A DNA stretch of 64,000 nt from Thermoplasmata archaeon (GTDB lineage Archaea; Thermoplasmatota; DTKX01; JAHFTX01), in assembly GCA_023265395.1 (NCBI GenBank), contig JAHFTX010000004.1:53481-117480 (forward strand), read 5' to 3'. The notes below the pieces were generated by a model. That model searched no databases and had not been told where the DNA came from. It worked only from the letters and a program-made list of their open reading frames with translations. Numbering within the stretch: the stretch's first letter is position 1; each line of letters begins with the position of its first letter. This document shows, piece after piece, positions 1 through 64,000 of the stretch. Both the position numbers and the translations under genes were made by a program.

Positions 1-6
1 CTCCTC

Positions 7-873
7 CTACGCCGCCTCCCAGAGCGGTTCGCGCATCGGCACGACGATGACGGGTGCGGGGGAGTTGCCCACCACGTGGGCGCTGACGCTGCCCAACAAC
101 GCGCGGGCCAGGCGGCCGCGCCCGTGGGAGCCCATGACGATGACGTCGGAGCGCTCGACGAGCACGGCCTTGAGCACCTCGCGACCCGGGGGGTCTCCCA
201 CCAGCAGACGGGTGGCGGGCCGCACGATGCCCGAGGCCGCCATGGTGGCAGCGGCCTTCTCGATGAAGGCCTGGGGGAGCAGAGCCTTCTCCGGCGCGAC
301 GCACATCAGGGTGACGGTCGCGTTGCGTGTGCGACCGAGTGCTTGGGCCGTTCCCATGAGCGCTTGGGGGACCGCGCCCTCCTGCAAGGGCACGAGCACG
401 CGCAGCCCCTCGGGGGACGCTTGGGAGAGCCGGTAGGGGGTGACCCCGACCTTGGCGGTCTGGGTCAGCAGCGCGATAGGGCTGTTGCGTAGGAGGTAAT
501 CGGCCATCGAACCGAACGCGTTGGCGCGGTAGCCGGTCTTCCCGTGGGTGCCGATGGCCAGCAGGTCACCGCCCGCTCGCTCTGCAGCAGCGAGGATCCC
601 ATCGGGGTAGCGGTCGATGATCGCCTTGACCTCGACCTTGACGCCGTGGCCCTTGGCCATGCGCGTGACGGCGCTCAAGGCCGTCTCCGCCTCCTTGTGG
701 AGCGCCGAGTACTGCGCCTCCTTGGTCTCGTCGATGAGGGTGAATGCGTGAAGCGTCGCCCCCAGGGACTTGGCCAGCATGGCCGCTTGCTCGGCGGCGA
801 GGAGCGCGTGTTCGGAGCCGTCGACGGCGACGACGATCGAATCGAGGTCCAGTGTCGAGATCGCTTTGCCCAT
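7..873 (-). CDS. Tandem universal stress protein (two UspA domains)
   Basis: 288-residue protein with two Usp domains in tandem, about residues 10-140 and 165-280. Each ends with the ATP-binding Usp signature G-x2-G-x9-G(S/T): GTHGKTGYRANAFGS in the first and GSHGRGRLARALLGS in the second. Usp proteins are cytosolic nucleotide-binding stress factors; the target here is unknown. I chose the ATG at 873 because GGAGG lies 8 bases upstream; another ATG two codons earlier sits too close to it. The gene is the last visible member of a five-gene minus-strand run of signalling genes. Just past its stop codon, positions 1-6 read GAGGAG on the minus strand, a likely ribosome-binding site for a further gene beyond the window edge. 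Confidence 0.93.
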   Translation of the reverse strand: MGKAISTLDLDSIVVAVDGSEHALLAAEQAAMLAKSLGATLHAFTLIDETKEAQYSALHKEAETALSAVTRMAKGHGVKVEVKAIIDRYPDGILAAAERAGGDLLAIGTHGKTGYRANAFGSMADYLLRNSPIALLTQTAKVGVTPYRLSQASPEGLRVLVPLQEGAVPQALMGTAQALGRTRNATVTLMCVAPEKALLPQAFIEKAAATMAASGIVRPATRLLVGDPPGREVLKAVLVERSDVIVMGSHGRGRLARALLGSVSAHVVGNSPAPVIVVPMREPLWEAA

Positions 874-899
874 GGTCATCCCCTCCTGATGTCGTGCAC

Positions 900-1454
900 C
901 TAGCTCTCCCACGCGCAGTCGCTACAGAGCAGTCCGCCGTAGCGGAACAACAGAGCCTCTGATGCCTTGCCGCACTTGTCACAGACCCCTTCCTCGCTCT
1001 CGTCGGCCATCTGGTGCTCGGTGCCCGATGTCGTGGCGGAGAGGACTTCCTCAGGAGCCTTGCCGGTCAGATCGCGGAGGCTGATGATCCCGACGAGCTT
1101 GCCCTGCTCGGCGACCGGGAGGTGACGGATCCCCAAGTGGTCCATGCGCTCGAGGGCCTGGCGCAAGTCCATATCGGGCGTCGCGCAGAAGATCGGACTG
1201 CTCATGAACCGGCGCACCGGCACGGCCGAGGGCCGTTCGTCGAGCAACAGGAACCGCTGGGTGACGTCGCGTTCGGTCACAATCCCGACTGGGTGGCCAC
1301 CACGCACGACCACGAGGGAGGCGATGCTGTGGTCCCGGAAGATCTCCGCCGCCCGGTACGCGCTGGTATCCTCCTCGATGGTCACGACCTTCCGCTGCAT
1401 CGTCTCACGGACGGTCGTCGGTTCCTTCTCTGGATTCTTGTGCGCTTTGGCCAT
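900..1454 (-). CDS. CBS-pair protein with C-terminal zinc ribbon
   Basis: 184 residues. Two CBS motifs (about 15-75 and 80-140) form a Bateman module; such modules bind adenosyl nucleotides such as AMP, ATP or SAM. Typical CBS signatures are visible: GIVTERDVTQRF in the first and LVGIISLRDL in the second. A short linker leads to a C-terminal rubredoxin-like knuckle with two CxxC pairs (CDKC and CSDC, 16 residues between them), probably binding one zinc or iron. There is no enzyme domain, so a regulatory or sensor role is likely; the partner is unknown. It lies between the stand-alone receiver and the Usp gene on the same strand, with gaps of 10 and 26 bases, and is probably cotranscribed with them. 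Confidence 0.9.
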   Translation of the reverse strand: MAKAHKNPEKEPTTVRETMQRKVVTIEEDTSAYRAAEIFRDHSIASLVVVRGGHPVGIVTERDVTQRFLLLDERPSAVPVRRFMSSPIFCATPDMDLRQALERMDHLGIRHLPVAEQGKLVGIISLRDLTGKAPEEVLSATTSGTEHQMADESEEGVCDKCGKASEALLFRYGGLLCSDCAWES

Positions 1455-1464
1455 GGTGGTCCCC

Positions 1465-1848
1465 TCAGTTCGATGTGGCTGCCAATACTGCCCCGATCCG
1501 GCGCACCAACTCCGCGGGGTCGAAGGGTTTGGTCAGGTAGTCCTGCACCCCGATCACTCGAATCCCCATCTGCTGGTCGATGCTCGAGGTCTTGGCGGTG
1601 AGCATGACGATCGGGATCTCCTTGGTTCGTCGGTGCTCGCGCAGCTGTCGGCAGACCACCCAACCATCCATCTCGGGCATCATGATGTCGAGGATGATGA
1701 GGTCCGGCTGGTCCTTGCGGGCGACGCGCAGCCCCTCCTCACCGTGGGTGGCGGTCAGGACGCGGTACTTCTCGGCCTTGAGCACCGTGGCGATCATGGC
1801 CAGGAGCTCCGGTTCGTCGTCGATGACCAGGATCGTCTTCTGCGCCAT
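1465..1848 (-). CDS. Stand-alone response regulator receiver domain
   Basis: 127 residues consisting only of a CheY-like receiver. Acidic pocket D10/D11, phosphoacceptor D54 (in LIILDIMMPEMDG), T84 and K107 (in YLTKPF) are all present, so it should be phosphorylatable. No output domain follows, so it probably acts by protein-protein contact, as archaeal single-domain regulators do. The start at 1848 was preferred over an upstream one because GGAG precedes it and the preceding residues look non-coding. Its likely cognate kinase is encoded at 3068-4495 in the same gene run, with the winged-helix gene 1883-2995 between them. Confidence 0.94.
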   Translation of the reverse strand: MAQKTILVIDDEPELLAMIATVLKAEKYRVLTATHGEEGLRVARKDQPDLIILDIMMPEMDGWVVCRQLREHRRTKEIPIVMLTAKTSSIDQQMGIRVIGVQDYLTKPFDPAELVRRIGAVLAATSN

Positions 1849-1882
1849 GACGTCTCCACCCCGCAGGCCATCACTCCGTCCA

Positions 1883-2995
1883 TCAAGCTTGTGCACTCGA
1901 GCGAGGCTTGCCGCGCGCATCGGTGCGCACCGGAGTGGGCACGGAGAGCGCTTCGGTCAAGTCGCCGTACTCGTGGTTCTTGGGAGTGACGAGGTCGCGC
2001 AGGGAGAAGATCGCCCGGTCGGGAGGGCGTGCGAAGATCTCGTTGATCGTGTAGGCCTCGGTGAAATGGGCATAGGCGGCCTTGTAGCGGGCGAAGTCCT
2101 CGAAGGCATTGATGAAGAGGAGCTCGTTCTTGCCATAGGCCGCGAAGATCGGTGGACCGATGGTGCGGACCAACTCCGGGACGTAGGACTTCAGTCCTTC
2201 ACTCAGGGTATGGTTGAACCAGCCATGGGTGACCAGCAGGACTTCGAAGCCGAGGTACTCGAGGTTGGGGATGGTGCGCAGGGCGAAGAGACGCTCGCGC
2301 GCGAGGCGCTTCTTCGTCCGACCGATCGTCATGCGGGAGGCAGGGATGCGGGTGCTCAGCTCCAGGTCGTGGCACGCCGGGTAGCGCACCAATCCACCCA
2401 GGACCTCCTGGTCCTTGTCGCTAAGCGCTGCTGGGGGGCCAGGTTCGAACGGGAGGGGGTCCGTACGGACATCGAGAGGTTGGTCGGGCCAGAAGGTGTG
2501 CTGGAGCAGGTTGGCGTAGTCGAAGTAGATGGGGACGCTGCTGAGGGAGAACGGGAACTGGATCATGCTGATGGGCGCTTCGAGGTAGCCGATCGATTTG
2601 AGCGCACCTTCGAGGTCTTCGGTGTTGCGTCGGACCGTGGTCAGGTCCGCGCCGATCTGCAAGAAGAGGTCCTGGTTGGCTTCGCTGATGCCGAAGACGA
2701 ACTCGGGGCGGCGGAGCACCGAGCTGACCAGACGGACCTTCTGCTCCAGCGGGGGATGGGCCGAGAAGGTCAGCAGCGATGCCGAGAGCAACTCGCAGCC
2801 GAGGCGGTTGAACGCCGGGACGCGGACGGTCTTGAAATACCCCCCTCGGGCAAGCTTGAGACGGATGGAGGTGACGGTGGGCACCTTGAGGCGTACCTGG
2901 GCGCTCAGCTGTTTGTCCGTCGAGCCAGGGTAGCGCACCAGACCGTAGAGGACCCGCCGCTCCGTCTCGAGCAAGGCCTTGCGTGCGGCGGTCAC
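1883..2995 (-). CDS. Tandem winged-helix (Lrp/AsnC- or MarR-like) regulator, internally duplicated
   Basis: 370 residues built from two copies of one unit. Each begins with a predicted winged helix containing GLVRYP (about residues 18-23 and 202-207), followed by an alpha/beta segment that may be a ligand or dimerisation domain. The helix-turn-helix segments read as recognition helices after KQLSAQV and LELSTRI. A duplicated architecture suggests a monomer acting as a pseudo-dimer. The start is GTG at 2995. Upstream of it is an AT-rich 70-base gap with TATA-like TTTTTAGG near 3033-3041 on the minus strand. It lies between the histidine kinase and receiver genes, so it may be the transcriptional output of that cluster. 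Exact family assignment is uncertain. Confidence 0.78.
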   Translation of the reverse strand: MTAARKALLETERRVLYGLVRYPGSTDKQLSAQVRLKVPTVTSIRLKLARGGYFKTVRVPAFNRLGCELLSASLLTFSAHPPLEQKVRLVSSVLRRPEFVFGISEANQDLFLQIGADLTTVRRNTEDLEGALKSIGYLEAPISMIQFPFSLSSVPIYFDYANLLQHTFWPDQPLDVRTDPLPFEPGPPAALSDKDQEVLGGLVRYPACHDLELSTRIPASRMTIGRTKKRLARERLFALRTIPNLEYLGFEVLLVTHGWFNHTLSEGLKSYVPELVRTIGPPIFAAYGKNELLFINAFEDFARYKAAYAHFTEAYTINEIFARPPDRAIFSLRDLVTPKNHEYGDLTEALSVPTPVRTDARGKPRSSAQA

Positions 2996-3067
2996 AGGCC
3001 GAGAGAATACGAGCGCTTCCTTATTCTTTTCCTAAAAACTGAATGTATCTGTTGATTCAAGACTGTA

Positions 3068-4495
3068 TTAATGAGCAGATACTTCCGACGGCTCGGATGC
3101 CGGCGGGCCATCGACGGGGAGCACCAGCGAGAAAAGCGCACCGGCGCCCGAGCCCAAGGGCTCGAACCGGTTACGGTCAGGATGGGGGATGGGCGAGGTC
3201 AGGGACAACTCGCCGCCATGGAGGTGGGCCAGCTCGGCGCAGATCGCAAGACCAAGGCCCGGGCTCGAGGCCGTCAATCGCTCGGCCTCCGGGGTGCGAT
3301 AGAACCGCCGGAACACCAGCTCCTGGTACTCCGCAGGGACGCCTGGCCCACCATCGGCCACCTCGAGCACATAGGCCTCGCCGACGCCCTGAGGCAGCTC
3401 GTCTGGGCGTGCCCGACGCAAGCCCACGACGACCCTCTGACTGCCGCTGCCATACTTGATGGCATTCTCGATCAGGTTCCCGAGCAGGTCCAGAAGCCGC
3501 TCGCGATCCGCGCGGACCTGTTGGTTCTCCAACCCCTCCTCGATGAGGGCACCCAGGGTGACGCCCTGTTGCTGGGCGCGCAGCTGCGCGCTGTCCATGA
3601 GGTCGCGGATGACTGCTGCCAGCTCGACCCCGCTCAGGCGCAGCAGCAGCTGGTCCTGGTCGATCGTCGAGATGAGCAGCAGGCGCTCGAGCAGGCTATG
3701 GAGCCGCTCCCCCTGCTGCACGCAGATCCGCAGGTAGCGCTCGATGTCCGGAGGAATCTCCCCCGCCTTGCCCGATTCGATGAAACGGAGGTATCCGAGG
3801 ATGGTAGTCAACGGCGTGCGCAGCTCGTGAGAGATGTTGCTGATGAAGCGGTTCTTGAGGGCGTCCTGCGCGGCGAGCGCCTCCAATCGCTGGCGCATCC
3901 GCACGGTGTCGGTGGGTTCCTCGCCCAGGTCGACGATGCCCCCGATCGTCTGGCCCAGCCAGCGCAGGTAGTCTCCGCCCACGACGGGTCGGACTTCGTC
4001 GATGCGGAAGATCAGGTACGAGGAGGCATCCGCCCAGAAGGGGTCGAAGACGTCCCCGTGCTCCTCTCGAAGCTGGTAGAGCGCTGCCAGCTCCTGGTAG
4101 CGCGGGGAACCGAGGAAGCACTGTTCCATCAGCGTGCAATGGAGACGCAGTCCGCGCAGGAAGTAGGTCTCGCGTTCCGGCTCGACGACCAGGAGGGCCA
4201 TCTGCTTGGTCTGCAGGATGTTGCGGAAGGAGCGCTGCAGGAAGACGTGGGCCATGACGATGTGTTCGGGGTCGAGCACCATGCAGGTCCCCACGAACGC
4301 GACGTTGGGCGATCCGTCGGTGGTACTGGTGGCAATCACCTTGACGGTCTTCTCGGAGCGCAGGAACTCGTGGATCTGCTCATGGCCCAGCGGTGGGACC
4401 AGCTGGGCGAGCGCTCGCTGGTTCTCCGAGAGTTCCAGCAAAGGTGCTCGCATCCCCATCAAAGTAGATGCAGGACCTAATAGGACTGTGGCCAT
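3068..4495 (-). CDS. Sensor histidine kinase with N-terminal flavin-binding split-barrel domain
   Basis: 475 residues, no transmembrane segment. Residues about 40-172 resemble the pyridoxamine-5-phosphate-oxidase-like FMN-binding split barrel (features VKVIATSTTDGSPNVAFVGT and a following strand-rich core). A short helix then leads to HisKA with phosphoacceptor H223 in ISHELRTPL, followed by HATPase_c with N-box NLIENAIKYG, G1 DGGPGVP and G2 GLGLAI. I infer a cytosolic redox or flavin sensor that autophosphorylates. The likely partner is the stand-alone receiver at 1465-1848. The start codon is uncertain; in-frame ATGs also exist at 4459 and 4453. It is transcribed divergently from the DUF2061 gene. 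Confidence 0.88.
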   Translation of the reverse strand: MATVLLGPASTLMGMRAPLLELSENQRALAQLVPPLGHEQIHEFLRSEKTVKVIATSTTDGSPNVAFVGTCMVLDPEHIVMAHVFLQRSFRNILQTKQMALLVVEPERETYFLRGLRLHCTLMEQCFLGSPRYQELAALYQLREEHGDVFDPFWADASSYLIFRIDEVRPVVGGDYLRWLGQTIGGIVDLGEEPTDTVRMRQRLEALAAQDALKNRFISNISHELRTPLTTILGYLRFIESGKAGEIPPDIERYLRICVQQGERLHSLLERLLLISTIDQDQLLLRLSGVELAAVIRDLMDSAQLRAQQQGVTLGALIEEGLENQQVRADRERLLDLLGNLIENAIKYGSGSQRVVVGLRRARPDELPQGVGEAYVLEVADGGPGVPAEYQELVFRRFYRTPEAERLTASSPGLGLAICAELAHLHGGELSLTSPIPHPDRNRFEPLGSGAGALFSLVLPVDGPPASEPSEVSAH

Positions 4496-4651
4496 TCACC
4501 TGAGAACGTGCATAGGCTACCCTGGAAGGATGAGCAAATGCATGAACTCCCCTGGAGGGGCGAGGGGGGTGCCTCTCGAGGGCACGGGCCGAGGCGCGCA
4601 GACCACTGACCTTAAGACCCCAGGGCGACCGAGCGGAGGAACCGGTGTCCC

Positions 4652-5005
4652 ATGGACGAGCCACTGCCGTCGCCGATCTCTGAGCCATTCATCCAACGAC
4701 ACCGCGCGATCCTCAAGGCAATCACCTGGCGTGCCATCGGTGCGACCACCACCTTTGGGTTCTCGATGGCTGCGGCGATGTACCTCGTCAACGACCTGAA
4801 GGCGGCGCTGGGGATCAGCACCACCGTGACCATCATCGAATCGGCTGGGAAGGTCCTGATGTACTACTTCCACGAGCGGGCGTGGGACGCCAAGGTCCCC
4901 TTGCCCCGGCGCACGGGAGCGACCGCCGCGACGACGGATGCCGCGGTCGGGACACGTGCGCGCGTCCCCTTGCTCGCGCGGCTGGCCCGCGATGGGCTGG
5001 ACTAG
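4652..5005 (+). CDS. DUF2061 small membrane protein
   Basis: 117 residues. Two hydrophobic segments, about 23-45 (around ATTTFGFSMAAAMYLV) and 52-75, match the DUF2061 family of small two-pass membrane proteins (first conserved motif KAITWRAIG, second YYFHERAW). Family function is not established. The C-terminal 30 residues are Arg/Ala-rich and not part of the domain. A TATA-like CCTTAAGA near 4608-4618 and GGAGG near 4636 precede the ATG. Its stop overlaps the stop of the convergent OsmC gene by four bases (CTAG, which reads TAG on both strands). Confidence 0.85.
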   Translation: MDEPLPSPISEPFIQRHRAILKAITWRAIGATTTFGFSMAAAMYLVNDLKAALGISTTVTIIESAGKVLMYYFHERAWDAKVPLPRRTGATAATTDAAVGTRARVPLLARLARDGLD

Positions 5006-5436
5006 TCCGCCGGCTCGATGTGCAGCTCGTGGGTGATGGTCGCCCCTGCGGCGCGGAAGGTCGCCAGTGCAGGGCAGTACTTGGTCATCGACAACTCGAT
5101 CGCACGGTCCGCGGCCTCGCGCTCGACAGCGCCGCGTAGCGTGTAGATGACGTGGATGGCCAGGTAGCGGCGCGGGTACTCCTCGGCCTTGGTCCCGCGC
5201 ACCTCGACGGTCAGCCCCTTGAGCGGTTGGCGCTTCTTGCCCAGCACCATGACCACATCCATGCAGGTGCACGCTGCCGTCGCGGCGAGGAAGATCTGGT
5301 AGGGCTGGTGTCCCTGCTGGACCCGACCGTCGTTGTCGGTATCGAAGACGATCGCCCGCGTGTTGTTGTCCGTCCCCACGAAGGTCTGGTCGTGGGACCA
5401 TCGGGCGCTCCCTCGGTGGATGACCGGCTCGGCCAT
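5002..5436 (-). CDS. OsmC/Ohr family peroxiredoxin-like protein
   Basis: 144 residues covering the whole OsmC fold. Members reduce organic hydroperoxides through a pair of cysteines. Here AACTCMD supplies C56 and C58, and TKYCPALATF supplies C121, matching the two conserved cysteine positions of the family. QGHQPYQIFLAAT is the conserved substrate-side helix. It is a cytosolic stress-defence protein in keeping with the nearby Usp genes. It converges on the DUF2061 gene with a shared CTAG stop. A YhfA-like subfamily assignment is possible. Confidence 0.92.
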   Translation of the reverse strand: MAEPVIHRGSARWSHDQTFVGTDNNTRAIVFDTDNDGRVQQGHQPYQIFLAATAACTCMDVVMVLGKKRQPLKGLTVEVRGTKAEEYPRRYLAIHVIYTLRGAVEREAADRAIELSMTKYCPALATFRAAGATITHELHIEPAD

Positions 5437-5498
5437 GGCCGGTAGGTCATCGTGTAGCGCTTGAAGCCTTCGCCACAGACGGGAGGGGCTTCGATGCT

Positions 5499-8400
5499 TC
5501 AGCCCAATTGGTCGAGCAGGGCGTCAAGGTCGTCCTCGTCGGTCGTGTCCTTGGGAGTGCTCGGCGCCGCCTTCTTGTCCTCAAGCAGGGCACTGATGTC
5601 CTCGAGGGAGGACTCCCTGCTCGATTCTGCGGGTGCCCCATCCGTCGGCGGCATCGGACCGACCTCCTCTTCCTCGACGTCGATCGGGAAGGCCTCACCG
5701 AAGCTGGGGGCTGGCACGCTCTGCGGGAGCACCTCGCCATCCTCGGGCGCGGCCACCGGTTGGGGGGTCGCTTCCTCCCAGCGGCTCTTGGGCGCTGCTT
5801 GCCCAGTCGAGGGAGCGGTGGTAGCCGTTCCACCTGCGGCCCCAAGGTCGAGCCCTCCGCGGAACGTCGGCTCCTCGTCGAGTGCATCGGCGAGATCGTG
5901 AGCGGTCCGTGCGGTCGGCTCGGTCTGCTCGGCGTCGTCATCGGCCTCGCCGGGCGGCAGCGGCGGGGTGATCGCAGGCTCTTCGCCGGGGAGCGGCCCG
6001 AGCTGAGAGCGTTGGCGCCGCCGCATGAGCACGATGGCGACGACGATTCCGCCCACCAGCAGTGCGAACAGGAGCCAGTTGGTGGACAGGATCGTGGTCA
6101 CTTGCTCGATGGGGGAGGGTCCTGGAGGAGGCACGACGGCCTTGGCGGTCGTGAAGGTGAAGAGCTTCTCGCCCCCCACGATCGCTAGGCCCTGCGCCGA
6201 TTCGGCACTCGGACCTAGGCGCACCGTGTAGTGCGTGCCGTCCTCGAGTGGGGTGCTGGGGGTGAGGGTGACGTTGCGACCCGTCCAGGAGAACGTACCG
6301 GTGATCGCCGGTACGAAAGTCAGTGCCGACTCGACGCTGCTCTGGTCCATCAGGGTCGAGAACCGCAGCACGATGGTGGTGTTGACCGGGACGTCGGTCG
6401 CCCTGTCGGCAGGGGTGGTCGACCGCAGCTCCGGTGGTACCACCGGCTCGGGGATCAGCACCGTGATGTTGGCGGCCGCGTGCGAGTGCACCAACGTCCC
6501 GTTGGCGTCGACGTAGGTGGAGTCGAGGGCTAGCGGGTAGGTGCCGTTGCCCAAGGTGACCCCCACGACCACCTTGACCGTCAGTGGGAAGGTCCCGATG
6601 GAGACCGTCGTGAGGTTCCAGTGTCCTGGTGCATCGGCGTAGGAGGCCGAAGGGTCGCGAAGGCTCAACCGGCCGTCGTACCGGAGGTTGAAGTCCGCCC
6701 ACGGCAGAGGACGATTCCCAGCATTGGTGATGCGAATCGTCGCCGTGACCAGCGAGTTGGGGCGCACCGGTTGGGCCGACAACGAGAGCGAGGAATCCAT
6801 GAGGATGATGGGGGGAGCCAGGAGACGGACGCTCACCGGCAGGGCGATCGCCAGCGGCCGGGGAAGCCCGGTCGCACCCACATAGCTGACGTTGCCGCCC
6901 ACGGTGACGTTCCCGCTCTGCGGTGCAGAATCCACCAAACGCAAGGTCAACCGCAGCAGATGGCTGGTCGATGGCGGGAGCTTCAGGGCAGCGTAGTGCC
7001 AACCCCGGGCACCCTCCGGGCAGGGGATGCCGCACAGGGGTGGCGAGAGGTTTCCTTCGTCAGTGTCATCGAGGACCTCCAGCAACGGATCGATGGCGAG
7101 CACCAGGTCTGCCTCGACGGCGTCGCCACCGCCATTGTTGGTGATGTTGACGTCGACGACCATCACCTGACCGGCGTAGAGCTCGGTCCGCGTCGTCTCC
7201 AACACAAGGGACAACGCCGGCTCGGGCCCACCCAGGAGCTGCGCGCTGACATCGCTGGAGGTGCCATTGGCGACCTCCTCGAGGACGAGGTTGGTGTAGC
7301 GATAGGAGACGTTGGTGACGAGCGTCGCGACCTCGTCGAGCGCGGGGTCGACCGTACCGGTGATGGTGAGGTTGCCCCCGGTACCGGCGTCGATGATGCC
7401 CAGCCGGAACTCGTTTCCCACCTTGGCGGCTTCGTCGGAGGAGGTGGTGTAGGTCCACAGGTCGGTGTCGAACAGATGCGTCAGGGTCAGGGAGCCGGCG
7501 TCACCTTCCCCGATGTTGAGGTAATCGATGCGCAGCGTCAACTGCTCTCCGGGCAGCGCCGCGGGCCGGTCGAGACTGACCGCGACGACGACCTGCGGGG
7601 GCACCAGAGGGATGACCAGCACCTGCCAGGTGTTGCCCTCGACCAACGGGAGCAGGACCCCTGAGGGGCTGGTGTAGGTGGCGTTGGGCTGGGTCGTGAG
7701 GTTGGTACCCTCGGGCGTCGAAGCAGAGATCAGTCCCGTGACGGTGAGGTTGTGGGAGCCGGGTTGGACATCGAAGATGGTGAAGGTGTCCCCGATACGT
7801 GCAGTGGGCTCGGAGGTGGCGATGAACTGCATCCCTGCTGGCAGGGTGAACTGCAGGTCCATCCGTGCGGCGGCTGACAACCCGGTGTTGTTGTAGTAGA
7901 CCGTATAGAGCACTTGCTCGCCACGGGAGGCGTTGGTACGGTCGGCGACCTGCCCCAGCTCGAGGGCGGGGATGTGCTCCCACGAGAGGTGCACCTCCTC
8001 GACGAACCGCGTGTCGCGGATGCGGCCGGATTCGTGGGTGATGGCGATCTGGTACTGCAGGAATCGGGCTGAAGGGGAGTCGACGACGGCGCCCGAGGAG
8101 GTGATCCACGGTTCCCAGGGAGCGTCCGCCAAGGAGAGGGCGTCGTCGGCGCTGCGGGTGCGCATGCGCACATCGGTGAAGGGGCCGTTCCCGGCGGTCT
8201 CGGTCCACCCCAGCGTCAACCAGGCGACGGTCTCGCCCGCGTCGATGGGCGGGGAGGTCCAACTGCCCCCGGTGGTCAGCATCAGCGCCTCGCCGACGCC
8301 GTTGCCCGTGCCCGCACCAGAGATCGTGTAGGCGTCGTCGCAGGGGCCCAGCAGCAGGGTCCCCAAGCCACCGAAGGGACGGTTCCGCTGGGTGATCGCC

Positions 8401-10496
8401 CCCGTCGATTCGGTCAGCTGCACCAGTTCGCCGAACCCGGCCGTGCCGAACCAGTCGTTGCCCAGGCCGCCGGAGGAACCCGCCAGCAGGGTCTGCTCGC
8501 CGTTGAAGGCCACACCGACACCGATGAACTGGTCGGTGACCGGGTCGAAGCGGCCGATCAGCGCCGAGTTGCCGTTGGTCGCCTGTGTGCTGACGTAGAC
8601 GCGACCGTCGGCGCCGAGGTCAAGGTCGGTCACGTGGTTGGTGTTGACCAGGACGCCGCCCTGGTCGGTGAGGAGGCCGTTGGAGAGGTCGAGCGTCGCC
8701 AGGTGCAGCACGGACGCCGACCCCAGAAGGACCCGGCCATCGGGCAGCAGTGCAGCGCTGTCCCACGAGTCGACGCCCGCGACCTGCGCGGCAACGTCGT
8801 GCCAGGTGACGAGCTCGGTGAGCGGGTCGATGGAGAAGATCCGGCCCCCTACCTGGTCGTTGGCGCCGATCGTCGCTCCCCAGACCGTCCCTGCGGGGTC
8901 GACGAAGAGCACGCCGATGCGCGCGCCCGCGAGCAGCGGACCGCCGCCGATGGTCGAGAGCACCGTGCCGTTGTAGGGGTCGATCCGCAGCACGCTGCCA
9001 TCACTCGGACCGCCTGAGCCTACCCAGACCTCGCCCGGCTCGGTTGCGACGATGGTCACCAGCTGCTGGGCCGGCAGGGGGGAGGCTCCTCCGTTGTAGA
9101 GGCTGATCCCGTGGGTGTCGGTGTCGAGCAGGTAGAGCCGGTCGCTGACGGCAAAGCCGGGGGCGGCGATCCCCACGACGGTATGACCGTCGGGCAGCAA
9201 GGCCTGCGGGCCCACCGGTCCTAGCCCTCCGGGAAGTCCGCGGAACCAGCTATAGGGCTTGAGGCGGACCAGATGCCCGTCGTTGGCGCCCCCGCTGGTA
9301 CCGACCCACAGTGTACCGTCCGGCGAGGAGACCAGCGCGGTGACCGCGAGCTGGCCGCCGATGACCAGGTCGAGGTTCTCGGCGCGACGACTGACCGGGT
9401 CGTAGCGCAGGAGCAGGCCCCCGTCATCGGTGCCGAAGTAGATCATGCCATCGTCGCTCAGCAGCGAGGCCCAGGTCGCCTTGGTGTTCCCAAAGAACAT
9501 GTCGAACAACGGGGTGCTCGGCGCGACGGCGGGATTGACCACGAAGCCGGACGTCACCCCGGCAGCGCCATCCTCGTCCGTCATGCCCCAGAGGAATCCC
9601 AGGTCATCGAAGACCAGCGCTTGGGCGAAACGGTCGCCGTTGTTGACGACGCGGGTCTGGTAGCCGGTGTTATTGCCTGGACCCACGCGCACGACGTAGG
9701 CCTCGTTGGCGCCGTTGGTCGAGCCGACCCAGATGTCCCCGTCGGGTCCGGTGACCACCGACCGGACCGGTCGGCCAAAGCCCAGGACGCCACCGAGATT
9801 GCCCAGGTTGGTCGCCACCAGCGTCGCCGCATCGACGCGGATGAGGCTCCCGCTGTTGGAGCCCGCCCACAGGGTGTCATCCTGGCCGACGCAGATCGAC
9901 CAGATGCGCTGGGTCGTCAGCGAAGCCCCGCCGTTGGCCTCGATGACCGTGTCGCTGGTCGGGTCGTAGACGAAGGCGTAGGCCGGTTGGTCGTTGACCG
10001 TGACGCTATCGGTGGCGACCCCCCAGACCGTCCCGTTGGCGGCAAGGGCCAGCGCCGTGATGTGGTCCTCGCCGGCGATGGCGGCGAGACCACCGTTGAG
10101 CAGCGAGAAGGTCAGCGTCTGGGGGTCGAAGGAGAACAGGCGGCCACTCTCGTAGGTGCCACCCACCAAGGTGCCGTTGGCGAGCCTCACCAAGCCACCG
10201 ATGGTGTTGTCTCCGAGGATCGGTGGACCGAGGTCGAGGATGTTGTCGAGGCCGACCGCACCGTCGGCGATCGCCAGCGGCTGGAGGTTGACGCTGGTGC
10301 CCGTCGCGAAGTCGGCGGCGGTGCTGACGTTGTACCAGTCCATCGCGCGGCTCGAGGGCGTCGCCATCGGCTGGGAGCGGACTGCAGCGTGCGTCGGCAG
10401 GGACGGCGAAGAGGGGACCAGGAGCACCTGCGCGCCCGCCAGTGGGCTGAGCAGCAGGGGCAACAGTATCGAGAGGGTGATGACGGTGTGGCGCAT
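5499..10496 (-). CDS. Giant surface-anchored protein: beta-propeller, Ig-like repeats, TM and acidic cytoplasmic tail
   Basis: 1665 residues. The start at 10496 gives a clean signal peptide (MRHTVITLSILLPLLLSPLAGA) preceded by AGGGGGG. Residues about 50-760 carry repeated blade-like units of the type DGTLWVGTSGG, DGDIWVGS and DDTLWAGSNSG, resembling two-component-regulator propeller repeats. Residues about 870-1370 hold DUF11/CARDB-like Ig repeats (VLYTVYYNNTG, LTLRIDYLNIG). A Big_5-type domain follows (RSTTPADRATDVPVNTTI). One transmembrane helix near 1470-1492 ends in RRRQR. The 170-residue acidic, Pro-rich tail would be cytosolic and ends DDLDALLDQLG. Many N-glycosylation sequons are present. 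Role unknown; an extracellular binding protein coupled to a cytosolic tail is plausible. Confidence 0.88.
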   Translation of the reverse strand: MRHTVITLSILLPLLLSPLAGAQVLLVPSSPSLPTHAAVRSQPMATPSSRAMDWYNVSTAADFATGTSVNLQPLAIADGAVGLDNILDLGPPILGDNTIGGLVRLANGTLVGGTYESGRLFSFDPQTLTFSLLNGGLAAIAGEDHITALALAANGTVWGVATDSVTVNDQPAYAFVYDPTSDTVIEANGGASLTTQRIWSICVGQDDTLWAGSNSGSLIRVDAATLVATNLGNLGGVLGFGRPVRSVVTGPDGDIWVGSTNGANEAYVVRVGPGNNTGYQTRVVNNGDRFAQALVFDDLGFLWGMTDEDGAAGVTSGFVVNPAVAPSTPLFDMFFGNTKATWASLLSDDGMIYFGTDDGGLLLRYDPVSRRAENLDLVIGGQLAVTALVSSPDGTLWVGTSGGANDGHLVRLKPYSWFRGLPGGLGPVGPQALLPDGHTVVGIAAPGFAVSDRLYLLDTDTHGISLYNGGASPLPAQQLVTIVATEPGEVWVGSGGPSDGSVLRIDPYNGTVLSTIGGGPLLAGARIGVLFVDPAGTVWGATIGANDQVGGRIFSIDPLTELVTWHDVAAQVAGVDSWDSAALLPDGRVLLGSASVLHLATLDLSNGLLTDQGGVLVNTNHVTDLDLGADGRVYVSTQATNGNSALIGRFDPVTDQFIGVGVAFNGEQTLLAGSSGGLGNDWFGTAGFGELVQLTESTGAITQRNRPFGGLGTLLLGPCDDAYTISGAGTGNGVGEALMLTTGGSWTSPPIDAGETVAWLTLGWTETAGNGPFTDVRMRTRSADDALSLADAPWEPWITSSGAVVDSPSARFLQYQIAITHESGRIRDTRFVEEVHLSWEHIPALELGQVADRTNASRGEQVLYTVYYNNTGLSAAARMDLQFTLPAGMQFIATSEPTARIGDTFTIFDVQPGSHNLTVTGLISASTPEGTNLTTQPNATYTSPSGVLLPLVEGNTWQVLVIPLVPPQVVVAVSLDRPAALPGEQLTLRIDYLNIGEGDAGSLTLTHLFDTDLWTYTTSSDEAAKVGNEFRLGIIDAGTGGNLTITGTVDPALDEVATLVTNVSYRYTNLVLEEVANGTSSDVSAQLLGGPEPALSLVLETTRTELYAGQVMVVDVNITNNGGGDAVEADLVLAIDPLLEVLDDTDEGNLSPPLCGIPCPEGARGWHYAALKLPPSTSHLLRLTLRLVDSAPQSGNVTVGGNVSYVGATGLPRPLAIALPVSVRLLAPPIILMDSSLSLSAQPVRPNSLVTATIRITNAGNRPLPWADFNLRYDGRLSLRDPSASYADAPGHWNLTTVSIGTFPLTVKVVVGVTLGNGTYPLALDSTYVDANGTLVHSHAAANITVLIPEPVVPPELRSTTPADRATDVPVNTTIVLRFSTLMDQSSVESALTFVPAITGTFSWTGRNVTLTPSTPLEDGTHYTVRLGPSAESAQGLAIVGGEKLFTFTTAKAVVPPPGPSPIEQVTTILSTNWLLFALLVGGIVVAIVLMRRRQRSQLGPLPGEEPAITPPLPPGEADDDAEQTEPTARTAHDLADALDEEPTFRGGLDLGAAGGTATTAPSTGQAAPKSRWEEATPQPVAAPEDGEVLPQSVPAPSFGEAFPIDVEEEEVGPMPPTDGAPAESSRESSLEDISALLEDKKAAPSTPKDTTDEDDLDALLDQLG

Positions 10497-10530
10497 CGCG
10501 ATGCCCCCCTGTGGCGGTGGGGGTGCGGGC

Positions 10531-10541
10531 ACAAAAAGGTT
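10531..10541 (-). promoter_or_regulatory. TATA-like box of the giant propeller gene
   Basis: Minus strand reads ACCTTTTTGT, about 35-45 bases before the ATG at 10496. The same CCTTTTTG-like core occurs upstream of the acyl-CoA dehydrogenase at 46572 (near 46605) and, as GGTTTTTAG, before citrate synthase. Assigned by position and T-richness in otherwise GC-rich DNA. Confidence 0.5.
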
Positions 10542-10588
10542 GGGACGCCACGGGAGCCCCTCCGTCGGGGGCACCGGGGAGCTCGGGC

Positions 10589-11158
10589 CTATTCGAGGTC
10601 GCTGAAGATCTCGTCGATCTCAGCGTCGGAGCTGAGGGCGCTGAGCGACTTGACCTGGGTGATCTTGCTGACGATGGCCTTGATGGGTGCCCGCTGCTCC
10701 ACCTCCGAGACCTCTGCCTCGATGGCCGCGACCGATGTCGGGGAGGTCGACGGCCCACTGCCGGTACTCACCCGGGTCGGGCCTGCGACCTGGCGTGCCA
10801 CCGGGACCTGCCCCAGCGCGCTGCCGCGCTGCGCACCCTGGAACTGCGCCTGCAGGGCGGCAAGTTGCGCTTCGAGGCCGTTGATGTGTTCCTTGTAGCC
10901 ATCGGCCTGCAGCCGCAGGGTGCGTTCGCGCCACTCGTAGTAGCGGACGACCTTCTTGACGTCGTCGAGGCTATGCAGGTCGCCCGTGTCGAGGATGTCG
11001 TTGAGTACTGCCATCAGCTGCTCGGGGAACTTGCGGCCAAAGCGGGTGACGAGGAAGTGGTGGAAGCTGTCGTTGACGGAGATCAGGTTGTCCGTGCTGG
11101 AGAGCTTGAGGCCGCGCATCCCCTCGGGGCGCTTCCCATCGCGACCCTTGCCCGGCAT
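10589..11158 (-). CDS. Uncharacterised coiled-coil cytosolic protein with acidic C-terminal peptide
   Basis: 189 residues, no signal peptide or membrane helix. The N-terminal half (around SVNDSFHHFLVTRFGRKFPE) is helical and has no family I recognise. A short coiled coil around EAQLAALQAQFQG follows, then a Ser/Thr/Pro-rich linker and a C-terminal helix. The final residues, DAEIDEIFSDLE, resemble the cytosolic tail ends of the neighbouring surface proteins (DDLDALLDQLG and SIDDIIGKLK). The ATG at 11158 was chosen because GGTGG lies six bases upstream; the start could be 11173. It sits just upstream of the giant propeller gene on the same strand, so a role at its cytosolic face is possible but unproven. 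Confidence 0.75.
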   Translation of the reverse strand: MPGKGRDGKRPEGMRGLKLSSTDNLISVNDSFHHFLVTRFGRKFPEQLMAVLNDILDTGDLHSLDDVKKVVRYYEWRERTLRLQADGYKEHINGLEAQLAALQAQFQGAQRGSALGQVPVARQVAGPTRVSTGSGPSTSPTSVAAIEAEVSEVEQRAPIKAIVSKITQVKSLSALSSDAEIDEIFSDLE

Positions 11159-11310
11159 CAGCGACCACCGCATCCCCGCAACGGCGACGCGTGCTTATGA
11201 CCGCACCGGCGGTCCATGCACCGGTTCGTCGTCGACGGCGAAGCGATGGTGTCAGGGCGCCACCGTGCGCCTCATGGGGCTGCTCCCACAGCCACCCCGT
11301 TCCGCTGGGT

Positions 11311-11322
11311 AGGTTTTTAGAC
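11311..11322 (+). promoter_or_regulatory. TATA-like box of citrate synthase
   Basis: AGGTTTTTAGAC lies about 55 bases upstream of the gltA ATG at 11376, in an otherwise very GC-rich gap. Spacing allows a start of transcription about 25-30 bases downstream and a short leader. Confidence 0.5.
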
Positions 11323-11375
11323 CCCCGTCCGTTGCGGGAGTCACCAAGGCGAACAACGGCCGTGGGGGGTCGCAC

Positions 11376-12503
11376 ATGACGACGGAGTTCATCAAGGGTC
11401 TCGAGGGCGTGATCGTCGCCGAATCGATGAACAGCTTCATCGATGGCAAGGAAGGCATCCTCATCTACAAGGGGTACAACATCTTCGACCTCGCTGAGCA
11501 CGGGACCTTCGAGGAGATCGCCTACCTCTTCTTCTACCGGCAGCTGCCGACTCAAGCGCAGCTGCGCGCATTCAAGGCGATGCTGGCCAAGGAACGGAGC
11601 ATCCCCAAGCTCGTCCGCGACACCGTCAAGGCCCTCCCCAAGGGCACCCACCCGATGGCCGCGTTGCGCACGGGCACGTCGATGCTCGCCTCCTATGACG
11701 AGGAGGCTGACGATACCACCCACGATGCCAACGTGCGCAAGGCGGTCCGACTGACGGCCAAGCTCAATGCGCTCACCGGCGTCGTCGCCCGTGCGCGAGA
11801 GGGCAAGGGGCCTGTCCCTGCCGACCCCAAGCTCTCCTTGGCCGGCAACCTGCTGCTGGGGATCACGGGAAAGCGGCCCACCAAGCGCGCAGTGCGGATC
11901 ATGGACGTGGCACTGATCCTCCACGCCGACCACGGGATGAACGCCTCGACCTTCTCCTCACGGGTGACCTGTGCGACGCTCTCGGACATCTACAGCGCCG
12001 TCACCTCGGGCATCGGCACCCTCAAGGGCTCGCTCCATGGCGGCGCCAACGAGCGGGTGATGGCGAGCCTGATGACGATCGCCAAGCCCGAGGATGCGGC
12101 CCAGTGGGTCGCTGACAGGCTCGCTGCCAAGGAGCGGATCATGGGCTTTGGCCACCGCGTCTACAAGACCTTCGACCCGCGAGCGGTGATCCTCAAGAAG
12201 TTCTCCGAGGACCTGGGCAAGGAGACGGGCGACAACCGTTGGTTCGACACCTCGGTCAACGTCGAGAAGGCGGTCATGGAGCAGAAGGGACTCTACCCCA
12301 ACGTCGACTTCTACTCCGCATCGACCTACTACGGCATGGGGATCCCCATCCCCATGTACACTCCGATCTTCGCCGCATCTCGTGTCGTCGGGTGGTCTGC
12401 GCACGTCATCGAGCAACACGATGACAACCGGCTGATGCGCCCGCGGGCGATCTACGTCGGCCCCAAGGACCTCAAGTGGGTCCCGGTCAAGGAACGCACG
12501 TGA
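11376..12503 (+). CDS. gltA: Citrate synthase
   Basis: 375 residues, the length of small archaeal/Gram-positive-type citrate synthases. It condenses oxaloacetate and acetyl-CoA to citrate, the entry step of the TCA cycle. Active-site blocks are intact: the first histidine region GSLHGGANE, the second in MGFGHRVYKTFDPR, and the aspartate region in DVDFYSAS. HADHGMNAST is the conserved helix before the active site. The start ATG follows GGGGGTC. The gene stands alone on the plus strand between two minus-strand surface-protein genes, with its own TATA-like box. A 2-methylcitrate synthase activity cannot be excluded from sequence. Confidence 0.96.
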   Translation: MTTEFIKGLEGVIVAESMNSFIDGKEGILIYKGYNIFDLAEHGTFEEIAYLFFYRQLPTQAQLRAFKAMLAKERSIPKLVRDTVKALPKGTHPMAALRTGTSMLASYDEEADDTTHDANVRKAVRLTAKLNALTGVVARAREGKGPVPADPKLSLAGNLLLGITGKRPTKRAVRIMDVALILHADHGMNASTFSSRVTCATLSDIYSAVTSGIGTLKGSLHGGANERVMASLMTIAKPEDAAQWVADRLAAKERIMGFGHRVYKTFDPRAVILKKFSEDLGKETGDNRWFDTSVNVEKAVMEQKGLYPNVDFYSASTYYGMGIPIPMYTPIFAASRVVGWSAHVIEQHDDNRLMRPRAIYVGPKDLKWVPVKERT

Positions 12504-12548
12504 GCCCCAGGCTCACGACCAGCGGACGGTTTCCCCCGGCGGGTTCCC

Positions 12549-13001
12549 ATGCGACGGATCTGTCCCCGTGACGGCGATCCGCTGGTCGCACAGGCGATCC
12601 CCGTGGGCCGACGCAGCGTCGAGGTCGACGCCTGTGCGCGCTGCCAGGGGCTCTTCCTCGATGTCGGTGAGATCGCCCAACTGACGGGGAACCGGGGCCT
12701 GCACCGCTATCTGACCACCTACCTGGGGACTGATACCGACAGCAAGCTGGTCTGTCCCTCCTGCGGGGGACTGATGGACACCGAGGAGTGCGCGGGGACG
12801 ACCGTCGATGTCTGCGTCCGCTGCAAGGGAGTGTGGCTCGATGCTGGCGAACTGCAAGCGCTCCAGCAGACGACCGAGGACTTCTCGACGCTCTCGGACG
12901 ACAAGATCCACGAACTGCTCGACGGGGCGCACAAGAGCAAGCGTTCGCAGGCCTACATCGCCTGGCTGCTCTGGACACTGCAGCGCAAGCGCGCCAAGTG
13001 A
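12549..13001 (+). CDS. Double zf-TFIIB zinc-ribbon protein
   Basis: 150 residues with two copies of the zf-TFIIB-type zinc ribbon. The first has CPRDG and CARCQGLFLDVGEI (about residues 5-45); the second has CPSCGG and CVRCKGVWLDAGEL (about 73-105). The pattern CxxxG...CxxCxGxWLDxGEL is the family hallmark. The C-terminal 45 residues are helical and basic. Members are small, of unknown function, and often membrane- or stress-associated. It starts 45 bases after citrate synthase and may be read through from it. A strong inverted repeat follows its stop. Confidence 0.88.
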   Translation: MRRICPRDGDPLVAQAIPVGRRSVEVDACARCQGLFLDVGEIAQLTGNRGLHRYLTTYLGTDTDSKLVCPSCGGLMDTEECAGTTVDVCVRCKGVWLDAGELQALQQTTEDFSTLSDDKIHELLDGAHKSKRSQAYIAWLLWTLQRKRAK

Positions 13002-13021
13002 CGGGCGCCCCTGCCCCGATA

Positions 13022-13050
13022 GACGGACGGCGGACCTGCCGCCGTCCGTC
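13022..13050. terminator. Perfect 12-bp inverted repeat between convergent genes
   Basis: Arms GACGGACGGCGG and its reverse complement flank a 5-base loop ACCTG. It lies midway between the stop codons of the convergent genes ending at 13001 and 13061, so it could end transcription from both sides. There is no U-tract on either side. Confidence 0.6.
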
Positions 13051-13060
13051 ACGAAGCTCG

Positions 13061-16000
13061 CTACTTGAGCTTCCCGATGATGTCGTCGATGCTCTCTGGT
13101 GACTCGGCAGCCGGGTGCTCCGCGCTGGCGTGAGACCCTGCGGGCGGTACCTCCGCGGCTGGGGGGGGAGCCCAGCCATCGTCAGCCGGCGGTGGGGCCT
13201 GCGGGCCACCCAGCGGGTTCGAGGGTGTCGGCGTCCATGCCGGCGCAGGCCCTGGCGGTAGGGGGGCCATCGGCTCCGTGGGGGCTGCAGGCATCGGCGG
13301 CCGTGCCGCCGGTTCCATCGGCGGCGGTTGCTTGCGGCGGCGAGCCACGAGCGCCAACGCGATTCCCAGGACGAGGCCCAGCAGCAGCCCGGCCACGAGC
13401 AGCCACCACTGGGTGTCGTTGCCTGCCAGGGTGAAACCACCCGCCTGCTTTGTGATGGACGAGGAGGTCCGTCCGACGTTGCCCGCGGCATCCTGCGCTT
13501 GCGCCTCGAAGGTCGTCGTCCCTTGGGAGACGGACAGCCGGACCTCGAAGGAGCCGTTGGCTGCCACCGTGGCCGTGCGCCCATTGACTAGGACCCGGGC
13601 ACCGGGCTCGCTGGTGCCGCGCACCGTCACTGAATCTTTGGTCACGGTCGACCCATCCCTGGGCGAGAGAATCTCGATCGGAGGCGCGATGGTGTCGACG
13701 GTGACACTGACGCTGTCGTTGCCGTGGTTGCCGACGGCGTCTGCGGCCTCGACGATGATGGCCGACGTCCCCTCGGGCAAGGTGAGCGAGATCCCAAAGC
13801 CCCCTGCGGCGTCGAGGGTGAGGGCCACTGGTGTGCCGTTGCCGACGGTGTAGGCGACCAGCGCGCCGACCTCGCTGACCCCTTCGAGACGAACCTCGCT
13901 GTGGTTGGTCAGCAATCCCGAGGTGGGCGTGGTGATCATCACGATCGGCGGGATGCTATCGCGGATCACCCGCAGCACCCGGGTCGTCGTGCGACCCAGA
14001 TCGTCGGTGGTGGTGATGGTGATGATGTTGAGGCCCTCCTCCAGCGGGACCTGCAGCAAGAAGGTGCCATCACCCTCGATCGAGTAGCTCTGGCCATTGA
14101 CCACGACGGTGGTGGCATCGCTGCTGCCGTTGAGCACCAGCGATCCCTCGGCCGTCGACTGCTCGTCGGGCTGGTCGACCTCCAGCGTCGGCGGGCTGAG
14201 GTCGACGGCGAAGGTGCGACTGGCTTGGACAGAGTTGCCGGCGGTGTCACTGACGGTGAAGGTCACGGTGTGGGTACCCTCGTCGAGCTCGATCATCGAC
14301 CAGCTGAACGATGCTCCCGCCAGTCCGATGGCGACGTCGTCCTCGATGATCAGGGGTGACGCGTCGCCGACCTGGAGTTGGTGGCGGCCGCGCACCATCG
14401 TTCCCAGCTCGGTCAGGCCGACGACCTCGACATGGTCGACACCCAGGAGCGCGCCCTCGTCGGGCTGCAGGATCCGGACCCCCAGGGGGGAGACCGAGTC
14501 GATACTGAGGTTGAGCCAGGCGAAGGCGCTGTTGTTGAGCCCATCGGTGGCTCGCAGGTCGAGCAGGTGGTCGCCATCGGCGAGGGTGAGGTTGACGGCG
14601 TAGCTGCCGTTGGCGGCCACCGCGGCGGGCATGCCCGCGACCACCAACTGGGCCCCCGGCTCGGTCATCCCCAGCAGGGTGACGTTGCCATCGCGAAGGA
14701 GCGCGCCCTCCGTGGGACTGTCGATGGTCAGCACCGGCGGGGTCGTATCGACGAGGATCTCGATCCCATCGGGGTTCGAGATACGGCCGGCGATGTCGAT
14801 CGCCTCAGCGGAGATCGTGTGGACGCCATCGGTGAGGTTGAGCTGCGAGGACCAGCTGGTGGTCCCTGCGGCCGCCACCGTCACGCCATCGACGCTCAGT
14901 TCGACATGGTCGATCCCCGAGTCGGCATCGGAGGCGTTGCCCGAGACCAGGACCATGGGGTCGTTCGTGGCAAACCCGTCGCTGGGGCTCACCAGGTCGA
15001 CCGTGGGCTTGGCCGGATCGGCCAAGACGACGATGACCCGGTTGGGGCCGACAGCGTCAGCCGCAAGGGCGAAGGCGACCGTCCCATCGGCATTGGCGAC
15101 GGTTGCGTTGGCAGTGAAGGGGTCGAAGACGCTCGAGCCCACGAGCGTCGTCTGGCTGACCATCAGCGGGATCCAGGTCGCATCGCCATTCCCGTTGCTG
15201 GTTCGGGAGGCCAGGGGGGCCCCGCTGACGTTGGTGATGTCGATGTCGGCGCCCGGTGCTGCTGCACCGTTGGACCATTGGACATGGACGTCGGCGAACC
15301 AGGAGACGTTGAGCCGGCCCCACTGGTCGGTGAACTGCGCGTCACCAGGAGTGAAGGTGCTGCTGAGCACGTCGATGTCGTTGTAGCGGTTGGTCCACGA
15401 TCCTGCCAGGACGAAGTCGAAGCCCGATTGGGCATCGACGGTGCTGTTGATCAACCCCACATAGGAGGAGGAGCTGGAGACACCGATGGAGGTGTTGGAC
15501 TGCACCGTGACGTTCTCCGCCACTACCTGGGAGTTGAAGATGGCCTCGATGCTCGCCTGGGTGGCGGAGATCAGGCTGCTGTCCTGCACCTGCACGCTCG
15601 AGGTGTCGCGCACATTCAGTGCCTCCCATTGGGACGAGACCGTCGTGCGCGTCAGTCGCGCCATCGAGTAGTCCTCGACGTAGACCCCAAAGCCCCCAAA
15701 GCCCCAGGCCTCGGAGTCGGTCAGGGAGAACTCGCCGAAGTCGCCGGCGTAGATCGGAGGCTCGGGGCCGCGACAGATGAGCACCGAGTTGGTGATGGTC
15801 GTCACGGCGAGGTTGGTCGAGGTCAGGGCGATGCCGATGTTGTTGACGTCAAGGTCGTTGAAGGTCGCCACCCCACGGTCGTCGACGGAGACCGCCGGGG
15901 CTCCGGTGTTGGCCAGCAGACGGATGTCATCGAAGGTCGCGCTCGAGCCATCGACCACCCCGATGGCGGTGGTCAGCGACGAGACATCGCTGTCGCTGTA

Positions 16001-16993
16001 GCTGCCCTGGCCGCCATCGTCGATGAGCAGCGCCACCTGGTCGAGGCTGTCGATGGTGTTCCCGCGGGCGGTCGGGTTGCTCTGGTCGAAGACCCACAGC
16101 CCGCCGGGGTTGTCGGTGATGAGGTTGTCGACGATGGTCGGGTCGCTTCGCGCGGTCAGGTAGATCCCAGGTGCAGGGAAGCCCGCACCGGAGGAGGGGT
16201 TGAATTGGATGGTGTTGGAGTCGATCAGGGGGTCGGAGCGGCTGAGGAGGATCCCGGATTCGCCCCAGGCGTTGCCGTTGTCCCACAGGGTGTTCTGGCG
16301 GAGTGTGCCCGCACTGTCGAAGAGGCGGATACCGTCGTTGCTGGAGTTCTGGATGGTGTTGCCCTCGATGAGCGCTGCGCCTCCGAGGTAGGAGACGATG
16401 CCCTCCTGGGACATCCCCTGGATGAGGTTGTTGGAGATCTGCGGCGTCGAGCCCATGACCTCGACGGCCACGCGGTCATGGACGAAGCTGTTGCCGTCGA
16501 CGATGGCGTTGCTGGTGTGCAAGCGGATACCCTCGGGCCAGTCGGCCCGTCCGATGTGCTGGAAGATGCTGTTGGTCAGGTCGACCACCGACCCGAGGTA
16601 GGCCTCCACCACGACGTTGTCGTTGAGCACGCCTTCGACGAGGCTGTCCTGGCGCACCGTCCAGTCACCCCAGACGTAGAAGGTCTGGACGCCGCCCACG
16701 GTGGTGTCGACGTGCAGGTCAGAGCCCTCGACCGTCAGGCTGCCGCCAGCGCGGACGAAGACGCTCCCTTCGACGGTCAGGTCGCAGTTGTTGGTCATCA
16801 GCAGCGAGCCGCCGCGCTGGATGTCGAGGTTGCCCGTCACCACCGTCCAGGTCTGTCCATCACACACCTCAGCGGCGTTGATCGTCCAGGTGCCGTTGAC
16901 CGGTGGAGCGGCACCCACGGGCAGAGCGCTCAACAGGGGGAGGATGGTCAACAGGGCGATGCATAGGCAATAGCTGCGGGGGACGTTCGACAT
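13061..16993 (-). CDS. Surface-anchored right-handed beta-helix protein with six Ig-like repeats
   Basis: 1310 residues. Signal peptide about 1-28 (MSNVPRSYCLCIALLTILPL onward). Residues about 35-560 carry NosD/pectate-lyase-like beta-helix rungs (for example ISNNLIQGMSQ, IEGNTIQNSSNDGIRL, IDSNTIQFN). Six Big-type Ig repeats follow at about 670-1170, each opening with S/QPxDG or SPTEG and containing a GxSExGAxV motif. One transmembrane helix near 1195-1217 (WWLLVAGLLLGLVLGIAL) ends in ARRRK. The Pro-rich cytosolic tail ends in SIDDIIGKLK. Beta-helices of this type often bind or cleave polysaccharides; no catalytic residues can be named here. Architecture parallels the giant protein at 5499-10496. 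Confidence 0.87.
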   Translation of the reverse strand: MSNVPRSYCLCIALLTILPLLSALPVGAAPPVNGTWTINAAEVCDGQTWTVVTGNLDIQRGGSLLMTNNCDLTVEGSVFVRAGGSLTVEGSDLHVDTTVGGVQTFYVWGDWTVRQDSLVEGVLNDNVVVEAYLGSVVDLTNSIFQHIGRADWPEGIRLHTSNAIVDGNSFVHDRVAVEVMGSTPQISNNLIQGMSQEGIVSYLGGAALIEGNTIQNSSNDGIRLFDSAGTLRQNTLWDNGNAWGESGILLSRSDPLIDSNTIQFNPSSGAGFPAPGIYLTARSDPTIVDNLITDNPGGLWVFDQSNPTARGNTIDSLDQVALLIDDGGQGSYSDSDVSSLTTAIGVVDGSSATFDDIRLLANTGAPAVSVDDRGVATFNDLDVNNIGIALTSTNLAVTTITNSVLICRGPEPPIYAGDFGEFSLTDSEAWGFGGFGVYVEDYSMARLTRTTVSSQWEALNVRDTSSVQVQDSSLISATQASIEAIFNSQVVAENVTVQSNTSIGVSSSSSYVGLINSTVDAQSGFDFVLAGSWTNRYNDIDVLSSTFTPGDAQFTDQWGRLNVSWFADVHVQWSNGAAAPGADIDITNVSGAPLASRTSNGNGDATWIPLMVSQTTLVGSSVFDPFTANATVANADGTVAFALAADAVGPNRVIVVLADPAKPTVDLVSPSDGFATNDPMVLVSGNASDADSGIDHVELSVDGVTVAAAGTTSWSSQLNLTDGVHTISAEAIDIAGRISNPDGIEILVDTTPPVLTIDSPTEGALLRDGNVTLLGMTEPGAQLVVAGMPAAVAANGSYAVNLTLADGDHLLDLRATDGLNNSAFAWLNLSIDSVSPLGVRILQPDEGALLGVDHVEVVGLTELGTMVRGRHQLQVGDASPLIIEDDVAIGLAGASFSWSMIELDEGTHTVTFTVSDTAGNSVQASRTFAVDLSPPTLEVDQPDEQSTAEGSLVLNGSSDATTVVVNGQSYSIEGDGTFLLQVPLEEGLNIITITTTDDLGRTTTRVLRVIRDSIPPIVMITTPTSGLLTNHSEVRLEGVSEVGALVAYTVGNGTPVALTLDAAGGFGISLTLPEGTSAIIVEAADAVGNHGNDSVSVTVDTIAPPIEILSPRDGSTVTKDSVTVRGTSEPGARVLVNGRTATVAANGSFEVRLSVSQGTTTFEAQAQDAAGNVGRTSSSITKQAGGFTLAGNDTQWWLLVAGLLLGLVLGIALALVARRRKQPPPMEPAARPPMPAAPTEPMAPLPPGPAPAWTPTPSNPLGGPQAPPPADDGWAPPPAAEVPPAGSHASAEHPAAESPESIDDIIGKLK

Positions 16994-17092
16994 GAGGTGA
17001 TGCCTCCAGAATGGTTTCGAGGTCGTGTGGAGGCTACTTGAAGGCTTCGGGGGCCTATCCCGCGGCGAATCTCACACCGGGAGGGGCGTCGC

Positions 17093-19666
17093 TCAATCGG
17101 CTGGACCGGCCGTGGGCGGGCTCTCCTCGGCACCCAGCTCGGCCTCCCAGTAGCGGTCGATCAGCAGCGACGCGCGCTGGATCTGCTCGCGCAGCCCCCC
17201 ACCGATATCGGGGAGCACGGGGCCCGTGGCCGGGCTCTTGGCCGCCAGGGCGGTGGCCATGCGACCTCCGAGTTCGGCAAGCAATCCCGTGAGGCTGGCG
17301 AGGTTGTCGCTGGCGACGAACACCTCGATGGCCTGGGGCTCCTGCAGCAAGGTCACACGCACCACCAGTTCCTCCTGCGTGTCCTTGACCATCCCATAGG
17401 ACCATCGCTCGAGCAACCGCGGCCCCTCGGCCGTGAACTCCCGGACCAGCTTGATGTCGTACGCCCCGACCGCTCCGACCAACGCGGCTCGCGCCTTGGT
17501 CGCCCCCATCCCTGGGGGGAGGGCAAACACCCGCTCGTCGGTGTAGGCGAGCTTCCCCACCAGCTGCCGCAGCATGGCGAGGTTGACGGTGCTGGGGGTG
17601 TAGAAGATGGGGCAGACGATGTCGACGGGCTTGCGGCGCAGCGGGGTCGACTGCAGCCGCCCGCGGCTGTCCTTGTAGGTGAGGGTCCCCTGGATGTAGG
17701 AGACTTGGCAGATCAGCGGCTCGAGGACGATGGCGACGGCCCGCTTCTCGCCGGGGGGGACGGTGCCCAGGACCACCGCGGAGCCATCCATCGGCAGCGA
17801 CGGGTCGACCCGCACCAGCAGCAGGCTGTTGCGGTCATAGTCGAGCCGCACCGTGGCGTCGGTGATGGCGTGGGTGCTCTCGTTGAGCGCGGCGACCTTG
17901 ACCCGCACGTACCCTTCGAAGAGCTCGAGGCTACTGCGCGCCTTGACCGCGTCGGCGCGCTCGACGATCGTCAGTTGGTCCTTGAAGCGCAGGAGCGGGC
18001 GCAGCTCCTCCTCGATCCCTTGCAGGTCGTCGAGGTCCCCCGACCAGGGGTCGAGCCTGCTGCCATAGAGCCCCTCGAGGCGGTCGAGGGTATCTTCCAT
18101 CCCCTCGCGCAGCCCTGGCGGCTCCGGGCCGCGCAGCACCAGCGCCAGGAAGGTCCGTGCCTGCTGGGTGAGCACCACCTTGCGCTGGGAGAAGGAGAAG
18201 GACTCCACGGCCCCGCTGCGGAAGGAGTCCTGGGCGAACTCCTGCACCGCGACCATCATGCCGCCGAGCACCGTCTCGTCGGCGATCGCGGTCGGGTCCC
18301 CCTGGGCGACGAGCTGGGTGATCGTGCGCCCATCGCGGTGGATCAGCAGCAGCCGCTCGATGTGGAAATCCTCCACGCCAGGGTCGGCGGCGATGACCTG
18401 GACAGCGTCGCCCCGCAGCAGGCGCTCCTGCCGTTTGGACTCCAGTTGCGCCGAGAGGGCGTCGGCACGCGCGTGGGCGGCCGCGGTCTGCGCCTTGGCG
18501 GCGATGACGGCGGCGCGCGAGGCCAGCACGGTCGCCTTCGCCTCCCGTCGCGCCGCGGCGGTCTCGGCACGGGCCGCCCGCGCCTCGGCCTTGGTCGCCT
18601 GCAGCTGCGCGGAGCGGGCTTCCTCACGTTCGTCGGAGTCGGTGTGGGCCCCGGCAGTCCGGCGGCGGTACAGGATGATGCCGGGGGCGAGGAGGGCGAG
18701 GGCCAGGGCGGTGCCCAGGACCAGCGGCTGCGGCAGCACCAGCACCACCAGCAGCAGCTGCAGCGGGACGCAGCCACCCGCCAGCCAATGCAGCGGCGTG
18801 ATGGAAGAGCCTCCGGCGCGCTCGCAGTGGCGACGCAGACGCCCGAGGACGATCAGCGGGAGCGCGCCCAGCACGACTGCGGCGATGGTCTGCACCAGGG
18901 AGTCGTCTTGCCAGCTGAGCACGCCGACGTAGAGGTCGTCCTGGCTGACCCCCCCAGCGTCGCGATGGGTCTCGTAGACGTACCGCTCGATGAGGGCGAA
19001 CCGGTACCGGCTGAGGGTGCTGCCGGGGGAGATGTCCGGTGAGGCGTAGCCTGCCCGACCGGCGCGGATCGTCTCATGCCGGACGCTGACGCTCCCGCCA
19101 TAGGTGGCGTTGTCGCCCCGCAAGGGGTCGAAGAGGGCGTAGGTGACACGACTCTCTTCGAGGAAGGCCCGCCCGTCATGGGGGTCGACGATCGCCGAGT
19201 AGGTGAAGCGGATCTCCAGCGGTGCGCTGCTGCTGGAAGGACCGACCAGGTTGTCGGTGTCGAGGGTGATGCGTTTGTTGACCAGAGCGACGGTCTCGAT
19301 CCGCGCGCCATGGAAGTGCAGGTGCGCACTGGTCAGTCGACGGTCGATCTCGCTGGTGTAGGCCTTGGCCTCGGCTTCGTCGATGGTGCCATCGCCGTTG
19401 GCGAAGAGGGGGTCAGCCTCGATCGCTTGACGCACCCTGGTCGTCACGGGCCCCTCGAGGCGCCACGTCAGGTGTCCGCCACCGTCGTCGAAGAGCAGGC
19501 GCAAGTCGCTCGTGACGTCGAGAGAATCATGGCTGTCGCCGATCGCAGCGACCGGTGGGACGAGGGAGAGCAGGCACGCCGACAATGCCGCGACCGAAGT
19601 CAACGATCCGAGCCACGTGCGGCCGCGGCGACTCCTGCGTGGTGTCCCCATCGGCGCCGCGTGCAT
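17093..19666 (-). CDS. Membrane protein with extracellular domain, coiled coil and roadblock-like cytosolic domain
   Basis: 857 residues. N-terminal signal region (basic GTPRRSRRGR then a hydrophobic stretch ending PPVAA), then an extracellular domain with a DxNGDGTIDEAEAK-like calcium loop (ANGDGTIDEAEAKAY). Three or so membrane helices lie near residues 265-345. A basic/Ala-rich coiled coil (about 355-425) leads into a domain beginning ERLLLIHRDGRTITQL and ending near PLLRF. This domain is shared with the proteins at 52254-53972 and 58356-60038 and resembles roadblock/LC7 folds. The remaining 280 residues are beta-rich and unassigned. Start at 19666 avoids overlap with the upstream PKD gene; 19696 is possible. 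Confidence 0.8.
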   Translation of the reverse strand: MHAAPMGTPRRSRRGRTWLGSLTSVAALSACLLSLVPPVAAIGDSHDSLDVTSDLRLLFDDGGGHLTWRLEGPVTTRVRQAIEADPLFANGDGTIDEAEAKAYTSEIDRRLTSAHLHFHGARIETVALVNKRITLDTDNLVGPSSSSAPLEIRFTYSAIVDPHDGRAFLEESRVTYALFDPLRGDNATYGGSVSVRHETIRAGRAGYASPDISPGSTLSRYRFALIERYVYETHRDAGGVSQDDLYVGVLSWQDDSLVQTIAAVVLGALPLIVLGRLRRHCERAGGSSITPLHWLAGGCVPLQLLLVVLVLPQPLVLGTALALALLAPGIILYRRRTAGAHTDSDEREEARSAQLQATKAEARAARAETAAARREAKATVLASRAAVIAAKAQTAAAHARADALSAQLESKRQERLLRGDAVQVIAADPGVEDFHIERLLLIHRDGRTITQLVAQGDPTAIADETVLGGMMVAVQEFAQDSFRSGAVESFSFSQRKVVLTQQARTFLALVLRGPEPPGLREGMEDTLDRLEGLYGSRLDPWSGDLDDLQGIEEELRPLLRFKDQLTIVERADAVKARSSLELFEGYVRVKVAALNESTHAITDATVRLDYDRNSLLLVRVDPSLPMDGSAVVLGTVPPGEKRAVAIVLEPLICQVSYIQGTLTYKDSRGRLQSTPLRRKPVDIVCPIFYTPSTVNLAMLRQLVGKLAYTDERVFALPPGMGATKARAALVGAVGAYDIKLVREFTAEGPRLLERWSYGMVKDTQEELVVRVTLLQEPQAIEVFVASDNLASLTGLLAELGGRMATALAAKSPATGPVLPDIGGGLREQIQRASLLIDRYWEAELGAEESPPTAGPAD

Positions 19667-19676
19667 CGGCGGGGAA

Positions 19677-21296
19677 TTAAGGCCTTGCTTGACCATTGCG
19701 CCGGGCGGACCACGTGCTGCGCAGCAGTGCGGCGCAGCTCAGGACCGCGAGGACCTCGACCACTCCCGGTCCAGGCGTCGGCGCCGGGAGCGGACCGGGC
19801 TGGGGCTGTTCGGTGGGCGGTTCCTTGACCGGAGGCCGCGGCGCAGGAGCTGCTGAGACGACGATGCGCACACTGTCCGTCGCCACCCCACCCTGGTCAT
19901 CGGTCACGCGCACCCGCACCTCGTAGCTGCCCGCAGCAAAGGTGTGGCTCGGGGCGACCACCGAAGCGGTGCCCCCATCGCCAAAGTCCCACGCGTAGGC
20001 GGCGATGCCGCCATCGGGGTCGGTGGCGTCTGCGGTGAAGTTGACCTGCAGCGGGGCGCTCCCGCTGGTGGCTGAGGGCAGCAGGTGCACCGTCGGGGGC
20101 GTGTTGGGTGGGCGGGTGACGGTGATGACGATCTGGTCGGTGGAACTCTCGCCGCGGTCGTCGAGCGCCTGGGCAGTCACCGTGAAGCTCCCCGCGGTGA
20201 CGAACGTGTGGGTGACCTTGGTCCCCGATGCTGTCGAATCGGCCGACGCGTCGTTGAACCCCCACCGCACGGAGGCGATCGTGCCGTCGCTGTCGCGGGC
20301 ATCTGCGCTGAAGTGGACGGTCAGAGGCTTCGAGCCGCTGGTGTGGTCGGCAGCGACGTCGATCGTTGGGGGGGTGTTGGGGGCTGCCGCGACCTCGATG
20401 GGGACCGAGTCGGAGGCGGTCGCGCCCTGGTCGTCGGTGACGGTGAAGCTTGCGGTGAACGTCCCTGCGCTGGTGTAGGTGTGCACCACCGAGACGCCAT
20501 CGGCCCCTTGCCCGTCCCCGAAGCTCCAGCGCGCGAGCACGACCTTGCCGTCGCTGTCGGAGGCTGCGCCACTGAAGGTGACCTCCAATGGCACGCCACC
20601 GGAGGTCGGGTCGGCCGAAGCCGAGGCGGTGGGCGAGGCGTTGGGGCGCATCCAGGCCTGGCTGCTCTGGTGGTCTGCCCAGGAGCGGGGGAAGGTGCGC
20701 GACGCACCCTGCGGCCACATGGAGGTGTCACCCTGGTTCTGCCCGTAGATGAAGTACGCCCAGCCGATGGTCGATTCCTGCCCCTCGACGATCCCCAGCG
20801 CTGCGTAGGAGATGCGCATCTCGGCCGACCACCGATCCGGCTCCTTGATGTTCGCCGCGGCATCCCATCCGTCGACGGGAGCATCGACCCAGGTCAGGCC
20901 GTTGCCGTGCCGCTCGATCCACACGTCGCGGGCGGGGTTGGCGGGGTTGAAATCGAACTCCCGGTCATCAGGGTCGGGGCGCATGGAGCCGCTGTGGCCC
21001 AGGTCGGCCAGGACCCGCACGTCGTTGAGACCCGTGTACTGCTCGGGGATGTCGAAGGCGATGTAGACGTCGGCGGGGAAGAAGTGGGTGCGGACGTAGG
21101 CGATCTTGGTCGGTGCGAGGATGATCTGCCGGACGTCGTCGTCATCGGCCCATTCCGACTCGAAGAGCTCACCATCGAGGGTGACCGGCGGGCCGAATCG
21201 GGCGTCGATGATCTCACCCGAGTGGGCGGAGACCGGCAGCGGCGGCACCAGCAGCGCGCCGGCGCATAGCAGCAGGAGGATCACTCCGCGGCCCAT
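19677..21296 (-). CDS. Secreted PKD-domain protein with CBM9-like N-terminus and sorting-signal-like C-terminus
   Basis: 539 residues. Signal peptide 1-24. Residues about 30-215 resemble a CBM9/DOMON-like beta sandwich (VTLDGELFESEWADDDD, then DVYIAFDIPE). Three PKD domains follow (about 220-305, 310-395, 400-485), each with WxFGDG or WGFNDA and HTF/HTY motifs. A Pro-rich stretch leads to PGPGVVEVLAVLSCAALLRS and a basic WSARRNGQARP end. That tripartite tail (Pro-Gly motif, hydrophobic helix, Arg cluster) resembles archaeosortase PGF-CTERM signals. Probably cell-surface binding of carbohydrate or another polymer. TATA-like GTTAAACA lies about 25-35 bases upstream. Confidence 0.86.
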   Translation of the reverse strand: MGRGVILLLLCAGALLVPPLPVSAHSGEIIDARFGPPVTLDGELFESEWADDDDVRQIILAPTKIAYVRTHFFPADVYIAFDIPEQYTGLNDVRVLADLGHSGSMRPDPDDREFDFNPANPARDVWIERHGNGLTWVDAPVDGWDAAANIKEPDRWSAEMRISYAALGIVEGQESTIGWAYFIYGQNQGDTSMWPQGASRTFPRSWADHQSSQAWMRPNASPTASASADPTSGGVPLEVTFSGAASDSDGKVVLARWSFGDGQGADGVSVVHTYTSAGTFTASFTVTDDQGATASDSVPIEVAAAPNTPPTIDVAADHTSGSKPLTVHFSADARDSDGTIASVRWGFNDASADSTASGTKVTHTFVTAGSFTVTAQALDDRGESSTDQIVITVTRPPNTPPTVHLLPSATSGSAPLQVNFTADATDPDGGIAAYAWDFGDGGTASVVAPSHTFAAGSYEVRVRVTDDQGGVATDSVRIVVSAAPAPRPPVKEPPTEQPQPGPLPAPTPGPGVVEVLAVLSCAALLRSTWSARRNGQARP

Positions 21297-21354
21297 GGGG
21301 CGACCACCCCCTCCACGGGTGTTTAACGCTTGTTGTCAGGTCCTGACGGATTGC

Positions 21355-21711
21355 CTACGGCTCCGAGGGGAGCTCGGCGCCCACGACCAAGGCCAACGAC
21401 GAACTGCCGCCGGCGGCGTTGAAGGCCGTGACCGCCTCAGCAGACCCAAGGTAGTCGAAGCGCACGGGCCAATGGGAGAGAGCCGCCTTCGTCTCGGGAG
21501 GGACCTCGACGCGGCCCGCGGGCGGCCCGAGCCCCAGGAGGATCTCCTTGGCACCCTCGCTGAGCAGGAACTGCAGGTCCGCCTCGTTGAGCAGGTCGGT
21601 CTCGACGCGGAACCAGGTCATGACATCATCCCCATGGATCAAGACGTCCTGGGTATAGCTCGTGCCATCGATGACGACCTTCCCTGGTTCGAAGTGGTCG
21701 ATGAAGGGCAT
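21355..21711 (-). CDS. MTH938/NDUFAF3-like domain protein
   Basis: 118 residues spanning one MTH938-like (DUF498) domain. Diagnostic elements are IDGTSYTQDVLIHGDDVMTW near the N-terminus and EILLGLGPPAGRVEVPPE in the middle. The human relative NDUFAF3 is a complex I assembly factor; prokaryotic members have no settled function. Its ATG is 46 bases from the ATG of the divergent uracil-DNA glycosylase gene, so the two share a promoter region. Confidence 0.86.
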   Translation of the reverse strand: MPFIDHFEPGKVVIDGTSYTQDVLIHGDDVMTWFRVETDLLNEADLQFLLSEGAKEILLGLGPPAGRVEVPPETKAALSHWPVRFDYLGSAEAVTAFNAAGGSSSLALVVGAELPSEP

Positions 21712-21757
21712 CGATCGCGGGAAGGGTCATGCGCTACAAGAGCGTTGGTACCCACCG

Positions 21758-22465
21758 ATGGGAACGAACACCGGTGCGCCGCGGCACGATTGCGACCTCT
21801 GTCCCCGTCTCGCACGGTTCCGCTCCGACCCCTCGACGGCACCGCGGCACCTGGGTGGACCTCTGCCCGGGCCCTATCTCTGCGCGCCCGTCCCGCCCTT
21901 CGGTCCGGCACAGGCACCGATGCTCATCGTCGGCCTGGCGCCCGGCTATCATGGGGCCAACCGCACGGGCATCCCCTTCTGGGGCGATGGAGCCGGTGAG
22001 GTCCTCTATGATGCCTTGGCAGCCGCCGGATGCGCCCACCTGCCCGCTGGCCCTGGGCCTCGAACCGCCGCGCGCGGGCCCCGGCTCCAGCAGGTGCGCA
22101 TCACCAACGCCGTCAAGTGCGTCCCGCCAAAGAACAGGCCCACCCCGGCGGAGGTCCGCACCTGCGGCATGGCCTACCTCGCCGCGGAGCTGGCCGCGCC
22201 GGAGCTGCGCGTCGTCCTCACCCTTGGACGGCTGGCGTTCGACGCCACCTTCCGTGCATCGGGCCGTCGCCCACCGCGCTTCGCCCACGGCCTCGAGCAG
22301 GTCCTCGATCGTGGCGACCCCCGTGGGCAGCTGCGCCTGGTGGCCTCCTACCATTTCAGCCGCTACAACCTCAATACCGGTGTCCTCAGCACCGACCAGG
22401 CACGCACGATCGTCGCGCGGGCGGTGGCACTCAGTGGCGGCGTGACGGATCCGCCGCGGGGATGA
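21758..22465 (+). CDS. Uracil-DNA glycosylase, family 5 (UDGb) type
   Basis: 235 residues. Removes uracil, and in known UDGb also hypoxanthine, from DNA in base-excision repair. Motif 1 GLAPGYHGANRTGIPFWGD (59-77) is the UDGb version, lacking the polar Asp/Asn of families 1 and 4 after GLAPG. Motif 2 is ASYHFSRYNLNTG near the C-terminus. Cysteines C12 and C15 (CDLC), plus one in KCVPP and one in TCGMAYL, fit the four ligands of the family 4Fe-4S cluster. I placed the start at 21758, where the family begins with CxxCxRL; a longer in-frame extension to 21662 overlaps the divergent gene and looks non-coding. Confidence 0.92.
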   Translation: MGTNTGAPRHDCDLCPRLARFRSDPSTAPRHLGGPLPGPYLCAPVPPFGPAQAPMLIVGLAPGYHGANRTGIPFWGDGAGEVLYDALAAAGCAHLPAGPGPRTAARGPRLQQVRITNAVKCVPPKNRPTPAEVRTCGMAYLAAELAAPELRVVLTLGRLAFDATFRASGRRPPRFAHGLEQVLDRGDPRGQLRLVASYHFSRYNLNTGVLSTDQARTIVARAVALSGGVTDPPRG

Positions 22466-22503
22466 CCGACGGTGGGCGGCGACGCCGGCACGCCGCAGGG
22501 CGT

Positions 22504-22680
22504 TCAGAACCGGGGCTTGCGCACCGGGCGCACGACGGCATAGCAGTCGCGGCAGTAGACCGGTCGCTCGGCGGTCGGTTCGAAGGGGACCTTGGTGGCA
22601 GCGCCGCAAGAGACGCACTTGGCCTCGTAGAGGGTCCGTTGCTGCTGGACCCCGCCCGACCGTCGAGGATCGTTGAACAT
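22504..22680 (-). CDS. Small CxxC-x17-CxxC zinc-binding protein
   Basis: 58-residue protein too short for most gene callers. After a Gln/Arg-rich leader it reads LYEAKCVSCG, then VPFEPT, then RPVYCRDCY. The four cysteines (22, 25, 43, 46) have exactly 17 residues between the pairs, the hallmark of the CxxC-x17-CxxC family found in many bacteria and archaea. It is expected to bind one zinc; function is unknown. An AAAGGTG Shine-Dalgarno and a TATA-like box precede the ATG at 22680. It converges on the UDG gene, stops 38 bases apart. Confidence 0.85.
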   Translation of the reverse strand: MFNDPRRSGGVQQQRTLYEAKCVSCGAATKVPFEPTAERPVYCRDCYAVVRPVRKPRF

Positions 22681-22723
22681 CGTACACCTTTCCCCGTCTG
22701 AGGTACTTGAGCTACACGGAGGT

Positions 22724-22735
22724 CATTATTTAACC
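22724..22735 (-). promoter_or_regulatory. TATA-like box of the CxxC-x17-CxxC gene
   Basis: Minus strand reads GGTTAAATAATG, centred about 48 bases before the ATG at 22680. It is one of the few AT-rich islands in this part of the window and fits an archaeal TATA element with a leader of about 20 bases. Confidence 0.55.
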
Positions 22736-22754
22736 TCTCCTTTGGGCAGCCGAC

Positions 22755-24083
22755 CTATGCCCAAGGTGGAGGGAGGCCGCTGGCCTGCTCGAGCTGCTGG
22801 GTGCCGGCACGGGCCAGACCCAGCCGAGGTCGGAGGTCGAGCGCGGCACCCCACAGGCGGATGGAATCATAGGCGTTGTCGATGTCCTGCTGGAACATCG
22901 CCTGGGTGAGGCGATCCCCCAGCGGCTCGGCCCGGACGGTCTCGAGGTCGCACACCTCGCCGTCCATCGAGATGTTCGATGGATGGAGGCTGCTGAACTG
23001 GGTCGACAGCAAGGGATGACCGGTCACCTTCCGGATCTCGTTGGGGTCGAGGCTGAAGCAGACCCCGTTGGCATGCGCCACCTTGAGCATCGTCCCGACG
23101 GCCACGGCGACGCTCCGGACCATCTGGCGACGCATCGCCTCGTCGAGGTCGGCGCCAGCGTACATGCCGCGGGTGCTCGCTTGCCGCGGCCCGCTGCCGA
23201 CGGCTTGCATGCTCGCCGACGTGTGATGGTCGGATGGTCCTTCGGGCGGAGCGGGTGCTTCGTCCGCCCCACCGCCAAGGTCCGAAGCCTCTGGGGGTTG
23301 CACCTCGCTGGGCTCGAGGAGGCGGTACTCCGGGATGCGAGCGTGCAGCGCGCTGCCGACCTGATGCAGGACGCAGACGCGGCCGAAGTCCTCCTCGGCA
23401 AGCTCCCGCACGGTCGTCATCCCCAGGGGAAGGGCACCACGATAACGCAGCGTGCCGTGATGGTCCCGCGGACCGTGGACGCTCATCGACCCCTGGTCAT
23501 CCCATGGCAGGGCGGCGGGGCGGGCCAGCACCAGGGGCTCGACCAAGGAGGGGGTGATCCCCTCCTTGCGGCAGATCGCCCGCAGCATCAGGCCGACGAC
23601 GAGCTCCCGCGCACCGACCTGCACGGGCAACCCCCCAAAGTACCCGAAGGAAGGGAGCAGCGGACTCTCGTTGACCGTGATCGGTGCGCGGCGGTGCATG
23701 CTCGCCGATTCGTCGCGCAGGAGCACCGCGCGACACCGCCAGCCGCGCTCGCCGTTGCCCTTGATCGCCCACACCAGTCCCGGTCGCGGGTGGTGGAACG
23801 CGCTGCGTCGCGGGCGATAGGTATGCCACAGCGGTCCGCGCAGGAAGTCGTCTGTGCGGTCGTCGCCGGGGCAGATGGGGGTGGCGCTCAGCCCCTGGAG
23901 CATCCGCCCGTATCGTTGGATCGCGCCGCGATGCTCATCCTTGATCGACTCGAGACGCACCGGGCTGTCATGGGTGAACGAGACCTCGGCGTGCTGCACC
24001 GTCTCTGCAAGCGTGAGCCGCTCGCCCGGGACCATGATGGAATCGGCAAAGGGGCCTGGGGGTTCCGTGCTGGCGTCGCTCAT
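22755..24083 (-). CDS. Uncharacterised 442-residue protein, possibly kinase-like
   Basis: 442 residues, cytosolic. The ATG at 24083 has AAGGAG six bases upstream; the open frame continues upstream to 25364 but that part is antisense to other genes. I do not recognise the family. The N-terminal half has conserved-looking blocks GLVWAIKGNGERGW, LLRDESASMH and SFGYFGGLPVQVGARELVVG. A Pro/Gly-rich insert is followed by a helical C-terminal half containing LHPSNISMDGEVCDLETVR. The H-x2-N...D-x-E arrangement there resembles the catalytic and metal loops of aminoglycoside-phosphotransferase or SelO-type kinases, which is a weak inference. The promoter region is shared with the divergent gene at 24206. 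Confidence 0.7.
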   Translation of the reverse strand: MSDASTEPPGPFADSIMVPGERLTLAETVQHAEVSFTHDSPVRLESIKDEHRGAIQRYGRMLQGLSATPICPGDDRTDDFLRGPLWHTYRPRRSAFHHPRPGLVWAIKGNGERGWRCRAVLLRDESASMHRRAPITVNESPLLPSFGYFGGLPVQVGARELVVGLMLRAICRKEGITPSLVEPLVLARPAALPWDDQGSMSVHGPRDHHGTLRYRGALPLGMTTVRELAEEDFGRVCVLHQVGSALHARIPEYRLLEPSEVQPPEASDLGGGADEAPAPPEGPSDHHTSASMQAVGSGPRQASTRGMYAGADLDEAMRRQMVRSVAVAVGTMLKVAHANGVCFSLDPNEIRKVTGHPLLSTQFSSLHPSNISMDGEVCDLETVRAEPLGDRLTQAMFQQDIDNAYDSIRLWGAALDLRPRLGLARAGTQQLEQASGLPPPWA

Positions 24084-24205
24084 GCCCCGCTCCTTCGCTG
24101 CGTCTGCAGCGGCGCGCGTGCCTTGGAACTTGCGACCGGTGGCAGCTGGCGGATGGTTGTCCGGCACGGGCGCAGGGCTATACCCGCGGTGGTGGATGGT
24201 GCCCC

Positions 24206-24637
24206 GTGGCGAGCCGCCCATCCGATTCATTGGTCTGGCGAAAGAAGACGCGACCCGATGCCTTCGAGGAACGGCAGCTGGCCGGCCGCAGCCACGCCTC
24301 GATCGACTCCCTGCGGGCGCGCTTGCGCGAGCGTGAGGTGCAGACGGTTCTGCGCTGGGACGACCACTGTGGGTGGGTCCACGGCATCGAGGTCGACGGC
24401 CGCACCCTGCCGGCACACCTTGCCTACGACCAGGAACGCCCTGAGGGGCGGCTGGAGGTCCCCATCGACCAGGAGGGTGCGCTGCGGGCGGTCGGGCTGC
24501 CCCCGACGGCGGGCGTCCCGCTGCGCCTCGCTCCGGTGCGCCGCGGCTCCAAGCAGGTGTGCGTCCCGCTCGATGACCACCACTCCTTGCGGGATTTCGA
24601 GGCGTTGGTGCTGGCCTTGGCGCTCGTCCACCGCTAG
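24206..24637 (+). CDS. Hypothetical protein
   Basis: 143 residues from a GTG start preceded by GGTGG. No family recognised. Basic N-terminus (RLREREVQTVLRWDD), a predicted beta-rich middle (GWVHGIEVDGRTLPAHLAYD), and an acidic-helical C-terminus. Codon third positions are strongly G/C as in neighbouring real genes. The competing minus-strand frames here run through the molybdopterin gene and are less convincing. Probably cytosolic. It may be transcribed with the oxidoreductase 43 bases downstream. Confidence 0.6.
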   Translation: MASRPSDSLVWRKKTRPDAFEERQLAGRSHASIDSLRARLREREVQTVLRWDDHCGWVHGIEVDGRTLPAHLAYDQERPEGRLEVPIDQEGALRAVGLPPTAGVPLRLAPVRRGSKQVCVPLDDHHSLRDFEALVLALALVHR

Positions 24638-24680
24638 TGGCCACGCAGGGCAGTGGATGTCCAATGCAGGGGGACGGGTG

Positions 24681-25361
24681 ATGGTTGATAGCCCCCACCG
24701 ACCCATCGCTGCCATGGCCGAGCAGCCCACCCCGACCAACCCCCTGGCGCGCGCCAAGGAACGGATGGTGGCGGCTGCGCGGCAGCGCACCCCCAGCGGT
24801 ACCGATGAAGGGAGGGTCCCAGCGGGGCAGAAGCTGACCCAGGGCTTCCCGGTCCTCGACCTGGGGATCCGCCCTCCCTTCGATCCTGCACGATGGCGGT
24901 TGACCGTCTCCGGGTTGGTCGGTAAGGAGGTCTCGCTCAGCTACGGCCAGCTCCTCGCACTGCCGCCGACGGAGCTGACCGCAGACTTCCACTGCGTCAC
25001 CCGCTGGTCCAAGCTCGATGTGCCCTGGCGCGGGGTGGCCTTGCCCGACCTCTTGGCCCTCGCGCAGCCTGACGACCGGTGGGGATTCCTCATCGAACAT
25101 GCCAGCGACGGTTACACCACCAACGTCCCACGCGCCGACCTGGATTCGCAGACCGTGCTGGTGGCCTACGAGCTGGAGGGCAAGCCCCTTCCGCTCGAGC
25201 ATGGCGGTCCGGTACGACTGATCATCCCCAGCCTCTACGCGTGGAAGGGCGCCAAGTTCCTCGATGGCCTGCAACTGTCGGCGACCGACGAGCCGGGGTA
25301 CTGGGAGGTCCGCGGCTACCATGCGCGCGGACGTGCCTCCTTGCAGGAGCGTTTCGGGTAG
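24681..25361 (+). CDS. Molybdopterin-dependent oxidoreductase (sulfite-oxidase fold, YedY/MsrP-like)
   Basis: 226 residues covering the oxidoreductase molybdopterin-binding (SUOX) domain. The molybdenum-ligating cysteine is C105 in DFHCVTRWSKLDVPWRGV. Further family blocks are HASDGYTTNVP, LAYELEGKPLP-like VAYELEGKPLPLEHGGPVR, and SLYAWKGAKFL. There is no Tat or Sec signal, so it may act in the cytosol or be exported by piggyback. The substrate is unknown: MsrP relatives reduce methionine sulfoxide in periplasmic proteins, but several subfamilies are uncharacterised. The ATG at 24681 follows AGGGGG; an ATG at 24714 is an alternative. Confidence 0.9.
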   Translation: MVDSPHRPIAAMAEQPTPTNPLARAKERMVAAARQRTPSGTDEGRVPAGQKLTQGFPVLDLGIRPPFDPARWRLTVSGLVGKEVSLSYGQLLALPPTELTADFHCVTRWSKLDVPWRGVALPDLLALAQPDDRWGFLIEHASDGYTTNVPRADLDSQTVLVAYELEGKPLPLEHGGPVRLIIPSLYAWKGAKFLDGLQLSATDEPGYWEVRGYHARGRASLQERFG

Positions 25362-25463
25362 CACGCACGGTGCGCATGCATCCAGCGGGGGTGTGGGGGG
25401 TCGCCGAGCGGACGGGCCACCAGCTTAATCCGACCCGCGACCCTGTTGGCGCCCGAGGCGCTG

Positions 25464-26696
25464 ATGCCCGCTCACACTGGGGCCGTCGACCCATCTGCCA
25501 TCCGCTTGGGGAAGCACCCGGCGCGGCGACACCGGCAGCACGCGCGGCTGCGGGACCTCGTCCACTGGCGGCTCTATGGGATCCTCGCCTCGGTCATCGC
25601 CACCGTAGCCATCGGGACGATCGGCTTCACCGCCATCGAAGGACGTAGCACCATCGATGCGATGCACCTGACGATCCAGACCTTGACGACCGTCGGGTAT
25701 GGCGATGTGCCTCTGAAGACCGACGAGGGCAAGATCTTCTCTGATGGCCTCGGCGTCGCCGGAGTGGTGATCGTCACCATCGGCCTGGGATTGATCGTCC
25801 AGGGCTTCGTCAGCGGCGGACTGCGCGAGACCCTGCGCAAGCTCGACTACCATGACCGGATCGAACGCCTCGAAGACCACGTCATCGTCTGCGGCTATGG
25901 GCAGGTCGGCTCGGCGGTGGTCGACTACCTCCTCAACGAGCGACTCCCCGTGGTGGTCCTCGACCGCGACGAGGGCGCGCTGGCGAACCTGCCCTTGGAG
26001 GTGCCGCGGGTGTGCGGTGACGCCAACAGTGACGACGTCGCCCTCGCCGCCGGCGTCGAGCGCGCCAGCTGCCTGATCGCCACGACCTCTGACGACAGCG
26101 ACAACCTGCTGATGGTCGCGACCGCCAAGCTCCTCAACCCCAAGTTGATCGCCATGGCACGCTCGGGAGAGCCCGAAGACCTCCAGAAGATGCAGCGCAT
26201 CGGGGCAGATCTGGTCATCTCGCCCGAGCTCGAGGGGGGTCAGCAGATGGCCCAGGTGCTGGCAGAGGCTCCCAGCGGGGTGATCGTCTGTGGGCATGGT
26301 CTGACGGGTCACTCGGTCATGGCCGCGCTGGTGGCGGCGGGCCGGAGCGTCTGCGTCATCGATCTCGATGCGACGTGCGCGGAGCGCCTCTTGGCGGGGG
26401 TCACCTTCGTCCACGGCGATGCCACCAAGGAACACGTGCTCATGGAGGCGGGGCTCAAGAACGCCACCGGGGTCGTCGTGACGATGGACAACGACGCGGC
26501 CAACCTCATGACGATGGTCTCGGTCAAGGACCTGCGTCCATCGGTGACGGTCGTCGTGCGTGCGGCCCACCCCGACAACATCAAGAAGATGCTCGCGCTG
26601 GGCGCCGACGTCGTCATCTCGCCCGAGGGCGCGGGTGGGATCGCGCTGGCGCGCGCGGCGGCCCAGGTCATAGAAGCACAACGGCAAGGACAGTGA
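25464..26696 (+). CDS. Two-TM potassium channel with two RCK (TrkA-N) domains
   Basis: 410 residues. A basic N-terminus precedes a first membrane helix (about 37-58), a pore loop with the K+ selectivity filter TVGYGD (76-81), and a second helix (about 92-112). Two Rossmann-type RCK domains follow, with VIVCGYGQVGSAVV and VIVCGHGLTGHSVM as nucleotide-binding loops. MthK-like channels open on ligand binding to RCK domains. Here both RCK copies are in one chain, unlike MthK, which assembles a second RCK from an internal start. The start is an ATG at 25464; an upstream TTG is less likely. TATA-like CTTAATC lies near 25423. Confidence 0.93.
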   Translation: MPAHTGAVDPSAIRLGKHPARRHRQHARLRDLVHWRLYGILASVIATVAIGTIGFTAIEGRSTIDAMHLTIQTLTTVGYGDVPLKTDEGKIFSDGLGVAGVVIVTIGLGLIVQGFVSGGLRETLRKLDYHDRIERLEDHVIVCGYGQVGSAVVDYLLNERLPVVVLDRDEGALANLPLEVPRVCGDANSDDVALAAGVERASCLIATTSDDSDNLLMVATAKLLNPKLIAMARSGEPEDLQKMQRIGADLVISPELEGGQQMAQVLAEAPSGVIVCGHGLTGHSVMAALVAAGRSVCVIDLDATCAERLLAGVTFVHGDATKEHVLMEAGLKNATGVVVTMDNDAANLMTMVSVKDLRPSVTVVVRAAHPDNIKKMLALGADVVISPEGAGGIALARAAAQVIEAQRQGQ

Positions 26697-26728
26697 GCCC
26701 CACCGTGGTGCACCGCAGGCGAGGGAAG

Positions 26729-26964
26729 TGGGGGCACTGGGATTTGAACCCAGATCAGCGGGTGTCCGCCATGGTCGCGCCCGGTGTGGTGCGACCGCCC
26801 ACCCGTCCCTGATGCACGCGGCTCGTGCTCCAGTCAGCCCTCATCCGCTGCCCGGAGGCAGCGTCGGCAGACCCGTCGTCGATCATCGCGGCGTGCGGTC
26901 GAGGTGGGCGTTGTGGTACATCATAACTGGAGCCCGCGAGGATCCCAGATTACCCCATACCCCC
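26729..26964 (-). tRNA. trnW: tRNA-Trp (CCA anticodon) with a 163-nt intron
   Basis: The mature tRNA of 73 nt is split. Exon 1 (26927-26964) gives the 5' acceptor GGGGGTA, a D-arm with AATCTGGGA loop, and anticodon half-stem GCGGG followed by CTCCAG. Exon 2 (26729-26763) gives A, CCCGC, a T-arm CTGGG-TTCAAAT-CCCAG, acceptor TGCCCCC and discriminator A. All acceptor, anticodon and T-stem pairs form (one G-U). The intron (26764-26926) lies after nucleotide 37, the classical archaeal position. The splice sites form a bulge-helix-bulge: bulges AGT and ACA, inner helix TATG/CATG, central helix CTCC/GCGG with one C-C mismatch. The intron contains an 8-nt complement to the anticodon loop. Confidence 0.92.
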
Positions 26965-27017
26965 ACTATGTGTGCGTATGGACCGGCGCAGGGTCATGCC
27001 CTCGCCTGCGTCGGAAC

Positions 27018-27128
27018 TCACTGGCCCTTGGCGCGGCGCTTCTCGCGCTTGCGGCGGCGCATCTTCTTCTTGCGCCACTTCCAGCGCTGGTTGCCGCGCT
27101 TCTTCCACGCCCGTGAGCCCCGCTTCAA
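27018..27128 (-). CDS. rpl41e: Ribosomal protein L41e
   Basis: 36-residue, extremely basic protein from a TTG start with GAGGGG upstream. Sequence elements SRAWKKRGNQ and KWRKKKMRRRKREKRRA match the KWRKKRMRRLKRKRRKM core of eL41, a single-helix protein of the large ribosomal subunit. It is about 10 residues longer at the N-terminus than typical eL41. No in-frame ATG lies upstream. A strong TATA box (27182-27194) is 55-65 bases before the start. Such genes are routinely missed by annotation because of their size. Confidence 0.72.
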   Translation of the reverse strand: MKRGSRAWKKRGNQRWKWRKKKMRRRKREKRRAKGQ

Positions 27129-27181
27129 GGTACCCCTCGTCGGTCGCCCATGCTGATGGGCTTCGCTCCGATGCTGGCGGG

Positions 27182-27194
27182 GCTATATAAAGCC
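27182..27194 (-). promoter_or_regulatory. TATA box of the L41e gene
   Basis: Minus strand GGCTTTATATAGCC, the most canonical archaeal TATA element in the window. It points to the small basic ORF and could also feed the tRNA-Trp gene downstream of it. Confidence 0.75.
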
Positions 27195-27259
27195 GAAAGG
27201 TCGGGCCCCGTCGGTCGTGATTCTGGGCGAGCCGCAGCGCGTGCGACAGGGCATCACGC

Positions 27260-28471
27260 CTACCGATAGGGGAGGAACTCCTTGCCCAACAGCTCGCGTG
27301 CCATGATGACCCGCATGACGTTGAGGGCGCCCTCGGCGCCGACGACGTAGCTGAGGATCCCGCGCAGCCCCATCTCCAGCTCGTAGTCGGTGGTGTAGCC
27401 GGCGGCACCAAACCAGGTCATCACATCACGTGCGACGTCGGCGGCATACTGCGGGGCCCACAGCTTGCCGATCGCGACCACCTTGGAGATCTCGTTGAGG
27501 TCGAATCGCCCCTCAGCGCGGTGCGCATCGGTCATCCAGGCCGCCTTGTAGATCTGGTCGCGCACCATCTGCACGCGGGACCAGTGGTCGACCAGAGGGA
27601 ACTGGATGCCCTCGAACTTGGCGATGGGGCGGCCGAAGGCCTCCCGCTGCTTGACGTACTCCATCCCCAGCTCGAGGAACCGCTCGGCGCACCCGACGCA
27701 GGCGGCCGCCACGAGGATTCGAGCGGTGCTGAAGCCCTCCATGAGGGTCAGGAAGCCCTTGTCAGCCTTCCCGACCACCTGGTCCTTGGGCACCCGGACG
27801 TCTTGGTAGCGCAGCTCGCAGGTGCTGATGCCCATGCGACCCATGTTGGTCTGGCGCGTCACGGTGACGCCGGGCGCGCCGGCGTCAACGTACATCAGGG
27901 TCAGACCCAGGTGTCCCTTCTCCTCCGAAGGCGGGGCGCTGGTGCGTGCCAGCGTCAGGTGCCCCCCACCGTGTGCCGCAGCCTCGGTCCCACCGCTGAT
28001 GAACAGCTTGGTGCCGTTGAGCAGGTAGTGGTCCCCCTTGTCGACCGCGGTGGTACGCATCGCGGCGATGTCCGATCCCCCGGAGGGCTCGGTGGTGGCG
28101 ATCCCCAAGAACCACTCCCCCGATGCGACCTTGGGCAGGACCCGTTGCTTGCAGGCGGCACTCCCGTGGGCTGCTAGCAACGACGACCAGCCGGTGCACA
28201 GCAGATAGTAGACCGCCGTGGCCATGCTCACATCGGCGCGACCGACCTCCTCGGCACCGATCGTCGCCATGACCGTGGTGCCGCCTGGTCCGCCGTACTG
28301 CTGCGGGATCATGACGCCGAGCATGCCCAACTGCCCCATGGAGGAGAGCAATCCTCGCGGGATCCGCTCCTCGGTGTCGATCGTGCGTGCGATCGGGGCG
28401 AGGTTGGCGTCGCAGAACTCGCGGACGGTCCGTTGGTAGAGCTGGTGGGTCTCGTCGAGGGAGAAGTCCAT
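27260..28471 (-). CDS. Acyl-CoA dehydrogenase
   Basis: 403 residues with the three-part acyl-CoA dehydrogenase fold (helical N-domain, middle beta domain, helical C-domain). FAD-dependent oxidation of acyl-CoA to 2-enoyl-CoA is the family reaction. Visible signatures: TTEPSGGSDIAAMRTTA and FISGGTEAA in the middle domain, and GAAGYTTDYELEMGLRG near the C-terminus. Instead of the usual YEGTSEIQR it ends VVGAEGALNVMRVIMAREL, so the catalytic-glutamate loop is divergent and the substrate may be unusual. The start at MDFSLDETH (28471) was chosen over an upstream ATG. tRNA-Arg lies just upstream on the same strand. Confidence 0.9.
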   Translation of the reverse strand: MDFSLDETHQLYQRTVREFCDANLAPIARTIDTEERIPRGLLSSMGQLGMLGVMIPQQYGGPGGTTVMATIGAEEVGRADVSMATAVYYLLCTGWSSLLAAHGSAACKQRVLPKVASGEWFLGIATTEPSGGSDIAAMRTTAVDKGDHYLLNGTKLFISGGTEAAAHGGGHLTLARTSAPPSEEKGHLGLTLMYVDAGAPGVTVTRQTNMGRMGISTCELRYQDVRVPKDQVVGKADKGFLTLMEGFSTARILVAAACVGCAERFLELGMEYVKQREAFGRPIAKFEGIQFPLVDHWSRVQMVRDQIYKAAWMTDAHRAEGRFDLNEISKVVAIGKLWAPQYAADVARDVMTWFGAAGYTTDYELEMGLRGILSYVVGAEGALNVMRVIMARELLGKEFLPYR

Positions 28472-28546
28472 CGCGACGCCTCGGCGCGGCAGCGGTGCAG
28501 GACGCAAGAAGGTTTGCGCACGCACGACGGCAAGATAGGGCAGGAG

Positions 28547-28652
28547 CGGGCCCGCCGGGAGGTCCGGGCGGCGGGGATGACCCGCGCGCCATTCGAACCC
28601 GGGACGCCCAGCTTAGAAGGCTGGTGCATTGTCCAGGCTATGCTACGGGCCC
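28547..28652 (-). tRNA. trnR: tRNA-Arg (TCT anticodon) with a 31-nt intron inside the T-loop
   Basis: Exon 1 (28592-28652) holds acceptor GGGCCCG, D-arm GCAT/ATGC, anticodon arm CCAGC-CTTCTAA-GCTGG, variable loop GCGTC and T half-stem CCGGG plus TTCGAA. Exon 2 (28547-28560) completes it with T, CCCGG, acceptor CGGGCCC and discriminator G. Without removing the 31-nt intron (28561-28591), the T-stem and acceptor cannot form; with it removed, every pair is Watson-Crick. The junction forms an ideal bulge-helix-bulge: T-stem outside, central helix TTCG/CGGA, bulges AA^T and CC^T, inner helix GGCG/CGCC with a further GCGGG/CCCGC hairpin. The intron is between nucleotides 59 and 60, a non-canonical site. 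Confidence 0.92.
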
Positions 28653-28746
28653 GCCGGCACACCAGGCGCCTGGGGGCTCAAAAAGCCCACCGACTGGCCC
28701 GTGGGCGAGCGCTCGCACCGGTGACGGGACGAAAAGAGGGGGGGGA

Positions 28747-28770
28747 CCCCGCGGGCACTCGCCCGCGGGG
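28747..28770 (-). terminator. Ten-bp hairpin downstream of the Asp-repeat lipoprotein gene
   Basis: CCCCGCGGGC and GCCCGCGGGG flank loop ACTC. On the minus strand the hairpin lies 35 bases after the stop of the lipoprotein gene (28805) and is followed by a C/T-rich tract with CTCTTTTC, consistent with transcription termination. Confidence 0.6.
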
Positions 28771-28804
28771 CCTTGTGCGACCGGCAGCGCCTGCCGACCG
28801 ACGA

Positions 28805-31765
28805 CTACGGGTCGTAGAGCCAGATCACCCAGGACGTCTGTGCCTCGGGGATGCCATCCTGGTCATCGTCGGTCATCTCGCTGCCGACGATCAGCAGGGT
28901 GGCGTTGTCGATCTGCCCATCGCTGTTGTTGTCGATGGCCTCGTAGCCGGCGAGCGCCCAGTAGGAGTAGCTGGGCATCCCGACCGACCCGTTGTCGAGC
29001 ACCTGGTACCCAGCGACGAACCCATACTGGTAGTCGGGGTTGCCGTCGCTGTTGTTGTCCATTGCGTGATGGACCCAGATGAAGCCGGTGTGCTCCTCGT
29101 AGTTGCCGTCACTGTCGCTGTCGACGGTGTGGTTGCCCATCACGAGGAGCTTGAACTCCTCGGGGTTGCCATCACTGTCGTCATCGACCGCCGAGAAGGC
29201 ACCCATCATGAAGTCGGTGACCTCAGGGGTGCCATCGTCGTCGGAGTCCTCCTTGTGGAAGGCGCCGACGGCCGCAGCGAACGACTCGGGCGTCCCATCG
29301 CTATCGCTGTCGGAGATCTGGACGACCCAGACGAAGTCCTCCTGCAGCTCGGCGTTGCCATCGCTGTCGCTGTCGACGGTGTGGTTGGCCACGAGCATGC
29401 CCGTGACGTTCTCGGGGTTGCCGTCGTCATCGGCATCGACCATGCGCCAGCCGCCGATGATGATGCTCCGCTCATCGATCGCGCCGTCGCTGTCGGTGTC
29501 GTTCTCCTGGACCACACCCTCGAAGGCGGCGGCCTCCTCGACCGTTCCGTCCTGGTCGATGTCGACGGCGTGGATGAACTGCGCCGCTTGCGCGGTGCTC
29601 TCCGGGTGGCCGTCGTTGTCGTCGTCCCTGGTGGCGTTGGCGTAGGCCAGTGCCAGCATCTCGTCGGCGGTGCCGTCGTCATCGTTGTCGATGGCGCGGA
29701 AGCCCAGCACGACGGCGCTGTAGGAGGAGTTGTGACCCGTCGACTCTGGGTCGAGCTGCTCGGCAGCGATCGCCAGCCCATGGAGGACGTCGGTGGTCCC
29801 GTCACTGTCGAGGTCGAGCGCCTGGAGGAACCAGGCGGCCGTCGTCACGGTCTCGGGATTGCCGTCATCATCGTCGTCGATGGTGCGCGAACCAGCCCAG
29901 ATCTCGGCAGCGTCGTCGACGTGACCATCGCTGTCGGGGTCGAGCACCCGCCGGCCGCCCATCCAGTACTCGGCCTTCTCGAGGTTGCCGTCGGCGTTGG
30001 AGTCGGTGACGTTGAAGAGGATCCCGACCTCCCGTGCCGATTCAGGGTTGCCGTCACTGTCGTCGTCGATGTACTCGGCGGCCCAGATGAACCCGCCCCA
30101 GGTGTCGGGGGCGTCGGTGTCATCGATGTTGCGGCTGACGTTGACCATGACCGCCAACGCGAGGTAGTCGGGGTTGCCGTCGCTGTCGTTGTCGTACCGC
30201 AGCAGCTGCTTGGCCACGGAGACGTTGGTGTTGATGGTATCGTCGTCGTCGAGGTTCCACAGGGTGTAGCGATACCAGAAGACCGCCACGAGCTCGGGGT
30301 TGGAGTCGTTGTCCTCGTCGACGTAGCGGTAGGCGTAGACCCAGTGGAACGACCATTCCTCGTTGCCATCGTGGTCATGATCACGGGAGCGGTTGCCGCT
30401 CGACCAGTCGCTGCCGTTGAAGGGCTCGGTGAACGTGTCTTCGTCGAGCACCTGCTCGGTCAGGGACCCATCCTCGACCTCGGGCTTGGTCAGGTCCTCG
30501 GGGGTGTCGTCGACCTCGGTGCTGTGGTTGTCGAACAGCTCGGTCTGGTCGGCATGCGACTCCCAGTCGGTGAGGTTGTCGCGGCCATAGACGTCGCGGC
30601 CGGTGGTGGTGTTCCCCAAGGTCGAGTTGAGGCCTGTGGGGTCGAAGCCCTCGATGGTGCCGTCGTCGGCGTCGTTGTCGCCGTCGGCGTCCTCGTCGAG
30701 GTTCGACTGCACCGCGACGTCGTCGACCTGCGAGCGCGCCTCGCCGTCGAAGTCGCTGGTACCGTCGTCGTCTTCATCGAGGTCCTCGCGGATGCCGGTG
30801 CCGCCCTCGGCTTCGGCATCGTCGACCTCCTGGAGGCCCTTGGCCGCGGTCCACGGCAGCGGGGCGAGGGTGATCGTCACCTTGGTGGAGTCGCTGGCAG
30901 TGGCGCCTTCGTCGTCGGTGACCCGGAAGGTCGCCGTGGTGGTGACCTCCTCGGGGAAGCTGTGGCTGACGCTGGGCGAGGTGGTGCTGTTGTACTCGAA
31001 AGTCCCGTCACCGTCGACGTCCCATTCGTAGCGCGCCAGCGTGCCATCGAGGTCGCTGCCACTGCCACTGAGGGTGATCGCCTTCCCCGTGACGCCCGAG
31101 ACGTCGACACCGGCATCGGCCGTCGGGGCGTTGTTGGTGACCACCGCGGTCGTGTTGGCCGTCGCGGTGGCTCCCAGGTCGTCGGTGACCCGCACGGCGA
31201 TGGTGTAGGTGCCGCTCTTGCCGTAGGGGTGCGAGCCCGTGGGGGAAGTGGCGTTGGAGACCTCGTAGGTGCCATCACCGTCGAAGTCCCATTCGTAGAG
31301 GGCGATTTGCCCGTCGACGTCGGCTGCAGTCGCCGTGACCTCTAGGGGGGAGAGCGCCTTGCGCTCGGGCACCTGGGGCAGGCTGACCGTCGGCGCATTG
31401 TTGAGGATCATCGCGTCCCCATGGGCCGTGGCGTTGGCGCCGTCGTCGTCGACGGCGGTCACGTCGATGTGCATCATCCCGGGGCGGGCATAGACGTGAG
31501 TCGTCGAATTGGTCGTCAGGTTGGCGTCGACGGTGCCGTCACCGTCGAAGTCCCATACGTAATAGCGGATCTCCCCGTCGGAGTCACTGCCGTTGACCTT
31601 CAAGGTCACCGGCTGGGTCGCCAGGGTGTCTGCGATGGGCTCGAGGCTCAGTTCGGGTGGCAGGTTGGCCTTGGGGGTCGGTGTGCCTCCGAGGCATCCT
31701 GCGACCGCCATGCCGGCGAACGCCAGCACGAGCAGCCAAGCGATGGTCTTCTTGCTGTTGGTCAT
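28805..31765 (-). CDS. Lipoprotein with three PKD domains and a long Asp-rich 21-residue repeat array
   Basis: 986 residues. The signal peptide ends in lipobox AVAGC with lipidatable C24. Three PKD domains (about 40-300) show YYVWDFDGDGT, YEWDFDGDGT and YEWDVDGDGT motifs. An acidic spacer with EDLDEDDDGTSDFDG and many N-glycosylation sequons follows. The last 420 residues are twenty tandem units of exactly 21 residues, each opening DxDxDGxxE/D and continuing with about 12 mostly hydrophobic residues. DxDxDG is a calcium-binding loop, so a calcium-stabilised solenoid outside the cell is likely (inference). The protein ends flush with the last repeat. A possible TATA, CCTTTAAGG, is near 31883-31893. 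Confidence 0.9.
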   Translation of the reverse strand: MTNSKKTIAWLLVLAFAGMAVAGCLGGTPTPKANLPPELSLEPIADTLATQPVTLKVNGSDSDGEIRYYVWDFDGDGTVDANLTTNSTTHVYARPGMMHIDVTAVDDDGANATAHGDAMILNNAPTVSLPQVPERKALSPLEVTATAADVDGQIALYEWDFDGDGTYEVSNATSPTGSHPYGKSGTYTIAVRVTDDLGATATANTTAVVTNNAPTADAGVDVSGVTGKAITLSGSGSDLDGTLARYEWDVDGDGTFEYNSTTSPSVSHSFPEEVTTTATFRVTDDEGATASDSTKVTITLAPLPWTAAKGLQEVDDAEAEGGTGIREDLDEDDDGTSDFDGEARSQVDDVAVQSNLDEDADGDNDADDGTIEGFDPTGLNSTLGNTTTGRDVYGRDNLTDWESHADQTELFDNHSTEVDDTPEDLTKPEVEDGSLTEQVLDEDTFTEPFNGSDWSSGNRSRDHDHDGNEEWSFHWVYAYRYVDEDNDSNPELVAVFWYRYTLWNLDDDDTINTNVSVAKQLLRYDNDSDGNPDYLALAVMVNVSRNIDDTDAPDTWGGFIWAAEYIDDDSDGNPESAREVGILFNVTDSNADGNLEKAEYWMGGRRVLDPDSDGHVDDAAEIWAGSRTIDDDDDGNPETVTTAAWFLQALDLDSDGTTDVLHGLAIAAEQLDPESTGHNSSYSAVVLGFRAIDNDDDGTADEMLALAYANATRDDDNDGHPESTAQAAQFIHAVDIDQDGTVEEAAAFEGVVQENDTDSDGAIDERSIIIGGWRMVDADDDGNPENVTGMLVANHTVDSDSDGNAELQEDFVWVVQISDSDSDGTPESFAAAVGAFHKEDSDDDGTPEVTDFMMGAFSAVDDDSDGNPEEFKLLVMGNHTVDSDSDGNYEEHTGFIWVHHAMDNNSDGNPDYQYGFVAGYQVLDNGSVGMPSYSYWALAGYEAIDNNSDGQIDNATLLIVGSEMTDDDQDGIPEAQTSWVIWLYDP
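28808..30067 (-). repeat. Twenty in-phase 63-bp coding repeats (21 residues each)
   Basis: From 30067 down to 28808 the reading frame consists of 20 consecutive units without insertion or deletion. The consensus begins D-x-D-S-D-G-N-P-E. Four or so looser, unequal units precede it, up to about 30385. At the DNA level the units differ enough that only the GTCGTCG/GCCGTC-type acidic codons repeat, so the array is old and under protein-level constraint. Confidence 0.88.
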
Positions 31766-32005
31766 CGAGGGTTCCTTCCTTGTGTCTGGATGGGGGCCTC
31801 CGTCCCACGGTCCTGGTCGAAGCGGACCTCGACCAGTCCCGAGGGGCGCGTGCCCCCTGTTGGGGGGATTGCGGACCTGGGACGCCTTAAAGGCATCAGG
31901 AACTTTGGTCGAAAAGAATCGGCCACGGGATGGAGGAATCCCTTCACGATTCCCCCGCTGCGCCGATGGCCGGTTCGGCGTGCGCTGCAGCCGAAGCTGG
32001 GAGGC
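31766..32005. other. Intergenic region upstream of the lipoprotein gene
   Basis: 240 bases between the stop of the coiled-coil zinc-ribbon gene and the lipoprotein start. It contains AT-richer patches at 31883-31893 and 31901-31917 that may hold the lipoprotein promoter, and GGAAGGAACC just before its ATG as ribosome-binding site. No gene or strong hairpin seen. Confidence 0.45.
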
Positions 32006-32725
32006 CTAGAGTCCCTTGCCACAGAAGGGGCAGAGCAGCTGGGGGCTCAGCGGGCTGATCGTGACCGTCTGATGGCACGAGGGGCAGGGTTTCTCGAGCT
32101 CGAACTCGAACTGCTGCTCCAAGCCCAGGAAGATCTGGCTCAGTCGCTGGGGGGTGTGCTCGTCGCCGCGGATGAAACCGGGCGAGAGCTGCAGCGCCTC
32201 CTCGAGGTGCTCGATGTAGTCGGCGTAGAGCGACAGCCCCTTGTTGAGGCGCAGGGCGTAGGAGGTCTCGTCGGAGTACTTGGCGGCGATCGCCGAGAGC
32301 AGCTCCCGCTCGTTGGCCTTGCCGACCTTCTCCTCGATCTCGTTGATGCGCGTCGAGAGGCCCTGCTTGGCCAGGTGGACCTGCTCCTGGTGGTCCATCA
32401 GCAGCTTGCGGACCCGCTGCTCCCTCGTGCTCGATTCGGTCGCCGCCGTCCGAGAGCGGGTCTCGAGGTGGTGGACGTAGGCCTGGGTCGCGCGGTCGAG
32501 GCGGTCGACGGCGTGCATGGTCTGCGTGATCATGAAGTAGAACTTGCCCAGGTTCTGGTTGGCGATCGAGCTCGTCGGGCCGTAGTAGGTGTGGGCGGCG
32601 ACGACGGCCTTGCGACGGCGCTCGAGTTCCTGGACCGCCAGCAGGCACTCGTTGAGGTAGACCCGCAGGATGGTCTGCAGCTCCAGGGTGCGATGGTCGA
32701 TGGTGGAGGCGGCGGCTGCGGCCAT
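32006..32725 (-). CDS. Coiled-coil protein with C-terminal zinc ribbon, divergent from the ARC ATPase
   Basis: 239 residues from the ATG at 32725, which has GGGGAG six bases upstream; the upstream open frame looks non-coding. Almost entirely helical, with heptad-like segments around RTLELQTILRVYLNECLL and LSTRINEIEEKVGKANERE. The C-terminus has one zinc ribbon, CPSC then CPFC 16 residues later. No family recognised. It is transcribed away from the ARC/PafA/Pup-like operon across a 369-base shared region, so co-regulation is possible. A substrate adaptor role would be speculation. Confidence 0.8.
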   Translation of the reverse strand: MAAAAASTIDHRTLELQTILRVYLNECLLAVQELERRRKAVVAAHTYYGPTSSIANQNLGKFYFMITQTMHAVDRLDRATQAYVHHLETRSRTAATESSTREQRVRKLLMDHQEQVHLAKQGLSTRINEIEEKVGKANERELLSAIAAKYSDETSYALRLNKGLSLYADYIEHLEEALQLSPGFIRGDEHTPQRLSQIFLGLEQQFEFELEKPCPSCHQTVTISPLSPQLLCPFCGKGL

Positions 32726-33094
32726 GGTCGTCTCCCCATCGGGGCGGGACGTATCAACCTTGCCTAGCCGAGGGGCCTGCGCCCGTGGGCGCACCAAGGC
32801 ATCGCTGCGCATGCAGGCGTGGTGGATGGCGGTCGCCGATACCGTGCTACTCCGTAGCATGGTGTCGCGGGGACCCGTGACAGCACAAGCACCTTCAAGG
32901 GGGATTGCCATCTAGGGTGTTCGCGCCTCGCGTGCCGACCTCCCCCCAACGCCAGAGGGAGACACCGTTGCGCACAGAGCCCCACGACCCGAGGATCGGC
33001 CCACCATCCCAGCGATGAGTCATAGTGCACCGATAGCTTGATAGACCTTGACACGGGTGAGCTGAGGTTCGACCCTCCCAAGGAGATGTCCCCC
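32726..33094. promoter_or_regulatory. Shared regulatory region of the ARC operon and its divergent neighbour
   Basis: 369 bases with no convincing gene. It contains an imperfect 10-bp inverted repeat at 32841-32863 (ACCGTGCTAC, 3-base loop, GTAGCATGGT), a TATA-like GATAGCTTGATAGA around 33030-33043, and AAGGAG just before the ARC start at 33095. The palindrome could be an operator or an RNA hairpin. Confidence 0.45.
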
Positions 33095-34783
33095 ATGAAC
33101 AACGACCGCGCCATCGCACGCAAGAGCCGAACGGACGAACGCCCCACTGAGGCGGACGCCCCGACCAACGGCCCTGGCGCCGCGTTGCAGCCCCAGGCGG
33201 CAGCGCCGACGAGCGGGCAGGAGGATGCCCTGGTGCTCCAGGCGCGCGCCCACCACGACGAGCTCGAGCAGCTGCGCGAGGGGCACGACCGTGAGGTCCG
33301 CGACCTGCGCTGGGACCTCAGCCAGAAGGAGCGCTCCCTCTCCTCCTTGCAAGGGCAGCTGCAAGTGGTCGAGGAGCGGATGCGCAAGGTCCAGGAACCC
33401 CCGCTGATCTACGCCTACATCCTGCGCCTGGCTGGCTCCGACCTAAGCGAGAGCGAGGTGGCGGTGGTCCGTGGGAGCGACCTGCTCAAGGTCTCCACCG
33501 GTGCGATGGACAAGGCGACGCTGGGCCTGGGCCAGTACGTCTGGCTCCATCCGCAGAGCTACGCCATCATCGGCGCCAGCGACCAATACCACAAGGGGAT
33601 CATCGCCCGCGTCTTCGACATCGACGAGCATCGCCTGGTGCTCTCCCTCGGTGAGGGCTCCGAGCGCCGCGTGCTGCCGTTGCCGGTGGGGTTGGAAGCC
33701 CCCCTCAAGCCCGGCTACCAGCTGGCGGTGCTCCCGCCCTCGCTGGAGGTGCTCGAGGTCCTCCCCTCGCTGGAGGTACGGGACCTCTTCCTTGGGGAGC
33801 GCCCCAACGTGCGCTACGGCCAGATCGGTGGCCACAGCGGGATCATCGAGCGGATCAAGGACGTGATGGTCCTGCCCTTCGAGGAGACCGCGCTCTTCGA
33901 GCGCGTCGACCTGCAGGCCCCCCGCGGAATCCTGTTGCACGGCCCCCCCGGCTGCGGCAAGACCATGCTGGCCAAGGCGATCGCCACCGAGCACCAGATG
34001 ACGTTCTTCAACGTCTCGGTGGCCGACATCCTCAGCAAGTGGGTCGGCGAGAGCGAACGCATCATCCAGGAGCTGTTCAAGCAGGCCAAAGAGCGTGCGC
34101 CCTCGATCATCTTCTTCGACGAGATCGAAGCGCTGCTGACGACCCGTGGCCGCCAGGACACCTCGGGGGTGCACAAGAACATCCTCGGCCAGATCCTCGC
34201 CGAGATGGACGGGCTGCTCAGCCTGCGCGACGTCTTCGTCGTCGGCGCCACCAACCGCCCCGACATGCTCGACCCCGCGCTGCTGCGCCCCGGCCGCTTC
34301 GACGAGATCATCGAGGTGCCGCGACCGGACCGTTCGGGGGCGGCCGAGGTGCTTCGAGTCTACCTCCATGACGGATTGCCGCTCCATCCGAGCGGACGCG
34401 CCCAGGGGCAGTCGCCCACGGAAGCATGGGAGGCGCTGCGCTCGGCCGTCCTTGACGAGATCTACGGTGACGATGCCTGGATCAAGGTCAAGGTCGACCC
34501 CGAGGCGCACGAGGCGGTCAAGACCCTGCTCCGCCGCGACGTCATCAGCGGCGCCATCCTCGCCGCCGTGGTGCGCACCGCCAAGAAGAACTACGTCAAG
34601 CGCGTGCGCGGCCTCACCCCCGACGAGCAACAGGCCGATGGCATCAGCCATGCCGACCTGAGCGCAGCCATCGAGGAGGAGACCATCGAGCACGCGCTGA
34701 CGGAGTACTACACCTTCCAGAAGCGCCAGCGCGAGCTGCAGCGCGCCCAGACGGAGGAATGGGGCGACCCGATGGTCGGGTAG
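33095..34783 (+). CDS. arc: ARC/Mpa-type proteasomal AAA+ ATPase
   Basis: 562 residues. A charged N-terminus precedes a coiled coil (about 45-100), two OB-like beta domains (about 102-170 and 175-230), the linker PNVRYGQIGG, and one AAA+ module. Walker A is GPPGCGKT (283-290), pore loop KWVG (315-318), Walker B IIFFDEIE (338-345), sensor 1 ATNRPD, Arg finger LRPGRFD. After sensor 2, the segment AVLDEIYGDDAWIKVKV followed by DVISGAILAAVVRTAKKNYV matches the ARC-specific C-terminal region (SGAMIQNVVDRAKKNAIK in Mpa), not archaeal PAN. In actinobacteria ARC unfolds pupylated proteins into the 20S proteasome. The usual C-terminal GQYL or HbYX is absent; the chain ends WGDPMVG. AAGGAG precedes the chosen ATG. 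First gene of the operon. Confidence 0.88.
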   Translation: MNNDRAIARKSRTDERPTEADAPTNGPGAALQPQAAAPTSGQEDALVLQARAHHDELEQLREGHDREVRDLRWDLSQKERSLSSLQGQLQVVEERMRKVQEPPLIYAYILRLAGSDLSESEVAVVRGSDLLKVSTGAMDKATLGLGQYVWLHPQSYAIIGASDQYHKGIIARVFDIDEHRLVLSLGEGSERRVLPLPVGLEAPLKPGYQLAVLPPSLEVLEVLPSLEVRDLFLGERPNVRYGQIGGHSGIIERIKDVMVLPFEETALFERVDLQAPRGILLHGPPGCGKTMLAKAIATEHQMTFFNVSVADILSKWVGESERIIQELFKQAKERAPSIIFFDEIEALLTTRGRQDTSGVHKNILGQILAEMDGLLSLRDVFVVGATNRPDMLDPALLRPGRFDEIIEVPRPDRSGAAEVLRVYLHDGLPLHPSGRAQGQSPTEAWEALRSAVLDEIYGDDAWIKVKVDPEAHEAVKTLLRRDVISGAILAAVVRTAKKNYVKRVRGLTPDEQQADGISHADLSAAIEEETIEHALTEYYTFQKRQRELQRAQTEEWGDPMVG

Positions 34784-34832
34784 GTCGCACTCCCGACCAC
34801 GACGGAGAATGCGACCACAGGCAGGTGCACAG

Positions 34833-36128
34833 ATGCTCCCGATGATTCAGGGTACCGAGCACGAGTACACCCTCTACCACCGGCGCCTGCAGGAGCAGGG
34901 GGTCGACCCGCACACGGTCGGCCTCCGGCTCCTGCGGGAGTCGGACCTGCATGCCGCAGGGGAGTTCACCACCAACCAGAGCCGCGCCTACTACGACGTC
35001 GGCCATCTGGAGATCTCGACGCCGGAGGTCACCAACGCCATCGACCTCGTCGTCTGGGAGAAGGCCGGCGAGAAGATCGTCGACTGGTTGCGCAAGGTCA
35101 TCGAGGAGCGCTACCTCTCCGCCGGGGAGCGGTTGCTGGCGCTCAAGAACAACACCGCCCCCGACGGCACCAGCTACGGCTCCCACGAGAACTACTGCGT
35201 CCCGCGCTCGCTGCCCTTCCCCGATGCCTACGTCCGTGGGCTGGTGCCACACTTCGTCAGCCGCATGATCTACACCGGCGCCGGGGACCTGCTCGACGGG
35301 CGCTACGTGCTCAGCCCGTCGCTGTACAAGACCTCGGTGATGGTCTCGGGCAACACCATGCATGGCACCGGGCTGCTCAACACCCGCGACGAACCCCACG
35401 CCGCCCCCGAGCGCTGGCGCCGTCTCCACGTGCTCGTGGGCGACGCGCTCATGAGCGAGCCGGCGATCCTGCTGCGCCACTTCACCACCCAGGGCATCCT
35501 CCAGCTGCTCGCCGAGGGCAAGCTCGAGGATGCCCCACAGCTGCGCCAGCCGCTGGAGGACATGTGGACGATCGTCGAGCACACCAACCCCGAGCGGTGG
35601 TGCTTCGACCTCGTCGGTGGCGGCACCATCTCCCCCATCGCGGTGCAACGCTACTACCTGGCCAAGGTCGAGACGCTGGTGAACGAGCCCTGGGAGCGGC
35701 AGACCCTGCAGCGCTGGGAGCGGGTGCTCGACCTGCTCGAAGCCCGCGCCACCCACAAGCTGGCGCGCTGCGTCGAATGGGTCGACCGCTACATCGCCAT
35801 CGGCGAGGCGGTGGCGTCGTTCCCCGACGACCCGGAGATGGCCATGAAGGCGGCCAAGCAGTATTCCGAGGTCGGGGCCGACCGCAGCATCTTCTACCAG
35901 CGGCAGGCCGACGGACTGATCGACCGCATCATCGACGACGAGCAGATCATCCATGCGATCCACCACCCGCCGCACGACACGCGCGCGGCGCTGCGTGCCC
36001 GGCTGTGTGCCCTCCATGAGGTCACCGGCATCGACTGGGCACGCCTGACCCACAAGGTGGACGGGGAGCTCCAGCGGCTGGTCCTGGACGACCCCTGGGC
36101 GACCGAGCTGCCAGCAGGAGGTGACTAA
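34833..36128 (+). CDS. pafA: PafA/Dop family protein (Pup ligase-like carboxylate-amine ligase)
   Basis: 431 residues. Glutamine-synthetase-like fold of the PafA/Dop family, which attaches Pup to lysines (PafA) or deamidates/removes it (Dop). Signature blocks: GTEHEY (7-12), YYDVGHLEISTPE with presumed catalytic D55, KNNTAPDGTSYGSHENY (105-121), and NTRDEPHA (183-190). The stretch between the first two blocks is about 40 residues, as in PafA; Dop has a much longer one with its Dop-loop. So a ligase is more likely. Only one family member is present here. It starts 49 bases after the ARC stop, with AGGTG upstream, and its last codons (GGAGGTGAC) are the ribosome-binding site of the next gene. 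Confidence 0.9.
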   Translation: MLPMIQGTEHEYTLYHRRLQEQGVDPHTVGLRLLRESDLHAAGEFTTNQSRAYYDVGHLEISTPEVTNAIDLVVWEKAGEKIVDWLRKVIEERYLSAGERLLALKNNTAPDGTSYGSHENYCVPRSLPFPDAYVRGLVPHFVSRMIYTGAGDLLDGRYVLSPSLYKTSVMVSGNTMHGTGLLNTRDEPHAAPERWRRLHVLVGDALMSEPAILLRHFTTQGILQLLAEGKLEDAPQLRQPLEDMWTIVEHTNPERWCFDLVGGGTISPIAVQRYYLAKVETLVNEPWERQTLQRWERVLDLLEARATHKLARCVEWVDRYIAIGEAVASFPDDPEMAMKAAKQYSEVGADRSIFYQRQADGLIDRIIDDEQIIHAIHHPPHDTRAALRARLCALHEVTGIDWARLTHKVDGELQRLVLDDPWATELPAGGD

Positions 36129-36132
36129 GACC

Positions 36133-36315
36133 ATGACCCAACAGCAGGAGCAACGCAAGGCCAAGAAGGGTGATGCCGACGAGGCGCCACTCTCCTTCGA
36201 GGTCGGCAAGGTGTTCTCACCCAGCAAGGGCCTCGACCTGAGCGTCGCACAGGACAGCGCGCGCTACAGTGCGCGCAAGGGTCAGGGTGGTGACCGCCGC
36301 CAAGCGCTCGCCTAG
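36133..36315 (+). CDS. Pup-like small modifier candidate
   Basis: 60 residues, the size of bacterial Pup. It begins MTQQQEQRKAKKGDADEA, a polar, disordered-looking start like that of Pup. The middle is EVGKVFSPSKGLDLSV, and the end reads DSARYSARKGQGGD followed by RRQALA. ARYSARKGQGGD is comparable to the Pup ending VRAYVQKGGQ or VRSFVQKGGE, but here the GG is followed by Asp and a six-residue tail. If it is a modifier, the tail would need removal, or the attachment chemistry differs. It starts 4 bases after the PafA/Dop stop, with a near-perfect Shine-Dalgarno GGAGGTGA, so the three genes are coupled. Position arc-pafA/dop-pup matches actinobacteria. Similarity is too short to be decisive. 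Confidence 0.7.
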   Translation: MTQQQEQRKAKKGDADEAPLSFEVGKVFSPSKGLDLSVAQDSARYSARKGQGGDRRQALA

Positions 36316-36352
36316 CGGACGCCTTGGCGACGGCCACTGATTCCCCCCCAAC

Positions 36353-36376
36353 GGGCCGGCGGATCGACGCCGGCCC
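36353..36376 (+). terminator. Nine-bp hairpin after the Pup-like gene
   Basis: GGGCCGGCG and CGCCGGCCC flank loop GATCGA, 37 bases after the Pup-like stop codon. It separates this operon from the iron operon and may terminate transcription or protect the 3' end. Confidence 0.55.
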
Positions 36377-36455
36377 GGCCCCCCACCCATCTGCCCCAGG
36401 TCCTTTCCCCAGGGCGAAGCACGGGCGAGGGCCTCATGGTGCTCAACTGGATAGA

Positions 36456-36471
36456 TTTAGGTTATCCTAAA
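36456..36471. promoter_or_regulatory. DtxR/IdeR-like iron box and promoter of the FTR1 operon
   Basis: TTTAGGTTATCCTAAA is a perfect 6-4-6 palindrome in an AT-rich island (36451-36481), and resembles the DtxR/IdeR operator core TTAGGTTAGnCTAACCTAA. A TATA-like CTAAATAG follows at 36474-36481, about 35 bases before the ATG of the first gene. The downstream genes encode an iron permease system, so repression by an iron-bound DtxR-type protein is the natural reading. Confidence 0.7.
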
Positions 36472-36514
36472 ATCTAAATAGCCCCCCCGTTCTCAGACAT
36501 TTCGGGTCACCGAA

Positions 36515-38221
36515 ATGCGTTCGTTCCCAGCACTGCTCGCGGCCGCGATCCTCCTTGGAAGCCTCCTCCTGACGAGCACCGTCACCGGAGCGCCGACCCC
36601 CACGCCACTGGGGTCGATCAAGGCCTTCGAAGCCGAACTGGCACTTGCACGAACAAACGTCTCGACCAACGCCACTGCGGCGCTGGCGCACCTCGAGACG
36701 GCCAGAGGGCTCTACGTCACCAATCTCCAGCCGACAGCAAGAGCCCGCGATGCTGCGACGGACAAGTTCGTCCTTGCCGAGCTGACCGCCGCAACGGAGC
36801 GGATCGCCGCCGGGGACGTGACGGGCTTCGCGGTCGAATCCCAGTACCTCAAGAAGGTCCAATACCGCATCGCCTACCTGCAGATGTGGTACCACCTCAA
36901 TGTCTCGAGCGATGTGGGGAAGGCAAAGCCCTGGTTCGACGTGCTCGCATGGAAGTTCAAGTGGACGGCCGATGACGAGGCCGTCCATGCGATGGAGGAG
37001 ATCCTCGAGGACCCAGGGACGCTCTCCCATGAGAGTCAGGAGATCCATGAGGCGACCATCGAGCAGTTCGTCGACAAGGTCGTCGAGGAGGGGTCCGAGG
37101 CCAAGGGCAACCTCGTCAAGGACCGCGCCGAGGCGCGCGAGCAGGCCGCAGAGGCGACCGCCTACTTCATGGCCATCGGCGAAGAGGTCGAAGAGGAGTC
37201 GGGCGCTGAGACGCGCTATGCCATCGAGGGGTACCTCCACGCGCTCGTCGTCGCCGTCGACGCCGATGACGCCACGTCCCTGGCGAGGGCGCTTGCGGGG
37301 TACCAGAGCTTGCTGACCTACTTCGAGACGGGCTACCGACCGGGCGATCTCGCCGGGGCCACGGCCCGGATCGCCACCCTGATGGACCTCGTGGTCAAGG
37401 AGTACACCCTCGCCGTGGGGCCGGAGGGCGGCTCCATCCTCGATCAGGAGGAGTATGACGAGGCGGTGCTCTTCGCCAACGACGCCAAGGGGCTCTTCGG
37501 ACAGTCCTTCGCTGAAGCCTACCAGGCCGATGCCGATCTGACGGTGGACGTCTTCGCGGACATCAACGCCACGATCACCCTGATCGAGCAGAAAGCCCGC
37601 CCCTCGCAGGTCGATGTCGAGGTGCTGGAGGTCAAGGCCCACCTGGCGGAGATCGGTGGAGGTCCGGGGGGAGAGCCCCTCACCCCGGCGCAGCACATCG
37701 AACGGATCGAGGAGCTGCTCGACAAGGCGGTCGCAGAGTACAAGGAAGGGGATCACGCGGCCGCGGGCGACGTCGTGACGGAGGCGTACATCTACCACTT
37801 CGAAGGGATCGAAGCACCCCTGGCGGCCAAGGACCAGGACCTCATGGAGAACCTCGAGGTGGCGATCTCCACCGACTTGCGGCGGATGATCGAGGAGGGA
37901 AAACCAACCTCCGAGGTCGAGGAGAAGGTCCGCTCGATCAAGGGCGACCTCGTCGAGGCGGAGGGGCTCCTCTCGGGGCAGACCCAACCGAGCACGGCGC
38001 AACCTTCCGGGCCCTCCCCGATGCTCATCGCCATCTTCGTCGGCGTCATCGCCATCGAGAGCCTGGCAGTCCTCTATCTGTGGGCACGGCTGGAGGCTGC
38101 CCGGCGACCCCTCGATGCGGCCGGTGCCACAGCGACACCGCGGCACGGTGGAGGAACCCGCCCGACCGCAGACAACACAGCGGATGACCACCGCAGTCGC
38201 GGGGGGCACGACGAGGAGTGA
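36515..38221 (+). CDS. Membrane-anchored extracellular partner of the FTR1 iron permease
   Basis: 568 residues. Signal peptide 1-25, a long helical, acidic ectodomain, one C-terminal membrane helix (around SPMLIAIFVGVIAIESLAVL) and a His/Arg/Asp-rich cytosolic tail. The ectodomain holds repeats of a helical module: for example KEGDHAAAGDVVTEAYIYHF followed by EGIEAPL. The FTR1 protein encoded next has the same module at its N-terminus (DLAQSAYLDHYEVLEIPL). The conserved H-(F/Y)-E and nearby acids could bind iron. It overlaps the FTR1 start by four bases (GTGA), so the two are translationally coupled. Role as an iron-capture or ferroxidase-like subunit is inferred from context. Confidence 0.8.
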   Translation: MRSFPALLAAAILLGSLLLTSTVTGAPTPTPLGSIKAFEAELALARTNVSTNATAALAHLETARGLYVTNLQPTARARDAATDKFVLAELTAATERIAAGDVTGFAVESQYLKKVQYRIAYLQMWYHLNVSSDVGKAKPWFDVLAWKFKWTADDEAVHAMEEILEDPGTLSHESQEIHEATIEQFVDKVVEEGSEAKGNLVKDRAEAREQAAEATAYFMAIGEEVEEESGAETRYAIEGYLHALVVAVDADDATSLARALAGYQSLLTYFETGYRPGDLAGATARIATLMDLVVKEYTLAVGPEGGSILDQEEYDEAVLFANDAKGLFGQSFAEAYQADADLTVDVFADINATITLIEQKARPSQVDVEVLEVKAHLAEIGGGPGGEPLTPAQHIERIEELLDKAVAEYKEGDHAAAGDVVTEAYIYHFEGIEAPLAAKDQDLMENLEVAISTDLRRMIEEGKPTSEVEEKVRSIKGDLVEAEGLLSGQTQPSTAQPSGPSPMLIAIFVGVIAIESLAVLYLWARLEAARRPLDAAGATATPRHGGGTRPTADNTADDHRSRGGHDEE

Positions 38222-39477
38222 ACCGGACCCGGGTCCTGGTGGCCCTGGCGGTGCTCGCCCTGTTGCTGCTCCCGACAGGATTCGCAGCCGCTGCCTCGCC
38301 TCCGGACTATCGCGGCGAGATCCAACGGGCGCGCGAGCTCGTGGTCGAGGCCATCGAGGCGCACCGTCAGGGCGACTTCTCCCGCGCGTACGACCTTGCG
38401 CAGTCTGCCTACCTCGACCACTACGAGGTGCTCGAGATCCCGCTGCGACCGCGCGATGCCACCCACGTCTTCGAGATGGAGGTCCTCTTCAGCGACTTCC
38501 GCGGGGCGATCCAGCGGAGGGACCCGGTGGCGATCGTCGAATCCTACGGTCAGCGCATCCTGCGCGGGCTCGACACGGACGAGCGGCTGCTCTACGAACC
38601 GGGCCCCGAGGCGACGGGGATCATCCTCACGACCTCGTTCGTGATCATCTTCCGGGAGGGCCTCGAGGCGGCGGTCCTCGTGGGGATCATCCTCGGCTAC
38701 CTCGAGAGCTCCCGTCAGGCGAAGTTGCGTCGGTACGTCTACTACGGCGTCGTGGCCGCGGTCGGCGGAAGCCTGCTCATGTGGGGCGTCGCCAGCTACC
38801 TCATCTCCGTCAGCGGCCTGCAGCGCGAGCTCGTCGAAGCCATCGTCAACATCCTGGCGGTGGTGGTGCTCTTCCATGTCAGCTTCTGGGTGGTGCGGCG
38901 GATCGAGTGGAAGCGCTGGATGGAGTTCATGCGCGCCAAGGTGTGGTACGCCATCTCCTCGGGCGCCGGTGCCAGCCTCACGGCGGTGGCCTTCGTGGTA
39001 GTCTTCCGGGAGGGGTTCGAGACCGTGCTCTTCTACCAGGCGATCGTGCTGGCAGCCTCGGGCTTCGAGTGGGCGGTGGTCGCTGGGTTCGCGGCCGGGA
39101 CGATCGCCCTGTTGGTGGTCAGCCTCGCCATCCTGCGCTTTGGCGCCAAGCTGCCGACGAAGCTGTTCATGGTGGTGACCGTCGCGATCTCCTGCTTCCT
39201 GTCGGTCGCCCTCATCGGACGAGGCGTGCGAGTGCTGCAGAAGATCGACTACGTTCCCCTCACGCGGATGGACGGGGTCGGGGTACCCAACCCCTTCCTC
39301 CAGGACGTCCTGGGGTTCTATCCTACCTGGGAGACGGTCCTTGCGCAGGTGGCCTTGCTGATGGTCTACATCCTGGGCCTGCTCTTCGTGGTGGTGATCC
39401 GTCCGGCGGCACATCGTGCCGAAGGGGTCGGCAAGGCACAACCGATCGCGGCACAGGCAGGGGATGCCGATGAGTAG
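38218..39477 (+). CDS. FTR1 family high-affinity iron permease
   Basis: 419 residues. Signal peptide or first helix, an extracellular helical module (about 30-125), then seven membrane helices. The two family-defining REGLE motifs are FREGLEAAV (REGLE 146-150) and FREGFETVL (REGFE 264-268), whose acids bind iron during transport. FTR1/EfeU proteins import ferric iron coupled to ferrous oxidation. Start GTG overlaps the previous gene by four bases; the stop overlaps the next gene by eight. Regulated most likely by the iron box at 36456. Confidence 0.94.
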   Translation: MNRTRVLVALAVLALLLLPTGFAAAASPPDYRGEIQRARELVVEAIEAHRQGDFSRAYDLAQSAYLDHYEVLEIPLRPRDATHVFEMEVLFSDFRGAIQRRDPVAIVESYGQRILRGLDTDERLLYEPGPEATGIILTTSFVIIFREGLEAAVLVGIILGYLESSRQAKLRRYVYYGVVAAVGGSLLMWGVASYLISVSGLQRELVEAIVNILAVVVLFHVSFWVVRRIEWKRWMEFMRAKVWYAISSGAGASLTAVAFVVVFREGFETVLFYQAIVLAASGFEWAVVAGFAAGTIALLVVSLAILRFGAKLPTKLFMVVTVAISCFLSVALIGRGVRVLQKIDYVPLTRMDGVGVPNPFLQDVLGFYPTWETVLAQVALLMVYILGLLFVVVIRPAAHRAEGVGKAQPIAAQAGDADE

Positions 39478-41503
39478 CGTCCGCTTGGCCATCGACGTCG
39501 GTGGCACGTTCACCAAGGGGGTCGCACTACGGACCGCCGATGGTGCGCTGCGGCAGAAGGTCGTCGTCCCCACCACCCATGACGCTCTGCAAGGGATCGC
39601 GGTCGGGGTCATCGAGGTCCTTGCAGAGCTCATGTCGGGACGAAGCGCCCCCGAGGTCGAGTTCATCGGCTTCAGCACCACGCTGGCGGTCAATGCGCTG
39701 CTCGAAGGGGACAGCGTGCCTGTCGGCCTGGTGGCCATCGGTCCCAAGGTGAGCCGACGCCAGGTCGAGCGGGCCACCGCCGTGCCGGCACTGGATGCGC
39801 AGGGCCAGCGGCTGCGGCTGCTGCGGCAGTTCCTCGACGAGGAGGGGATGGCCCCCCAGTCGATCCGCGCAGCCCTCGAGGAGCTGCGCGACGACGGTGC
39901 GGGCTCGATCGCCGTGACGGCAGCCTATGGGGTGGACCGACCGGACCTCGAACGCCGCGTCGCGAGGGCGGCGTCCGCCATGGGACTGCCGGTGGTCTGT
40001 GGCCACGAGATGACCCTGGCATATGGACTACACATCCGGACACTGACGGCGGTGGTCAACGCTGCCTTGGTGACTCGCATGCGCAGCCTCACGCGCACCG
40101 TCGGGGATGCGGCGACCAACGCGACCGGCCGTCGCCTGATGATCATGCGCGGCGACGGGGGCGTGATGAGGATCGACCAGTTCGAGCAGCGGCCCATCGA
40201 AGGGCTGCTCGCCGGTCCGGCGGCGACCCTTGCCGGCGCCATCGGCCATGCAGGTGTGCGCTCGGGGCTGGTCGTCGAGGTCGGGGGCACCAGCACCAAC
40301 ATCGGACTGATCCTCGATGGGGCGCCACAGATGGAGTACGTGACCATCGGGGACCTCCCCACCTGCGTCCGCTCGATCCAGGTGCGCGTCGTCGGGACGG
40401 CTGGAGGGAGCCTCGTCCGGCTGCAGGGTCGCGCGATCGCCTCCGTCGGCCCGCGAAGCGCGCACATCGCGGGATTGCCCTACGCCTGTTTCATTCCGGC
40501 CAAGGGGTTGACGGGGGCGACGCTGGAACGCACCGCACCGCGCGCTGACGACGCGGGCGACCATGCGGTCCTCCTGCTGCGTGACGGTCGCAAGGCGGCG
40601 ATCACCCTCACCTGCGCCGCCACGACGCTTGCTGTCCTTGAGAAGAGCCCCGTACCCCCCGGGACGGACAGGCGCTCCGCCACGGCGGCGTTGACGATCC
40701 TTGGGGAGGCACTCGGATGCAGCGCTGGCGAGGCTGCGGAGGCGATGCTCCACCAGGCGGTCCGGGGGATCGACCCGGCGGTCAGCGACATCCTGCGGCG
40801 CGCCAAGGGGCGACGGCTGACCATCTACGGTGGTGGCGGGGGGGCGACCGTGCTCGTCCCAGCGTTGGCGCACTACCTCGACCTGCCCTACGAGATCACC
40901 CCCGATGCGGATGTGCTCAGCAGCATCGGGGTGGCCTGTGCCCCCGTGCGGGCCGAGGTCGAGGGCCCCTGTGACGACCTGGCGGCGCTGCGGCGCGTGC
41001 TCGAGCTGGCCGAAGCCCGCGCCTACGAGTACGGGGCCCAGCCGGGCACCGTGGTCGTCCACGGGAGCTTGCTCGCAGAACACGAGGGGATCCGCGCAGC
41101 AGCCACCGGTGCGGCCACCGGCTCCCGTCGCGTCGTCACCCGATCGACGGCGACCAGAGCCGCCGCGGATTCGCTGGGGACCGACCCGCAGGACCTCGAG
41201 CTGGCGTACCAGACCGAGCACCACTGGATCTTCAACCGCCCAGCGACGCGCCGCTGGTGGAGCGCCGTCCGCCCTGCCGTCGCGGTGGTCGATGACTTTG
41301 GCACCCTCACCTTCCTCGCGGAGGATGCAGCGGTGGTCCCTCCGGCGCGAAAGGGGCACGCCATCTCGACGGAGTCGTGTCGTCCGCTGGCGCTCATCGA
41401 CGACCACCGGGTGATCGAGCTCCCCCGGCGGCTGATCGAGGCGGACGCCCTTCCCGATGTGGGCACCGATGCGCCTGTGGTGGCGATCGTCGCGCTCGGG
41501 TGA
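39470..41503 (+). CDS. Hydantoinase/oxoprolinase-family ATPase (HyuA-like)
   Basis: 677 residues. Actin-like ATPase fold seen in HyuA/acetone carboxylase beta/oxoprolinase: phosphate-1 loop LAIDVGGTFTKGV, GFSTTLAVNALLEG, LLAGPAATLAGAIGHAG, and VVEVGGTSTNIGL. IYGGGGGATVLVPALA near residue 460 is a further glycine loop. Family members hydrolyse ATP to open cyclic amides or drive carboxylation, usually with a HyuB partner, which is absent here. The ATG at 39470 has AGGGG upstream and overlaps the FTR1 stop, tying it to the iron operon. Its link to iron uptake is not explained by known family roles. Confidence 0.84.
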   Translation: MSSVRLAIDVGGTFTKGVALRTADGALRQKVVVPTTHDALQGIAVGVIEVLAELMSGRSAPEVEFIGFSTTLAVNALLEGDSVPVGLVAIGPKVSRRQVERATAVPALDAQGQRLRLLRQFLDEEGMAPQSIRAALEELRDDGAGSIAVTAAYGVDRPDLERRVARAASAMGLPVVCGHEMTLAYGLHIRTLTAVVNAALVTRMRSLTRTVGDAATNATGRRLMIMRGDGGVMRIDQFEQRPIEGLLAGPAATLAGAIGHAGVRSGLVVEVGGTSTNIGLILDGAPQMEYVTIGDLPTCVRSIQVRVVGTAGGSLVRLQGRAIASVGPRSAHIAGLPYACFIPAKGLTGATLERTAPRADDAGDHAVLLLRDGRKAAITLTCAATTLAVLEKSPVPPGTDRRSATAALTILGEALGCSAGEAAEAMLHQAVRGIDPAVSDILRRAKGRRLTIYGGGGGATVLVPALAHYLDLPYEITPDADVLSSIGVACAPVRAEVEGPCDDLAALRRVLELAEARAYEYGAQPGTVVVHGSLLAEHEGIRAAATGAATGSRRVVTRSTATRAAADSLGTDPQDLELAYQTEHHWIFNRPATRRWWSAVRPAVAVVDDFGTLTFLAEDAAVVPPARKGHAISTESCRPLALIDDHRVIELPRRLIEADALPDVGTDAPVVAIVALG

Positions 41504-41508
41504 GGACG

Positions 41509-41970
41509 ATGCGCGCCACCAAGCGGCAGGAGGTCCGGCGACGCTACGCCATGGCTGGGGGGTTGTTCCTGGGCGGGGTGCTCCTGGGCGTGGCCCTGGC
41601 GGGGCTCCTGGTCCCACCGCCGGAATCACCAAGGAGCACCAGCCTCGCCGACGCCATCGTCGAGCTGCGACTCCAGGTCCACTACCTCAACGCCTCCCTC
41701 GAACTGTTCCTGCTCGAGTACGGCGATGCGCTCAAGGACCCCTCGGAGCTCCCCGGAGCCCAGGAACATCTGACGCGTGCGGAACGCATCTACTCCAAGG
41801 TGCGGGCAGACCTCTCCCTTCTCGACTCCAACGCGACGGCGCGCGTCGGACAGGGGCTCACCGAGCTGCGGGCAGGGATGGACGACCGGCGAAGCGTCGC
41901 AGAGCTCCGGCCCATCACGGCCGAGATCGGCCGCACACTCGACGGGATCGTCGATTCGATCGGTCAGTAG
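41509..41970 (+). CDS. Membrane-anchored helical protein of the iron operon
   Basis: 153 residues. Short basic start (RATKRQEVRRR), one membrane helix (about 14-34, AMAGGLFLGGVLLGVALAGL), then an all-helical extracellular domain with DAIVELRLQVHYLNASLELF and LTRAERIYSKVRADLSLLD. No family recognised. The ATG is 5 bases after the stop of the HyuA-like gene and overlaps its Shine-Dalgarno GAGG, so it is the fourth gene of the operon. Helical repeats with scattered acids resemble the ectodomain module of the first gene only loosely. Confidence 0.75.
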   Translation: MRATKRQEVRRRYAMAGGLFLGGVLLGVALAGLLVPPPESPRSTSLADAIVELRLQVHYLNASLELFLLEYGDALKDPSELPGAQEHLTRAERIYSKVRADLSLLDSNATARVGQGLTELRAGMDDRRSVAELRPITAEIGRTLDGIVDSIGQ

Positions 41971-41989
41971 GCTCAGCCGAGGCCGACGC

Positions 41990-43327
41990 TCAGGGCGAGG
42001 CGCGGATCGCCTGGACGATCGCGGCGTCGAGGACCTCGATGCCCGCATCGATCTGCTCGGAGGTGATGAGCAGCGGCGGGATGACCCGAATGGCGCTCGG
42101 ACCGCAGGAGAGCAGCAGCAGCCCCTTGGAGATGGCAGCGTCGACGATGGCGTAGGCAAGCGGTCCGTTCGGCGCGCGGCTGGTGCGGTCCTTGACGATG
42201 TCGATCGCCTGCATCAACCCCATCCCGCGGACGTCGCCGATCGGTTCGTGCCGCTGCTGCAGCTCGAGCAGGCGCTGGTGCAGGTAGGTGCCCATGCGAG
42301 CGGCGTTGCCGATCAGGTCCTCCTGCTGCAGCACGTCAAGGGTCGCCAGTGCCGAGGCGCAGGCGACGGGGTTGCCGCCGAAGGTGTTGCTGTGGGCCCC
42401 CGACACCCCAAAGTCGAGCCCCTTGCGCGCCAGTGTCGCACCGATGGGGAGCCCCGAGCCCAGCGACTTGGCCAAGGTCACGATGTCGGGCTTGATCCCA
42501 AAGTGCTCCATGGCGAAGAGCTTGCCCGTGCGACCCATGCCCGACTGCACCTCGTCGGCAACCAGCAGGATGCCGTTGTCATGGCACAGGCGGGAGAGCT
42601 TCCGCACGAACTCGGCCGGCGGCACGACATAGCCGCCCTCGCCCTGGACCGGCTCGAAGAAGCAGGCGGCGACCTCCGCGGGGGGGAGGTTGCGCAGGAA
42701 GTACTGCTCCTCGATCACATCGGCGCAGTAGGTGCCACAGTCGCTGGGGTCGAGCTTGTAGGGGCAGCGGTAACAGTCGGCGAAGGGGACGTGGTGCACG
42801 CCGGGGATGGTCGGGCCGACCTTGGCCTGGTGGACGGGCTTGCTGGCGGTGAGCGCCAGCGCACCGAGGGTGCGGCCGTGGAAGGCGCCAAGGAATGCCA
42901 GCAGCCGTGGCCGACCGCTGGACCAGCGCGCCAGCTTGATGGCCGCCTCGTTGGCCTCGGTGCCGCTGTTGGAGAAGAAACTCTTGGCCGGGGCCTCCAG
43001 CGGAGCCAACTCTGCCAGCCGCTCTGCCAGGCGCACCTGCACGTCGTAGTAGAAGTCCTGCCCCTCGACGTGGACGAACTGGTCCAACTGGGCGCGGATG
43101 GCGGCCAGCACCTTGGGATGGCGGTGCCCCGTGTTGACCACCGAGACCCCGCTGGCGAAGTCGAGCAGCCGGTTGCCGTCGACGTCGGTGACGTAGACCC
43201 CCTGTGCCGAGGCTGCCACCACCGGTGCGCACTTGGTGGTGCGCACCAGTGCCGCCGTGTCACGCGCGACCACCTTCTGCGCGTTGGGGCCGGGGATGGC
43301 GGTGCGCAACTGCGGGCCTTCTGCCAT
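41990..43327 (-). CDS. Class III pyridoxal-phosphate aminotransferase (4-aminobutyrate/ornithine type)
   Basis: 445 residues. Transfers an omega-amino group, typically from ornithine or 4-aminobutyrate, to 2-oxoglutarate. Cofactor features: SNSGTEANEAAIKLAR (phosphate-binding), FFEPVQGEGGY, LVADEVQSGMGRTG with the PLP-contacting Asp, and TLAKSLGSGLPIG with the Schiff-base lysine. A cysteine-rich insert CYRCPYKL...DCGTYC, typical of thermococcal and related ornithine/omega aminotransferases, sits about residues 175-193 and might bind zinc. The exact substrate is uncertain. Transcribed divergently from metK with a 202-base gap. Confidence 0.92.
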   Translation of the reverse strand: MAEGPQLRTAIPGPNAQKVVARDTAALVRTTKCAPVVAASAQGVYVTDVDGNRLLDFASGVSVVNTGHRHPKVLAAIRAQLDQFVHVEGQDFYYDVQVRLAERLAELAPLEAPAKSFFSNSGTEANEAAIKLARWSSGRPRLLAFLGAFHGRTLGALALTASKPVHQAKVGPTIPGVHHVPFADCYRCPYKLDPSDCGTYCADVIEEQYFLRNLPPAEVAACFFEPVQGEGGYVVPPAEFVRKLSRLCHDNGILLVADEVQSGMGRTGKLFAMEHFGIKPDIVTLAKSLGSGLPIGATLARKGLDFGVSGAHSNTFGGNPVACASALATLDVLQQEDLIGNAARMGTYLHQRLLELQQRHEPIGDVRGMGLMQAIDIVKDRTSRAPNGPLAYAIVDAAISKGLLLLSCGPSAIRVIPPLLITSEQIDAGIEVLDAAIVQAIRASP

Positions 43328-43473
43328 CCTCGTCCCCTCGAGCCTGACAGGCCAGACGACCCTGATGAAACCGACGGCCGGAGCATGGCTCCAAGGAGGG
43401 CCCCGACAGGCGGCGCCGCCAGTTCGGGCCCCTCTCGTCGGGCGCGAGGCACCGATGTCGGCACCGCCACGAC

Positions 43474-43486
43474 AAAAGGTATAAAG
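43474..43486 (+). promoter_or_regulatory. TATA box of metK
   Basis: AAAAGGTATAAAG lies 44-56 bases upstream of the TTG start of metK, a good archaeal TATA element in GC-rich surroundings. AAGGGGGG near 43513 provides the ribosome-binding site. Confidence 0.7.
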
Positions 43487-43529
43487 TCACTTCCAAGGTT
43501 CGCGAACCGCCCAAGGGGGGCGGTGTCGT

Positions 43530-44696
43530 TTGGAACAGAACAAGAACTTCGTTTTCACATCGGAGTCTGTGACGGAGGGCCACCCGGACAAGATGGCCGA
43601 CCAGATCAGCGACGCCATCCTCGATGAGATGCTCGCCCAGGACCCGCTCAGCCGAGTGGCCTGCGAGACGTTGGTCACCAACGGGCTTGCCGTGGTGACA
43701 GGCGAAGTGCGCAGCCGTGCGTACGTCGACATCCAGAGCGTCGTCCGTCAGACCATCCACGACATCGGCTACACCGAGGGTGCGAGCGGCTACGACTGGC
43801 AGTCCGTCGGCGTCCTCGTCTCGATCGGTGAGCAGTCCCCCGACATCTCCAAGGGGGTCGACAAGAAGACCAACCGTCAGCGCCAACAGGGTGCCGGCGA
43901 CCAGGGGCTGATGTTCGGCTACGCCGTCAACGAGACGCGCAGCCTGATGCCACTGCCGATCACGCTGGCCCATGCGCTGACTGCGCGGCTGGCCGAGGTG
44001 CGCAAGACCGAGGAGCTCGACTACCTTTTCCCCGACGGCAAGTCCCAGGTGACCGTCCGCTACAAGCAGGGCAGACCCATCCACATCGACGCCGTCGTGC
44101 TCGCCGCGCAGCACCGGCCGGGCATCAGCAGCGCGCGACAGGCCAAGGACCTGCGCAGCCTGGTGGCCGAGGAGGTGCTGCCAGCAAAGCTGCTGAGCAG
44201 GCGGACCAAGTTCCACATCAACGCCACCGGGGCCTTCGTCCGGGGCGGCCCCTGTGCGGATGCCGGCCTGACGGGCCGCAAGATCATCGTCGACACCTAC
44301 GGCGGGGCGGCGCCCCACGGAGGCGGCGCCTTCAGCGGCAAGGACCCCTCGAAGGTCGACCGCTCGGCCAGCTACGCTGCACGGTGGATCGCCAAGAACA
44401 TCGTCGCCGCAGGGATCGCCACCAAGGCGCTGATCCAGCTGGCGTACGTCATCGGCGTCGCCGACCCCGTCTCGGTGCTCGTCGACACCAAGGGCACGAG
44501 CACCGTCTCCGAGACGAAGATCGAACGTGCCGTCCGCGAATGCTTCGACCTGCGCCCGGCGGGGATCATCGAGGAGCTCGACCTGCTGCGGCCCATCTAT
44601 CGCAAGACTGCCAGCTATGGCCACTTCGGCCGCAAGGGCAAGGACTTCACCTGGGAACGCACCGACAAGGTCGACGACCTGTTGGCCCACCTGTAG
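43530..44696 (+). CDS. metK: S-adenosylmethionine synthetase, bacterial-type MetK
   Basis: 388 residues. Makes S-adenosylmethionine from ATP and methionine. Bacterial/eukaryotic MetK signatures are intact: [19 protein letters not shown] (ATP loop, GHPDK 17-21), [12 protein letters not shown], and [17 protein letters not shown]. Archaea normally use the diverged MAT family with quite different motifs, so this gene is probably of bacterial origin. It has nonetheless a TATA-type promoter. The start is TTG, with AAGGGGGG 10 bases upstream. No archaeal MAT gene is visible in the window. Confidence 0.96.
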
Positions 44697-44756
44697 TCAG
44701 ACCACGGGCCCCAGCGGCACGACCCACCAGCGACCGCACCGAGGGAGTGGACGTTC

Positions 44757-45416
44757 GTGCCCGCCCGCCTGGCGCGGCGCACCGACGACGAGCCGCAGAT
44801 CGTCGAAGACCTCGACGAGCGGGCCCTGGCGGAGCAGACGGCGGCCGTGCGCTCTGCGTCCTCACAGCAACTCCACCAGCCGACACGGCCGCACGTGACC
44901 ATCCCGCCCAACGCCTGGGGCGAACCCCAGCTGCGTCCGGCCGCCCAGCGACGGCTGCAGACGGCCCTGCGTAAGCACACCTGGGAGAGTCCGATGAGCG
45001 CCGAACGCACGCAGAGCGTCCTGCTGCTCGAAGCCGCCCTGCGGGCGCTGGGGTTGGATGTCGAGCGGTCGATGACGACCCACACCTACACCCGCTCGGT
45101 CGTGATCGTGCCGATTCCCGCGGTGGCGTCGGTGACGCGGCTGAGCGCCGGCACGGACCATCCGCTCGACATCGACGTCTTCGCCCTGCGACCCGCACCC
45201 TCGGCGGAGCTGACCATGGTGCGCCTCGAGCGGCTGGAGCAGCAGAACCTCCCCACCGCACGGGCCCTGCTGCGCGCCTTCGCCGCCGCGTTACCACGGC
45301 CCCCCTGGCGCTTCACACTCCGCCAGCGACTCCAGCCGGGGACGGGCCTGCTCGATCCGACCTACCGCACGGCGCGGCTGCAGTTCGAGGCCCTGCTCGG
45401 CGACGACGTGCGCTAG
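44757..45416 (+). CDS. Hypothetical protein downstream of metK
   Basis: 219 residues from GTG with GGGAG upstream. The first 75 residues are polar, Arg/Gln-rich and probably disordered. The C-terminal part (about 80-219) looks like an alpha/beta domain: SVLLLEAALRALGLDVERS, then strands around SVVIVPIPAV, LDIDVFAL and ELTMVRLERL. No known family recognised. It follows metK by 60 bases and probably belongs to the same transcript. Cytosolic. Confidence 0.7.
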   Translation: MPARLARRTDDEPQIVEDLDERALAEQTAAVRSASSQQLHQPTRPHVTIPPNAWGEPQLRPAAQRRLQTALRKHTWESPMSAERTQSVLLLEAALRALGLDVERSMTTHTYTRSVVIVPIPAVASVTRLSAGTDHPLDIDVFALRPAPSAELTMVRLERLEQQNLPTARALLRAFAAALPRPPWRFTLRQRLQPGTGLLDPTYRTARLQFEALLGDDVR

Positions 45417-45420
45417 CCAC

Positions 45421-46572
45421 CTAGCTCCGCAGCAGGTTACGGGCGATGATCAACCGCTGGATCTCGCTGGTGCCCTCGCCGATCTCGGTGAGCTTGGCGT
45501 CACGCAGATACCGCTCGACGGGGCAGTCGACCGTGTACCCCAGCCCCCCGTGGATCTGCAGCGCGCGGTTGGTCACCCGCATCGAGACCTCGGAGGCGTA
45601 GAGCTTGGCCATCGCCGACTCGAGCGAGGTGCGGCCCCCCTGGTCCTTGAGGTAGGCCGCCCGCTGGATGAGCAGCCGCGCTGCATCGAGTTCGGTGGCG
45701 CTGTCGGCGAGCATCCACTGGATCGCCTGGAAGCGGGAGATCGGATGACCGAACTGGGTGCGTTCCTGGGAGTAGCGCAGCGCCTCCTCGAAGGCGGCCC
45801 GGGCGATCCCCAGTGCCATCGCCGCGATGCTGATGCGTCCGCCATCGAGGACCTTGAGGGCCCCGATGAACCCGCCATCGACCGCACCCAGGACGCGTTC
45901 GGGTCCGAGGTGGACGTCGCGGAAGTGCATCTCGGTGGTCGTCGAGGCACGACAGCCCATCTTGCGCTCGTGGGCACCGACGTTGCAGCCGGGATCGGAG
46001 CGTTCGACGATGAAGGCGGTCACCCCCTTGTTGGCCTTGGCGCGGTCGGTCACCGCCATGACCACGTAGACCTCGGCAGCGTCGCCGTTGGTGACGAAGA
46101 TCTTGCTCCCGTCGAGGACCCAGCCCGTGCCCTTGCGCACCGCCACCGTCTCCATCGTCGCCGCATCGGAGCCGCCATTGGGTTCGGTCAGGCACCAGCC
46201 GCTCATGCGCGTGCCAGTGGCAAGGTCAGGCAGGTACTGCCGTTTCTGCTCGGGCGTGCCCTCGATCCGGATGTGCCCCTGGCCCAGGGAGTTGTGGGCG
46301 GCCATCAGCAGTCCGATCCCGCCGCTGGCGGCGGAGACCTCATCGATGGCGATGGCGTAGCTTTGGGTGTCGAGCCCCGGACCGCCGTACTCGGGGGAGG
46401 TCTGCATCCCCAGCAGGTTCTGGGCGCCCATCTTGCGCACCACGTCCCACGGGTAGACGTCAGCGTGGCCGCTCTCATCGAGCTTCGCAGCAATCGGCAC
46501 GATCTCCCGGGCGCAGAACTCCCGGACCATCTTCTGGATCGCCAGGTGCTCCTGGGTCAGCGCGAAATCCAT
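45421..46572 (-). CDS. Acyl-CoA dehydrogenase
   Basis: 383 residues, full-length family member. FAD-dependent 2,3-dehydrogenation of acyl-CoA. Signatures: [33 protein letters not shown], the FAD-binding segment [14 protein letters not shown], and [19 protein letters not shown] with the expected catalytic glutamate in the GEGTSE loop, as in short/branched-chain enzymes. TATA-like CCTTTTTGAG lies near 46600-46610 and GGAGGGG closer to the start. One of three acyl-CoA dehydrogenases in the window; no electron-transfer flavoprotein is nearby. Confidence 0.94.
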
Positions 46573-46656
46573 GTCCGTCCCTGCCCCTCCATCGGGGGCA
46601 TGCTCAAAAAGGTCGTGGTGCGACGCCCCCGGTCCGGGGAGATGGTCGGGAGGATC

Positions 46657-47409
46657 CTAGAGCGTGCCGGCCAGCCAGGAGAATATCCGGCGGAGGAACT
46701 CGGCGTTGTCCGCCTGCGCGTGGTGCTTGTTGGTCAGCATCGAGGTGTCCCCGATCCCGACGACACGCCCGCCCCGCTCGGGGGTGAACACGGAGGTGAT
46801 CAGCGGCCCGCGCCGCTCCTCGACGGACTTGCGGGCATCACCGTCCATGTCGGCGAAGGACGAGGGGCTGCTCCAGGCCAGCGACGTGCCCTCGGGACCC
46901 TCGAGGCTGCAGCCGCTGAAGTGGCCGACCTCGGTGATGCCGCGAGTGATCGGATGAGGGGAGAAGACGGTGATTCGCGCGAACTGGGGCACCTTCTCGC
47001 TGCCGATGCGCTGGCCTTGGAAGAGGACCGACTGCCCGAAGGATTCGGTGGGGTCGGCGATCCGGTCGCTGTTGAAGGTCAGCCCCCAGGGCGAGGTCAG
47101 CTGGTTGAGCGTCGCGGCGTTGTTGAAGATGTTCCCCCACTCGGCGGTCAACAGCAAGCCCCCGCCGCGGTGCACAAAGGCGTGGACGGCATCGCACTCG
47201 ACCTTGCTCAAGGGCCGCTTGGGGAATGCGACGACCAGCACGTCGATGCCCTGCAGCGACTCGGCCCCCAGCCCATCGGGATCACTGGCGACCCGCACCG
47301 TGTACCCCGACTGACGCAGTTCGGTGGCCAACCGGCTGAGCCCCTCGTCGCCTTCGTCGCGCAACCCGACGGTGCACTCGTGGATGCCATCGAAGAGGAC
47401 CACGGGCAT
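46657..47409 (-). CDS. GATase-like (DUF4350/GldG/ThuA-type) protein
   Basis: 250 residues with the flavodoxin-like fold of class I glutamine-amidotransferase relatives. Features: GLSRLATELRQSGYTVRVAS, GIDVLVVAFPKRPLSKVE, AVHAFVHRGGGLLLTAEWG, and GGRVVGIGDTSMLTN. No catalytic cysteine triad is evident, so it is probably a binding or structural domain as in IFT52/GldG-like proteins. A similar domain occurs inside the neighbouring giant protein (47484-51572). TATA-like TCTTATGG is near 47446-47453. Cytosolic, no signal peptide. Confidence 0.8.
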   Translation of the reverse strand: MPVVLFDGIHECTVGLRDEGDEGLSRLATELRQSGYTVRVASDPDGLGAESLQGIDVLVVAFPKRPLSKVECDAVHAFVHRGGGLLLTAEWGNIFNNAATLNQLTSPWGLTFNSDRIADPTESFGQSVLFQGQRIGSEKVPQFARITVFSPHPITRGITEVGHFSGCSLEGPEGTSLAWSSPSSFADMDGDARKSVEERRGPLITSVFTPERGGRVVGIGDTSMLTNKHHAQADNAEFLRRIFSWLAGTL

Positions 47410-47483
47410 GGCGCTCGCTCCACTCCGGATGCACTGGGGCGCGCCATAAGACTATGGGGGTGGTCACGGCGCAGGTGGATGGA

Positions 47484-50400
47484 CTACTCGTCACTCTCGT
47501 CGCCGGTGGCCCTGGGGGAGGTGCGTCGGACCCCGCCGGTCTGCGGCCTGGTCACCACCGCGTAGAGAATCACGGCGATGGCACCGATGCTGGCGCCTAC
47601 GGCCACGAGGGTCAGTGAGCCGCCCGGCAACCCCAAGAGCAGTGAACCCCCGCTCTCGACGAGCAGCTGCTGGTCGACCTCGTTGTCGTCTATCCGCTCC
47701 TCGGAGATCTCCTTGTCGGGGTCGATCACCAGGCTGATGCCGTGGGGTCCGGCAGTGGCGGTCCAGTTGACCCCCAGGAAGATGTTGGTGCCCTTGGGTA
47801 CGGCCCCGGTGGCGCGGCCGACCTCTTTCCCGTCGACCAGCACCGCGATGGTCACCTTCGAGACGTCGAGCGTGTAGGGGCCATCGTTGACCACCTCCCC
47901 GAATACCTGCAGCCGCTGTCCGGCCTGGGCGGTGCTGACCACCCGACCGTCGTGGAAGTAGCGGATCTCCCCCGCGTGGAGGTTCGCCTGCCGCGCGACC
48001 ACCTCCCCGAAGGCGACGTCGTTGACGCGATCGAGGTCGACCAGCGTGTGCGAAGGGTCGACCTCTGCTCGCACCAGCGACACCCCCACCGGCGGGTCGT
48101 CCCAGCGCGCGCGCACCTGTGCCGCTTCGCCCGGCTCGAGGGCAGGCACGTCGCTGCTGGCGATCACCGCGCCACTCGAGTCGGTCATCTCGACGCTCGT
48201 CTCGGCGCTCCGTCCGGTGCCCATGTTGCGCACCAGGGCGGTCAGCGTCACGGGCGAATGTGCCAGCACCGTCCCCTCCGAGGCGACGGAGGAGCGGTCG
48301 ACCAGCAGGTCGGGTCGCAACACCCGCACGACGACCGTGGTCCCCACGACGACCTGCGGGTCGGTCGAGGTGGCGGTGATCGTCAGGTTGTACAAGCCCC
48401 CGCGGGCCACCGCGTGCGCCTGGATGGTCAGGTTGGTGCTGACCTCCCCGCTGAAGGGCGGGAGTGTGAGGCGGACCGTCGGCAGGGTCCAGCGATGGAC
48501 GTCGTCGAAATCACCGTCGGCGGAAAGGGTGACCTCGTCGGGGTTGTTGCCATCGTTGCGCAGGCTCACCGTGACGTTGACGGCGGGGGGCACACCTCCG
48601 GGGTCGAGGTCCCCGCCAGCGACGGGAGCAGCGCCCAGCAACACCAGTTGGTAGCGTGGTTCGATGCCTACGACCAGGTCGAGGGTCGCCTCAGCGACGA
48701 TCCCGTCCACTTCGGTGGTGGCCCGCAAAGTCAGGCCATAGGGGCCTGCGACGACCTTGTTGGTCGGCAAGGTGACGTAGACCGCCAGCGACGTCTCAGC
48801 CTGCGGCGGCAGCGTCACGGAACTGCGCTGGAGCGCGGCCCAGCCCTTGGCGGCCCCCTCGAGGGCCAAGGCGATGTCGCCCTCGACGTTGCCGCTGTTG
48901 CGGACGCGGAAGGGGAGCACCAGACTGTCCCCCGGAGCACCGCTGGCCTGCGGATCGTCGCTCTGGAGCTCCACCCCCGCCGTCGGCGCGACGGTCAGGG
49001 TGATCGGGACCTCACTCCAACCTGCCCTATCGACCACGGTCAATCGCACCAGCACCGACAGGGTCGTCCCGAGCGCTGCCCCGCTGGGAGCCTGAAGATG
49101 GACCTCGATGGGGAGTGAATCGCTCGGGAGGATTCCCGTCGGGGGCACTCCGTCGCTGACCGCAGGCGTGACCGTGGCGTTCCACGATGCGGGAGCCCCG
49201 CTGAGTGCCAGTTCGTCGATCTCCAACGTCACCGGGGCAGTGTTGGTCACCTCGCCCTCGAGGATGACCTCGCCGCCTGCACGGATCGAGAGGTCGGTCG
49301 CTGCGTCGAGGTGCAGCTGCAGGCCGTTCCCCAGCAACGCCATCACGCGACGGGCAAGCTCTTGGCGGTCGCCCCCTGCGCTGATGACGCGCAGGTCCAG
49401 CGGCGTCGAGACCACCCGCCAGCTGTCGTCGACGACGATGCCCACCATCGGCGAGGTGTCGGTGTGCAGGGAGGTGTTCTGGTAGAGGAAGCCGACCCCC
49501 GGACCGCTGGCGATGTAGCCATCGGTCTTGTCACTCACCCCCGCCAGCGGTGCCGATGCAAGGGAGAGGCCAGCACCCAGGGGGACCTGGTCGCTGCCGT
49601 CGATGACCAGGGGGGTGCCGAGGTCGTCTTGGGACGCTGTCGGGTCGACACCGAGGCGGTCGCGGAAGAAGGAGGCCGAGCTGGTGCCACGGTCGAACAG
49701 GAGCTCAGGGGAGAGGAGCCAGAGACTGCCACCCTCTCCCAGATAGGTGTCCAGAACGGCCAGGTCAGCGGCCGTCAGGCTGCCAGCGACCGTACCGCCA
49801 CGGCCATCCTGACCGGTCAGCCACACGACGGTCCCATAGGGGTGCAGCACCTCGAGGTCGGGCCCATCCCCGTCACGGCTGACGGTGGAGAGGTCGTAGG
49901 GGATCGCCAGCGAATCGAGCGCCGTCGTCACCGCGCCCTCGGCGTCGAGGACCGGGTCGCTGCCCAGCGCACCACCATTGCCCGGACCGGCGTCGTCGTC
50001 GACGACGAGCACGGTGGCTTCGCCCTCCGAGGCATGGATGCGGCGACTGAGGTGGTTGTTGGCGGCATTGTCGTCAGCGCTGACAACCAGCTGCGCCTCG
50101 ATCGCATACTCACCAGCGGCAGCCACATCCCAGTCGAGGTCGATGGTGCGGGTCTCGGTCGCGGAGAAGGTCGATGTCTGCGCCTGCTGGGCGATGACCG
50201 TGCCGCTGGCGGTGCGCACCTGCACCGTCGTCGTCACGGCGCCGGGCGAGGAGAAACCGATGGAGCGCACGGTCAGGAGCAGCTGCTCGGTCTCCCCCAC
50301 GTGGGAGGTGCCCAGCGGGGCCAGCGACTCGATCCGGATCTCCTGCTTGTGCTCGATGCCGCGCAGGTAGAAGTCGTCGAGGTAGAACCCCACCTCGGTG

Positions 50401-51572
50401 AACGCCGCGTCGGAGATCGCCCGTATGCGCAGCTGCAGCGACCCGCCGACGAACTCGCTGATGTCGAGGCCCACGTCATACTCGCCCTCATCGCGAAGGC
50501 CGTCGGAGTCGAGGTCGACCCAGTGGCTGATCCAGCGGAACCAGGTCAGGCCACTCTGGTCGAAGGTGGCGTTGGTCATGTTCTCCCGCAGCGGTTCGAA
50601 GCGCTGGCCGCCGTCGGTGCTGATGGCCAGCTCGAGGTAGTCGACGTTCTGCTCCATCGCCCCCATCCAGTGCCAGTTGAGGTAGACGGGGTAGGTGCTG
50701 TCGAAGTGGGAGACGTCGAGGACGGGGGTGAAGAGGGAGATGTTGGAGTTGTTGGGGTACTTGTCGACCACCTGCTCGGTGCCGTGGTACCACGCCGTCG
50801 GCGGGCTGTGCAGCTGCGGCGCGGGATCCCCTTCGATGGAGGAGGTGACGTGCCATTTGTCGTCGTCGAGGTCCCCCGACCAGCCGGTCGGCGAGTCGGC
50901 GGTGTCGAGCCACCGCGTGATCCCCCAGCCACGGTCGATGCCGAACTGGTAGGCGTCGTTGCCCGGCTGGGCGTCCCCGTCGTCGGAGCTGACCACCACC
51001 TGCAACGTCACTTCGGTCGAGTAGGTCGGCGAAAAGCCGCTCCAGTTGACGTCGAGGGACGTGTTGCCCCCGAGGATCGTCCCGAAGGCGGCGCTGCCCG
51101 AGACGACGACGCGGTTGAAGGGGTCGAGGACGGTGATGGCGATGCTGCCGCCGCTGGCATCCGCCGAACCGTTGTTGGCGACGGTCACCACCACCAGGGT
51201 GGTCCGACCGACGGTCCCGACGCTCTGACCCTGCCACTGCGGTGCAGTGTCGTACAGTTGCAGCAGCATCGGGCGCAGGTCGGGCAGGGCACGGCCGGAG
51301 GGATCCTCTGACCGGCCCAGGATCGGTTCCGCCCACTCGTGGGTACCGACATCGCCGCCCTCCGCCGGCACCGCCGCCGCAGCGGCGACGTTGGCGTGGG
51401 ACTGCGTGGCCGGCGGGGTCAGTGCCTGCGGTCCCGCCATCGGACCAGGGGTGGTCGGATCCTCGGCGAGGGCGACGCTCGGGAGCACGAGCAGAAGTCC
51501 GATGAGCACGCCTGCAGCTGACCGTGCGCGCGCACCGATGGACACGATGGCGCTTGGCCGCTGGCCGCCCAT
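47484..51572 (-). CDS. Giant surface protein with CARDB/NEW3-type Ig domains and internal GATase-like domain
   Basis: 1362 residues. Signal peptide about 10-36 (GVLIGLLLVLPSVALAE). Residues about 95-215 form a CARDB-like Ig domain (VVVTVANNGSADASGGSI). A jelly-roll-like region (about 220-410) has ISLFTPVLDVSHF and FYLDDFYLRGIE. A second CARDB precedes a GATase-like segment (about 540-760; VLVVDDDAGPGNGG, LDTYLGEGGSLWLLSPELL). NEW3/CARDB repeats continue to about 1290. One membrane helix near 1310-1335 is followed by a 20-residue cytosolic tail. Function unknown; many N-glycosylation sequons. The start codon lies next to a CCTTATGGG sequence, so the transcript may be nearly leaderless. Confidence 0.86.
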   Translation of the reverse strand: MGGQRPSAIVSIGARARSAAGVLIGLLLVLPSVALAEDPTTPGPMAGPQALTPPATQSHANVAAAAAVPAEGGDVGTHEWAEPILGRSEDPSGRALPDLRPMLLQLYDTAPQWQGQSVGTVGRTTLVVVTVANNGSADASGGSIAITVLDPFNRVVVSGSAAFGTILGGNTSLDVNWSGFSPTYSTEVTLQVVVSSDDGDAQPGNDAYQFGIDRGWGITRWLDTADSPTGWSGDLDDDKWHVTSSIEGDPAPQLHSPPTAWYHGTEQVVDKYPNNSNISLFTPVLDVSHFDSTYPVYLNWHWMGAMEQNVDYLELAISTDGGQRFEPLRENMTNATFDQSGLTWFRWISHWVDLDSDGLRDEGEYDVGLDISEFVGGSLQLRIRAISDAAFTEVGFYLDDFYLRGIEHKQEIRIESLAPLGTSHVGETEQLLLTVRSIGFSSPGAVTTTVQVRTASGTVIAQQAQTSTFSATETRTIDLDWDVAAAGEYAIEAQLVVSADDNAANNHLSRRIHASEGEATVLVVDDDAGPGNGGALGSDPVLDAEGAVTTALDSLAIPYDLSTVSRDGDGPDLEVLHPYGTVVWLTGQDGRGGTVAGSLTAADLAVLDTYLGEGGSLWLLSPELLFDRGTSSASFFRDRLGVDPTASQDDLGTPLVIDGSDQVPLGAGLSLASAPLAGVSDKTDGYIASGPGVGFLYQNTSLHTDTSPMVGIVVDDSWRVVSTPLDLRVISAGGDRQELARRVMALLGNGLQLHLDAATDLSIRAGGEVILEGEVTNTAPVTLEIDELALSGAPASWNATVTPAVSDGVPPTGILPSDSLPIEVHLQAPSGAALGTTLSVLVRLTVVDRAGWSEVPITLTVAPTAGVELQSDDPQASGAPGDSLVLPFRVRNSGNVEGDIALALEGAAKGWAALQRSSVTLPPQAETSLAVYVTLPTNKVVAGPYGLTLRATTEVDGIVAEATLDLVVGIEPRYQLVLLGAAPVAGGDLDPGGVPPAVNVTVSLRNDGNNPDEVTLSADGDFDDVHRWTLPTVRLTLPPFSGEVSTNLTIQAHAVARGGLYNLTITATSTDPQVVVGTTVVVRVLRPDLLVDRSSVASEGTVLAHSPVTLTALVRNMGTGRSAETSVEMTDSSGAVIASSDVPALEPGEAAQVRARWDDPPVGVSLVRAEVDPSHTLVDLDRVNDVAFGEVVARQANLHAGEIRYFHDGRVVSTAQAGQRLQVFGEVVNDGPYTLDVSKVTIAVLVDGKEVGRATGAVPKGTNIFLGVNWTATAGPHGISLVIDPDKEISEERIDDNEVDQQLLVESGGSLLLGLPGGSLTLVAVGASIGAIAVILYAVVTRPQTGGVRRTSPRATGDESDE

Positions 51573-51643
51573 AAGGGTTGGTGTCCACCCCGCTTCGCGC
51601 GGGGGCAGGAACCTTCTTGTAGAACCAACAGGAAGGGGCTGCC

Positions 51644-52192
51644 GTGGCGCAGGATCGCGCGCTGCCGCAGGACTTCTTGGTCCTCGGAGTGTTGCTGATG
51701 GTGGCCCTGGTGGCCTCCGCGGCCGTCGAGTACTCGTTGCCCGTGGCGACTGCGACCTCCCAAGGGCACGGCCCCGAAAGGCCCGTCCCTCCTTTCGAGC
51801 AGTGGCCCATCGTCCAGCAGCCGGTCACGACGGAGAACGGACAGACCGCCGAGGGTGCCTCGACCGACATCCTCGTCGAGCTCGATGATCCCAACAGCGT
51901 CGGCATGATCGCGACGTTGACCTGGACCGACGACATCGGCTCCAACGACGAACTGAGTCTGAGCATCGCCTTCGAGGGTGGGGCAGCCTCGACCCAGTCG
52001 AGCACCAGCGGCAATGTCGCCCTCAATGCCAGCGGCGACAGCCTCACGCCGATGGCGGGGAACTGGACCTGCACGGTCAGCGTCGTCCGCGCACCGGGCC
52101 TGATCAGCATCCTCCCCATCGACCGCGACAACGGCAACGCGTGGAGCCTGCAGATCGATGCCTTGGTGCGTCAGCCTCCCGTGGCGGGTTAG
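51644..52192 (+). CDS. Single-pass exported protein of unknown function
   Basis: 182 residues from GTG with GGAAGGGG upstream. One N-terminal membrane helix (about 9-32, QDFLVLGVLLMVALVASAAV) is followed by an extracellular beta-rich domain containing DILVELDDPNSVGMIATLTW, AFEGGAAS and GNWTCTVSVVRA. The latter looks like one Ig/CUB-like sandwich. No family recognised. It is divergent from the giant protein gene at 51572 and 61 bases upstream of the seven-helix receptor gene, with which it may be cotranscribed. Confidence 0.75.
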   Translation: MAQDRALPQDFLVLGVLLMVALVASAAVEYSLPVATATSQGHGPERPVPPFEQWPIVQQPVTTENGQTAEGASTDILVELDDPNSVGMIATLTWTDDIGSNDELSLSIAFEGGAASTQSSTSGNVALNASGDSLTPMAGNWTCTVSVVRAPGLISILPIDRDNGNAWSLQIDALVRQPPVAG

Positions 52193-52253
52193 CGCCCGAG
52201 GCGATCCAGTCGGCGAAGCTCGCTTTCGATGGTCAGCGCTCCAGGAGGGAACG

Positions 52254-53968
52254 ATGGCGAGCTGGGACCTGCAGGCGCTGATGATGGCCCTGACGGGCAT
52301 CTTCAACCTCGGCCTGGGGATGCTGCTGGGTGCCCTGCGACTCCAGCAGGCGGAGCGCGATTCGACCCGGGGCCAGCAGATCGCCCTCTCTCTGCTTTCC
52401 TGGACGTTCGCGTTCAACGGCGTGGCAGCGCTGTTATACACTGCGTTCATCCTGAGCGATAACTCCCCGCGGCTCTTGCGCCTGGTCGGGGACTTGGACA
52501 TCCCGCTCATCGTGCTGCTGGTGGCGTTTGGGCTCCACTTCCCTCGGCCCTTCGTCGGGCGCCACGCGCAGCAGCGCCTGCTCCTGATCCTCCTGGTCGT
52601 CGGCGCCGGTCTGCAGATGGCGATACTCTCGATGCACGCCCTCGTCGCGGCGGGGCAACTCCTACCGCGCTATCCCAACTCGCTGATCTCCTGGAGCTAC
52701 CTGGTGGCCTATTTCTTCCCCACGTTCCTGTGGTTGCGCGAGATCGACCGCAAGTCCTCGGACCAGGCCCGGGGAGCCATCGCGCTGGTGATGTGGGGGT
52801 TCCTCTGCTATCCAGCCATCTCCTCGTTCTCCGAGGCGGTCCGCGTCATCGCGTTGGGGGGGGTCGTCCCGTCGAACACCATCGCTTCGGCACTCCTCTC
52901 GGGGATCGTGCTGGCGCGACTGTGGTGGGTCTTGATCCAGCGGTGGGGGGACTGGGGCTCCCCCGAGCGGTTCCATGCACTGATGAGCATCGTCATCGTC
53001 GTCGGAAGCGTCCTGATGGGACTCCTCGACGCCGCTGGCGATGCCGTGACCGGTCACGATGCCGGAGTGGTGATCGAGTGGCTGGTCTACACCGCTGGCT
53101 GGGGGATCATCCGCCCCTCCCTCTTCTCCTATGCGCTGCTGCGCCACCAGCTGCTGGGGTCCCAGCGGCTGGCGGTCGAAGGGATCGCCCTCCTGATGGC
53201 GCTGGTCCTGGCGATGGCAACGGGGCTGGTGCTGCTTCCCCTGCTGGGGATGAGCGGGGTCGATCCCGTCGTGCTGGTGTTGGCAGTGACGTTGGTGCTC
53301 ATCTGGCCGATCTACCGTTTTGGAGGTCAGGCGATCTGGCGCATCGGGTACGGGACCGTCACCGGCCCGCTCGACCGGCCATCAGCCCGCGCGCTCTACT
53401 TGGCGAGCTTGCAATCGAGCGTCGTCGGCGGGCGGGTCGAATCCCCCGACGATGCCAAGGTGCTCCAGCGACTGCGCGACCGACTCAACATCAGCCCTCG
53501 TGAGCACGCGCTGCTGCTGGCAGAGCTTGCCTCGCACGAGGAGGTCCGCGCCATGGGGTCGATCAGCCGGGTGATGCTGATGCTCTCCGACGGACGACTG
53601 GTCGCCCACCTCTTTGCCGCACGCGACCCCACCGACGAGGATGTGCTGGCGGGGATGCTGATGGCCATCCGTGGCTTCGTCGCCCAGGGGCTCAGCGGGG
53701 GCGGCGGGGAGCTCGACACGATCAAGTATGGCGATGTCATCCTCGCGATCGAGACCCAGGACCAGCTGGTGCTCGCCGTGGCCGTCGAAGGGGCGGACAT
53801 CCCCGAGGTCCGACAGACGCTCGGCGACTGGCTGGCGATCCTCAACCACAAGTTCGGTGGGCAGCTCGTCGACTGGGATGGCTCGATGAACAGCGTCGCG
53901 CCGATCGAGGTCGAGCTGCGCCGACTGCTGCGGAAGAGCTTCCCAGGCACCAACGTGGCGGAAGGCCC

Positions 53969-53972
<4 letters not shown>
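52254..53972 (+). CDS. Multi-pass membrane receptor-like protein with roadblock-like C-terminal domain
   Basis: 572 residues. GGAGG precedes the ATG by six bases. About eight membrane helices occupy residues 5-375. A helical linker ([20 protein letters not shown]) leads to a cytosolic domain of about 120 residues starting [20 protein letters not shown], followed by AIRGFVAQ and [18 protein letters not shown], and ending [10 protein letters not shown]. The same linker and domain occur in the protein at 58356-60038; the domain also occurs in 17093-19666. The fold resembles roadblock/LC7, used in prokaryotes to regulate small GTPases. The first helices could sense a ligand or membrane state. Its stop shares CTAG with the convergent YyaL gene. 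Confidence 0.82.
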
Positions 53973-56059
<2,087 letters not shown>

Positions 56060-56151
56060 GGGCCGGCAGCCGCCCGGAGGTATTTGGCCTCTCGTCCGTC
56101 GGCCTGACCGCCCCGCGCGACACCTTCTTGGGGGCAGGCCTGCTCCTTGTG

Positions 56152-56955
56152 ATGATGCCGCAGCCGCAGGGCGCCAAGCGACGGCCGCGCAGGAGCGGGG
56201 GGCTCTCGTTCCCCCCCGAGGATGGTCCGGTCTCGCTCTTGCACGAGGATGACCTGCAGATCACGGCGGGAGAGATCGGGCTCTCGGAGCTCGGTGAGTG
56301 CATCGCTCGCCTGCGCAGCCGAGGCGATGCGCTCCTCGCACTGCGACCACCTGAGAGGTGCGCTGAACCGGCATCGGCGGTCGCGACGCGCCGCCGCTTG
56401 CTGCAGCTGAGCGGGGCACTGCTCGCCGCGGTCGGTCTGATCCTGACCCTCCCCCGGCTTGGCCGCGGTGACCTCGAGCTGCTCGACGTCCTGCTCGCCT
56501 TCGTCCTGGGGCCGGCCCTGCTCCTGTGGGGGGGCCTGACCTTGCGCCAGGGGATCCGGCTCACGCCCCTGACCGTCTCGGCGGGGCAGGTCGGTGGGGG
56601 ACGCTTGCCCTTCGTGGTGCGCTTCGACCAGATCGAGCGTGCTGGGATCGTCCTGCAGGGGGATCGCTCCTCGGTCACGCTGCAGGTGGGGGTCCGCTAC
56701 GTCCAGGCCACCTGCGCCTCGGAGGTGCCCCTGCTGACCCTCTCCGGACGGATGCTGCACGCCAACATCCCGACCATGGTCGTCTGGCACGCGACCATCG
56801 CCAGCAGGGACCAGCACGCTGCACGATGGGAGGTCATCCTCGAGAGCGCGGACGAGGAGGGCGCCGGCACGCTGCCGCCCCTGCAGGAGGTGGACCGCAT
56901 CCGCTCGGCGCGGGAACCGATCGACCCGATGGAAGGGCTCGCACCCCAGGACTAG
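56152..56955 (+). CDS. Two-TM membrane protein of unknown function
   Basis: 267 residues. A basic N-terminus ([14 protein letters not shown]) and an acidic segment precede two membrane helices (about 100-117, [18 protein letters not shown], and 127-147). A cytosolic beta-rich C-terminal domain follows, with [20 protein letters not shown] and [14 protein letters not shown]; it might be PH-like. No family recognised. Start assigned to the ATG pair at 56152/56155; the frame stays open further upstream. Convergent with the ABM-domain gene, three bases apart. Confidence 0.72.
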
Positions 56956-56958
56956 GGA

Positions 56959-57267
56959 TCAGTGGGGCGGCCCAAGCGGTGCCGCGTGTTGGTACACCTG
57001 GTGCACCGGTCGCCGATCGAGGATCCCTGCCCGTGCCCAGCTGACCGCGTCCGCGAAGGCGTCGGAGGCGAGGAAGTCGGTGAAGGCGTCGGTGGTCTTC
57101 CACTCGCTGACGATGAGGTAGCTCGCGCGATCGTTGACGTCTTGGAACAACTGACTGCGCACGTGCCCCGCAGCGGCACCCAGGACGGTGAGCACCTCCC
57201 CGAACTTCTCCTCGAAGGTCGGCCCCTTCCCGGGCAGGACATGGTACTGCATCCCGACCGTGATCAT
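56959..57267 (-). CDS. Antibiotic-biosynthesis-monooxygenase (ABM) domain protein
   Basis: 102 residues, one ferredoxin-like alpha/beta ABM domain. It begins MITVGMQYHVLPGKGPTFEE, with core SYLIVSEWKTTDAFTDFLAS and the C-terminal strand HQVYQHAA. Such dimers include quinol and haem monooxygenases and many proteins of unknown activity. The start at 57267 fits the domain; the frame continues upstream antisense to the mevalonate kinase gene. It diverges from mvk, 109 bases between starts. Confidence 0.85.
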   Translation of the reverse strand: MITVGMQYHVLPGKGPTFEEKFGEVLTVLGAAAGHVRSQLFQDVNDRASYLIVSEWKTTDAFTDFLASDAFADAVSWARAGILDRRPVHQVYQHAAPLGPPH

Positions 57268-57376
57268 CGCGCCACCGGAGCGCCACTGGTCGAGCTGGGG
57301 CTTGAACGCTTCTGCGCCCTGCGGTAGACGCCAACCCTTTTCCCTGCGGTCTGCCTGGCCGCCTCGGGAGTGTGGC

Positions 57377-58342
57377 ATGGTCGAGATCGAGGCGCCCGCC
57401 AAGGCGATCCTGCTAGGCGAACACGCCGTCGTCTACGGCAAGCCCGCCCTGGCTGTGGCGATCGACCTGCCGTTGCGCATGCGCCTGCTGCCCGCGGAGG
57501 GTTGGCGCCTCGACCAGGAGGAGTTCCAGCCCCGGCGACGCGGCTACATCGCCGCCGCCCTCGAGCGCGCGTGGCAAGGCGGACCGCTCGCGATGACCAT
57601 CCGTTCGAGCATCCCCCCCGCCTCGGGTCTGGGGTCGAGCGCTGCCGTCACCTGCGCCACCTTGGCCGGCGCCATGACCTTGGCTGCGCGCACCTGGGAC
57701 TCGCGGGCGCTTGCGTCGTCGGCCTTCGACGTCGAGTGGGCCGTCCAGGGGGCCGCCAGCCCCACCGACACCTCGACGATCGCCCACGGCGGCGGGATCC
57801 TGTTGCGACCCGCCGGGAGCGAGAGCTCGCCCCTGATCGATGGCCATCGCAGCCCGCTGTGGGAGCTCAGCCGGGGCGCTCGTGCCTGGGAGGTCAGCGC
57901 GATCGAGGTGCCGAGGCTCTCCCTGGTGGTCGGCAACACCGGCGTCAAGGGGCGCACCACCGACCTCGTCGCCGCCGTCCGGGCGCGTACCGAGCAGGAC
58001 GCCGCTGCCCGGGCGGCAATCGAGCGGATCGGTGCACTGACGATGGAGGGTACCGAGGCGCTGCTGCGCGGCGACCTCGCGACGCTGGGTCAACTGATGG
58101 CAGAGGACCATGCCCTGCTGCGCTCGCTGGGGGTCAGCCACCCTGCCCTCGAAGCCCTCGTCAGCGGCGCCGCCCCGGTCTCGCTGGGGGCCAAGCTCAC
58201 CGGCGCTGGCGGGGGGGGATCCATCATCGCCCTGACCGACGACGTCGAGCGCACGGCCCATGCGATCGTCAAGGCCGGCGGCATGCCCTATGTCGTCGAG
58301 GTCGACCGGCAAGGGACGCGGGTGGTGGGCGAGGCACCCTAG
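57377..58342 (+). CDS. mvk: Mevalonate kinase
   Basis: 321 residues, GHMP kinase family. Phosphorylates mevalonate with ATP on the way to isopentenyl units for archaeal ether lipids. Motif 1 is KAILLGEHAVVYGKPALAVA (9-28), motif 2 the ATP loop PPASGLGSSAAVT (GLGSSA 84-89), and motif 3 KLTGAGGGGSIIAL near 272-285. SPTDTSTIAHGGG carries the expected catalytic aspartate region. GGAG is seven bases before the ATG. No other mevalonate-pathway gene is adjacent. Confidence 0.95.
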   Translation: MVEIEAPAKAILLGEHAVVYGKPALAVAIDLPLRMRLLPAEGWRLDQEEFQPRRRGYIAAALERAWQGGPLAMTIRSSIPPASGLGSSAAVTCATLAGAMTLAARTWDSRALASSAFDVEWAVQGAASPTDTSTIAHGGGILLRPAGSESSPLIDGHRSPLWELSRGARAWEVSAIEVPRLSLVVGNTGVKGRTTDLVAAVRARTEQDAAARAAIERIGALTMEGTEALLRGDLATLGQLMAEDHALLRSLGVSHPALEALVSGAAPVSLGAKLTGAGGGGSIIALTDDVERTAHAIVKAGGMPYVVEVDRQGTRVVGEAP

Positions 58343-58355
58343 TGGCGGTGGTCGA

Positions 58356-60038
58356 CTAGGTCAGCAGCGCCTTGGACCAGGTGAAGGTCCGTCGCAATTC
58401 CGCTACGAGCGAATCGAGCGGCTGCGGCGTCCCGTCCCATGCTGCCAGGCTCTCCCGGTAGGTCGACTCGAGCAGCTCGGCCCATTCCTCGAGCACCTGG
58501 GTCATCGACGCCGGGTCGGGACCCTCGACGACGGCCCCCAGCGCCAAGGTGCCCTGCCGGTGCACCAACAGCGAGGGATGACCTGCGCGCATCGTCCCGG
58601 TGCTCGCATAGTCGGGGTCGAGGGTCTGCAGCTGCAGCCGCAGATCGTCGACGACCAGGTCGAGGTCATGTTGCTCGGCGGTGCTGCGGGCAGCCGCCCC
58701 GACATGGGCGATCAATCGTCCATCGGCGTGCAGGACGAACAGGTCGGTGATCTCGCTCTGGCCCACCGCCATCGGGGTCGCCTCCTGCAGCTGGGCGAGC
58801 AGCTGGGCGTGGGCCTGCTCGGTCAGGCCCATCCCCGCGCGCAGCGTCCGCAGCGATGCTTCATCGGCTCGGTGCGGGATCCGGCCGGCCACCACCGCCG
58901 TCTGCAGGAGCAGCTGGTAGGTCTCGCGCGCGTTGACCCAGCGCACACCCATGACCACCCGCGTGACCCGGCGGACGAGGCGGAAGGCCGGATAGAGCAT
59001 CAGCACCCCCACGAGGAGGCCTGCGACGATCCCCAGCGGGCCAAACCCGATGGTCCCGACGACGATCCCACCGACCGTGACGCCGCCGATCAGCGCGCCC
59101 AAGAGCGACAGGTCGCGTTCGACCGGCAGGTCGGGGGCGGTCGCCTGGAACTTGAGCAGCGTCAGGCACAGCAGCAGCGGCCGCAGCACCGTCCAGGGCA
59201 TCACCAGCAGCAGCCATTGCTGGAGATGGGTCAGGGTGCGCGCGCCTCCGTCGACGGCGGCTGCCAGGACGATGGTCAGCGCCGGGAGGGTGACCAGCAT
59301 GCCCAGGTGGACCCACTCGGGCAAGGACCAGCGGTTGCGGTTGCGATTGAGCCCCATCACCAGCAACGCCAGCGCCGCCAGCAGCAGCACCACCTCGACC
59401 ACCCGCAGGCCTTCGACGACACCGCTGCTGTGGCTCTGCCATCGGGGGATCTCATACAGGCGCAGCTGCAGCGGCAGGGAGAGGAAGCCCCAGCTAGCAG
59501 CTGCGAGCACCAGCCGTGTCGAGGAGTTGCGTTCCCGGCCATACTGCGGGAGCCACAGGAACAACGGGACGAACCACCCGACGGCGTACGCGGTGATGTT
59601 GAGCGCCGTCAGGGCGGCCTCCGCATCGGAGGCACTGAGCACCCCCCGGGCGGCTTGACCATGGATCACCAGCTGCACCACCAGCTCGACCGCCCCCATG
59701 AGCGCCACACCGCTGAGCAGCACCACGGTCCTGCTGGGGGGGTAGCGCAGCCGCGGGAAGACCAGGGCGAAGCCCAGCACGATGGTGGGGGTGAGCAGGT
59801 CGAGGTCGTTGACGACCTGCAGCACACGGGGATCCACGCCGCCGAGCTTGAAGCCCACGAGGTAGACGACGGCGTTGATCCAGAAGAGCCACGCCAGCAG
59901 GCTCACGGCCAATCGCTGAGTCCAGGTCGAGGTCTGTTCGGACAGACGGAGGCGCAACCACGAGAGGTAGGCGGCAAAGCAGAAGTCGAGCACCAGGCCG
60001 CCCAGCTCCAGACCACCGACGGGGTCATCGAGCAGCAT
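58356..60038 (-). CDS. Multi-pass membrane receptor-like protein with roadblock-like C-terminal domain (paralogue)
   Basis: 560 residues. About eight to ten membrane helices (residues 10-375), then the linker VNARETYQLLLQTAVVAGRI and a cytosolic domain with ITDLFVLHADGRLIAHVGAA, LALGAVVEGPDPASMTQVLE and SLVAELRRTF. Each block aligns with the protein at 52254-53972 ([42 protein letters not shown]). The two are paralogues with the same overall topology but little identity in the membrane part. Function unknown; a membrane sensor feeding a roadblock-type module is the likely reading. Convergent with mvk, 13 bases apart. Confidence 0.82.
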   Translation of the reverse strand: MLLDDPVGGLELGGLVLDFCFAAYLSWLRLRLSEQTSTWTQRLAVSLLAWLFWINAVVYLVGFKLGGVDPRVLQVVNDLDLLTPTIVLGFALVFPRLRYPPSRTVVLLSGVALMGAVELVVQLVIHGQAARGVLSASDAEAALTALNITAYAVGWFVPLFLWLPQYGRERNSSTRLVLAAASWGFLSLPLQLRLYEIPRWQSHSSGVVEGLRVVEVVLLLAALALLVMGLNRNRNRWSLPEWVHLGMLVTLPALTIVLAAAVDGGARTLTHLQQWLLLVMPWTVLRPLLLCLTLLKFQATAPDLPVERDLSLLGALIGGVTVGGIVVGTIGFGPLGIVAGLLVGVLMLYPAFRLVRRVTRVVMGVRWVNARETYQLLLQTAVVAGRIPHRADEASLRTLRAGMGLTEQAHAQLLAQLQEATPMAVGQSEITDLFVLHADGRLIAHVGAAARSTAEQHDLDLVVDDLRLQLQTLDPDYASTGTMRAGHPSLLVHRQGTLALGAVVEGPDPASMTQVLEEWAELLESTYRESLAAWDGTPQPLDSLVAELRRTFTWSKALLT

Positions 60039-60101
60039 CGGTCCACCACCTCGGCGGCATCGAAGCCGGCCCCTGCTGGTGCGCAGTGGGGGGTAATAGC
60101 C

Positions 60102-60527
60102 CTAGGTGCGGGCCGCCCCGCCCATCGCCAGCAGACGGCGCCAGGCTGCAGCAGGGATCGGCATCACCGACAGACGCCCCATGCGTACCAGAGGCAGCGT
60201 CGCCAGCGTCGGTTCTGCCTTGATCGCAGCGAGCGAGACCGACCGAGGCAACGCCGCACCTGCACGCAGGCGCACGGCGACGATCCGTGGGTCTGCGGCA
60301 CTCTTGTCGGGGAAGGGCGCACCGATGACGGTGGCGGTCCCGACGATTGCCTTGTCGCTGCCGGTGTGGTAGACCAGGACTCGGTCGCCATCGGCCATCG
60401 CCCGCAGGTGCAGCTGTGCAGTCGGATTGCGCACACCATCCCAGGTGACGGTGCCGGCCGCAGCCAACTGCGGGAACCCGAAGTCCTGCGGATCGGACTT
60501 GACCAGCCATCGGCCCTGCTCCGCCAT
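60102..60527 (-). CDS. EVE domain protein
   Basis: 141 residues covering one EVE domain (PUA-like), related to YTH readers and thought to bind modified bases in nucleic acid. Typical elements: RWLVKSDPQDFGFPQL at the start, VTWDGVRNPTAQLHLRAM, and DRVLVYHTGSDKAIVGTATV. The ATG at 60527 has AGGTG six bases upstream. It starts 10 bases after the stop of the acyl-CoA dehydrogenase gene and is probably cotranscribed. EVE proteins often sit in defence or RNA-processing contexts, but nothing nearby supports that here. Confidence 0.9.
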   Translation of the reverse strand: MAEQGRWLVKSDPQDFGFPQLAAAGTVTWDGVRNPTAQLHLRAMADGDRVLVYHTGSDKAIVGTATVIGAPFPDKSAADPRIVAVRLRAGAALPRSVSLAAIKAEPTLATLPLVRMGRLSVMPIPAAAWRRLLAMGGAART

Positions 60528-60537
60528 GGCGGGCACC

Positions 60538-61677
<1,140 letters not shown>

Positions 61678-61730
61678 GTCACCCAAGCCCGGCACGCCGA
61701 CTTGAGGTTTGGGGCACGGTTGGAGCTCCC

Positions 61731-63038
61731 TCAGTAGGAGAGGGTGTCGGCCTTGAGGAACTCGCGGGCGACCGAGGTGGCATAGCATCCGCGGCCAAGC
61801 CGGAAGTTGAGGTCGACCCGGCTCTCGTCCTGGAGGTCGACCTCGACCTTCATGGGGAAGGGAGAGGCCAGAACCTCGCGCCGCACGCCCTTGGTGGTCA
61901 GCCGAGGGATCGCATGGATGGAGAAGTCCGACGCCTGCACCTTCTCCTCATCCAAGACCTTGCGTTCGAGCTCGCCTGGGTCGCCCTCGCTCAGGGGGGT
62001 CTGCATCCCAAAGACCGCGTGGCTGACGAAGGCGCGGCCGGCCTTGACCTGCCGAGCCGTGGCGCCGACGTTGGCCGCCGTCACCTTGACGACGTCGGCA
62101 GGCCGCGGCGCGCCGTTGCGGTCGGCGGTGAGCACCAGGTCGCCGATGACGGCGTCGTTGAGGGGCAGGCCCGAGCGGATCCTCGCGCTGAGGATGCGGT
62201 TGAAGAGGTAGGATTGGTACGCATGGATGAACATCAGGGTCAGGTTGCGTGGCAGCTGCTCGAGGGCGCCGCGGAAGTCGCCCGCGTGGGTGTGCAGGTG
62301 GTGGAGCATCGCCCGCTCGAAGCGCAACGCCTGCGGCATCGCTTCGAGGGCCGCAGCGAAGTCGTGGTCCTGCGACAGCCTCGTGCGGACCTCCCGCAGG
62401 CTGTCCTCCTCCCGCTGTGAAGGACTGCCCAGGTAGGTCATGACGGCACCTTCGATGTCCCCCTCGGTGAGCTTGCGGCCCACCAGGTGGGTGCACGGGC
62501 GAAGTGCCCCGAAGCGCTGGATGCCAAAGAAGTTGGGAGCGCCGTCGTTGTCGCGGAGCTGCTCGAGGGTGTCGGCGAGAACGCCCTCGAGGCGGCGCCG
62601 CGGTGCGAGGGTGACCCCGCTGACGGTCAACCGGAAGGTGTTGCCCAGCAGGGCGCCCAGATGCAGCGGGTTGGCCACGGGGTAGACGTCGCTGATCGTC
62701 ACGTCCCGCAGCGCGATGGCCTGGACCGATTCGACCGGAGCACGAAAGGACATCAGCTGCGTCGTGATGGCGCGCTTGTCCTTGGTGCCGGCGAAGGCGA
62801 TGGCGTTGCGGCTGATGCGCAACTGCGAGGAGAGGCTCTCGACCAGATGGTTGGTCTCCCAGTTGGTCGAGGTGATGGTGGCGACGCAGTAGGGGCCCTG
62901 CTGCCGCGGAGGGGGCTTGCTCTGCTCGATGACGACGAAGTCCTCGGCGGTGGCCCGCAACCGTCCCCCGATCCCGGGGGTGTCGGTGAGGAACACCTCC
63001 ATCCCGACTGTGGCCTCGTCCTCGGCGGCGTCGCGCAC
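61731..63038 (-). CDS. truD: tRNA pseudouridine synthase TruD (Pus7 type)
   Basis: 435 residues. Converts uridine 13 of tRNA (and other sites in Pus7 relatives) to pseudouridine. The catalytic aspartate is D87 in FAGTKDKRAITTQ. Other family blocks: RATAEDFVVIE near the N-terminus, NFFGIQRFGALRPCTHLVGR, and AYQSYLFNRILSAR. The long central TRUD insertion matches archaeal/eukaryotic Pus7 rather than the shorter E. coli TruD. Start GTG at 63038; an ATG at 63002 (MEVFLTDTPG) is also plausible. Follows rpoL by 18 bases on the same strand. Confidence 0.94.
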   Translation of the reverse strand: MRDAAEDEATVGMEVFLTDTPGIGGRLRATAEDFVVIEQSKPPPRQQGPYCVATITSTNWETNHLVESLSSQLRISRNAIAFAGTKDKRAITTQLMSFRAPVESVQAIALRDVTISDVYPVANPLHLGALLGNTFRLTVSGVTLAPRRRLEGVLADTLEQLRDNDGAPNFFGIQRFGALRPCTHLVGRKLTEGDIEGAVMTYLGSPSQREEDSLREVRTRLSQDHDFAAALEAMPQALRFERAMLHHLHTHAGDFRGALEQLPRNLTLMFIHAYQSYLFNRILSARIRSGLPLNDAVIGDLVLTADRNGAPRPADVVKVTAANVGATARQVKAGRAFVSHAVFGMQTPLSEGDPGELERKVLDEEKVQASDFSIHAIPRLTTKGVRREVLASPFPMKVEVDLQDESRVDLNFRLGRGCYATSVAREFLKADTLSY

Positions 63039-63056
63039 GGTCGGACGTCCTGCGGC

Positions 63057-63335
63057 TCAGCCAGGGGCCTTGTGGGTGAGGACCTCGAGCTCGGCGAACT
63101 CCTTGGAGATCGCCTTGGCAGCCTTGCGCAGCACGCCGGTCGCCTTGCCCTTGCTGACCTTGACGAAGAACCGGGGGTTCTCGAGCAGGGGGTGGCCCAT
63201 GGTGTAGCTGGCCACCAGCACGTCGCCGTCCTGGAGCAGCTTCTGCTTGAGGGGCTCCAGCACCGTCTCATCGACCCCCACCATCTCGAGTTCGAGGGCT
63301 TGTTCTGTCTCCTTGTTGAGTATGCGGAACTCCAT
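63057..63335 (-). CDS. rpoL: DNA-directed RNA polymerase subunit L (Rpo11)
   Basis: 92 residues. Archaeal homologue of Rpb11 that pairs with subunit D to nucleate polymerase assembly. The fold begins MEFRILNKETEQALELEMVG, with the conserved segment VLVASYTMGHPLLENPRFFV (family: AxYKVDHPLLxxPxF) and a C-terminal helix GVLRKAAKAISKEF. This gene is strong evidence that the DNA is archaeal. It lies between truD and the GYD-like gene. Confidence 0.92.
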   Translation of the reverse strand: MEFRILNKETEQALELEMVGVDETVLEPLKQKLLQDGDVLVASYTMGHPLLENPRFFVKVSKGKATGVLRKAAKAISKEFAELEVLTHKAPG

Positions 63336-63350
63336 GTGAGTACTCCTTGC

Positions 63351-63605
63351 CTACCGTGTCCAATGCAACTGTTCGACGGGGAAGCACACCAGGGTGGTGC
63401 TATTTGCAACCTCGCCGAACTGTACGATGAAGCGTGCCGCAATCTCCTCGCTCTGGGCCTCGAAGAGGACGATGCAGTCCCACTCCCCGAAGGTCGCGAG
63501 GAACTGGATGACCTTGACCTCGTCGGGGACCTTGGGGTGCTTGAACTGGCGGATCGCCTCGGTGTACTTGCCCGGCAGGGACTTGAGCAGCGTCATGAAC
63601 CGCAT
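63351..63605 (-). CDS. GYD/RAM-like small alpha-beta protein
   Basis: 84 residues. One ferredoxin-like domain: MRFMTLLKSLPGKYTEAIRQ, then VIQFLATFGEWDCIVLFEAQ, with FGEWD in the place of the GYD-family GxYD loop, and IAARFIVQFGEVANSTTLVC. Related domains are small-molecule-binding modules in GYD proteins and Lrp regulators; no DNA-binding part is present. GGAGG lies eight bases upstream and a clear TATA box at 63649. It starts a likely operon with rpoL and truD (gaps 15 and 18 bases). Confidence 0.78.
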   Translation of the reverse strand: MRFMTLLKSLPGKYTEAIRQFKHPKVPDEVKVIQFLATFGEWDCIVLFEAQSEEIAARFIVQFGEVANSTTLVCFPVEQLHWTR

Positions 63606-63648
63606 GCATTGGCCTCCAGTCGGGGCTCCTGCCCAACGTCGCCCCCTG

Positions 63649-63658
63649 CTATAAAAGT
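63649..63658 (-). promoter_or_regulatory. TATA box of the GYD-rpoL-truD operon
   Basis: Minus strand ACTTTTATAG, 44-53 bases before the ATG at 63605. Distance allows transcription to begin about 20 bases before the start codon. Confidence 0.65.
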
Positions 63659-63910
63659 CCCACCGGTCCCCCGGGTGGCTGGTGGCGCTGCGAGAGGCGG
63701 AGAGGCGTGCAGCGTGTGGTTGCCAAGTGTAGAGTCATCGGGGTCGACGGCGATGCGCGTCCCTGCCTGGTAATCGAGCAGCCCGTCGTCGTCGATGCAT
63801 GCCTGGTTTGTGTCAGAACTCTGCATGCACCCTTCGATTCTCCCCTGTGAATCGCCCGCCATTCGTAGGGTTGCGCGGGGGCCGGACAAGCCTTGGGATA
63901 GGCCGCAGCT
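63659..63910. other. Intergenic region without a supported gene
   Basis: Short open frames occur on both strands but none has a good ribosome-binding site or recognisable product, and the base composition is less G/C-biased than in the genes. TGCATGCC and CTGCATGCA at about 63796 and 63820 form a loose repeat. Nothing else noted. Confidence 0.4.
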
Positions 63911-64000
63911 TTACTCCTCGGACGCTTCGGATGGAGTGTTGGGGACTATCAGGAGCCAATACCAGAGGATCCACGCACCGACCATGGCGACACTCCACAT
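63911..64000 (-). CDS. C-terminal fragment of a membrane protein running off the window
   Basis: The last 29 codons visible read as a membrane helix (VAMVGAWILWYWLLIVP) and short acidic end, stopping with TAA at 63911-63913. An ATG lies exactly at the window edge, so it could be a complete 29-residue protein, but more likely the gene continues beyond the window. Product cannot be identified. Confidence 0.5.
   Translation of the reverse strand: MWSVAMVGAWILWYWLLIVPNTPSEASEE

What the first reader, a model, noticed from the sequence alone, without database searches (positions are those of the whole stretch)
33095..36315. ARC - PafA/Dop - Pup-like operon in an archaeal chromosome: a candidate archaeal pupylation system
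Seen: three consecutive same-strand genes. They encode an ATPase with ARC-type coiled coil, double OB and ARC-specific C-terminal segment; a PafA/Dop protein with all family motifs; and a 60-residue polar protein 4 bases downstream behind a GGAGGTGA ribosome-binding site. Known: actinobacterial pupylation loci have the order arc-dop-pup, and Pup-like UBact systems occur in some other bacteria. Inference: the archaeon, which should have a 20S proteasome elsewhere, tags proteins by a Pup-like route. I know of no described archaeal pupylation system.
Basis: partly seen in the sequence, partly recalled or inferred. Interest (0 to 1): 0.95.

Follow-up and report, generated by a model that had tools for sequence, protein, structure and literature searches.

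The report
Archaeal Pup-like protein-tagging system
This archaeal genome carries, side by side, genes for a proteasome ATPase, an enzyme of the Pup-ligase family and a 60-residue protein, and about thirty other archaeal genomes carry relatives of the enzyme and the small protein, so these archaea likely mark proteins with a small Pup-like tag before predicted destruction by the proteasome, a route that the papers searched describe only in bacteria.

Summary
Window 33095-36315 encodes an ARC/Mpa-type ATPase, a PafA/Dop-family enzyme (Pfam Pup_ligase E 2.8e-81; model closest to solved Dop and PafA) and a 60-aa protein. Seventeen loci in public genomes, all titled archaeal, carry the enzyme; 15 have the small gene just downstream and contig ends cut the other two. 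Among 389 genomes of the phylum the small gene occurs in 7 of 8 with the enzyme and 0 of 381 without; in a related class, in all 23 of 300 with the enzyme, plus one at a contig edge.

The small protein is not Pup by sequence. Near its C-terminus it carries KG[E/Q]GGDR; the third residue is Gln (68) or Glu (53) in 121 homologues, as expected of a Pup-type attachment residue, but usually six residues follow it. The enzyme forms a clade outside bacterial Dop and PafA, mostly one per genome, without the Dop-loop; the Arg that contacts Pup's C-terminus is Thr in 21 of 21. Most likely this is a one-enzyme archaeal pupylation system. ARC was not found in some carriers, no biochemistry exists, and no paper found describes archaeal pupylation.

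The parts
33095..34783 (+). ARC/Mpa-type AAA ATPase (562 aa): coiled coil, two OB-like segments, AAA domain; C-terminus DPMVG
   Evidence: TIGR03689 E 3.4e-96; N-terminal profile hits Mpa E 4.5e-6; Foldseek top 30 all Mpa (model pLDDT 72.3, pTM 0.52)
34809..36128 (+). PafA/Dop-family enzyme (439 aa), no Dop-loop; predicted ligase or ligase/deconjugase for the tag
36117..36124 (+). Shine-Dalgarno-like GGAGGTGA inside the end of the enzyme gene
   Evidence: sequence
36133..36315 (+). 60-aa Pup-like tag protein, new family; ends ...SARYSARKGQGGDRRQALA (an upstream in-frame GTG at 36121 would give 64 aa)
   Evidence: alignment A2; 424 homologous clusters; co-occurrence
36283..36285 (+). Codon CAG of Gln51, the E/Q-toggling residue predicted to be the attachment site (after deamidation to Glu)
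   Evidence: 68 Q / 53 E / 0 other among 121 homologues
36286..36312 (+). Nine-residue tail GGDRRQALA after the attachment residue (six residues, mostly GGDRR[TAS], in 114 of 120 homologues)

Best explanation
The three genes encode what is most likely an archaeal pupylation system, in which the PafA/Dop-family enzyme is predicted to join the side chain of one Glu of the 60-residue protein to lysines of other proteins, and the ARC ATPase would pass those tagged proteins to the 20S proteasome. Shown: the three genes, the tight co-occurrence of enzyme and tag, the enzyme's family and predicted fold, its conserved catalytic residues, the exclusive Glu/Gln choice in the motif KG[E/Q]GGDR, and proteasome-family genes in every carrier genome checked. 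Inferred: (1) where the residue is Gln, the enzyme first deamidates it to Glu, as Dop does for Pup; (2) it phosphorylates the gamma-carboxylate with ATP and transfers it to a lysine, as PafA does; (3) the tail most likely stays on, so the tag is attached through an internal Glu, because the Arg that contacts Pup's C-terminus in PafA is Thr in all 21 archaeal enzymes aligned, with trimming first nearly as likely; (4) one enzyme does the work split between PafA and Dop in bacteria; (5) the tag's polar, Lys-rich N-terminus is threaded by ARC into the proteasome. The confidence given is for the pupylation-type reading as a whole, tail kept or trimmed.
For: Operon order arc-dop-tag as in bacteria: 12 of the 17 archaeal loci have a whole arc directly before dop (gap 3-8 bp in the eleven measured), and 15 of 17 have the tag gene just downstream of dop; in the other two the contig ends inside the tag gene or inside dop. 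Co-occurrence: PF03136 in 8 of 389 phylum genomes, own included, tag in 7 of 389, all among those 8 (Fisher p 3e-14), and the eighth has dop cut by a contig end; in G042 tag and dop lie about 129 kb apart on one contig. In the class of RBG_19FT_COMBO_69_17: 23 of 300 with PF03136, 24 of 300 with the tag, overlap 23, the 24th at base 112 of a contig (p 1.6e-33). ARC N-terminus in 5 of 389, all among the 8. E/Q toggle 68/53/0 in 121 homologues (68/52/0 in the 120 caught by a pattern that left the residue free), the only one of 39 conserved-block columns with a near-even E/Q mix, with at least 4 changes on an 18-locus tree. Fold. D94, E99, H155, R227, H231, R239, H241 invariant in 21 of 21; R221(Dop)/R201(PafA) is Thr in 21 of 21. 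PF00227 genes in 15 of 15 other carriers tested and in the own genome.
Against: No biochemical evidence of any conjugate. The tag has no detectable homology to Pup: 0 of 18 members match Pfam Pup at E up to 10, while a bacterial Pup control matches at 4.1e-18, and hhalign against that one Pup finds nothing. ARC was not found in 3 of the 8 phylum carriers, one of them 95% complete, although that search scored only part of the candidates in some genomes. The ARC tail is not the GxYx of Mpa. ARC and enzyme score under the curated equivalog cut-offs. T217 and N225 are kept in only 16 of 21, and ten positions near-invariant in bacteria differ in the archaeal enzymes, so the R-to-T change could reflect general divergence. 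One enzyme per genome is not universal: three of 23 class carriers show two matches, at least one of them partial. The E/Q states are fewer changes than shuffled labels give (4 against a mean of 6.3), so they are partly clade-bound.
Confidence: 0.75

Rival explanations
1. Same system, but the tag is made as a precursor: a peptidase first removes the tail so that KG[E/Q] becomes the C-terminus, and only then is it deamidated and ligated, as in bacterial pupylation. (This is a branch of the best explanation; its odds are part of that 0.75.)
For: Bacterial Pup is attached through its C-terminal Glu, and PMC3511204 likens Pup preparation to the processing of the ubiquitin precursor (passages). The conserved GGDRR could be a peptidase site. 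M16 peptidase domains were found downstream in the two loci typed by Pfam (L029, L043), with homologues in other loci.
Against: No peptidase gene is shared with the window's locus: only arc and dop matched between the window region and the other loci. The Arg that contacts Pup's C-terminus is absent in 21 of 21 enzymes.
Confidence: 0.35
2. Only deamidation or another gamma-glutamyl modification of the small protein happens: the enzyme is a regulator of the free peptide and nothing is conjugated to protein lysines.
Confidence: 0.12
3. A bacterial pupylation locus recently acquired or mis-binned, not an archaeal system.
For: Patchy spread: 0 of the 4 other genomes of the window's class searched carry the enzyme. 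The window's neighbouring genes were not tested phylogenetically.
Against: 17 of 17 loci are in records titled archaeal; a tree splits archaeal from bacterial enzymes at 100/100 support on a long branch; in a length-filtered search the next matches, Dop-like and bacterial where named, start at 228 bits against 409-479 for the four archaeal-type ones above them; operon composition is typical of the window.
Confidence: 0.03

Closest known systems
Actinobacterial Pup-proteasome system (ARC/Mpa, Dop, Pup, PafA)
   Same: Gene order arc-dop-pup, PafA/Dop-family enzyme, ARC-type ATPase, small polar tag with KG and an E/Q near the C-terminus, proteasome genes in the genome
   Different: In archaea; mostly one enzyme instead of two; enzyme lacks the Dop-loop and the Arg contacting Pup's C-terminus; tag not homologous to Pup by sequence and with a tail after the E/Q; proteasome genes not in the loci read; ARC without GxYx tail
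UBact systems of gram-negative bacteria (Lehmann et al. 2017, seen only as a reference entry)
   Different: Bacterial. No UBact sequence was available to compare, so similarity of the tags is untested here
Single-copy Planctomycetes Dop/PafA homologue (PMC7947786, passages)
   Same: One enzyme related to both Dop and PafA
   Different: Reported to align partly with the Dop-loop and to share 29-31% identity with both; no tag described in the passages read
SAMP/Urm1 tagging in archaea
   Same: Archaeal ubiquitin-like tagging linked to the proteasome (abstracts in the listing)
   Different: Different chemistry (beta-grasp tag, E1-like enzyme; recall and passages); the window's genome also has four ThiS-family matches, so both routes could coexist

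Membership tests
PafA/Dop (Pup ligase / depupylase) family | Significant match to the Pup_ligase family model | tested here: met
   PF03136 E 2.8e-81, 274 bits, cut-off 25
PafA/Dop (Pup ligase / depupylase) family | Fold of Dop/PafA | tested here: met
PafA/Dop (Pup ligase / depupylase) family | Catalytic Asp and active-site residues | tested here: met
   D94, E99, H155, R227, H231, R239, H241 (Dop numbering; D94, H155 and H231 named, the rest recalled as active-site) invariant in 21 of 21 archaeal rows; T217 and N225 in 16 of 21; R205 and R221 lost. GxExE present
Dop (depupylase) proper | About 40-residue Dop-loop, and score over the Dop equivalog cut-off | tested here: not met
   No loop in 21 of 21 archaeal rows; 227.4 bits against cut-off 492.3
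PafA (ligase) proper | Score over the PafA equivalog cut-off, clustering with PafA | tested here: not met
   223.4 bits against cut-off 551.3; separate clade. Lacks the Dop-loop as PafA does, and matches PafA at several diagnostic sites
ARC/Mpa ATPase | Coiled coil, tandem OB domains, AAA domain, best match to the ARC family | tested here: met
   TIGR03689 is the best NCBIfam match of the three ARCs scanned, though under its curated cut-off; N-terminal profile and Foldseek rank Mpa first; predicted long helix 43-98 before the strands
ARC/Mpa ATPase | C-terminal GxYx proteasome-docking tail | tested here: not met
   Ends PMVG or VEVM in the 17 archaeal rows; GxYx stated in PMC6466877 (passage)
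PAN (archaeal proteasome ATPase) | Score over PAN cut-off | tested here: not met
   249-258 bits against cut-off 500; a true PAN is elsewhere in the genome
Pup (PF05639) | Sequence match to the Pup family | tested here: not met
   0 of 18 members at E up to 10; bacterial control positive
Pup (PF05639) | Glu or Gln as the attachment residue at the very C-terminus | tested here: not met
   Only E or Q at the position (68 Q, 53 E of 121) but followed by a tail
Pupylation (the process) | Isopeptide between tag Glu side chain and target lysine | not testable with these tools
   Needs biochemistry or mass spectrometry
UBact | Sequence similarity to UBact | not tested

The most novel reading that the evidence does not exclude
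Archaea have their own, ancient branch of pupylation: one bifunctional PafA/Dop enzyme, outside the bacterial ligase/depupylase pair and possibly resembling the state before that duplication, attaches a new tag family to lysines through an internal Glu with its C-terminal tail left on, so that the attachment point is branched in mid-chain and not terminal as in Pup.
Probability: 0.3. Interest if true: 0.95.

Novelty: new variant of a known kind. Interest (0 to 1): 0.88.

Why it matters
Pupylation is treated in the passages read as a bacterial pathway: the phylogeny in PMC7947786 lists only bacterial phyla for Dop and PafA and suggests an origin in Actinobacteria. A third enzyme clade in archaea reopens where the pathway arose, may offer an undivided enzyme for asking how ligase and depupylase split, and provides a testable archaeal degradation tag beside SAMP/Urm1 tagging.

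Tried and rejected
Rejected: PAN identity of the ATPase; binning artefact; homology of the tag to Pup. Viral-contig scans with a bacterial PafA-like protein, the window's enzyme and the tag profile found no confirmed relative. Plasmid and phage records gave only 2 plasmid records and 1 phage record with a distant relative of the enzyme, used as controls. The AAA tree gave only weak support for joining the archaeal ARC with the one bacterial ARC piece (52/86), and that piece is frameshifted, so I do not lean on it. The apparent ARC-Dop fusion in L046 looks like a frameshift artefact; P0123 and P0124, listed with both domains, were not followed. The root of the PafA/Dop tree was not determined, so 'before the duplication' is a possibility, not a result.

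Rows dropped and limits: L040 (frameshifted C-terminus) was left out of the enzyme alignment with bacteria and P0222 (partial) out of the tree. The tag profile A2 contains the tags of 5 of the 7 phylum hits (G016 and G042 were not in it) and at most 13 of the 24 class hits. The 121 tags counted are P0002 plus the 120 best listed of 424; the pattern left the E/Q position free, that did not. In one search only 7997 candidates were scored and 120 of 4768 listed. In one search some genomes had only part of their candidates scored. The odds of the trimmed-tail branch were set to 0.35 on re-reading, because a higher figure contradicted the stated lean to a kept tail.
Full report
Observation. The window encodes, on the + strand, an ATPase (33095-34783), a PafA/Dop-family protein (34809-36128) and a 60-residue protein (36133-36315), the last behind GGAGGTGA and 4 bases after the preceding stop. 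The ATPase matches the ARC/Mpa model best (TIGR03689, E 3.4e-96, under its curated cut-off) and PAN models less well. The second protein matches Pup_ligase at 2.8e-81 and Dop and PafA chains in the PDB. The small protein matches nothing in Pfam, NCBIfam or the PDB.

Genome. The window lies on a 117,480-base contig of a 2.78 Mb, 75-contig assembly, 88.7% complete with 1.7% contamination. That assembly holds one PF03136 gene, two archaeal proteasome alpha genes and one beta, a separate PAN over its curated cut-off, two proteins with two AAA domains each, Cdc48-like, and four ThiS-family matches. One relative with the enzyme, G032, is the record titled Thermoplasmatales archaeon SW_10_69_26 (same 80,645-base contig). 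That this places the phylum in Thermoplasmatota is recall. Other Pfam hits in the window include TruD, citrate synthase and acyl-CoA dehydrogenases; their own phylogeny was not tested.

Conservation as a set. A scan of named genomes found 17 loci with the enzyme, all in records titled as archaeal, several with depth labels that suggest soil; I call that group the soil clade. Twelve have a whole arc directly upstream; 15 have the small gene just downstream; in the other two the contig ends inside the small gene (L030) or inside dop (L044). In 389 genomes of the window's phylum, own included, the enzyme is in 8, the small gene in 7, all within those 8, and the eighth is cut at a contig end. In G042 the small gene and dop sit about 129 kb apart on one contig. 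In 300 genomes of the class of RBG_19FT_COMBO_69_17 the enzyme is in 23 and the small gene in 24, overlapping in 23; the remaining one lies at base 112 of its contig. Fisher p values are 3e-14 and 1.6e-33. The profile used was built from part of these genomes (see limits), and genomes are related, so the p values are only a guide. The ARC N-terminus is in 5 of the 389, all among the 8; it was not found in G032, G037 and G046, which are 95, 76 and 75% complete, so ARC may not be strictly coupled. All 15 other carrier genomes tested have PF00227 genes; only some were typed as archaeal alpha or beta. Between the window region and the other loci, only arc and dop matched by blastp among ORFs of 80 residues or more.

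The tag. A profile of 18 copies (9 with Gln, 9 with Glu) found 424 protein clusters at E up to 1; those of the 120 listed that bear a name are called hypothetical proteins. In P0002 and those 120, the block K-G-x-G-G-D-R is invariant but for one K-to-T, and x is Gln in 68 and Glu in 53, never anything else. In 39 columns of the conserved block this is the only near-even E/Q mix; the next is 88% E and 11% Q. On the enzyme tree of 18 loci at least four changes are needed, against a mean of 6.3 for shuffled labels, so the change recurs but is partly clade-bound. The copies in the other lineages (L013 to L017) read KGQAGTR. Bacterial Pup is used with a C-terminal Glu, or Gln that Dop deamidates (PMC3511204, PMC6466877, passages). 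The archaeal toggle is what such chemistry predicts. The difference is the tail: six residues in 114 of 120 copies, nine in P0002 and longer in five, nine in the window. Sequence homology to Pup was tested and not found, with a positive control.

The enzyme. A tree of 21 archaeal and 22 bacterial rows separates archaeal from bacterial enzymes at 100/100 with a branch of 1.46; bacterial Dop (99.9/100) and PafA (100/100, three rows) are each separate clades, and the unnamed P0149 joins PafA at 84/85. The tree is unrooted. In one search the four archaeal-type matches score 409-479 bits and the next, Dop-like and bacterial where named, 228 (the length filter was chosen to exclude most archaeal proteins). 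The archaeal enzymes lack the Dop-loop in 21 of 21. At the diagnostic positions of PMC7947786 (section 6 read) they are PafA-like at V65, G66, S194 and D439 in 21 of 21, F54 in 17 and A37 in 19, Dop-like at S101 in 20 of 21, and neither at many others. R201 of PafA, which makes a weak salt bridge with Pup's C-terminus (PMC8599861, section 6 read), aligns with R221 of Dop; it is Arg in 23 of 23 bacterial rows and Thr in 21 of 21 archaeal rows, and R205 of Dop is also lost. The block is ungapped there. It is one of ten such clade-wide differences, so it suggests but does not prove a tag without a free C-terminus at that point. Fourteen of 16 carriers have exactly one enzyme match; G042's gene is split by contig ends and G394 has a second partial match. 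In the class set 20 of 23 have one; G394, G480 and G579 have two, with G480's both partial and G579's second partial.

Mechanism. The most likely reading is a pupylation-type cycle: deamidation where needed, gamma-phosphorylation of the Glu, transfer to lysine, and ARC-driven delivery to the 20S core. All four steps are inferred. Whether the tail is kept or trimmed is undecided; I lean slightly to kept, on the Arg loss, the conserved tail and the absence of a peptidase gene shared by the loci.

Literature. Searches for pupylation with archaea or UBact, for UBact, for PafA/pupylation with archaeal terms, for pupylation with Thermoplasmatota, for phrases such as archaeal pupylation, and for PafA with Thermoplasmata showed no paper describing an archaeal system. 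Searches returned no paper at all; of the others I saw the rows listed (20 of 62, 30 of 923, 15 of 23) and passages or a section of the papers cited. The library holds open-licence PMC papers only. NCBI already names one homologue 'proteasome accessory factor PafA2 family protein [Thermoplasmata archaeon]' (P0126).

Noticed in passing
L069:6463-6633, L070:4026-4196, L071:1129-1422: Divergent, stand-alone copies of the tag in three genomes, again ending G[E/Q]GGDRRA. L071 (3.6 kb contig) also carries a match to a phage DNA polymerase exonuclease subunit family (phrog_403, E 3.2e-16), so a virus or mobile element may carry a copy; 4 other ORFs of it had no PHROG match.
   Followed up: partly
L054:1677-2920, L055:1773-3036: Several soil-clade carriers have an extra adjacent beta-alpha proteasome gene pair of archaeal type; the pair of L054 is under the NCBIfam cut-offs. 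A dedicated core for ARC is a possibility.
   Followed up: partly
L029:10407-12863, L043:10624-11880: M16 peptidases downstream of the operon; possible tag trimming enzymes, not matched beside the window's operon.
   Followed up: no
L015:8184-8513, L016:8109-8429, L017:9023-9373, L014:4136-4594: Small HTH protein (weak IclR/TrmB-like match in L015) just upstream of dop in four loci outside the soil clade.
   Followed up: no
L015:10188-11276, L014:1261-2292: Presenilin/signal-peptide-peptidase-type membrane protease (PF06550 in L015) downstream of the tag gene, with a homologue in L014.
   Followed up: no
L046 (MT835496.1 39700-49064): Record labelled 'UNVERIFIED: Bacteriophage sp.' carries actinobacterial-type arc, dop, pup (ending KGGQ) and pafA; it looks like a bacterial scaffold.
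   Followed up: partly
window 36515-39477: Downstream of the operon, a 568-aa protein without Pfam match and an FTR1-type iron permease, not matched beside the operon in the other loci.
   Followed up: no
P0123, P0124: Predicted proteins joining ARC and the enzyme in one chain; source contigs not shown, so fusion or assembly error is open.
   Followed up: no
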